Part shown: positions 1 to 46,198 of the stretch, one piece after another
Numbering within the stretch: position 1 is the stretch's first letter
Layout of the letters: each line of letters begins with the position of its first letter
DNA from: Syncephalis plumigaleata
Taxonomy: Eukaryota; Zoopagomycota; Zoopagomycetes; Zoopagales; Piptocephalidaceae
Assembly (NCBI GenBank): GCA_025201365.1
Contig: JAIXMF010000072.1
Location: 1 to 46,198 of the forward strand
Direction of reading: 5' to 3'
DNA length: 46,198 nucleotides
Program-made: the position numbers and the translations under genes
Notes under the pieces: generated by a model
Seen by the model: only the letters and a program-made list of their open reading frames with translations
Database searches by the model: none
What the model was told of the DNA's origin: nothing

Positions 1-1835
1 TTTTCGTGGTAACAGAAAGTAAACAGACTAGTATATGTATTCTAGCGTGTAAGAAGTGATATCGATTGATCAGTCTTTTCTCGTGTAGCGAGACTTTTAT
101 GAACAATACACTAGCGGAACACTAGTGGATCCGAATGGGATTTAGGGAAGAAAGACTATACAGATACAAAAAGCGATAAATGATAGACGATAGACGATAA
201 TGATAGATGATGAGCACACTGCGCTATTAGAAATAATTCAAAGATTTACTGGAACAGTATTACAATAAGGGAGGAATGTATATCTATCTCTAATAAGCAC
301 AGTTTCGATTTGGGATTAAGGCCACATATAACGGGATGATAGTAATAAAGAGAGGTCTACACTTTTAGAAGCATAGACGTATATTGTCGCCAAGTCTTGT
401 TGTGGGATACAAAAAGAAAAGAAAAGGTTAAGCTTCAATAATAACAACAATAATACTAATGATGGTAATAATAAGGAGCCAGGAAGCAATGTGGACGAGT
501 GGACAATATAGGGATATGGACAGCAAAAAAACGATAGAAATGATCGAGTGTAGTTAGTACTGAAGATGATGACAACAGTATATCAGCTATTGGTAAGCAC
601 TGAAGAAGAAGAAGAGGAAACCTAGCTTGGCGCTGGTTTATAAATGGTACTGAACAAACAGAGAGTTAATGATGGAAACCACAGAGGAAGGAAGAAGACG
701 GAACAACGGTGAGTAGAGTACGGATTTGACTGGGATAATTGATGGTCACGAATATATCGTATTGGCAAAGGTATGACCGCTAGATATATAACAGTTACGA
801 TCCACAAAACCGTGGCTGGTTTTCTTTTTTTTCTTCGCTGACTATATCGCCTCCCTGTTCGTGCCGAATAGTCGAAAAGGGAGCTCGACAACAGTGATGT
901 GGAGCATACCTATTACAGAGCCGCGGTAATATTAAGGAGAGCATATCTCTACCATTAGAGTAATGAATGTATTCGAATAATAATCACGAAGACGACCATA
1001 ATGTACGCTGTTCACAACGAGCGATAGTTGCAGAATGGGGTCGATGGCATTTGCCAAGGGGTGGCATTATGCAAGTACCATATATACGATATGGCCAGCC
1101 TGTATAGAATGAGTGGTATGTCGCTAGCTTCACGCCAATAACAAGCTGTGTGAATCTCAAACGAGAAAGAAAGAAAGAGAGAGAGAAAAGGGGAATGATG
1201 CTAGCGATGACTCGAAGGAGCTGTGATATAGGTATGATACATATATACATATACATACTACGCTGTAATGAATGAATGATGAGCGAAATGCCTATCTATC
1301 ATCGAAATGGTAATGCTGCACATTCTAACGGTCATTCAAGCCGAGTAATGTAGTCAAGTATTCTACATTCGAGATGTATGTACTACGTTTGCTATGGCAA
1401 CGAGCAATGCAATAGTCGTTACATAAAAAGGAGAGTACAAGGAGAGTACAAGATGCTGCCATCATCTTAGGCTTACTATGTTTGAATTAAGCCCCGAAAA
1501 AAGGAGATCATCATTGATGATAATGGCAATAAACAAGGGGGGAAACGATGATATTACCACGAATGGAAATAGTGTGCTCAATCACTTAATTCATCAATAA
1601 CATAGCAGGACACGTATAAATTAAAGCATAACAATACACTAGCAATATACACTATTCGCATTTGCAATGATGAGGATCACTTACCTGCTGCAATATACGG
1701 GATTCTAGTAAAGAGAGTAACGGAGTAATTGGACTATAATAGCACACGCCGTAATAATTGAGTGTAAAAATGTAGTGGCAGCACAACCAGGTGGTACCAG
1801 CAACCACAACAAAAGCTATATAAATTAAGGGGAAC

Positions 1836-1857
1836 TAGAGAGAGAGAGAGAGAGAGA
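1836..1857. repeat. (AG)n microsatellite
   Basis: An almost pure AG dinucleotide run of about 11 units lies inside the purine-rich spacer. It has no coding context. Confidence 0.9.
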
Positions 1858-2339
1858 TAAGTGGATAATAGAGAAGCGGAGGGCAACAACGCAAATTTAA
1901 TATCTGGAGAAAATACGATAATAATAATTCATAAAATGGAGGAGAATTCCAGTGTTTAAATGTCTGTCTGTGCACAGACGGCTGCGCACTAAAATTAGGG
2001 CAAGGTGAGAATATGTACGCGCAGTACCAGGCACTTTGTGTGTGAACCAAGTATGTACGACGCACGCACAGGAGAAACAAAAGAAGCAACACTTGCTTCT
2101 GTAACGGAGTAGTGGTAGCAGTGGTGGTAGTAGCAACCCCAACACCAGCAACAATAATAGTGATGGTGGCAATGGTGATGATTGAATCACAGTCGCGTGT
2201 AGCAATGGTGAACCAACTGAAACAAGCTACAACCGAAACGGCCTAAACAGGCGATTAGGCTAATAATAAAACTTGCTGCACGTACGTGAGATTTAGTAAC
2301 AACAGCAAGGGCAACAACAGAGTAATAGAGTAATAGAGA

Positions 2340-2391
2340 AAGGATGGGGATGAGGACGAGGACGGGGATGATGGTGGTGGTGGTGGTGGGA
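2340..2391. repeat. purine-rich GGTG/GGAYGA tract
   Basis: A G/A tract of GAGGACG-like units followed by a (GGT)n run. It is simple sequence in a non-coding spacer. Confidence 0.75.
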
Positions 2392-3060
2392 TAAAACAAT
2401 ATAGGTTAAGAATAGAGGGGATAGTGATGGACCGATGGACAACACGAAATAATAAACTGAACAGAAGGAAACACAAACAAGCACACGTATGTATTGATTG
2501 GGAACAGGGAAAGGACACAGGATTATTGATTGAATAGATGAATGAATGAATGAACGAAGGAGGCAAGTAACGGTCGGCGATATATATAAAAGTTAGCAAT
2601 GATGACAATCAGTGTAGATGAGCATGCCGTGTCACGAGAGGTGATGCAGACGGATTAGCATAGAAATGATGGCAACACTAATGATGATAATGATGATGAT
2701 GTTGATGATGAGGGTGATACGGCAAAATGGATGGACCCGATGACAAGCAATCAACCAAGCAAGCAAGTAGGAAAGAAGAAACCGCCTACCACATAGGACC
2801 CGTAGGATAGCGACAATGAGCACGCCAATTGCCTAATGGCCATCAAACCTTTGGCGACCGACTATTGAATAATTTCAGTTTTGCACGTAATCCGACTAGG
2901 AAAGCGTCATATGGCTTGCTACGTGAATTCGCCTCTTACAGGTAGTCAGGCGATAAATGATTAAACGAGAAAAAAAAAGGTCATCCACTAACCATATGGA
3001 CCTTGTTTTCTCTGTGTGTATCCTTCTTTTTCAGATTCCCTAGTCTGCAAGTGCTGATGA

Positions 3061-3118
3061 ATATGTGTATGTGTATATGTGTATATGTGTGTATGTGTGT
3101 ATGTGTGTATGTGTGTAC
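3061..3118. repeat. TGTA/TG-rich microsatellite
   Basis: Imperfect repeats of TGTGTA and TGTATG units. Open frames on either strand here encode only low-complexity Cys/Val or His/Thr peptides, which argues against coding. Confidence 0.85.
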
Positions 3119-3435
3119 GACTGTGTCTCGTGTATATGTGTGTGTGTCTCGTGTTGTATGTACGTGTGTGCGTGCCGACACGAGTAGGTGAACAAGGCGT
3201 ACCAACGTGTAGTGCGAATAGAGTGTACGCGTTGATGTGCATTTTCTGCTGCAGCATGATTACAAGTCTAGCAGTACTAGTCGGTAAAAAAGAAAACACA
3301 CACACGGAGAGACAAATGAATGAATGAATGAATGATGAGAAATGGTCGTATCTATGGTGCATGCCATTTACCGACAGCGTAGAAATGATAATGTCACCAA
3401 GAACCATTAGAGTGTGGGAAGCAGGCAAGCTAATT

Positions 3436-3481
3436 ATTTAGCTAGCTAGCTAGTTGGTTAGTTAGTTAGTTAGTTAGTTAG
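3436..3481. repeat. (GCTA)n followed by (GTTA)n
   Basis: Two adjacent tetranucleotide runs, first TAGC units and then TTAG units, about 46 bp in total. The second run looks derived from the first by a one-base change that was then amplified. Confidence 0.85.
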
Positions 3482-4195
3482 CATTGAAGAGATAAAAGAC
3501 GGAGAGGGAGAGATCCCGTTAACGAGGTCAAAAGATGATCGTCGTATGCATCCGATGCACTTCAAAAGAAGAAAAAGACCGAATGAGCATCATTTCTTCG
3601 AAACCATATACAGGAGGTCAATCCTAGGAGGATGGTCGCTTGCTAACTTGTCAGGAATAGAGATTGTCTAAGACGTCAAAAGTGACAAAAATAAACCTAG
3701 TGACTACTCTGAAGCTTGGCGTATAGCTCCGAAATCTAGGGCAAAGGCCAACCGTATTGTACTACATCACCACGAGAGCGAGCGAGCAAGTGCGAGTGGG
3801 AAACTCGGATTACAGACGTGCATAAACCGACAAGGCCATAGCGAGCACGATTAATTATGGAGTAAATGAGTAGCCGATGACGACAGAATAGCACGCGTGT
3901 TCCTCCGCTAATGATGTTAATCAGCGTGTTATTAATTATTGCTAATGGTTCATTGTCATTATTGATGTATACACGCGAACACATGTACGTAGATGTGTGT
4001 GTGCGTATTTGTATATATACCCTACGCGAATGAATGAATGAATGAACAAATGAACATGGCATGTGTCTACTGCAAAGATATCAAGAGTAAATCCCAGGCA
4101 CTACCGCAGTTAACGTTACATGTGTACCTGCTTATCTTCGCATATGCCGATAACTACGAGTGTATTGCTAGTATGCCATGGATGAGTACATGAAC

Positions 4196-4257
4196 GTGTC
4201 TATGTGTCTATGTGTGTGTGCGTGTATGTACGTGTGTATGTGTGTATGTGTGCGTGA
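4196..4257. repeat. TG-rich degenerate microsatellite
   Basis: Alternating TGTCTA, TGTGTG and TGTATG units of the same flavour as the repeat near 3061. Non-coding. Confidence 0.75.
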
Positions 4258-5516
4258 CCCTTTGTTCTAGTATATGTCTATATGCGCATGTGTATGTGTG
4301 GGAATTGGATTGGATTGTCGTAACGCTTGCTCGGTGAAGATACAGCACCGCACCTCATACAAGCCACTCGGCAGGAGTTTATTGTCGGAAGTAACGACCG
4401 ATGTGCAGACTATGTGACATGTGTTATGGCACATGCAGCGTTCTACATGCTCCGTACTATGGTAAGCATGCATGCTGCAAAGGATTGCCCATCAGAAATG
4501 TATACTTCAAAGTAACAGAACAATTGAATTGGCATTCTAGTATCGATTAAGAAATCGTAAAGTCAATACAATCAATCATTACTACATTGTAATAATGGAC
4601 GCTAATGCCATACGACATTATTATCACAATCAATGGTTAGCTAATATATTATTTTCATAAACATGTGCAAATCTCACATGGACTTTCTTGCATAATATGA
4701 ATACGTGTTTTTACATATAGTAAGTAGTATAGCACATAATGGTGGAAATACTCGTTGATATCATTAGGTCAAGCTTTCTATCGTATGATCCCTGTAGTTT
4801 AACACGCACACTCGCACACACCCATACACATGTTGTCATGAGCAACCACAAGTGATACGTCTATGACAATGTATCCTTTGAAATAATACAAACCTTACTA
4901 GTTATCTCTCTTTACCTACTTGATTTAAATTAATTCCGAGATGCCACATGTGGCTGCCAAGCCCATCCTATTGATTTGCTAAAAATGGATTCTAACAAAC
5001 CATTGATCATAATCCAGACACTTCTTTACAATTTAACACCGTTTGTGTACACATGTGCGTATACGTATATCCGTGCTTGTTTCTGTGTTTATCCATATGT
5101 ACGCACGCGCGTGTGGATGTGTGTATACCACACAACATTACACTGTTATAAATCAAACAATGATTGCTACTTGTGCATACCTATTCCTCAGCGCGTGCAT
5201 TTGCATAGATTGGCATGCTATACTGGTTTATTAGTGGTCACACTGAGCGACAACTGTTTTCCCGGTAATGGTCTAGCTTTCTAGACCGATGCCATGCCAT
5301 CTACTATACTAGCAAGCAAGTCTGGATTGGCACATTCGTCATTGCCAATGTGTCGAATATTATGCATTGTCGTTCAAGCCCATTGATTAATCCTACCAAT
5401 CCACTATGACGACATTAATGCATAGCAAGTGTTGTGTCATTATCAAGCAAATAATAGCAATTTTTATCTAATTATAATATTGTGTTCTTCACAAAAAATA
5501 ACATCATTCACGTTCA

Positions 5517-7657
5517 TTATTGTCTCCAACTAAAGGAATAGTAGTAATAATAAAATAGAATATGTTAATTCCTATCAATATACTAATCGTATAACAATAT
5601 TGCTACTTACAGTTTTAGTACTCGATCTTTGCCACCACTTGCCACGCGTTGACCATCTGGACTCCAATCCACCGTGTAGACCTACAATGGATCAAGTTAA
5701 TTAGTGATCATTCGTATTACTATTCAAAATCACTTACTTCATCCGCATGACCAGGTAGATCGAGAAGAAGTTTACGTGTACGTAACTCCCAAACCTTCAA
5801 TGTGCTATCCTTACTGCCACTAAGAATAAGGCGTGAATCGGCCGACCAACACACTTGGTAGACTGCACCGACATGACCGCGTAATGAGGTGAGGAAATTA
5901 CCGGTGCGCGCATCCCACAGCTTTACAGAGTTGTCGAATGAGGCACTGGCCAAGGTACGACCATCGGGCGAGAAACAGACTTGATTGACTAGTTTCTGAT
6001 GCCCAGTCATACGCGTCAATGGTTTCTTTGATGTTTCCGGTTCCCATAAATACATGGTGAAGTCGTCTGATCCCGATACTAATCGTTCCTTTTGCCCGCC
6101 CAACGCATCTTCATATCGTTTCTGTGCCGCTAAACGAGCTATAAATAAATTCGAATTAGAACTATTACTGCCATGATTGCTATGATTATTACGTACCTTC
6201 CTCATCGTCAGTGGGACGTTGTCCATTATGATCGAATGGACCAATTCTCATTGCATAGTCGACATTCAACGCCATCGTATTAACCTAACACGATATAAGT
6301 CAGATTAATTGACATGCTTATTAGCATTCCATGTCCATATCTCACTTACCCAGTGTGCGTGTCCTTTAAGCACCTTGACTAACACGCCTGTGTCGGCATT
6401 CCATACCATGATCGACTTATCCTGTGATCCGGTATAAATGAATCCACTACCGCCCCATCGAACACATGTCACGGCAGCCGTATGACTGGACAAGGTGAAT
6501 AGTGTTCGCTTGTTAATCACATCCCAAACGCGTACTGTCTTGTCCTTGGAAGCACTGGCCAAACGATTGCATTTCGTATTCCTAGTTCAACAATAATTAG
6601 CAAGTCAATATCATCTCACCTAGCATTCAGTTATTATCCTGCATTCCTACTCACCGATGGAATGGCTCCCATGCCAGACACGTAATCCACTTGGTGTGTC
6701 CTCTCAATGGTGCGCCCACTGCCTTTCCAGTAGTAGGATCCCAAATACGAATCTATTGCCATGATGCATGAATCATTCATAGTCGTGTCATCATCGCCAA
6801 CTAAAATCATCAGCTTACCGTTTTATCCATACTACCCGAGGCGAGCCATCGAGCATCAGGCGACCACGCCGTGTAGAGCACCCAGTTCTTGTGTTCAGTA
6901 CCCGTGAAGTGTGGTGTTTCCGTGTTCAAATCCCAAAAGCGTACAGTTGTATCGCCTAGTTTCGCACACCATCACTTCATTAATTATGGTCGAGTTATTC
7001 AACTAATTCTCGTCTGTAAAGCAGCTACCTGATCCACTTGCTAATTGACGACCATCTGGACTAAAACTGACATTTAATACCGCTTCCGTGTGACCTAGTC
7101 AACAAGTCCATCTAGTCAGATAACAAGTAGGATACAATATATATATATCAATGGCTAGTAATGGTCATACATACCGGATAATGAGGAACTACAACGAGTA
7201 ACGGCACGTACACGAAATACGGCCAATGGCTGATAAATCACTTCAATCGTGTCTTCCGTTGTACGCTTGCCTGGTCTTAGGATGTCCTGCCATAAATTAT
7301 CTAGAATCTCGGTGGCTTCTACTCGAAAGGCATAGGGTGTTGCTTCCTCCTACGACATTATCATGTTCATTACGTGTTAGCCTACACTAGCTGAGTCATT
7401 GTAGTTATACTTACATTTTGTAGTAATTCATTAAGCAACAACTCAAGCTGTTCCCGTGTCACACCGCAAGGAACGCTTAGTGGTGGCAGTGTCTTCTCGG
7501 TTGGCTGTTCAACTGCATCGCCGCCTTCTTCTGCTCCTTCTTTCGAAGTCTCTATGGTAGTTGCATCGTGTGATTTCAAGTGAATAATCACGTTAGTGTC
7601 CTCTGGTGGATTAGCAGTGGCCTCATCAACTCGACGCTTCTTGTGAACTAACACCAT
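5517..7657 (-). CDS. RSA4: Notchless/Rsa4-type WD40 ribosome assembly factor
   Basis: A ten-exon model gives 507 residues with every junction in frame. Minus-strand exons are 7657-7415, 7349-7175, 7094-7029, 6955-6819, 6752-6655, 6581-6350, 6284-6197, 6138-5738, 5681-5611 and 5529-5517. The first ~110 residues carry the NLE (ubiquitin-like) domain, and residues ~140-507 form the WD40 propeller with repeated SPDG, WSPD and ASGS motifs. The string RLVSGSDDFT and the C-terminal GGKDRVLKLWRQ are family hallmarks. In the family, the NLE domain engages the MIDAS domain of the AAA ATPase Rea1/midasin during 60S pre-ribosome maturation in the nucleus and nucleolus. The start is the Met of MVLVHKKRR; upstream frame lacks a plausible Met. 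The last exon contributes only four residues plus the stop and is easily missed, because exon 9 runs straight into a TAA that overlaps the donor. Length matches the usual ~500 aa. Confidence 0.93.
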
Positions 7658-9322
7658 AGTAGTAATTACTGAAGCAATAAAGGAATAAAAGAGCTGCAAA
7701 GGATAATTCGAAAAAAAAGAAAAAAATACTGCGAATGATAATGATCCTTTTTGGTGTATGATCTGTCTGTAGTGTGCTACAAATCATTATGTTACCATTT
7801 TGCTAATGAAATAAGTAGTAAATAATCACTGTATACACTCTTGCACTATTCATGATAATCATTGTAGAATTACTATAATAAAAAGTCATTGTTATTGACA
7901 CATCTATAGGAAGAATAGGATGGAATGAGTAGTAAGGAAATCATACTCGACGCACTGAACTATTCGATGATAAGAATGTCAAGAAACCAAAGAGAGGAAA
8001 AGAGCAAAGAAACTAAATACTAATAATAAGCAGCAGGATAAAGATAAAAGTGAATTAACATTGCCGCTTAAGTAATGCGCAACTCATTGTCGTATAGAAT
8101 AAAAAGTACTAATCGACGAAGGAGAAGAGCATACTAGAGTTGGTTAATCATATAAATGTATATATATAAGAGAGAGAGATGATAAAAAGAGGAATAGTAT
8201 AATCATAATAACAAAAAGGTTACTCGTATTGATCGATGACAATGGAGTGTATATGTACATCTTTCATAAAAGCAACGGGATAGTAATGCAACAAAAGATA
8301 CTACTACTGCTCGCGGGTAATGGTGCCTGATTAAACATCGAAATAGTTTATACAAATCAGCACACCATCCCATATACCGCGACGCGTACGTAAATATCCC
8401 TTCGTTTGCACGCATTACCAAGCCTAGAAAGGCTAAAGAGAAAAAAGGGTAAGTTTAGCAGAATAAAATAATAGATAGTTGTGTATCAAGTAGAAGTAAT
8501 AATAATAATAATAATAGATAATAAAAGTCGTCATGTGTCTTAAATAGAGGACAGAGCATCCTCTAAACGTATTAGCATACACATACACATACATATGCGA
8601 TATATATATACATGTGTGCGTGTTACCAAACACTAAAAAAAGATAATTAATTACGTATTAGAAAATGAACGGTATAAGGAACCGTACACTTTCACGCATT
8701 ATACAATTGACGACGAGATACGTGTCTTATATCTCAAAAGATGAAAAGTAGAGGTGAGTGTGAGTGTGAGTGTGAGTGATTGAAAGGGAGAAGCAACGAT
8801 GCTATGCGATATAGTGTGATATGCAAATGGTAGAAGATAAATAGAATTAAATAAATCTGAACTGTACAATAAAGGCAAATAGATAACAGATATAGTCGAA
8901 TGGATAGCTGGTATATAAGTGCGTGATGGATACTACCAAACGTAAAGTGTTTGGGAAAAGAGCCCACGTATTATAATAATAATAACCAGGCTACTATTAC
9001 AGTGCAGATAAGAATAGACGAGGACGACGTCGATGTTGGTTATCATCATCATCGTCATCGTCATCGTCAAACGTGGTTCCAGAGCATGATGACCAAGTAG
9101 GCAGAGTCGATATGCTTCATGTATCGTAATGGAGGGCAGTCATCAGTTAAAGAAGAAAGAGGAGAAGAGTGGAGGAGTAAATACAGTTGGAACCAAAAAA
9201 GTACGACATCTTCTAAGCTGGCTGACCAACTGCATCCATTCCAATATGGTAAATTACGAAAAGAAAGAGGCCAATCTTGATTATCTACTGAGCCAAACCA
9301 ATCGCCGAAATAATATCGGCCC
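7658..9322. other. intergenic spacer between Notchless and kinase genes
   Basis: AT-rich, with a purine-biased + strand and a few short repeats: (AG)n near 8170, (AATA)n near 8500, GTGAGT units near 8755-8780 and CATCGT units near 9045-9070. It serves as the upstream region of the minus-strand Notchless gene and as the 3' flank of the kinase gene. No supported gene was found. Confidence 0.6.
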
Positions 9323-11295
9323 TTAACACTCGAGATAAGTGTCGGACCAACGAGCTGGCAATATACGATCGAATGCACTGCCGTTATTATTATTGGTGGT
9401 GGCGGTGGCGTCATTAGTAGTAACCGTAATCGATCGTTGTTCCGCTGATTCCGTAGGCATTTGCTGCGGTAGATCGATGGTAGGGGTTTGGCTTCGTTCA
9501 CGTTGATAACGGTCTTTCTTTTGCAATTTAGCAAGCTCCTCGACTGCTTGTAAAGCCGATGGTATAACACGGGGCATATACTCGACAAGCGTGTCATCGT
9601 GGTTAGCCTTCGTGGGATCGCAGCTGGCTCTACCTGGATTGACCATCATCGTCAAGTCGAGTTGGCCATTCTTAGCAGGCGTGATATACTGCTGCTGATG
9701 CTCAGCGTCGGCCGAATGATGATTGATACAGGATAGATCGGTGGAGGACGTGCCGGGTGTCGGTGTCGAGTGAATCTCGTCGTCGCTCTCAACTTCGGTC
9801 GAGTCATCCAACGTGCTCTCCTCAAGCGATGGTGTCGGTGATGGTGGCATCACATCGTCGTCACTACCATTGCTCACGGCAGCGGCTTGACAGTCGATCG
9901 TGATAGCATGATGATGTTCCGGCGATTGCTTCACCTCATCGTGCGCACTAATCACCGAGGCCACATCTTCACATACCACGTCGGACCAAAAGTTAACACA
10001 CGAACGTACCGATTCATACAGCTCATTCAGGGTGCAGCGTGTATGAGGATTTGGATCGAGTGCTCGGCGTAGAATACGATGCACATCTTCCGTAACGGGT
10101 AGGATACGAGCGAGGGCACGATGTGGATCACGTAGATAGTAAGCGTAGGCTTGATCCGACATATCTGCTCGTCGCCATGGATTACGACGACTTGTTAGAT
10201 TACAAAGCAGAATACCTAATGACCAGACATCGCTGGCCGACGTACTATAGGCATGAGGAGCGGGTAAGACAAAGCCATCGTCGTCGTCCTCTTCATCTTC
10301 ACTCTGGCTGTGGAAACCATAACGATAGGGGATGGAATCGTTGAGCTCGTCATTATCCGAGTCCGAGTCGTATCCGTTGGATCCTACGCGCAATAAACAT
10401 TCTAATGGAAAAGGAGTCATGTCACACACATAAATATGTAAACAAATCATTTGTTAGCATGGTGACACCACTGATAGGTACAACACACACGCCACGCACA
10501 CACACATCGAGAGGAATAACTCAAGTGATGTCTTGTATATCCCACAAAAAGTCAAAGTTAATTACCTGGACTCATGTAGAAAGGCGAGCCACATCCACGT
10601 TCAGTGCTCCAGGCATGCTCGGTCGCTAGACCAAAATCGCCCAGGCAAACGTGTAAACGACCATCACGGCCACGTTGGACCAATAGATTCTCGGGCTTAA
10701 TGTCACGATGATAAACGCCTACACGATGGCAATGGGAGACCGCTTGGCAGGCTTCGAGGAAGAGACGTCTCGCCTCACGCTCACCACCACGTAGACCCAC
10801 GTCACAAATAAGGGAGAAGAGATCACCCTCTGGACAGTAGTCAAGGACTAGGTAAGCGCCGAATGCATTGTAGGCTGCATCGTGTAACGACAGGACGCGC
10901 GGATGATTGGAGCAACGAGAATGCAGCGTTGCTTCGAACCGATGCTGTACGGATGGTACCTGTGGTGCGGCCGGCATATCACGCAATTTGCAGCGTAGGA
11001 CGTCTTTGCTATAGGTGGCCAAATGGTTTAGCTGACTATCGTTTGGCATATGCTTGACGGCATAGCACTGACGACTTGTTTCCTCGATGGCTTCATAGAC
11101 GGTACCGCTGGCACCACTGTTAAGGACACGGGTCAAGCGAAGACGGAATCGTTCGGTCTTGAGGGTTTGCCCCAATAGTGGAGCTTCGGGCGTGGGTTCA
11201 GCGGTGGGTAAAGGCGGCAGTTGTTGCTGATCCGACAATGACGACATCTGAGCGGAACCTGCTTCGTTCATGCGATGACGAGTGCAATGTGCCAT
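9323..11295 (-). CDS. Ran1/Pat1-like serine/threonine protein kinase
   Basis: Two exons (11295-10566 and 10401-9323) give 602 residues. The kinase domain spans about residues 50-370: glycine loop NSGASGTVY (~59-67), ATP lysine K81 in YAVKH, likely alpha-C E121, catalytic loop HRDIKPEN (D198), DFG (D220) and GSPFYMSPE ending at E244. The intron falls inside the Glu codon of SPE. Downstream, DVWSLGILLCNLTSRRNPW and the short DP..R segment resemble the fungal Ran1/Pat1, Ksp1, Sks1 and Vhs1 group, which acts in meiosis and nutrient signalling. An acidic Ser/Asp/Glu insert of roughly 40 residues separates SPE from DVWSLG. The C-terminal ~230 residues are acidic and then Thr/Gln-rich, probably disordered. 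Met9 and Met17 are alternative starts. The kinase assignment is firm; the subfamily is inferred from motif wording. Confidence 0.9.
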
Positions 11296-12278
11296 GATTA
11301 CTGCAATGGTAATGGTGGCAATAATAGTAACAATGGGTTATTGTCGTAATAAAATAATACAATGATGATGATATGAGCTATCAATCAATCAATGGGATAC
11401 ACAATACCGAGATAGGTAGAATCCAAGTAGAAAGATGATTGGTGACAACAAAACAATTTGTAGTCACACAACAGGAGATACCGCCCACAAGCGATAAGTG
11501 GAAGGCTCAAATAGGCGTACACACACACGCGCGTGGCAGTTGGGAACACGGATCGTAGTAGATGGGTGTGTGCGAATGGAAATAAAGAGGAGGGACGTCC
11601 TTACAATCGAGAGACGTTTATACTAAAATACAGCAAGGATATAGGAGGAACACAGTCGTCGTCAACAACAATGGTGAGGACAGCAAATATTTGTATGAAA
11701 TGATACGAGGTGTGTTAACGTATAATACAAACACACACACACACCACGTAAGAGTATACAACAAGTACTGTTAGAAAAAATAAATAGAATAAAGATCGTT
11801 AATAGTTAAACAGAGCTACAAGGCGACTAGCCGTAAAGGTAAGAGGGTACACGTAAGAGAAAATAAGGGCGGTCTAGTCTCGTTGATCGATAGGTAAAAC
11901 AAAGTAGTGTTTACCACAATAAATGAATGAATGAATGATGTTATAAAAGCTAGATGTAGTGAAAGAAAAGGATGAATGCGACTAGCAAGTGGAGGGCAAT
12001 ATACAAGCAATGATGTGTACACGCTCCAACACCTAAGAAATCCTTAATAAAAAAAGACAACACACGGTCACAATTAACAGACCGACAACGACAATCACGG
12101 TAGAGAGAGAATGAGTGAGAGAGAAAGAGGATGGATTGCCACGTAAAACAAGGAAATGATGCCGAGTACGTAACCGATCAAAAAGGTACCAGACGACTCG
12201 ACGGCAACACAGTATCAATGATAAATAAAATGAATATAAAAAAGAAAAGGATACACTCAATGACAATGGCTTGAGAAC

Positions 12279-12313
12279 GAGTGAGTGAGTGAGTAAGTAA
12301 GTGAGTAAGTAAG
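12279..12313. repeat. (GAGT)n / (AAGT)n microsatellite
   Basis: Tetranucleotide GAGT units change to AAGT units within the tract. Non-coding context. Confidence 0.85.
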
Positions 12314-12645
12314 AGGATAATGATGACGATGGCGATGACGATGATTGTGACAGCGACAGTTAAAAAAAGAGAAAGATAAAAGGATATCGAAGGTGATAAT
12401 GATAAGCGTGTACAAGAGTGAGAAAGAATAAGATGATGAAAAGACAACGAAAAAGGTCGTTGAAGAAAGGCGCGATTGAAGCAGCCAACTAATGAAGAGT
12501 AGAAGTTAAAGAAACTGGGGCGGTTAACGCGACGTAGCACGTTCTTTTATGGATAGCGTCGATGTTGCTAATAATAATAATGATGATGGTGATGTGAGGC
12601 ATGGCTATGCCGCGTGGATGAGCGGGGTGATGATGACAGACTTTG

Positions 12646-12647
<2 letters not shown>

Positions 12648-12678
<31 letters not shown>
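12648..12678. repeat. (TG)n microsatellite
   Basis: About 15 uninterrupted TG units followed by degenerate TATG units up to about 12702. Non-coding. Confidence 0.9.
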
Positions 12679-12690
<12 letters not shown>

Positions 12691-14524
12691 CGTGTGTATG
12701 TGACAATGATAGAGAGGATGGTCATAGTAGTGGTGGTAAGAATAGTAGTACTACTTGTAATGGTAGGAACAGTAGTAAAGTGGCGATGATTGTGTAGCAC
12801 TCAATCACTTAGAGAGACATCGTGTCATTCTCTTCTTTAGTGACTGCATGGGCGAATGGTTCATTGAGTAAGGGGATACAGATAAAATGGCACACTGGTC
12901 CTACACAATAGGAACTGCATTAGCAGAAACAGGAACAAAGATGCATGGAATACAAGTAGGAAAGAAAGGATGAGCGAACAAGCCAGTAGAATGCCCGGAA
13001 AAGGGGCGAAAGGGCGTACAGAAAAATGCGTGCAAAGGGTGAGAATGGAAGGACGATACAATCAACAGAGAGAGAAAGAAGAGAGAGAGGAAAGAGAGGA
13101 AAGAGAGGAGGGAAGAGACACACACCAAGTATAGTAGTAATTGTGTATTCGTGGCGATTGTAGTTTCTCACTACGCTTTCTACGAAAGAACAGCCATCCA
13201 ATAAAGTCAACTCCGTTTATTCGTTAAACCCATTTGTACATTTGTACGTGTGTATATGTGTGAGTGCGTACGTACGTGCGTAGGCCAAATACTACCACAT
13301 CTGTACTGTCACTTTGTCAATGGTCCACCACTCCACTGGCCCCGTTCTGCTCAATTCGTCCAGTGCTGTTCACTGTCATCGTGCACGTACCAGCCTGATT
13401 GTGACGGCATTCTCATTCAAACCTCGACTTGATAGTCGACATGCATCGATGTCAAAATGCGGGGAATGCCATTGTGACGGTGATATTCAGCATAGCGTAA
13501 ATGTATGCAACCACCACAGCTTAGAATGATGATGATGAGAAAGCCAATAAACATGAAGCTATCGTAGAACAACAACAACAACAATAGCATGATGATGCAT
13601 GTTTATTGATGCTACCACTGTCAACCTATGCTCAATCATCGTTGGTGTAGTAGCAGTCAATCAAGTCGTGTCGCCTTTGTACTCGTTGACTAACTGGTTT
13701 ATGGACTGGTACTAGATGTTTAGATGTCTAGATATCTAAATGTCTAAATGTCCATTCATCAGTACATAAATGGTATGAATATCAATAACATATGGGAAAG
13801 TGACATCAATCATGATGTCAATGTAGTATCATTTAGGTGACGTAGATGCTAAACACATATTAGCACGAATACGACAATCAAGGCATCGTCTCCGTTAGCT
13901 TCCATACCATTCTAATAATGTTCGGAAGATGGTAATACGTTGTGGTGAAACAAGCTTCCAACACTAATGCGTACAAAGGATCAGGACTCATCGAATCTAT
14001 CCAGCCTTTCTACTGAGACCTGACTTGACTTGACTTGACATATCCGCGCGTTAATAGGTGCATCATTACAGATGTGTCGTTTTCCTTCTTTTTTCTGTTA
14101 CTTTTGCTTCTTACGGAATGGAACAACTACGAGTAGACATGTCTTCTGATTAACGATTGGTTATTACATGTCTATTGAAATGCATTCTGCAGTCAAGCAG
14201 GTTGGTTTTGCTTTATGACATGAGAGTGCATATTTGATCATGCAGTCAAATGTTTCGACTTTGACGTCAAGAAAAAAAAGAATGTAGTCATCGTCGACGT
14301 TTACCCCCTTACTTGGGATGGCTACTGCTACTGCTGCTACTGCTACTGCGGGCATTGTACCAATTGCTGTTCTATCTGCTAACTGCAACAACTTTTCTCG
14401 TGTAGCGAGGATGCCAACCATTCGTTCCTTACCAGTTGATGTTGCTTTACTCCCAGCTATTCTTTGGAACTGCGCCACATCACCATTTGGCTTGTTCGTT
14501 ATTCTACTAGTGTCGTGTGCTGTG

Positions 14525-14553
14525 CGTCGTGTCGTGTCGTGTCGTGTCGTGTC
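14525..14553. repeat. (GTCGT)n pentanucleotide repeat
   Basis: About five and a half tandem copies of a GTCGT pentamer in a non-coding spacer. Confidence 0.85.
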
Positions 14554-16611
14554 TCTTTCTCTACGCTATTACCATCGATCATTTGGCCGAGTGTGGACAA
14601 GCACACGGTAGTACATCGGAGTATGAAAGAATAACAATGCGGTTATTATAAACTATGGACTCACACGTTAGATTATGAAGACCGTTTGGTGAGGGAACGA
14701 TGAACCAGGCTGGCTAGAACACTACAAGCAAGTACATGTTCAGCGCTTGGCTTAATCGCTCATTTTGTCTGCTTGGAAGCACAACGGGATAAACTATTCA
14801 GTCATGTTTTCTTATTTGCATTAACCGGATTAGAAGCATAATAACTTTCTAAAGTGGATTTTAGCTGGCTATAGTCTGTGATTAGTGCTGCTACTACAAC
14901 TGCTGGTACAGGATGCAGATAATGGAATAAACTTTCTAGAGATTGGTTATTTCAATTAATATGGATATGCCATTACTATACATTCTATCAAATGATTAAT
15001 GTATGAACATGTAGTTATTCGTTTATTGCAATGATGATTACAGCAAGTATACATCATAGACAAAGTCTAATGATAAAAGTCCATGCAAGCAAGCAAGTCA
15101 TCTGTGTACATGCGTACACACAAACACACACGCACACACAGAGAGAGAGAGACATGCGTGTGTTTTTGTCTGGGGTACAGATGATACCTGTCCCAGTTAC
15201 AACTACGATTACTTCTTGACGCCATTCCTATCCAATCATCTAAGCAATGGTCGCGCAGCTAAGCGGTCAACATTCGGACAGGTAGAAATCTGGCCTTGAA
15301 CATTCAAACGGCTATGCAATCATAAGCACCAATAAAGTACATGATACTATTATTGGTTGATTTTCTTATTGAAACTAGGGATATAGAAGATAGAAGAATA
15401 TAGAAAGCATTACGAATGGAACCTATCCTTTTTCTTATCTCTACCACCACCACCACCATAGCGGTAATGGTCATGTTATGGAATAAATGTTGATCCACCA
15501 TTACTTGTCAATGGCCGGTAGAGGCAATAAATCGCGAATAGATAGGCTGCCTTCGCGTAACGTGACTAGTGTCTAAATCAATTTATCGCTATCAATGCGT
15601 ATCTCTTTATGGTTGATGCCATTATAGCAAAATAATCACGACTATCATCTCTAGTGTCTACTATCACTACTACTACTACTACTACTTTCTCATTCTTATT
15701 ATTAGTACTGTCTGTGCTAAAAGTAGTACAGTGTAACACAACTAAGAAAGGAAGGATATAGCCGAAAAGAAAATGATACCAGTCTCTCTCTCTCTATCCA
15801 CTTCTCTATCTCTAATCAGCAACCATAATTGGCACCAAAGGGAAATAAATCCGAGTACGAAAGGCGTGGCATCGACTCGATGGAGCGTACACACACAATA
15901 CCACTAAAAGCACCATTACACAGGGCGTTTGCCTGCACACCACCGTACTGTAAGCGGTAGCACACTAGTCCTGCGTTCACTTAAATAGAAACATCACAGC
16001 ATCGCGACAAACAGGGATGGGAATGGCAACTGTTGTGGCAACTGTTGTGGCATGGAGAACGAACAACGCAAAGTCAAAGCAGCTTGGCGGATAATCACAA
16101 CAATAGCGAAGGGAAAAAAGGACACGTCCAGTCGTGATGCTTGTCAGACAGGCTGGTCTATTCGGCGATGGGTGTACTAGACAATGGTTACTGTGATTGG
16201 CGTTGCCATTGAGTGACAGAAATAAGCGAATAAGCAGGTAGTAGGACAGATGTACGATACGAATCACATGCTATTACAGATATCGATCGCGTATTATGTA
16301 CAATATTGGTCGAGAAACGTGATAGGCTCGATAAACGCCAAATAGATCGTTTCATACAATGGCAGGAATAGCAATGTATCGTGGAACAAGAGGAGATTGT
16401 CACTACATTCAAGTCGAAATGATAGAACCCGTTGTACTGACATAAACAAATAGCATCAAGTTGAGTGTTAGTTACGCATTGTGCTGTATTGGATTGGCAA
16501 TGGCACATTATCTCCAAGAGGATTGTTTGTTTTCTCCCTTCCCTCTCCCTCTCTCTCCTTCTCTCTCTCTCTTTCGGTATTACTTGATATTGATTGGTCG
16601 TATATAGGAAA

Positions 16612-17243
16612 ATGCCTGTACACTCTCGATGGAAATCACTTCAAGTTGGATCGACTCATTTAGTAGGACTACGCGTGTTATGGTCGGATGACACGGTGGA
16701 GGCATTGGAACAATCAAATGCAAATGATATTTTCGACGGAGATAATGGCGCTTTATTCAATGTAGGCGTAAAATGAATACATGGTGAATTCAATGGTTAA
16801 TAATGCATATGTGTTCATCTTCTTTCCGCAGCAAGTACTCGATGTGATCAATCCAGTGATATGGGAAGAACTTGATGGATTGGCAATGCCACGTACGGCA
16901 TCCTATTGGCAACAAGATGATGGACAAAGTGGCTTGTATAGTGGAGGTAAAGCAAGGAGGAAACAAATGACGCGTATTCCACTTATATGTTATGCACTTT
17001 TAGAACGATTTGTACTCGATTACCGCTGGGTGGAAGAACCGATGCACACTACCGTGTATATGGTTCATGTAAGTGTAGACAATCGTGTTGATTAGAAATG
17101 AATGAACGTTATCATCCTAACAGTATGGCAATCATCGATTGATGATACTCGTAGAATACGCGCACTACATCCTCTGTCGACTATCGCACACGATCATTAT
17201 GGCCACGCACACTCTGGATTACTCTGCTGCCTACATCGAGTAA
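16612..17243 (+). CDS. hypothetical protein, three-exon gene, function unknown
   Basis: I do not recognise this protein. The model uses exons 16612-16761, 16832-17068 and 17124-17243, all joined in phase 0, and predicts 168 residues. Exon 2 is the best supported: it is open across its length, follows a strong pyrimidine tract ending in CCGCAG and has mixed protein-like composition (INPVIWEELDGLAMPR and RIPLICYALLERFVLDYRW). The downstream donor is GTAAGT and the next acceptor CTAACAG. Exon 1 begins at the only in-frame ATG, just after a TATATAG that could instead be an acceptor, so a further 5' exon is possible. The C-terminal exon is hydrophobic (RLMILVEYAHYILCRL) and might be a membrane or buried helix. 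The 3' end converges on the DUF2423 gene about 145 bp away. Confidence 0.5.
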
Positions 17244-17388
17244 ACAAGCTTTGACCAAAGAGGATATACGCGTTTATCTCGAACATTAAATAGTAGCGTT
17301 TAAATATAATATCATATTTGTTTATTTAGTGCTTATAAATTGATCATGTAATCTTGTTCATCGTTCTCCATATTATCACGTCTATCTA

Positions 17389-17850
17389 TTAGATAAAGAA
17401 TTTCTTCCATTTTTTGTTGCGGCGTTGCACTTGTTTCTTTGTCAAGTGTGCACGCTTCGCTTTCTTATTCTCTGGTTGCTTGGATGTATCTTGCATCATT
17501 GCATCATCTAAGGATCAATAGAGAGAGAAAGAGAGAAAGAGAGATGCATTAATTTCCATATGTTTATCACTAATTGCTATGTACATCTCACTTGTTTGTC
17601 ATAACTTACCATTGTCAGTGTTACTATTGGCAAGCTTGGGTTCCTTCGCTGCTTTAGCTAAACCTGTATTCTGCACATCCATAGTATTCTCTTGCTCTTC
17701 TTTGGCTTCCTTTACGTATTCAGCTTCCTTTAACTTGGCCTGTTTGACCGCTAAACGCTCCACTCGTTCTGTCTCCACTTTACCGAATAGATTGTCACGT
17801 TTGATAGCGCGAAAACGCCGTTTTGACTTTGAACGAATTGACTTGGCCAT
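17389..17850 (-). CDS. DUF2423 (YBL028C-like) small basic nucleolar protein
   Basis: Two exons (17850-17610 and 17507-17389) give 119 residues. The N-terminus MAKSIRSKSKRRFRAIKRDN is the signature of the DUF2423/UPF0642 family (budding yeast YBL028C). A Lys/Glu-rich, probably helical stretch follows (VERLAVKQAKLKEAEYVKEA), then a short acidic linker, and then a very basic tail (HLTKKQVQRRNKKWKKFF). Family members are small nucleolar proteins linked to ribosome biogenesis; their molecular role is poorly defined. The start is the Met of MAKS, since the upstream in-frame Met (17883) precedes non-conserved residues. The gene is divergent from UBP14 and convergent with the unknown gene at 16612-17243. 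Confidence 0.85.
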
Positions 17851-18308
17851 GGCTGCACAATAGAAGATAGTCGTAGCAAGCAAGTGGAATCAGACAATAG
17901 TAATACAAAGCAACAATTAAAAAAATAAAAACTAAAAAAATAGCAGATAGTTGTGTGCGCACTATGAGGGCAAATGAAAATGAACGATGGTAAGAAGAAA
18001 AAAAGTAAAAAAATATTAGTAACTAAACATGTTGATCTATTATCAATGTTTATCATCATTTGAGGTAAAGTGGAGATGTCAGTCATTTAACGCTTATGCT
18101 CCTCCCCTTTGCATTTGTATTCTTGACGTAAACACTTGGTCACTCTTAACTACTACTGTTACTACTACCGTTACTACGCTATTGCCAATCAAAGTCAATT
18201 CTTGCTATTCCTAGGATAACACTGGCATTTACTGTTTCTACTCATCTAATACTTGGATTCCCTTCTAGAGTACACGAGCGTCTATAGTATATTTTATCAC
18301 ACTTTAGT
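17851..18308. promoter_or_regulatory. divergent intergenic region between DUF2423 and UBP14 genes
   Basis: A 458-bp AT-rich spacer separates two divergently transcribed start codons. It must contain both promoters unless transcription starts overlap. I see poly-A/T runs on the DUF2423 side and CT-rich stretches on the UBP14 side, but no clear TATA element. Confidence 0.5.
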
Positions 18309-21300
18309 ATGGCATCAGTTGCTACTTGCCCGCATTTGGAGAGTCAAAAGCTGACACCACCATCTGCATACACGCTAGTCTATCGTGAAGAGTGTACGCA
18401 ATGCTTCGATACCGTGGTAAGTAGCCATGGATTATGCCTTAGTGGTAGGGTGGCGAGAGCACTAACGTATACGTGTTGAACATAGGATACCGAGGAAGGA
18501 CTCGATGTTTGTCTATCGTGTTTTAACGGTGGCTGCACACATCCAGACCGTGCTCATGCGCGTAAACATGCCGAGAAGAAACAGCATCCAATCGTGTTGA
18601 ATATTCGTCGTCGCCCTAAAGTAGGCCGTGTAAGTAGAATATCGTGATGATAATATATGAACTTACTTGCTTGCTTGTTATTAATCAATCGTCTATTCAC
18701 TATAAATAGGATGATGAACCACCTCAGAAGATAACTCGTCTAGCCATCGTGGAGGAGAGAGAATCCGATAAATACACGTATGACACGCGTGTCCAATGCT
18801 TATTCTGTCCGGATCAATCTCTAGAGATGACACCACAGGTAATGCATACATATATATAGATGCAATTGTAGAGTGCGAGTAAACTGATCATTGTAATTCA
18901 TTGCGCTGCATTCTAGCTAAACACGGTGGTTGAAGGAGTAATGTCCGCGTTAACAGCGAGTAAACAATCAGAAGTCAAAGCATGGGAGGCTGAGATTGTT
19001 CCATGCGAGCATATTCATCAGTTAGAACAAGTCGAGCGGGTTGCATTAAGCGAGCAAAGTAAGATGCGTCTATATGCTTTGACAATCATCAATGATAATA
19101 TTAACCAATCGATTTCCTATGAATATAGCACTTGCTCATTGCAGTCAATGCGAGCTAGACAAGAATCTATGGCTTTGTCTTACTTGCGGCAATCTAGGCT
19201 GTGGTCGTCGTCAATACGATGGCAGCGGTGGCAATGGACATGGCTTGGAACATTTCACGCAGACTGGACATGCATTATCGTGTAAACTTGGTACAATCAC
19301 GCCAGAAGGCACCGCCGATGTCTACTGCTATCTGTGCGACGATGAACGTCTAGATCCGGATATCGCGCAACATTTGGGTCATTTCGGTATTCAGATTGAC
19401 TCGCAACAGAAAACAGAGAAAAGCATGGCAGAATTGGTAAGAGCATATCCACTCTTCCCCTCACTCGATAGAATGACTCATATGTGCATGTACATTGCTC
19501 CCATTAGCAATTGGAACAAAATCTTAAATTCGATTTTAGTATGACTACAGAAGATGGACGTCAATTAACACCACTATTTGGATCCGGTCTCACCGGATTG
19601 AAGAATCTCGGTAATAGGTAAGCATGAAGCAATGTTATACTAGTATTCACTGGTAATAGACATGACACATTAATACAAATGAATCATTATCTAGTTGTTA
19701 TATGGCTTCTGTAATTCAATCATTATTTGCTTTACCCGCTTATCAACAACGGTAAGTTACAGAAATGTAATATTTACTGAATGTCTCATTAATAGAATGA
19801 GATAGTTACAATACACAGGATAAAGTATTGCATGAAGCACAATGTGACAAATCACCGGCACAATGTTTCCATTGTCAAATGTATAAAATGGCCGATGGTC
19901 TATGGAGTGGTCGTTATTCAGTGCCTAGTACATTGAGAGAAAGCAATCAACAAGGAACTACTGCCAATAATGATGAAGAACAACGCGGTCAACATGGTAT
20001 TGCACCATTCATGTTTAAATCGTTAATTGGCAAGGATCATCAAGAGTTCTCGACTATGCGTCAACAGGTAGTGACATGGCCATATTGTTAATTGCTGTAA
20101 GCTAATCTTGCTATATCGTATATCTAGGATGCATTTGAATTCTTCCAACATTGGATCAAGATAACTGAACAGCAGGAACGTGTCACCGGACAGGATCCTA
20201 CGAAATGTTTCCAGTTCGAATTGGAAGAGCGTCTACAATGTTTAAAGTGTAAACGAGTACGCTACACTAGACAGCCTACAACATGTCTTCAATTGCCAGT
20301 ACCTAAGCAGCCATCACCGGAGAATAAGGATGAATATGCACCAGTTCCGTTGGAGCAATGTTTCACGGCATTCAAGACTGAAGAGTATTTGAACTGGAAG
20401 TGTTCCGAATGTCAAGAGACGACAACGATTACCAAGTAATAATGAGTGTACATTCTAGCGATGTTAGTTGATTATTAACTTGTGTATACCTTTGATATTC
20501 TAGATCAACACGACTAGCTTCATTCCCATCTGTACTCGTTGTTTGTCTACGTCGATTCGAGTTCCGTAACTGGGTCCCGATCAAACTGAGTAAGTAGCGT
20601 ATCACTCATTACTACTACTACTACTAGTGTCTAATGCGTCATTAGGTGTACCGGTTGTCTTGCCGGAAAAGACATTTAGCTTGGAGAGTATACAAGGTCA
20701 TGGTAAACAGCCAGATGAAGAACTATTACCGGAAAGCAATGGTAATCTTATACTATGATATTGTATATGATATCAATGATATAGTATTGACAACAAGTAT
20801 TCTAGACAAAGTGGAACAAAAGGTGGATGAGAATCTACTGGCCATGATGCTATCGATGGGATTACCCGAATCACATTGTCGTGCCGGTCTATTGGCCACT
20901 GGTAATAACAGTGCGGAACTGGCATTAGCATGGTGTTTCGAGAATCCCGAACAATCAAGTACAGGTGCGTGTATTGATAGGGAAACAAATGAGATATATA
21001 TATACAATTTGACTTACTATTACTATTACTATTACTATGGTAGATGTATCATCTGCTGATGTTCCTATGGAATCAGTAGTGATGTTGATGGATATGGGTT
21101 TTACAGAGGCTCAAGCTCGAAAGGCACTACGTGAGACAGTAAGTAACAAAGTTGAATGGTAATAGTAATAGTAATCATTATCATTATAATGAATGTAGGA
21201 TAACAATATGGAACGAGCTGTTGAATGGCTGTTTAGTCATCCGGAAGAGACAGGCGATGACACTGCACCAGCTGTATCATCTGGCAAGTATTGATATATG

Positions 21301-21582
21301 ATCTAGTTTATACTAGGCTGTCTATATTAATTGATGAATTACGATATAGATATGACTGAGGGTGGCAATAATACGACAAATGTCTATCATGGATCCACCA
21401 ACTATCGCGTAACGAGTATCGTATCGCATCGAGGTACATCCGTTCATTGTGGTCATTATGTAGCACATATCAATAAGGATAACAACTGGGTGCTATTCAA
21501 TGATAACAAAGTGGTAGAAGCGGGTGCACTACCTGAATCTGACATGTACGTTCTTGTATTGGAGCGTGTCGATAATGCGTAA
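18309..21582 (+). CDS. UBP14: UBP14/USP5-type ubiquitin C-terminal hydrolase (isopeptidase T)
   Basis: Fifteen exons give 773 residues, all junctions in frame: 18309-18416, 18486-18629, 18710-18838, 18917-19058, 19129-19436, 19508-19617, 19695-19751, 19806-20067, 20128-20435, 20504-20589, 20646-20741, 20806-20964, 21044-21138, 21199-21283 and 21350-21582. A cryptic N-terminal zinc-finger module (CSPLC-like Cys/His cluster, ~30-75) precedes the UBP zinc finger (~179-250, CGNLGCGR, GHGLEHF). The peptidase Cys box is NLGNSCYMAS (C315) and the His box is HCGHYVAHI (H732), followed by WVLFND. Two UBA domains lie in the catalytic insertion (about 588-628, LLAMMLSMGLPE; about 645-690, VMLMDMGFTEAQARKAL). 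The family disassembles free polyubiquitin chains and recycles ubiquitin. Length is close to yeast Ubp14 (~780 aa). The intron after 21283 starts with GC rather than GT. Confidence 0.95.
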
Positions 21583-22640
21583 TTAATACATAAGCGACTT
21601 TCCATCCAAATTGCGCATTTATCCTTTAACATTTGCCGTTTATTAATAAACTTGCATAATTAAACACCATTATCACCGTAGATATGCCAATTGATATAGC
21701 GTAATAATAATAACAATTCAGTATTAGTAATGGATCCTTCATTGATAGCGATGACTATCATCATCAATTCTATAAGGTAGATGATACAAATGTACGAGTA
21801 TAGTTGGATATTGCCATGTCATGTACTTACAAGTAGTAATAAACTAGTATGATAGATAAGTTATGATGATAATGCTTACGATTAATTGCATAGAGAGCAA
21901 CGAGTGAACAAAGTGAACACACGATAAACAATATAATAAACAAGCAGTAAGTAGTAGAATGACTGACTTGTCACGAACAAATAAGGAATGAGCAAGGAAG
22001 GGTGCATGAACATGTATGCCAGTTTATTCGAAGAAGCAGTGTATGCTTGTAGGTAGATAGAGTATGTAGATGGAAATAAACAAATAAAAATACAAATAAA
22101 AGCATGACGTATTGGTGGCATACAAACAGATGACGGAAAAGAGTGGTAAAAGTAAAAGGTGCATACTATAACGAGAGCAGTAAACGCTTAAGCATTGATA
22201 AATAAGCAGGACAGTGATAGAAAACAAAGGACTAGAACGAACAATAAACAAGGCTTATTAGTATAGTAATAATAACGACAAGTGAGCATGTAGATAGGAT
22301 AGAGCAAGAGGAAAACAAAGGGATAAATAAACGTCATAGAGATAGTATGGCAGAATAGCTGCTATTGGGAATGTGTATGCTAAAGTGAAAGAGGAAGTAA
22401 GTGGAATGCGAATGACACGAAGAAGACGCGTATTACTGAGAAAGTAAATAGGTAAATAGCATATAGTTAAGAAGAAGTAGACGTGTGTTGTTTACTGACA
22501 AGTGGAATGTAGTTGACACAAAGAAGTGTGTTACTGAATGACAAGGAAAAAGAGATTAGCACGAAGAAGACAGCATTGGTAAAGAGAGAGAAAGAGAAAG
22601 AATGCTTTCATTGACTAATAAAGAAAATGATGAGTTTATA
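21583..22640. other. intergenic region left of the retrotransposon
   Basis: A 3' flank of UBP14 followed by AT-rich and then purine-rich spacer with no supported gene. Its last bases (22635-22640, TTTATA) include the TATA target duplication of the retrotransposon. They may also be the displaced outer tip of the Fanzor element's left inverted repeat. Confidence 0.6.
22637..22640. repeat. left target-site duplication (TATA) of the LTR element
   Basis: The four bases TATA immediately before the first LTR are repeated immediately after the second LTR (28392-28395). A 4-bp duplication is usual for gypsy-type integrases. It is short and AT-rich, so it supports but does not by itself prove the boundaries. 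Confidence 0.7.
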
Positions 22641-23040
22641 TGTGGTGCGGACACATCGTCTCCATAAGACATTAATTAAAAAAGTATATAATTCACGATG
22701 TCGCTTGCAATACTTTTGCGGTTGCATTGCACGTTTGTATGTTGTGACTTACCTAACCAGATATTCATACATATATAAGCTTCTACGAAGCACGTAAATT
22801 ATAATAAAATAAGTTCCGTTTTGAAATAGTTTGTGTGTGTGTCCTATCATTGTCCCTAGTCAGAGTTGGCTAGTGTTCTTTATACGCAGAGAGAGAAAGC
22901 TGTACGAGTGTACAGTTGGGAAAGAGATACACGACGGATTATTACGAGCGATTCATTAAGCCTAGTTACATTGCCGCCCAACGAGCTAGGAGAAGCAACA
23001 TGGCTACCCACGTCAGACCCGTCAATAACCCCCCGCCACA
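22641..23040 (+). repeat. 5' LTR
   Basis: A 400-bp LTR with TG...CA ends and a short terminal inverted repeat (TGTGG at the left, CCACA at the right). It contains a TATA-like box (TATATAAG, 22772-22779) and an AATAAA signal (22803-22808). Unusually, its last ~41 bp include the first in-frame ATG of the gag-pol frame (23000). Confidence 0.95.
22772..22779 (+). promoter_or_regulatory. TATA-like element in 5' LTR
   Basis: TATATAAG lies in the presumed U3 part of the LTR, about 30 bp upstream of the AATAAA motif. This matches the compact U3/R layout of LTR promoters. The same motif recurs in the 3' LTR at 28123-28130. Function is inferred from position. Confidence 0.5.
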
Positions 23041-26000
23041 ACTGGAGCCCAATGCGGGGACGGGTATTCCTATGGCGAGGGACTGTAATCCTCCTCCTAG
23101 ATTCACTGGAGAGAATGTTAAGGAGTTTATGCATCATTACGAACGCTACGCCGACTGGCTAGGCTGGAATAATGAGGCGAAGATAGAGTGTATCGTGAGT
23201 TATCTCACTCCAGATGCGACGGAGCTTGTGCTCATCCACCCCGGCACGTCCACCGGCGACTGGCCGCAAGTCAAGGAAATGCTACTCACCAATTATCGTC
23301 GGCGGCTAACTACTAGGTCGCCACGTGAGGTGTTAGCAGACTTACTGCGGAAAGGATTCGACTATGACGATCCGGAGTCATATTTGTCGAGGTACGCCAC
23401 AGTCACATCGTGTGTTCCGAACATGTCCGATAGCGAGAAAGCCGAGAGAGTATTCGACATCCTAGATGTGGATTTCAAGGAACGTTGCATGAATCACCTA
23501 GGCAGGAACTTTACCTTTGAGGAACTGCGGGAAGTGATCTTAGATTTGAAGTACAAGAGTAATCTTATCGGGAAGTCTTTGAAGAGAAGCGAGGAGTCCA
23601 AGGAAGCCCAGTCACGTAAGCAAGAACACAAGGAGCGTGACGACGAGCAAGATCTGTACGACAAGGTGGCTAAGATGGTATTACAAGTGGTCGAGAAGCG
23701 AGAAAACACCAAAAAGGTTCAGCGTCCCATGCGGTGTATTTACTGTGATGCTACTGACCATTGGAAGCCGGAATGCACGACGTTGACTGAGGATCTACGC
23801 AACGGGATAGTTAGGATGGTGGAAGGAAAGGTAGCATATCCCGACGGCGGTCACATACCTCTCAATAGCGGACGAGGCGGCATGCGCAGTTTCATTACCG
23901 AAGGAGTCAAGGTTCGGCATATCGCGCTCCAGGAACGGGAGAGACCGGTTGGATATGACGTATGTTGGCAGGAGATGACCAACCCGGAAGCGGTAGCACC
24001 CGAAATCCTGGTCAACGATCCATTTCAAGTGAACCACAAGCGTGCGAGGGTAGGTGCTGATCGGGAACAATCGGATGCTATGGTAGTGGATACTCGCGAA
24101 GCCGGTACAATGACGGAAAAGGCGAAGCGTGCACCACCTACTTTTCAGTATAGAGCACCCGTAGAGGAAGGAAGAGTGCCGGAAGAGGTCATCAATAGAG
24201 TGTTGCAACAGTCGCAGGTGACTATGAGTTTCGATGAGTTCATGGTCGTGTCACCAACAGCTAGAAAGGTCGTTAATGAAATGGTGTCAAGGAAGAGGGT
24301 CCCGATTGAGCCGAGTACCAACATGGTAGCCACTTACCAAATAAGGGAAGGGATCGAAGATCCATACGACAACGTGGTCGAGAGGAAGGAAGTCACGCGA
24401 GTTGCCAGACCTACTGCGGCAGTAATGGGTACGGTTGCGGGTATCCCCGTGAATATTGTCGTAGATCCTGGATCTGAGATCACGATCATGTCTGGACGTT
24501 TCTACGACAGGATCGGTCGACTACCTTTGGACACCTCCAAGGTGTACAGCATGGGTAACGCTTCTGGTACCAGTTCGACAGCTAGAGGGTTGTGTCCCAA
24601 TGTGCCCATAGAAGTTGGCAGCGTGCGAGTTCCTGCTCATATCGTGGTGATCGATGGCACTCCGTTCGACGCGTTGGTTGGTATGCCCTGGTTGGAACAA
24701 GCTCAGTGGGAGATCAGACGTGAGGGCAACGGTTCTTGGTACTACTTACGTGACAGTGAGCACTCCGTGAGGTTCCCTGCGGCACCTCTGGCTCCAATGA
24801 GTATCAGGCACGAGAATTACGTCCGACTACACTCGAACAGGATTACGTTGGACTCCGGTGCGGATGATGAGCTGGACAAGGACGAGGAATTGTTAGGCGT
24901 GGTCACGGTGAGAAGCTTTTCCGACAACGAGGAGACTTACATGACGTGCGCGGCGAAGTACAAGCCTGTCGGTAAGAAGAAGCTACCAATAGCGGTGCCG
25001 GTACCATCGAACGAGCGTCCTCAGGAGTTGGCAAGTGTTGTGCGACCTTTGGCGAAGAGGCTTACGGAGGAACGCCTTGCGGCAATGGTGATCGGTGACG
25101 ACGTCCTGCGAAAGGAAGAAGTAGCGTTTTTCAAGCAGCAATTACTTACCGTGGATCAAGCCTTTGCGTTCAATGACGAGGAGATGGGCCTGTTACGTCC
25201 TGAGGTGGAGCCGCCTATCAGGATACCCACTGTGAAGCATGAGCCGTGGTATCAGCGATCCATACCTATCCCGAGGGCGATCTTCGATCAAGTGGTGGAG
25301 CTGCTGCGTGTCAAGATGGAGAGTGGAGTCATCGAGTCAAGTAGTGGAGCCTACAGTAACCGGTGGTTCGTGATAGCCAAGAAGGACAAGAAGAAGTTGC
25401 ACTTCATACAAGACTTGCAGCAAGTTAACTCAGTAACCGTCAAGAATGCTAATACGCCACCGTTGAGTGAAGAACTGATAGAAGATGTGTCCGGTCGCGC
25501 CATTATATCTACGTTCGATCTGTATTCTGGGTATGACCAAATCCCCATTGATGTGCGTGACAGAGATATCTTTGCGCTCAATACACCTATTGGGTTGGTA
25601 CGTATGACGAGATTGCCGATGGGTTGGTGCAATAGTGTCGGCATCTTCCAGCGCATCGTCACTAAGGTGTTGAGACATCATATGCCGGAGAAGGTTGCTA
25701 TATTTGTCGATGACGGTGTGGTGAAGGGACCTATGGAGGCTGAGCAACACGAGGTGCTGCCTGGAGTGAGGAAGTATGTGTATGATCATGTGCTTGATGT
25801 GGTGAAGGTGATGGCGACGCTGAAGGAGGCTGGTTTGACGGTGAGCGGAATGAAGTGCAGATTCGGCATGAGCGAGGTGGAAGTGCTAGGTTATCAGTGC
25901 ACTCCTAGTGGAAGGACAGTGACCGAAGAGAAGGCTGAGAAGATACAGAAGTGGCCAGTACCTGTTAACAAGACGGAAGTGCGATCGTTCGTGGCTTGTT

Positions 26001-27958
26001 GCGCGTTCTATAGGCCATTGATATCGCAGTTCTCTATCGTCGCGGAGCCGTTGTATCATCTTCAGAAGAAGTCAGTGCCGTTCTATTGGGGCGAGGAGCA
26101 GCAACGCAGTTTCGAGGAATTGAAGAGACGAATTTCCACTTACCCGGTGATTACACCTCCTGATTATGGTGCTGGTGCGAAGTTCTTGGTGCTTACGGTC
26201 GATGCCAGTCCCGTAGGTGCTGGTGCTGTCCTGGGACAAGAAGGAGCCGACGGAATAAGGAGAGCGGTCAGATATGAAAGCTGCTTATTCAATCCTACGC
26301 AGAGGAGGTACGCGCAGGTAAAGAGGGAGTTATACGGTCTGTATCAGATGGCGAAGAAGCTGCGGAAATATGTGCACGGCGTGCATTTCATCATAGAGAC
26401 TGACGCTCGGTCGGTGATCGGTATGTTGAAGAAGCCGGACTTACCGAATGATGCAGCAAGTAGATGGGTAGCTTATCTTGCGTTGTTCGATTACGAAATA
26501 TGTCACATTCCCGGTGACAAGAACGTAGTGGCGGACGCGCTGAGCAGGACCACTCTAGATGAGCGAGAGCTATCGGACAGCGGAGACGAAGACGTGCTGT
26601 GGAACTACAGGATCGTGGAGCTGGATGAGGAAGAAGAGGAGATGTCTGTCGACAAGGTACAACAAGTTAGCGCTGATAGCACGAAAGGTGACCCATATTA
26701 TCAATTGTTACACTACCTGAGCAAGGGCTACTTACCAGAGGGTTCGACGGACGCGGATCGGCGGAGGATACGGGAACAAGCAAAGAAGTTCTTCTTGCAT
26801 GATGGATTGCTGTTCAAACGCGACAAGAGAGGTATGCCTAAGCGAGTGATCGAGGAGGCCAAAGAGCAAGTCAGAATAGTAGTAGCGGTACATCAAGGAC
26901 ACCCCTTCGCGCATCGAGGAGTGGAGTCTACTTACCGCCTGTGCAGCAATCGATTTTATTGGCCTAAGATGTACGATACCTGCAAGGAAGTGGTGAAGAC
27001 GTGTGACGCCTGCCAGCGATGCGGACATCGAGAGGAAGTGGAAGAGTTGAAGCCATTCTTGGGTTCTACTTTGTTCAAGCGGGTAGGAATTGACTTGATG
27101 AGGATGCCACGTTCGGAGGACGGCAAGGAGTATCTAGCGGTGGCCAGGGACGACTTCAGCGGATGGGTAGAAGCTAGAGCGCTAGAGAAGAATACGGCGG
27201 TAGAAGTGTACAAATTCTTGTACGAGGAGGTTATATGCAGGTTCGGAATACCGGGGGAGGTGATAGCGGATAGAGGAGAACTGTACGGGAAGCAAGTGCG
27301 TGAAGCAGCTATGGAGGATGGTATCGTGCTGCACTTCACTACTGCTTATCATCCGCAGACGAATGGCATGGTGGAGCGAGGACACCAAGAGTTGAAGAGA
27401 GGGTTAGTCAAGCTAGTAGGAGAAGACGTAACGCAGTGGCCTAAGTACTTACATGCTGTACTGTGGGCTGACCGAATAACGACGAAGAGGACGACAGGAA
27501 GAAGCCCATATCAGCTGGTATACGGACAGAGTTGCGTACTCCCGTTCGACATAGAAGAGGAAACCTGGTTGACAATACCGTGGAAGAAGGAGGTGTCAAC
27601 GGAAGAATTGTTAGCAACACGTGCTGAGCAATTATTAGTCAACGCGTGGGTAAGAGAAGGAGCGGGGGTGAAATTAGACAGGGCAAGACGTCAGAACAAA
27701 CGCTATTACGATGACAAGAAGAACGTGAGAGAGGGACGATTGACGGAAGGTGACATGGTGCTGATGAGGCAACAAAAAGTCGTACCTAGGTACCATGGCA
27801 AGCTAGTCGCCAAGTGGAGCGGTCCATATGTAGTGGTTGACTGTCCAGCACGAGGAGTGTATCTGTTGGCAGAATTAGATGGTACAGTTATGAAGACAAG
27901 CGTGTCCGGTCATCGCCTTAAGCGATATTTTGCGCCAATGAAGTTGGCTGCTGAATGA
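23000..27958 (+). CDS. Gag-Pol polyprotein of Ty3/gypsy retrotransposon
   Basis: One uninterrupted frame of 1652 residues from the first ATG, which lies inside the 5' LTR; the next in-frame ATG is at 23072, beyond the LTR. Positions from the first Met: Gag region (~30-230), zinc knuckle CX2CX4HX4C (~246-259), retropepsin-like domain with VDPGSE (~489) and the partner loop ALVGMPWL, reverse transcriptase with FVDD (~902-905), RNase H beginning LTVDASPVG, integrase zinc motif (HX6H...CX2C from ~1298) and catalytic D1365, D1424 and E1459. A GPY/F-like module (WSGPYVVV) follows, and no chromodomain was seen. The protease triad is D-P-G rather than D-S/T-G. The domain order, with integrase last, assigns the element to Ty3/gypsy. 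There is no frameshift between gag and pol. Confidence 0.95.
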   Translation: MATHVRPVNNPPPQLEPNAGTGIPMARDCNPPPRFTGENVKEFMHHYERYADWLGWNNEAKIECIVSYLTPDATELVLIHPGTSTGDWPQVKEMLLTNYRRRLTTRSPREVLADLLRKGFDYDDPESYLSRYATVTSCVPNMSDSEKAERVFDILDVDFKERCMNHLGRNFTFEELREVILDLKYKSNLIGKSLKRSEESKEAQSRKQEHKERDDEQDLYDKVAKMVLQVVEKRENTKKVQRPMRCIYCDATDHWKPECTTLTEDLRNGIVRMVEGKVAYPDGGHIPLNSGRGGMRSFITEGVKVRHIALQERERPVGYDVCWQEMTNPEAVAPEILVNDPFQVNHKRARVGADREQSDAMVVDTREAGTMTEKAKRAPPTFQYRAPVEEGRVPEEVINRVLQQSQVTMSFDEFMVVSPTARKVVNEMVSRKRVPIEPSTNMVATYQIREGIEDPYDNVVERKEVTRVARPTAAVMGTVAGIPVNIVVDPGSEITIMSGRFYDRIGRLPLDTSKVYSMGNASGTSSTARGLCPNVPIEVGSVRVPAHIVVIDGTPFDALVGMPWLEQAQWEIRREGNGSWYYLRDSEHSVRFPAAPLAPMSIRHENYVRLHSNRITLDSGADDELDKDEELLGVVTVRSFSDNEETYMTCAAKYKPVGKKKLPIAVPVPSNERPQELASVVRPLAKRLTEERLAAMVIGDDVLRKEEVAFFKQQLLTVDQAFAFNDEEMGLLRPEVEPPIRIPTVKHEPWYQRSIPIPRAIFDQVVELLRVKMESGVIESSSGAYSNRWFVIAKKDKKKLHFIQDLQQVNSVTVKNANTPPLSEELIEDVSGRAIISTFDLYSGYDQIPIDVRDRDIFALNTPIGLVRMTRLPMGWCNSVGIFQRIVTKVLRHHMPEKVAIFVDDGVVKGPMEAEQHEVLPGVRKYVYDHVLDVVKVMATLKEAGLTVSGMKCRFGMSEVEVLGYQCTPSGRTVTEEKAEKIQKWPVPVNKTEVRSFVACCAFYRPLISQFSIVAEPLYHLQKKSVPFYWGEEQQRSFEELKRRISTYPVITPPDYGAGAKFLVLTVDASPVGAGAVLGQEGADGIRRAVRYESCLFNPTQRRYAQVKRELYGLYQMAKKLRKYVHGVHFIIETDARSVIGMLKKPDLPNDAASRWVAYLALFDYEICHIPGDKNVVADALSRTTLDERELSDSGDEDVLWNYRIVELDEEEEEMSVDKVQQVSADSTKGDPYYQLLHYLSKGYLPEGSTDADRRRIREQAKKFFLHDGLLFKRDKRGMPKRVIEEAKEQVRIVVAVHQGHPFAHRGVESTYRLCSNRFYWPKMYDTCKEVVKTCDACQRCGHREEVEELKPFLGSTLFKRVGIDLMRMPRSEDGKEYLAVARDDFSGWVEARALEKNTAVEVYKFLYEEVICRFGIPGEVIADRGELYGKQVREAAMEDGIVLHFTTAYHPQTNGMVERGHQELKRGLVKLVGEDVTQWPKYLHAVLWADRITTKRTTGRSPYQLVYGQSCVLPFDIEEETWLTIPWKKEVSTEELLATRAEQLLVNAWVREGAGVKLDRARRQNKRYYDDKKNVREGRLTEGDMVLMRQQKVVPRYHGKLVAKWSGPYVVVDCPARGVYLLAELDGTVMKTSVSGHRLKRYFAPMKLAAE
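23043..23060 (+). other. candidate primer-binding site
   Basis: Two bases after the 5' LTR the sequence reads TGGAGCCCAATGCGGGGA. A TGG right after the LTR is expected for pairing with a tRNA 3' CCA end. The implied tRNA would have U at the discriminator position, as tRNA-Cys usually has. I cannot check against this genome's tRNAs. The site lies inside the translated frame if the ATG at 23000 is used. Confidence 0.45.
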
Positions 27959-27975
27959 AGTCAATGCTGACTTCA
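27956..27975 (+). other. hairpin overlapping the gag-pol stop codon
   Basis: TGAAGTCA and TGACTTCA are exact reverse complements separated by ATGC, giving an 8-bp stem with a 4-base loop that begins at the stop codon. It sits 16 bp before the 3' LTR, where a polypurine tract would normally lie. Its role is unknown. Confidence 0.6.
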
Positions 27976-27991
27976 ATTGGGCCCTGGAGAT

Positions 27992-28391
27992 TGTGGTGCG
28001 GACACATCGTCTCCATAAGACATTAATTAAAAAAGTATATAATTCACGATGTCGCTTGCAATACTTTTGCGGTTGCATTGCACGTTTGTATGTTGTGACT
28101 TACCTAACCAGATATTCATACATATATAAGCTTCTACGAAGCACGTAAATTATAATAAAATAAGTTCCGTTTTGAAATAGTTTGTGTGTGTGTCCTATCA
28201 TTGTCCCTAGTCAGAGTTGGCTAGTGTTCTTTATACGCAGAGAGAGAAAGCTGTACGAGTGTACAGTTGGGAAAGAGATACACGACGGATTATTACGAGC
28301 GATTCATTAAGCCTAGTTACATTGCCGCCCAACGAGCTAGGAGAAGCAACATGGCTACCCACGTCAGACCCGTCAATAACCCCCCGCCACA
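27992..28391 (+). repeat. 3' LTR
   Basis: A 400-bp copy with no difference from the 5' LTR found on reading. The preceding bases (GGGCCCTGGAGAT) contain only a very short purine run, so no classic polypurine tract is visible. Confidence 0.95.
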
Positions 28392-28395
28392 TATA
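28392..28395. repeat. right target-site duplication (TATA) of the LTR element
   Basis: Direct repeat of 22637-22640. The next base starts the CATCAGTCG inverted repeat of the Fanzor element. Confidence 0.7.
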
Positions 28396-28426
28396 CATCA
28401 GTCGATAATGAGGAATGGAAATATAT
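28396..28426 (+). repeat. left terminal inverted repeat of Fanzor element
   Basis: The first 15 bases (28396-28410) are a perfect inverted match to 31612-31626, and 11 of the next 16 also match. A 15-bp perfect pair in two ~600-bp flanks has low chance probability. Confidence 0.85.
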
Positions 28427-28847
28427 TATCATTGTTAACGAAGTAAAGGAGGAGGAAATAATGTAGGTAATGAAGTAAAGGGAAAGGGAAAGAGAAGCAA
28501 CAATACAATGGATACTTGGAAATGGATTGATAGGCCATTAATCAAGTGTTAACAAATAGATAAGGAGAAGTTGCTAATGGAAGCATTAGTAGAATGCAGA
28601 TGAATATATTAACATCCATTACAAGACTCTGTTCATTTATTAATAACGAATATATTTAATAAAGTGTTAACAAGATTACTAGTACTTACTGATTGCTAAA
28701 TTATCATCGGCGTTATACCATTGCTACAATGACACTAGATGATACGAGTCTTACTGTGCTGCGCTGTAAATGATACTACTTACCATAATAGATTCACCCT
28801 TCCTGTATGTGTCTGCACGAGCGTTTCACCCCTACGTCATCAGATCC

Positions 28848-28857
28848 GCGCAGTTAG
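28848..28857. repeat. possible subterminal inverted repeat arm (GCGCAGTTAG)
   Basis: This 10-mer is the reverse complement of 31319-31328 (CTAACTGCGC), so one copy lies on each side of the Fanzor gene. A 10-bp pair of this kind could arise by chance in regions of this size, so it is reported as tentative. Confidence 0.3.
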
Positions 28858-28873
28858 TACTACCAACGTGCCA

Positions 28874-28883
28874 CGTATATAAA
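28874..28883 (+). promoter_or_regulatory. TATA-like element upstream of Fanzor
   Basis: GTATATAAAG lies about 107 bp before the Fanzor ATG, inside the element. It is the best promoter-like motif between the left inverted repeat and the gene, so the gene probably carries its own promoter. Confidence 0.5.
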
Positions 28884-28989
28884 GAAGCGTCTATACTACA
28901 ATAAAAGAAAAGATTAATTAACCCTTCATATTGTAACTGTTCTTGTTTTAACATACTACTATTATATTGAATACTATTCCATTTCATCC

Positions 28990-31207
28990 ATGGCGTCACA
29001 GCCAGGCACTCATGGCTCGTCTACTTCTGCCGACAGTGAACGAGTTCTGGCTGTGAAGTCTTCGCTTTCCGGCATTGGTTGGAAGAGGCATCACGATGTT
29101 TTGCGCGATTTTGTAGACATCGTACACACCACGACCTTCCATGCTTATGCATTAGCGAAATATATATTCCTTAAAGAACATAATAAGCGAAACTTTAAGT
29201 TCGAAAATTATATTCGTGAAGACTTCTTCAAACAAGTATGGCTTTCCTTAATCAAGCGTACACGCAAAAGCACACCCAAAGAAAAAACGGTTCGATATCG
29301 CAAATTCATCAAGAAGCATCTCAAAACCTACCTTAAACTTACTGACTATCAACCGCCGGTTTTAGCCTATGCCGATCAGTCAGCTACTTATGAGGCAACG
29401 AAGATGTACGTTGCTTACACCAACAACGTCAGATTGCGTTTTGGCGAGTTCCTTCGGCGTGCTATTAACAAGTTTTTCGATGTCAAGGAGAAGCTAAAAG
29501 ATATGAGGAAGGAGATGCTAAAGGATATGAAGAAGGAATTGCCCGAGGATGTAAAAGCTGATGAGCTTCGCGCGAGAACCAGAGCAATCACTGATCCAGC
29601 AAAAGAGTTCAAGCTAGCGATGGTACACCGAGGGGGGATTGAAGCGTTGGCTAAAAAGGATCGCGCATTTACCAGAGCATTCAGCAAATTCAAAAATGTT
29701 TTAAATGCTTACGATAAACGTTACGACTTTGGTAAAAACGGCCTTTATTACGACTGTAAAGAAAACCCGGTGAAGCACTTTAAGGCGTTCTTTGAGCTTG
29801 CGCGCGTGTTCCCTCGCATCCATTTGAAGGCTTTCAACTGCTTCCCCCTGCGTCGTTCGTTTTCGCCATGCTACGTCCATATCGACACAGTTATTCTTTG
29901 CCACAACATATTAGGACGCAAGTTTGAGAATATGGACCATATGAGGGAATATTGGAACGATGCCGTGAACCTTAAGTCAAAGCCACTTAGAAAGCAAAAG
30001 GGTGGTGAACTCAAGTTTTCTGGCTCGATTGAGACCGATGGCGTTGGTGTCACGGTCATCAAAAAGGGCATCGAGAAGGTCACCGAGGAAGGGGGAGCGA
30101 AATCAGCAAAGGATCCCTTCCCGTATATCAGTAAATTAAAAGCTGAGGATCACAAGGCAATCGACGGCAAATGCGTGGCGGTGGACCCGGGAAGAAGGAA
30201 CTTACTGTTTTGTGTACACGAAAACTCGACGGTGGAAAATAAGCGCAAATATCAGTACACGAAACTACATCAGGACAAGATGCGGAGGACGAAGAAATAC
30301 CGCAAGATTCGCGAGGACTGCAAGAAGGGGAACCAGGCGGTGCTGGATGCCGAAGCAGCTCTTTCAAAAGCCCAGGGCAACACTGTATCACTGGTGAATT
30401 ATAAGAAATATCTGAAGTATCGAGCACAGCACACAGATGTTCTCACCAGCTTTTACAAAGATACTCTCCCCCTCCCCTCCGACCATTCTGCCCAACATCC
30501 TCTCTTCAGGAAGTTGAAATTGTCAGCCTACATCAGCAAGCAGCAAAGTGATCAAAAGCTGATTGATGACTTAAGGGAGAAATTCGATGGGGATGCAGCA
30601 TTTGTGATGGGGAACTGGTCCGCTCCTCACACCAAATACCACGAGCCCATACGTGGTATTGGCTTTAGAAGGCTTTTGAAACGACATGGGTTTAAAGTCT
30701 TTCTAATCGACGAGCACAAGACCAGCAAGTGCTGCCCAGCCTGCAAGAATCCCACACTCGAGAAATTCAAGAAGGTCGCGAATCCTCGGTCGAAGCAACA
30801 TGAAGACAGTCATAGAATTATCTGTCATGGTCTTTTAAGGTAAGTACAATTTATTACACTTTGCTATTTATCATAACATATTAATTAATTATTTTATTAG
30901 ATGCACACATCAAACTTGTAAAGAGGCCATGAAAGATATAAAGGCTAAGAAGGAGCAAGAGGATATGATGGACGTGGATTATAAAGAGGATCCGGAATTT
31001 AACAGATACGATCATCGTTTATGGAATCGGGATATGGCTGCATGTCTGAATTTTATTCAGATTATTCGCAGTGTTCGTAAGGACAACCTTATTCCAACAC
31101 AATTTGAACGACGTGCCGTTCCTCCTCCTGATCCTAGTACATCCGCAAAGCATTCACTAAATGAAGATCAAGATCAAGAGGAACACAAACATCAAAAAAC
31201 AAATTAA
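28990..31207 (+). CDS. Fanzor (eukaryotic TnpB-like RNA-guided nuclease)
   Basis: Exons 28990-30839 and 30901-31207 encode 718 residues; the intron is 61 bp (GTAAGT...TTATTAG) and splits an Arg codon. The N-terminal half (~35-300) is Lys/Arg-rich and helical, as in TnpB/Fanzor wedge and recognition regions (FHAYALAKYIF motif). RuvC-I is VAVDPGRRNLLF (D399). At the usual RuvC-II site the residue is neutral (GNWS, N542), while LIDEHKTSKCC supplies the alternative Glu E575 typical of Fanzors. A zinc ribbon uses C582/C585 and C618/C623, the second pair lying across the splice junction. RuvC-III is NRDMAACLNF (D661). Known Fanzors are RNA-guided DNA endonucleases using a structured RNA from the 3' part of their locus. 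All motifs are intact, so this copy may be functional. The tail is Pro/Glu/Gln-rich. It most resembles the larger Fanzor1 class. Confidence 0.93.
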
Positions 31208-31210
31208 CCA

Positions 31211-31226
31211 GGTTGTATCGTCAACC
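31211..31226 (+). ncRNA. hairpin 1 of candidate Fanzor guide-RNA scaffold
   Basis: GGTTG pairs with CAACC across a 6-base loop (TATCGT), starting three bases after the Fanzor stop codon. It abuts the next hairpin directly. Fanzor guide RNAs are known to come from the 3' end of the gene and its flank, so this position fits. Transcription cannot be shown from sequence. Confidence 0.45.
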
Positions 31227-31254
31227 GCCACACTGTCGCCCAAACGACAATGGC
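31227..31254 (+). ncRNA. hairpin 2 of candidate Fanzor guide-RNA scaffold
   Basis: An outer stem GCCA/TGGC and an inner stem TGTCG/CGACA enclose the loop CCCAAA, with a 3:1 internal loop (CAC opposite A). It follows hairpin 1 without a gap, so the two could stack. The rest of the candidate RNA would run from here toward the right inverted repeat, with the guide beyond the scaffold. The end points are unknown. Confidence 0.45.
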
Positions 31255-31352
31255 ACCCAAAATACGGAGTAGTAATACTTGTAAGTGGTAAATATTATTT
31301 ATTCGTAATAACAGAAGGCTAACTGCGCAAATTGGATGGACAAAGCCTGTAA

Positions 31353-31631
31353 ATAAGCGATTTATTATGTGTAAATAATTGTCGTGTTTTTTTTACCTTT
31401 TTATTTCCCTGGGCCATACACAGCACTCGTATAGCCAGCATCTACAATGACAAACCGTCTGATCACCAACATATATTCAACTCATGGTCCTATACATTAC
31501 AGAATATTATACGAGCAAAATATCGCACAGCGTTAACGCTTTCGTCCACTTCGACATTTCGTCACAAGTGGCAATGGTTATGCGATGCCTTAAATGTAAA
31601 TTTTCACTCCCCATTATCGACTGATGGATAA
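31353..31631 (+). pseudogene. open frame without start between Fanzor and right TIR
   Basis: Ninety-two codons stay open up to TAA at 31629-31631, with no in-frame ATG. The last ~65 residues have protein-like composition (HIFNSWSYTLQNIIRAKYR, FRHKWQWLCDALNV), and the frame runs through the right inverted repeat. A pyrimidine-rich stretch ending CATACACAG at about 31437 could be an acceptor, but no upstream donor gives a matching phase. It may be a remnant of a second transposon gene or simply chance. No family recognised. Confidence 0.25.
31596..31626 (-). repeat. right terminal inverted repeat of Fanzor element
   Basis: Reads CATCAGTCGATAATGGGGAG on the minus strand and pairs with 28396-28426. 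It ends about 140 bp before the MSH2 start codon. Confidence 0.85.
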
Positions 31632-31767
31632 AATTTGTTAATTTTCTTTATTGGTCAATAAAAACATTATTTCTCTCCCCCTTTTTATTTCCCAATTTAT
31701 TTATATATTTCTAAACGCGATTGGTTTCGTATTTCGTTATTCATTGAACACGGAATCTAGTTTGACC
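31627..31767 (+). promoter_or_regulatory. short residual MSH2 upstream region
   Basis: Only 141 bp separate the Fanzor element's right repeat from the MSH2 start. The region is T-rich and holds two inverted CCAAT motifs (ATTGG at 31650-31654 and 31720-31724) and an ACGCG core (31715-31719). The latter resembles the MluI cell-cycle box used by fungal replication and repair genes. Function is inferred from motif and position only. Confidence 0.4.
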
Positions 31768-34700
31768 ATGAACATAGAAAAGCCGGAACTTGAACTTGGT
31801 AAGTATGCTCTGTACCGAGTATATGAGAATAGACTGTGAGTAGAAGAAGCAAGCGTGCTAATACAACGATAGACCAATCTACAACTCAGGGATTTTGTCA
31901 ACAGTACCGACAATTACCACAGGTAAGCAACATGACAGGATAGATCTATTGGCTTACCTAATAACATGATTGATGTATAGAAACCTGAACATACTATTCG
32001 GTTCTTTGAACGTAACAATGGTGTAAGTTACTATGTTACTAGTATATATATATATATTACATGCGAGCAATATCTAATAATAATAATAATAGGATTTCTA
32101 TAGTGTCCATGGTGAGGATGCACTTTACGTGGCCGATACACTTTATAAAACTACCGGTGTACTCAAATATCTAGGTGGTAAGTGGCTAGTGAATAGAAGG
32201 GGATAACAGATGATTGACGAAGGCATAGGTAATATAACCACGGGTATTCCTAGCTGTACGCTATCTAAAGTCACTGCCGAATCATTTTTACGCGATCTGT
32301 TGACGAGACTTCAATATCGCGTTGAAATATGGGCAACTGAATCGAAGAAGAATCAATCGTGGTATTTGTCGAAACAGGTATGACACACTGATGATTGATG
32401 TCTATGAATAGATGATTAAACATGTAACTAGGCATCACCGGGCAATCTACAAGCGGTAGAAGACATGCTATTCAATAATGCAGAAGTGACATCTCCACCG
32501 GTAGTCATGTCTATTTGGCTCAATAAGGATGCTAGTAATCAATTGGTAAGTAATATATACTGCTGTTATTGTTATTAATTGATTCTTTAGCATGCTGGTG
32601 TTTGCTTTGTCGATACTACGCAACGTACACTTGGTGTATGTGAATGGATTGACAATATACTCTTTACCAATGTAGAGGTAAGTGTAAACAATATAATAAT
32701 ATTCATAATAATAACATAATATGTACACGATTAGGCACTAGTTATTCAGTTAGGTGTAAAGGAATGCGTTCTACCCAAGACAGAAGCGGGCAAACAATAT
32801 GAACTTGGCAAATTACGCGCGGTACTTGATAGAAATGGCGTTTTACTTACGGATTTATCACAAAGTATTTCATTTGCATAGTGACAGTAATGATGAATAC
32901 TAACAATCAATTTACATTATTTCTACTCTCATTAGGTGCATTCCGTACTACACATGTTGACCAAGATCTACAACGATTATTAGGCGATACCTATCAGATT
33001 AGTCAAAGTAAGGAGCAGTTATTGTTGATTTATTTAGATATACTAAGTGTGTGTGTGTGTGTGTGTGTGTCTATTCTATAGATGATATGGAAATGAAGTC
33101 AGCATTGGCAGCCACGGCTAGTCTAATTCATTATTTGGAGGCAAGTGTCGAGATAATAGCAAACTAATATTTTAATATAGTTACTGGCAGATGAAACCAA
33201 CTACGGCTATTATTTACTACGACGACATGAACTATCGCAATTCATGCGATTAGACAGTGCTGCCGTTCGTGCCTTGAACCTCATGCCATCAGCTTGTCAA
33301 ACAAGTAGGAATAGATAGATAGATATAGATGAATAATGATTTGTTAATGAACTAATGAGGTAATCAATAGATCAAGCAGTCGTCAGTAGTGTATTTGGTC
33401 TACTGAATCGATGTCGCACTGCACAGGGTACACGACTATTGGCACAATGGCTAATGCAACCATTACTTGATATTAAGGAGATAGGTAAGCAATCTAGTAG
33501 ATGATAAGTTGGATCATGGAATAATATGAATACTGCTTATTATTATTACTATGTAGAGAAACGACATACTCTAGTGGAATTATTCGTCAATAATACTACA
33601 TGTCGACAAACATTACAGGTAATTGAGAATGTTAAATTGGCTATATTTACACTAATAATTGATTCATTGATGTAATAAATAGGATTTACACTTGAAACGA
33701 ATGCCTGATTTACATCGCTTATCAAAACGACTACAACGAGGCACGGCCACTCTTCAGGTAATTCAAATAAATATATAGAAGAGATAACATTCGATAACTG
33801 ATTATTACTCATTGAATACAGGATGTAGTACGTGTCTATCAGGTACTCATACAATTGCCGTTGATGTTGGAAGCGTTAAGGGAAGTCGAGTATCCATCGG
33901 AGGAACATCAAACACTCGTTGAGGTCACGTATATTCAACATCTAGAGGCAAGTATTCCATAATGGATCATTGATCATAGATAATAATACAGTCAATTAGA
34001 GTTACCACGATCAATTGTCTAAGCTAAAGGAAATGATCGAGTTGACTATTGATCTCGAACAAGCCGATTATCATCAATACGTGATTCGTGCCAACTTCGA
34101 TGAAGGATTACAAGGTAATAAGATGATCAGTTATGTAATAGAATAGCTAATATTGACAAACAATGATAGAATGCAAGGATAGATCAGATGGACTATTCAA
34201 AGAGATGCAAGACGAGTATAGACAGGTAAGCTATGCTACGCTGTATAGTTTAATGGCATACAAGAAGATTAATGATGATGATGATTACTAGATGGCGCAT
34301 CAATTACATATGGAGGAGGATAAAAAGATTAAGCTAGAAAAGTCAAATATATACGGATACTGTTTCCGCATTACTAGAACTGTACGTTATCTCTAGTCAT
34401 TCTATGTAGTGTAATAGTAACAATGACGATATCAATAGGAAGCTGGTGGACTAAGTAAGGCTAAGACTAAAGTGATTGAATTGGCGACACAGAAGGCGGG
34501 TCTCTACTTTACAACACCTCAATTGAAGCAATTAAGCGAAGCGTACACTGATACACAAGCGGAATATCAGCGTATTCAGTCAACATTGGTCAAGCAAGTC
34601 ATTGAAATTGTTGGTAAGTTGCTTAGCAGTAATACTAGACGTGATGATATTGATAACACTTTGATTAGCCACCTACTGTCCTATTATGGAGAATCTAAAC

Positions 34701-36280
34701 GGATTATTGGCTCATTTGGATGTGATTGTGTCGTAAGTGTATACGATAATGTAATAGTGTACGATATCTAACGGGTAATGACTATTGACAGCTATGCTTA
34801 CGTGGCAGTGCATGCACCCATACCGTATATTCGACCTGAAATGCATCCTAAAGGTAAATCTATAAAGATAGGATAGATAGATAGATAGATGGAATGCCTG
34901 GCTAATGATGAGTAGACTATGGCAAGGTATCATTGGAGGATGCGCGACATCCATGTCTCGAAGCATTAGATGGAATGACGGTCATTCCAAATGATATAGA
35001 ATTACAACAAGGTACGCTATCAATGTCGATGATGATGATGATAGTAGTAGCTTATATAAATATATGTATATATAGGAAAACGAGACTTGCTACTTGTTAC
35101 AGGTCCAAATATGGGTGGTAAAAGTACCTTTATTCGACAAGTAAGTGGAAATGAGATGTAGCAACTGAAGGCAATCATATACTAAATGGCAACTAGTTGG
35201 GTGTCATTGCTTTGATGGCACAAGCAGGTTCATTTGTGCCTTGTCGAAAGGCCACACTAACAGTATTCGATGCAGTACTCGCTCGAGTGGGAGCAAGTGA
35301 TAGTCAGTTGAAGGTAGTATATATATATATGATGGCAGATAAATCACTAGCTAGTGACTAATAGAGTGAACATCAAGGGTGTATCCACATTCATGGCAGA
35401 AATGCTTGAGACGGCAGCTATTCTACGAGTAAGTAAAAGTAGATAGGAATGAATGAGTGAAATAATAATCAATGATGAATTAGGCTGCTACTCCTCATTC
35501 GTTAGTGATTATAGATGAGCTAGGTCGAGGTACAAGTACATTTGATGGATTCGGTTTAGCATGGGCTATCTCAGAGTAAGCAGTGTACTAATCTCTCATG
35601 TAATGATGGTATGTTCTAACATACTACTGTACTATTGAATAGATTTATTGCCAAAGAGATTTGTTGCTGTTGTTTATTTGCTACGCATTTCCATGAATTG
35701 ACACAGCTTGCCGATGAACTGCCCAATGTCGATAACTTACACGTCACCGCTCATGCAGACGATAAAGGACAAGGCATTACGCTATTATATAAAGTGAAAC
35801 CAGGTAATTGATAGGGCAGCATGCTGACTACCACGACATGCTAACCATTCGATTCATTAGGTGTATGTGATCAAAGTTTCGGTATTCATGTTGCTGAATG
35901 GGCCAACTTTCCATCATTAGTAGTTGATGTAAGTCCATTGCATGCCTATATAATTATATAGGTTACTAATGATCATGATATCATGACTATTAGACGGCTC
36001 GTCGTAAAGCGATAGAACTTGAACAGACGGCAACGCATGATGGCACAACTACTCAGACAATTCTACCTGTAAGTATGGCTGTTAGTAAAAATGACACTCG
36101 ATAGATTACTAAATATGAGTAATGCGCAATTAACTAATATGGTATCACTATTTCCAGATGTCGGAGCAACAAGCATGGCAAAAGATGCAAGCGATTATGG
36201 CCATTGATGATGTGGATTCGCTGTCGGATCAAGTATTACGCCAGCGTTTAGAGCAAGCGTTGAACTCGACCGCTTCTTGA
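31768..36280 (+). CDS. MSH2: MSH2 DNA mismatch repair ATPase
   Basis: A 30-exon model gives 910 residues (family ~930-960). Later exons are 31890-31922, 31981-32022, 32093-32177, 32229-32377, 32432-32545, 32591-32677, 32735-32864, 32936-33007, 33082-33140, 33181-33304, 33371-33484, 33557-33618, 33683-33757, 33822-33947, 34000-34114, 34170-34225, 34292-34381, 34439-34613, 34669-34732, 34792-34853, 34916-35011, 35076-35140, 35197-35313, 35378-35428, 35484-35575, 35643-35803, 35861-35928, 35994-36068 and 36158-36280. MutS domain I includes [10 protein letters not shown]. The ATPase shows Walker [10 protein letters not shown] (670-678), Walker [13 protein letters not shown] (D749, E750) and [11 protein letters not shown]2 pairs with MSH6 or MSH3 to recognise mismatches in the nucleus. 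Exon 1 (31768-31818) is least certain: the strong GTAAGT at 31800 would break the frame, so a weaker GTATAT donor at 31819 was used. Introns after 33140 and 33947 begin with GC; the former is only 40 bp. Confidence 0.95.
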
Positions 36281-36297
36281 ACTTGTCCTGCTTCCTT

Positions 36298-36328
<31 letters not shown>

Positions 36329-36397
36329 CTTCTTATTGATTATTAAATTCTACTTGCACTGTAGCACATTCCCCTCATTAGTATATTCTATGTAACA
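36281..36397. other. 117-bp spacer with (CTTT)n tract
   Basis: Between the MSH2 stop and the F-box start lies a pyrimidine microsatellite (CT then CTTT units, about 36296-36332) followed by AT-rich sequence. The F-box promoter must be this short region or lie within the MSH2 3' end. Confidence 0.7.
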
Positions 36398-38059
36398 ATG
36401 ACTGTTCAGGAACTATGGGCACGCTTACCCAATGAACTACTTCGCCGTGTACTATTCTGCACGGATATTAAAACGGCAATTCGTTGTTTCGCTACTTGTC
36501 GGCGAATGTCCCTGTTCCTCGAGGATAATCAGCTATGGCGTCAGCTTTACTGGAACACCTTTAGTCATCATCCCTTGTATGAACATGAATGGCTCGCCGT
36601 TTATCAGCCGTATTATGAACAAGCGGGGCAAACAACTACCAAGCTTGCTATTCAATGGCGTCTAGCTACTAAGCATCGATTGTTAACGGAAGCAAATTGG
36701 TATCATAAACGTTACGTTGAATACCAGCATAAAGTGGAGATTGATACTACGACGTTCGCGCGTAATGTCTATCTTTATACCGGTTCATCGGGTGCACTGC
36801 TCTATATATTGCCTTTGAAAAAGTTACAATTTGTTAGTCCAACACGGAATAACCATGTCATGCCACTCTACTTTAGCGAGGGACACGATGACACACTGCC
36901 CGTGACTACACCCGGTTACTTGCGTGCCATGCTAGGTGCAAAGTATATCGTTGTAGCGTGTAGCGATAGAAGTACGGGGATAACTCAGTTGTTCGTGTGG
37001 CGAGCAGGCCAGCAAGTGCCGCTAATGTCAACCTATGTATCGCCCTATATTGCACTTGATCAACTGGTGGATCGTTGGCTACTAACCTCAGTGGATGTCC
37101 GACGTATTAAAGGTACAACGAGTGAAATGCTTGACATCTACAGTCCTATGGTAAATGAACGCGAACCGCTCATGCCAATTGATGTCATGTCGGATAAAAC
37201 GAGCGATTTATTCTTTGAGGTTTCGGTGATTAACGTGGAGACAGGCGATCTTATCTATCAATTTCGACATGTAACATCGTTGTCTGTCCATTTGCAACTT
37301 GTAGACAATGCATTAAGACTGTTTCGTATTTGCAGATTATCATCATCATCACCATCATCGACAACAACAGCTAGTGAAGCAGATACCGCAGAGCCAACCT
37401 ATTGGCAATGGGAATCATGGCGATATGATGGCAAGCGTAGGAATGAATGTCGCGCAAAGGGTACCATTGAATTGTCGCATCATTATAATGAGCAAGTTTG
37501 CTCGCGTGATCTTACCGAGAATCGCGTACTACTTACTCGTGCACCATTTCCTGTGGGCAGTGACGACACTTATTCGGTACTGGAAATTGACGAGAATCAA
37601 CAAAGCCCGACATCGACAGGTACTGGACAACGATTATGGACGGTAGCCGCGCGAAATTACGATTTGGCATTACCGTTCGCTAATCGATTAGTAACATTTG
37701 GACGCGGTGAGGATTGCTGTCTCATCGACATTGAGACGGGTGAGATTAGGGAGACCTACGCGGCAGGTTCCATCGATTGTATGGATTATGCCGTCGCTTC
37801 GTTATGTGTCGCGCAAGAGGGTGCCTCGCTAGCCATAATTGACGCGAAAACCGGCGAGAAAACAATGCTCGTCGAGAATTTGTACGATCCACGCGGTGGT
37901 TGGGGAACCCTTAAAAGTTGCGTTTACTACTGGCATCAAGGATCGACCGAGTTACGTATTTTGGATTTTAACGCTAATCCACCATTAGGCAGTGAAATGG
38001 ACAAAGAAAATACAGCACCCGATGAGTTGATGGTTCATGATTCATCGTGTATAGAGTAA
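36398..38059 (+). CDS. F-box protein
   Basis: An intronless frame of 553 residues, notable among its intron-dense neighbours. Residues ~6-50 (ARLPNELLRRVLFCTDIKT, then IRCFATCRRMSLFLEDNQLW) match the F-box, which binds Skp1 in SCF ubiquitin ligases. The remaining ~500 residues contain many short beta-like segments and blocks such as YDLALPFANRLVTFG and CCLIDIETGEIRETYAAG, suggestive of a beta-propeller-like substrate domain, but I see no canonical WD40 or kelch signature. A Ser/Thr/Glu-rich low-complexity loop lies near residues 314-330. The substrate cannot be inferred. It starts 117 bp downstream of MSH2 and converges on the phosphatase gene. Confidence 0.85.
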   Translation: MTVQELWARLPNELLRRVLFCTDIKTAIRCFATCRRMSLFLEDNQLWRQLYWNTFSHHPLYEHEWLAVYQPYYEQAGQTTTKLAIQWRLATKHRLLTEANWYHKRYVEYQHKVEIDTTTFARNVYLYTGSSGALLYILPLKKLQFVSPTRNNHVMPLYFSEGHDDTLPVTTPGYLRAMLGAKYIVVACSDRSTGITQLFVWRAGQQVPLMSTYVSPYIALDQLVDRWLLTSVDVRRIKGTTSEMLDIYSPMVNEREPLMPIDVMSDKTSDLFFEVSVINVETGDLIYQFRHVTSLSVHLQLVDNALRLFRICRLSSSSPSSTTTASEADTAEPTYWQWESWRYDGKRRNECRAKGTIELSHHYNEQVCSRDLTENRVLLTRAPFPVGSDDTYSVLEIDENQQSPTSTGTGQRLWTVAARNYDLALPFANRLVTFGRGEDCCLIDIETGEIRETYAAGSIDCMDYAVASLCVAQEGASLAIIDAKTGEKTMLVENLYDPRGGWGTLKSCVYYWHQGSTELRILDFNANPPLGSEMDKENTAPDELMVHDSSCIE

Positions 38060-38192
38060 TAAGCACGTCTTTTGCTTTATCGAATGATCAACACAAATGA
38101 ACTCATTAATAAATTACATAATTCATAATGCAACGTTTAGATAAGCAATAGAAAAAAGCTATCATTGACTTTATTTCATCCTGTTGTAGTAA

Positions 38193-40140
38193 CTAATGAC
38201 TACAGATTTCCTCGAAATCACACTTGGACAAATTGCGCTGCATTACCGAGTAGAACTTACTCCACGGGCAGAGTGGACCATCCCGTGGACAACCAGGTAT
38301 TTGTATGGGGCGCTCGTTAAGTAAAACACGTACAAAATATCCAGGATCTTCTTCATCTGCTTCTTCTTCATCGACACAGGCTAGCACTTCAAAGTGTAGA
38401 TTGGCCGCAAACGGAATGAGTTGCGACATTCGGAATAGACGATGCCGATTGAAAGTTGGCGTCTCGTCGTAAAGTCCCTATTATTTTATTTGTTAACATT
38501 CATCATTAGTATGTCGAATTAGATAAGCAATGAATAATGACAACAACTTACCATAAACGTCAATAGCATAATGATTGTATAATGTTGCGTGAAACTTAGC
38601 TGCCATGGCCGCTTCAACTGACCAAGTATAGCTCGTCTCATATTGCTTACCAACTCGTACATGGCCATCGTGCCATAACAGCGATTATCCCTGTGACCTG
38701 CTCCAACCCTACGATAGGTCAGTACGTCACCGACATAATCGGACAGTTCCATTATATTGGGATCGGGTCCGTAGGCACCGGGTGCATCATCGTACGGCAC
38801 TTCCTCCGAGTCTACATCGTCCAGTTCACTAGGGAATGCTTCTAGCAATTCACACCATTGATTTGTTCGATTATACGTGACGTAGTCGTTGATGCACAAA
38901 CGTGCCATATTCCTACCATCAGCGTAAGTGACATCGTAGCCTAGATAATCACTCAATTGCTGATGAATACTAGGGTAATATTGCTTGACGGGCAGCTTCG
39001 CTACTGTGCTATCGGCATTTAGCGCGTTCCACCTTGTTAGCCATGCGGGACAGGTGTAAAGCGCGTCAAGCTTATAATCTTGTCCCTATTAGCAAGTGAA
39101 GTCATAGTAGCAAACGCTACTCTATCAATGATGCATCCCTGTGGTTGCTTTTTATTACTGCTACTTTACCAATGGTGCTACGGAGATATCGTTTTTATCT
39201 ATTTCCTCGCCTGAAAATACGGAAGCATAGGCTAGTGCCGATGCCATACATCTGCCAATGACAATTATATTGTATCAATACAACTAATTGCTTATTGACG
39301 TGTGTTAACGTACCTTGGTGCATTTGCACTTGTATACTCCAATAGATTACGTCGTACATTAATATCACGCTTGTTCGCAGTGGAACGTGGATGATCGTTA
39401 TGCTTGCCATGTTTGCCATGTTTGCCATGCTTGATCATTGCGTTCTTGTAACGGCAAATATCACGATGGGCCAGCTGTTGCATGTCCCGTTTGCCTTGTT
39501 CGGTTAGCTCGTTGGCCTGCGCTAAAGCAAGTGGATTACGCCACTCCCTCAGCCAGTCGGGCCATTCCGGATCGTTGATCAAGTGTAGCTTCTTCTCCAA
39601 TTTCTTCCATGCTCGAATGGTCGCCTCTTTCGGGTGATCGGTGCCATGTCGCGCGAACAACTGTAGATGTACGAGTTTGCACATATCGGGAACACGTCCG
39701 GGGTCTTGCTCGTCCGATGCACACGTGTCATTGGTCGACTGACTGGTAATTTCCGGCAATGGATGTTTATAAGGTGTATAAATATTCAACAGGTTCTTCA
39801 CCGGCTCATGATGATGCTGGTCACGCTCCTGTTCCTCGCCGGGTAACGGCACCGACGAATCATCACGAATACTGAGCAGTATCTCCACCAGTATCGTGAG
39901 CAGCACCAGTAGCCCGACCAGGAGGAATCTGCCACTTCGTCGACGAAACAGCGGCAATCTTTCATCCTCGTCTTTCGGCCACAAATAGCGTACTAGGAAG
40001 GGCTGACGCTCCTCTTGTCTTAGATCGAAATCAGCTTCATCGTCAGTATAAGGGTTCTCCACTGGTATTCTCCTTTCCGCGAGTCTCTCCGGTAAAGATG
40101 TCACTCGCGTCGCGTGTATGTGGGCTGCCGTACTTGTCAT
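38193..40140 (-). CDS. MINPP1-like histidine-acid-phosphatase family membrane protein
   Basis: Four exons (40140-39314, 39251-39170, 39085-38552 and 38477-38193) encode 575 residues. A cytosolic N-terminus of ~70 residues precedes one transmembrane helix (~71-91), so the rest is probably lumenal or extracellular (type II). The histidine phosphatase domain starts at HLQLFARHG (~158-166). Supporting family blocks are WRNPLALAQANELTEQGKRD, VTYADGRNMARLC, QWCEL and FTQHYTIIMLLTFMGLYDE. Active members use RHGxRxP and a second H-A/D-E motif to hydrolyse phosphate esters such as inositol polyphosphates. Here the first reads RHGTDHP (second Arg replaced by Asp) and the second reads QHY (~470-472), so catalysis is doubtful. 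A KHG triplet repeat lies near residues 240-250. The start is the first in-frame ATG. The gene is convergent with the F-box gene. Confidence 0.8.
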
Positions 40141-41360
40141 TGTAAAAGAGATAAATGATATTGTGCCAGTTGCGTCAATTGCAAGTATATATCTAATACA
40201 CAATGGTACACGTAAGCTAGGTGGTACCAACTACGCAATACCTTTCGACACCTGCTCTATTCATTCGTTTACCCGCTCGTTCACTCATTCAGCCACGCAT
40301 ACCTCGATGATAGCCATGGATGATAGCCTGTGTTATTATTCCTACGAGATAACAGGCATGCGTCATCGTTATCATCACATATAACTATAATCTTAGTAGT
40401 GTAGTGTATAGATCTCATTAAACGTAGTACGAAGCATGTCAATGTAACCTGTACGCTATCCCACAATTAATCGTGAAAATCCTGGATTTCATTGTGAAAG
40501 TGCCCGACGCCTAATCTATTGGTTCGTTGTTATCATACTTGCAATGAACGAGCATATACATTAGCGCGATCATCTTTCCTCGGCGATTCGTGCTTATCGT
40601 TTGCTGCATAGAATAATACTCGCTCCCCGCAGAGCAACGACTTTATTTCACATTTGAAGTCAATTGTTTTGAAGGGGAGCAACATCTCATCTCCTTCTCT
40701 CCGTATTAGATGGATGCCTCCCTACTCCACACAATGTTACAATGTTGTATGCTCTTTGAAACATGAAAAAAACTGCAAATTCTATGCAAGCTACATTGTA
40801 GCCTGATTTTGCAACACAATAAAGCAATAGCACGCAATACGATGCTACTGCTACTTTTACTCTTTGCCATAAGCCGACCATCTATAGCTGATATTAGCGA
40901 ATATACACTGAGTTACACTTGTGGTTTGCCATTCTTTTTTCCTTAGAAAGCGTGAATTAATCCAGTTTAATGACTTGTCTTAACCATGCATGTGTCTTCA
41001 GTAATAATGGTTAGAAAGAGGACAAGAAAAGCCACACCTAAATGTGCATGCACGCGCACATTCTTAGATTTATATAGCAGCTCCATTGGTTTTTACTTGC
41101 ACACGTGGCTTTTGACTCCTTTTCCATAAAGGGCACGCCCATCTTTTCCGTCCAGTTAACATTAACCCTTTTGTTCCGCGGTATACTTGTCGGCGATTTT
41201 TCTCCTACTTATTTGCCGTCTTCCTTTTTTTTGGTTGATCCAAAATATTTCACAATAGCCTAGTTTACGAAGAAGATATACAAGCGCGCAAATCAACTCT
41301 GATGTTGAGATGCTTTGCTTACTGCTTGCCATTTACGATTATTAGCATACTATTAGAGAC
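40141..41360. other. divergent intergenic region, 1.2 kb
   Basis: Separates the divergent phosphatase and 7TM-RGS start codons. It is AT-rich, with C/T-rich stretches on the + strand approaching 41361 (for example CCTTTT and TTCCTTTTTTTTGG near 41160-41235). No supported coding sequence. Confidence 0.6.
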
Positions 41361-42791
41361 ATGACACAAGAAGAAAACAGCATGATATGGTCGCAGTTTG
41401 CGCCGATTTACTTGACATTCGCCAGTATCTGGCTACTAATACTTTTAATGACATCAATTTTGATTATACAACTTCGCAAGTTGCCGGAGATTCAGCATCG
41501 GTCTGTTTGGATGGCTCTGCTTAGTAATGTGGTCTGCGCCACCATGGTCTTGCATTTCACGCTTGATCTATCGACTCTCGTGGGCTATCCGTGTGCATTC
41601 GTCCTATGGCTTCCCTCGATCATTTATCCGTTATGGGTGAATATCGCATGGTGTCGTGGTGTAAAACTGATCGAACTCTACCATTCCAACAAGGCCGCCC
41701 TAGACACTGCGGCTTATGACAACGTCGGCTGCTCCACATTTCCGAACAATCGCAGTCATGTATCGCTAAAACAATCAATGCCTCTAGTGACGGATGCAGG
41801 ATCGAACGGATGGCAAACTAGATTTGTTATGCGATATCATTATTTATTTACGGATCGTGCCCTATTTATCACCATACTCATTATCTTGGTCGTGTGTACG
41901 TTGTCCACATTGTTGGTGTACATCCATACGGACATCTACACCATGGCCAGTAGCATAAATTGCGACGGACGATGGGAACTCTTGCCAATGTACACAATCT
42001 TAGGTATTGGTATCCTAATGATTATCGTCACACTACTACCACTGCTCAAGGGTGTTGACGATGCCTATGGCCTGCGCACTGAGCTTGTTATCCTACTAAG
42101 CATCGGTATTGGTGCATTTCTCATTTCCATATCGCTCGATATACTACCATCGGAACTGATGCCGAATTGGTTTAACGCTGTGCGGGCTGGCCTCATTAGC
42201 ATGCTAGCCATGTGTATTATCCAATTCCTCACGGTTATCCTGCCCGTAATACGAACGTGGTGGTGGTGGAGGAAACGAGACAATGAGGCCGAACATAGAC
42301 GCACAGCCACTATGTCGACCGTTTATCTCGACACGCTGTGCGGCGACTCCGTTTGGATGGCTAATCTACGCCAGTTCTCGGTTAAGGAATTCTCGGCGGG
42401 CAATGTACTATTCCTCGAACGATACGCGCGATTCCACAATCGATTCCTATGCGATCAAAAGACGGCCATCTGCGACTTTGCCGCAATTCTAACTGAGCTC
42501 GAGATCATTTATGACAACTTCTTTTCGTCCAGGGCGAATGTGCGTATTGACATTTCGGAGGAGACACGCCACGAGCTGGATCGTCAATTCATGACACGTC
42601 AACTTGATACTAGTGTTTTCGAGCGCGCTTACCAGGAGGTTTGGCATGCCGTCGCCCTACGTACAATACCGCGCTATCAACAACATATATCGGCGACAAA
42701 TGATATCGCCCTATCTAGATTACGAGGAGCATGCGACTTGATCGAATGTAACTGTGCAGACAACGTTAGTACGGGTCACTGCCACAACTAA
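41361..42791 (+). CDS. seven-transmembrane protein with C-terminal RGS domain
   Basis: An intronless frame of 476 residues. Seven hydrophobic segments lie at about 14-36, 48-68, 74-96, 165-188, 207-229, 239-261 and 274-297. They are followed by a basic/Trp-rich junction (RTWWWWRKR) and an RGS domain from ~337 to 442 (FSVKEFSAGNVLFLERYARF, IYDNFF, LDTSVFERAYQEVW, IPRYQQH). RGS domains speed GTP hydrolysis by G-alpha subunits. Fungal 7TM-RGS proteins form a putative receptor class (GprK-like), so this probably couples a membrane signal to G-protein shut-off. A Cys-rich tail (CDLIECNCADN) could be lipidated or structural. The loop between helices 3 and 4 is long and polar. Confidence 0.88.
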   Translation: MTQEENSMIWSQFAPIYLTFASIWLLILLMTSILIIQLRKLPEIQHRSVWMALLSNVVCATMVLHFTLDLSTLVGYPCAFVLWLPSIIYPLWVNIAWCRGVKLIELYHSNKAALDTAAYDNVGCSTFPNNRSHVSLKQSMPLVTDAGSNGWQTRFVMRYHYLFTDRALFITILIILVVCTLSTLLVYIHTDIYTMASSINCDGRWELLPMYTILGIGILMIIVTLLPLLKGVDDAYGLRTELVILLSIGIGAFLISISLDILPSELMPNWFNAVRAGLISMLAMCIIQFLTVILPVIRTWWWWRKRDNEAEHRRTATMSTVYLDTLCGDSVWMANLRQFSVKEFSAGNVLFLERYARFHNRFLCDQKTAICDFAAILTELEIIYDNFFSSRANVRIDISEETRHELDRQFMTRQLDTSVFERAYQEVWHAVALRTIPRYQQHISATNDIALSRLRGACDLIECNCADNVSTGHCHN

Positions 42792-43057
42792 TATATACAT
42801 TGCTCACTATTTTCCCCTATTATTGAGCCTCCTTCTATATTATCATATATACCATTATATCCATTAATAACAACTCTAAACTGTAATAAACTATTACATG
42901 ATACAGCTAGACAATGCAATCCACATGAGCCGATCCTTATTTATACTGTAGTAGTAATACAAGTTATATGAGCTAATAACAATTATATTGCCATGTTTAT
43001 ATATGTGCTTAGGAAATGATGGAGAATCAGTTGAATGTCAATCGATGAACGAATAAA

Positions 43058-44874
43058 CTACAATTTCGCCGAAACCTTCTTCTCGTCATTAGCTTGGCTG
43101 CGTAGTAGTTTACGCAGAATCTTTCCCGAAGGTGATCTCGGAACCACGTCCAAGAATTCTACACCACCTCGCAGTTGCTTGTGTGGTGCAACACGCTTCG
43201 CTACATAGTCTGCCACCTCGCTTGCTGTAATGCTGCCTATATGGGTCGCCTTAAGCGCAACATACGCTTTTGGCAATTCAGTGGCTAATTCCTCGCTCAC
43301 CACGGGAATTACAGCTGCATCAGCTATTGCCTCGTGGGTTTGCAGGATAGCCTCCAGTTCAGCCGGCGGCACCTGGTATCCCTTATACTTTATCAACTCC
43401 TTTATACGATCCACGATGTAAAAGTCGCCGATCTCATCGACTTGCACAACATCGCCTGTGTGAAGGAAACCATCAGCATCGATCATGTTCCTGGTTGCTT
43501 CGGGATTGTTCAAGTAGCCCTTCATTATATTAGGACCTTTGACACACAATTCACCGGTACCATTACCAGATACTTCTATAGTTCATTAAGTAAATAAAAC
43601 GTATATATGCAGTTTGTATTAATTATTGTGCTTATATCATGTTCGCTCTCATGATCATCCTACGTACCATTTCCATTCTCGTCGATGACCTTAGCAATGA
43701 TGTTCGGCAATAATTTACCAACACTGCCGTCGGCCACTCGATTGGCCGGTTGTGCCACAATAATCGGTGATGTCTCGCTCATTCCGCTGGCCTGTCGAAT
43801 AATGGTATTAAGACGAAGTCTGACTGTAGCAGCCAACTCCGCTCCCAATGGTGCCGCACCACTAATCACCTCCCGCAGACTTGAAATGTCGTGCTTATCC
43901 ACTAGCGGATCCTTGGCGAGTGCCAAACAAACAGGCGGTGCCACATAGGCGATAGTGATCTTGTACCTTTCAATATGCTGTAGGAAGGTATCAAACTGGA
44001 ATCGACGCATTACCACCACAGGCGCACGTCGATGAATGGATATGTGGACTAGCACGGTAAGACCGTAGATATGATAGAACGGTAGGAATCCCGCAACGAC
44101 ATCATTCGATGGAAGTCGACTCCAGTGCTCATTCTCGAATGCCGAGAACTGAAATATATTGGCCAGAATATTCTTGTGTGTAAGCTCGACACCTTTCGGG
44201 TTTCCCGTTGTGCCCGAGGAATAACACAGATAGGCCGTTTGATGATTCGCATCATGTGCGGTGAGATAAACGGGCTCCACCTCCGATGAGGTTCCCAAGA
44301 ATGAATAAACGGTGTGGTAGCCTTGATGGCGTCGTGCACGCGCTGACTCGTCGATAATGCCCGTCACAATAATATGCTGGCGTGGGATGCCAACCTTGTT
44401 TGCTGCTTCCACCGCAGTATCAAGTGCTTCGTAATCCGCCACCAAAAACGAGGCTGATGAGTCTTTTAGCTGGAATGCTAGTTCATTAGCAGTATAGGCA
44501 GCATTAGCAGTTGTTACCGCAAGTCCAGCAGCCAATGCACCGAATGTCACCACTGGATAATCTATCTGAATTGATGCAAGCCATATGGATGTTAATACGA
44601 ATTGTCAGTCATCAATCGGATTTACACGTACCGAGTTTGGCGAGTACAAGGCTAATACTTGACCGCGCTTTGCGTTAAATGTCGATTGTAGAGCACCGGC
44701 AAATCGTTTTGTCAATTGGCGTAATCCACTAAAGGTATGGCCAATACCCGTGGTGCCATCAATAAATAGTGGCTTATCATCTGTAGTGGGATTAATCGGT
44801 TTCTCCTCGAATAAAACATGATAGATATTCTGTTCAGGAATGTGGATATCAGGAATAGGTGAATGGTAAACCAT
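43058..44874 (-). CDS. 4-coumarate-CoA-ligase-like peroxisomal acyl-CoA synthetase
   Basis: Three exons (44874-44632, 44565-43668 and 43575-43058) encode 552 residues, the usual size. The AMP-binding P-loop is YSSGTTGNPKG (~196-206), then ASGMSETSP, GELCVKGPNIMKGYL, HTGDVVQVDEIGDFYIVDRIKELIKYKGYQVPPAELE and the C-terminal lysine motif PRSPSGKILRKLLR. These define the ANL superfamily: the enzyme activates a carboxylate with ATP and loads it on CoA. The last three residues are AKL, a peroxisomal targeting signal (PTS1), so a fatty or aromatic acid substrate for peroxisomal beta-oxidation is likely (inference). The start is the Met of MVYHSPIPDI, since the upstream frame lacks another ATG. The gene converges on the 7TM-RGS gene. 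Confidence 0.92.
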
Positions 44875-46198
44875 GATGTGTGATGTGTGGATATTGATGT
44901 CAATAGAATAAACAATAGAACAAGAGATGTTGATTGATAATATTGATGACAATGAATGTAGATGAACGGTTATTTATAGCCGGACAAAGGTGAGATTTCC
45001 AAGTACACGTATGATATGACGTGCTCGGCGGGGATAACCATTTATTGAAATTCAGTCTATGAAATCACGTTAACGCTCCAAAAGAAAAAGCATCTCGGAG
45101 TTACGCCAGTCACACACACATATACGCATAAACACACGTATACGCGTGCCCCATTCAATGAGTGTGTGCTACATTTCCCCAACTTGTCTGTGCCTAATCA
45201 ATGGGAAGTCAAGGGAAAAGGCCAGACAACAACTACTACTACTACTACTGATAATCATACCGTTAAGCCGAACATTTGTCGTTGTGGTAATACGCGTAAC
45301 TGCTGCAGTGCCACAATAATGCTTTATATCTCTTTCTTGATATCGACCATATGGTTATGGTACAAGTTTGCATATAAATAAATAAAATGCATGCCTCGTA
45401 TCCACCTTTTTACTGATAGTACAATGGCAAATCATTGTCTAGTAGAGTCGACGATCATCAAGTCTATCAAACAACAACAGCTGCAGTGGCAGCAATAGAG
45501 TGTGTCTGTTGCACGCTGTTCTTTCCCGCATATCATCCAAGGCACTCGACGCTTGTTTAGAACCTAACCAAGATAACATGAATTGTTTATTAGTTCAAAA
45601 TGATATGCCACTGTTTCACTATTGGGAATTGTAATGGATCGCAGTTAGCATGACTAGCCTAATAGTGCAACAGTACAAGACCACGCATGTAAGTAATACA
45701 TCCTCCATCATTGCTGTTTGTCATGCGAGATGCTCATCCTTTGCAGTAGCAGATTTGACAATCGTTCATATACATATATATGTACATATATTAAATAAGC
45801 GATGAAAATATAAGCACACAAACAAAGTGGTGTATATATATATATAATTTGTAGCTCTATTATTAGCAAAGAGTTTAATAATGGAATAACAACGCGTAAT
45901 ACTCGTCACACTAGTGCGTAACAATCAAATTGCACGTCTTGTTATCCGGCCATTGAACGCCTTTGTCTTGATGTGGCCAATTATATTCCCAGATTAGTGG
46001 CTTTTGCTCCTTTGCGCTCCTTACCATCATTGTGCACATCCCTGCATCTCAATGTGAGCGCTCTATGTTTGTCATAATTGTCGCTCGTTGTCGTTGTAAA
46101 CTAGGTAGCACACACACGCACACACATACGTATGCCATAGTTATATCCTATTTTATAACAGTCTACATAAGTAATAAAAATGAACAACTAGCTCCTAA
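44875..46198. other. upstream of the acyl-CoA synthetase gene; no further gene supported
   Basis: The start of this region is the synthetase promoter side. Beyond it the sequence is AT-rich with CA and TA repeats (about 45110-45150, 45770-45795 and 45830-45845). A tiny ATG frame at 45650-45688 followed by a good GTAAGT donor could be a first exon, but every acceptor downstream leads to an early stop. I see no gene here. Confidence 0.55.

Follow-up and report, generated by a model that had tools for sequence, protein, structure and literature searches.

A Fanzor1 gene within a probable Tc1/mariner-type element of Syncephalis plumigaleata and an asymmetry in the insertion flanks of its family

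The window, a stretch of 46,198 nucleotides of Syncephalis plumigaleata DNA (contig JAIXMF010000072.1, here C354; the genome comprises 32.6 Mb in 383 contigs), carries a two-exon Fanzor1 gene together with a Ty3-type LTR retrotransposon and two LINE tails (Table 1). Its stretch 33000-39000 shows a 99% match to C1:1468549-1474547 and has no other match in the genome, which makes it very likely that C354 represents the other haplotype of C1.

Table 1. Features of the locus, in positions of the window
Feature	Position	Strand	Evidence or remarks
Left TA target duplication	21587..21588	.	Aligned left ends of Fanzor copies and derivatives
Left terminal region	21589..21652	+	CATAAGCGAC in place of the initial ~10 bp in this haplotype; TTTCCATCCAAATTGCGCATTTATCC follows
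Old reversed LINE tail (by alignment), outer part	22575..22640	-	Inside the element; continues at 28392
Ty3-type LTR retrotransposon	22641..28391	+	Nested in the Fanzor element; identical 400-bp LTRs, TATA duplication
Old reversed LINE tail (by alignment), inner part	28392..28425	-	Includes left 15-mer, 28396-28410
Fanzor1 exon 1	28990..30839	+	Open reading frame; spliced protein matches PpFz1
Intron GTAAGT...TTAG (GT-AG)	30840..30900	+	Spliced product continues the PpFz1 alignment
Fanzor1 exon 2, with D661 (WNRD) and stop	30901..31207	+	Alignment to PpFz1
Hairpin GGTTG-TATCGT-CAACC	31211..31226	+	Directly 3' of the stop; candidate part of a guide-RNA precursor
Right terminal region	31276..31349	+	Kept even in the shortest derivatives; candidate omega-RNA scaffold
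Right TA target duplication	31350..31351	.	Aligned right ends
14-bp duplication CCTTTTTATTTCCC	31396..31409 (left copy), 31680-31693 (right copy)	.	Flanks the LINE tail
5'-truncated LINE tail	31410..31679	+	270 bp, outside the element; holds right 15-mer, 31612-31626

The two-exon structure proposed earlier for the gene is confirmed, with a spliced product of 718 aa. In a phmmer search against the PDB this protein matched PpFz1 (E 1.8e-117), SpuFz1 (4.5e-42) and GtFz1 (0.0017) and, judged by its sequence, it is a Fanzor1 near Parasitella PpFz1. D399, N542, E575, the Cys-rich ribbon and D661 sit where the earlier note had placed them and align with PpFz1 and SpuFz1. That note had set E575 apart as an alternative glutamate accompanied by a neutral N542; the arrangement is present but is not unusual, as PpFz1 also has GNWSAP...LIDE. 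The L(I/L)DE glutamate before the TNB Cys pair is common to the window protein, PpFz1 and SpuFz1, and the N in GNWSAP is common to the window protein and PpFz1; thus, the alternative glutamate is the ordinary Fanzor1 arrangement. Cleavage has been reported for PpFz1, which has the same arrangement.

Such a glutamate has been termed E-alt, and DPG and E-alt are described as Fanzor1 signatures (PMC10711439); both are found in the window protein, as DPGRR at D399 and E575 in LIDEHKTS. The published Fanzor1 motif, D-X(125,275)-[TS][TS]-X-X-C4 zinc finger-X(5,50)-RD (PMC3627910), can also be followed through the protein, where (counted by eye) D399 is followed after 178 residues by T578 S579, then by C582/C585 and C618/C623, with R660 D661 36 residues past C623. 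The nearest model in a Pfam search of the protein was Cas12f1-like_TNB (16.1 bits, below the 26.3 cut-off), which is not family-defining, and exon 1 alone gave no Pfam match.

Conservation extends to other Fanzor copies in the genome. For 14 loci, picked for an open exon 1 and hence biased towards constraint, the median dN/dS (Nei-Gojobori) over 91 pairs was 0.44 (range 0.285-0.527, all < 1), which is only moderate constraint. Position 575 is E in 13 of these 14 loci, while position 542 is N in ten and D in four. All of the 23 loci checked have the catalytic D; the E motif was found in 22, the exception being L030, and RD also in 22, the exception being L042, whose sequence may be truncated where the locus ends. 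L030 (C1:1615243-1617105) has an open exon 1 in which Lys replaces the catalytic Glu, and several Fanzor copies contain stops. A second Fanzor subfamily, approximately 56-70% identical to the window protein, is found on C320, C373 (three loci), C251, C2 and C329; its proteins were matched in three pieces at several loci, and the upstream 15-mer described below is retained at C251, at one C373 locus and at C329:302162.

The ends of the element were located by aligning Fanzor copies and derivatives. With the Ty3 insertion set aside, homology between Fanzor copies runs from 21599 to ~31351, and the element spans TA 21587-21588 to TA 31350-31351, or ~4.0 kb net of Ty3. The ends (TACAGTG...TTTCCATCCAATTTGCGCA) resemble those of Tc1/mariner elements and have TA duplications. 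In the alignment the left terminus is TACAGTGTTTTTCCATCCAATTTGCGCAT and the right one, in the inward direction, TACAGGCTTTTTCCATCCAATTTGCGCAG. The TA is the duplication, and it was present where expected in 144 of 152 unique left-end strings and 163 of 175 unique right-end strings. The two TIRs are unlike, differing at bases 6-9 and past position 28. The element consists of asymmetric TIRs, a ~1.6-kb non-coding left part, the gene with its two exons and a right end that is short and structured. With high probability, the locus represents a single copy of a Tc1/mariner-type DNA transposon that is non-autonomous and carries a Fanzor1 nuclease.

The left end is altered in this haplotype. At 21587-21598 of the window CAGTGTT is lost and CATAAGCGAC stands in its place, whereas the unscarred C1 allele reads AATACAGTG. 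The sequence CATAAGCGA is a near-match to that just right of the element (AATAAGCGA in the window, CATAAGCAA in C1), and the scar looks like the outcome of a break at the left end repaired with sequence from the opposite flank. Because its left end is scarred, the window allele may not move. The nested Ty3 element has Pfam domains for RT, RNase H, integrase and protease, and its gag-pol frame is uninterrupted. It is missing from the C1 allele, that is, present in one haplotype only, and is a recent insertion.

A different extent had been proposed from a perfect 15-bp inverted repeat around the gene. The repeat was confirmed (CATCAGTCGATAATG at 28396-28410 on the forward strand and 31612-31626 on the reverse) and extends to 34 nt with 85% complementarity (28392-28425/31597-31630). 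A 3.2-kb transposon bounded by these repeats at 28396 and 31626 would account for their flanking the gene, and also for the left copy being kept upstream of the gene, 591-962 bp away and co-oriented, in 33 of the 41 Fanzor loci listed (a hand grouping of at least 90 genome matches, with haplotype copies counted, and a lower bound). Against it, an inverted exact copy occurs within 2 kb downstream in only one of these 41 loci, the window's own; homology on the left reaches ~1.1 kb farther out when Ty3 is set aside, and on the right it stops short of 31612. The right copy belongs to a LINE fragment beyond the element's end; this fragment is bounded by a 14-bp duplication of its own, and an empty allele exists for it. 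This empty allele and the other Fanzor copies refute the 3.2-kb element, which can be regarded as extremely improbable.

The 15-mer is abundant beyond chance: across the 32.6 Mb of the genome there are 68 exact copies and 22 with one mismatch (three for the reversed control), and 35 of the 68 exact copies are not upstream of any Fanzor gene. The earlier note had held that Fanzor copies without these repeats, or repeats widespread without relation to the gene, would refute its reading. Both were found in part. A TIR was rejected on the homology limits, the aligned ends, the LINE fragment and the single locus with a right copy. A regulatory motif was likewise rejected; approximately half of the copies precede Fanzor genes, yet the sequence is a LINE coding tail.

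The inverted repeat is formed by two LINE tails that differ in age and point in opposite directions; one lies within the element and the other beyond it. The right 15-mer encodes the end of a LINE protein (PLSTDG stop), and the window segment 31410-31679 can be read in frame up to this stop. Five copies of the segment (L012, L015, L017, L018 and L020) have a common 3' end and differing starts, four of them extending further 5' than the window's and L020 beginning later. In L017 and L018 the segment ends a 505-aa open frame, which closes with PLSTDG or PLSTDV at the 15-mer, and the L017 frame has a zf-RVT domain (E 3.1e-9). From the in-frame reading, the end of the L017/L018 frame and zf-RVT, the supposed right TIR belongs to a LINE truncated at its 5' side and is that LINE's coding tail; no reverse transcriptase domain was seen for this LINE, as the loci compared begin downstream of its expected position. 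The segment 31410-31679 shows what is expected of a LINE tail: protein homology (zf-RVT in the longer copy L017), 5' truncation, a common 3' end and a target duplication, here of 14 bp. In the C1 haplotype (L022) the LINE segment is absent and a single CCTTTTATTTCCC (a 13-bp version of the duplication) is left.

The left tail aligns to the right one with 77/102 identities (E 4e-15) when the Ty3 insert is set aside, and read reversed it gives FHSSLSTDV. On this alignment, the supposed left TIR is internal to the element, where it represents a LINE tail that is older and reversed. Two retrotransposon tails can thus, by accident, give a convincing inverted repeat on either side of a gene. What was first observed, the repeat and the Fanzor gene, does exist; only the repeat's role as element boundary is lost. 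Similarly, the earlier interpretation stands as regards an open two-exon Fanzor1 with the expected catalytic residues in a DNA transposon, but its ends were misplaced.

Besides ~41 Fanzor loci (lower bound), the genome holds hundreds of shorter derivatives that share these ends. The 19-bp TIR core TTTCCATCCAATTTGCGCA has 981 genome matches at ≤ 2 mismatches (reversed control, 0), and in eight short elements (L053-L060) the two ends of the Fanzor element are retained but the middle is missing. Flanks were read for 200 of the 302 left ends and 200 of the 415 right ends that match exactly. Among the left ends read, 113 were paired, giving 107 unique pairs, 99 with TA on both sides. By size (including short flanks), 14 of the 99 are < 300 bp, 37 are 300-700, 34 are 700-1500 and 14 are longer, so that 85 are < 1.5 kb.

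No transposase had been seen between the 15-bp repeats, and none was found inside the true Fanzor element either. A Tc1-like (DDE_3) transposase produced from another locus may mobilise the elements; a search of the genome gave 31 DDE_3 matches. In six DDE_3 loci compared with the left TIR, the terminus of L066-L068 is 69-75% identical to it over 58-63 bp from base 1, L069-L071 gave no match and none is near-identical. An intact transposase with the same exact ends was not found, the DDE_3 frames of L066-L068 being partial or stop-bearing, and no such TIR occurs in the stretches examined around five identical 383-aa DDE_3 ORFs (L061-L065). Two candidate partners were rejected: L051 consists of two short derivatives either side of a transporter-type ORF (by eye), and L052 (C1:1009500-1013800) of a derivative into which an unrelated LINE has inserted. 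This LINE has RT (RVT_1) and RNase H domains and a 1141-aa open frame. At L070 (C1:571900-573700), another Fanzor copy is interrupted by a Tc1-like element whose terminal repeats are perfect over 213 bp and whose transposase ORF has 380 aa.

The structured right end could supply a guide RNA. The hairpin directly 3' of the stop shows covariation in 12 copies (61/72 cells paired, two-sided change in five of six pairs), which was matched in 0/2000 shuffles; these are 12 of 23 unique right ends, chosen to be distinct and hand-aligned with the pairing in view, and the shuffle ignores relatedness. A link between this hairpin and the guide RNA is a guess, because the shortest derivatives (L053 and the L051 copies) are without it. 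The right end that survives in them is about the length of the PpFz1 omega-RNA, which is reported as 75 nt with a first stem of 7 bp (PMC11423790), and 31276-31349 is inferred to be a candidate omega-RNA scaffold. Pairing of the last right-end stem (GGCT/AGCC) is broken in several copies, as seen by eye. Right-end RNA, with a guide from the right flank, may steer the nuclease to empty sites whose first bases form a short motif with TA at its end. The element would then be restored or spread through repair templated by the filled copy.

The question of what use Fanzors are to their carrier transposons can be approached in this genome, which combines many insertions with two distinguishable ends, many Fanzor copies and two haplotypes, so that a predicted target motif should be readable from the flanks. 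The target motif of PpFz1 is given as ATN (PMC11423790). If such a motif ends in the TA, A is expected before it at left ends only. Comparison of the flanks was prompted by a first look at a few of them, and the second half of the data was used as a replicate. Counted over unique strings with TA (eight left and 12 right strings without TA were dropped), A precedes TA at 83/144 left ends and 42/163 right ends (Fisher P = 1.7e-8). The first half of the data gave 37/71 and 24/82 (P = 0.0049) and the replicate half 46/73 and 18/81 (P = 3.1e-7). Within the 99 two-ended elements, A is confined to the left in 42 and to the right in 14 (P = 0.00023). The left excess has the same direction in all four size classes, being weakest at 300-700 bp (17 versus 13 of 37), and the background frequency of A before TA in the window is 0.32.

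The left-side A may be a fossil of RNA-guided selection, in which Fanzor acting in trans favours the retention or homing of motif-bearing insertions. Fanzor from the ~41 loci would recognise ATA beside a guide from each element's right flank, and would serve the short derivatives through the right end that they share. If true, the MITE swarm would be passive guide donors served by one shared nuclease. This account of the asymmetry is tentative and rather unlikely to be right. Left ends also have an excess of A at -2 (85/144 versus 68/163, P = 0.0029), at -3 (76/144 versus 56/163, P = 0.0012) and at -4 (four-base table, P = 0.0024), which counts against a pure ATN reading. Homing was looked for through homozygosity, with a negative result: insertions with A were no more frequent on both haplotypes than the others (seen at least twice in 23/81 and 15/57 cases, respectively; P = 0.85).

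Alternatively, Fanzor may be a functionless passenger decaying with a MITE-rich family, the asymmetry coming from a transposase that treats unlike TIRs differently. The TIRs do differ at their bases 6-9 and beyond position 28, and A-richness as far as -4 is broader than an ATN motif. Homozygosity independent of the motif also favours a passenger, as do the stops in several copies and the missing Glu of L030. It is harder to reconcile with dN/dS below 1 in 91/91 pairs (albeit from loci chosen for open frames) and with catalytic residues kept in 22 or 23 of 23 loci, the one lacking RD perhaps being cut short. This explanation is quite plausible, although its chances fall somewhat below even.

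The locus belongs to a known type, a Fanzor1 on a TA-type, Fanzor-only element like SPu-1; what is new is the asymmetry of the insertion flanks, offering a testable footprint. Among the titles and abstracts of open-access PMC papers listed, none was found on a Fanzor-linked MITE swarm or on a motif footprint in insertion flanks. SPu-1 of Spizellomyces punctatus, as described by Bao and Jurka (2013; PMC3627910), likewise has Fanzor1 as its sole protein, TIRs, no transposase of its own, putative TA target duplications and several intact copies. It is ~2.1 kb long, with a single ORF, 33-bp TIRs and 17 full-length copies, whereas the window family is ~4.0 kb, has two exons (more pieces in some paralogs) and different TIRs, and numbers ~41 loci (lower bound) plus hundreds of deletion derivatives. 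PUl-4 and other Fanzor1-only Mariner elements, likened here by their description in the same paper, share Mariner TIRs and TA duplications. The best solved relative of the protein is PpFz1 of the mucoralean fungus Parasitella parasitica (PDB 9cf0-9cf3; PMC11423790), with the same GNWSAP and LIDE. Opposite residues 984-1095 of the PpFz1 chain, the likely site of the FRI domain, the window protein has ~14 residues, and the ATN motif reported for PpFz1 fits the ATA flank of the window family.
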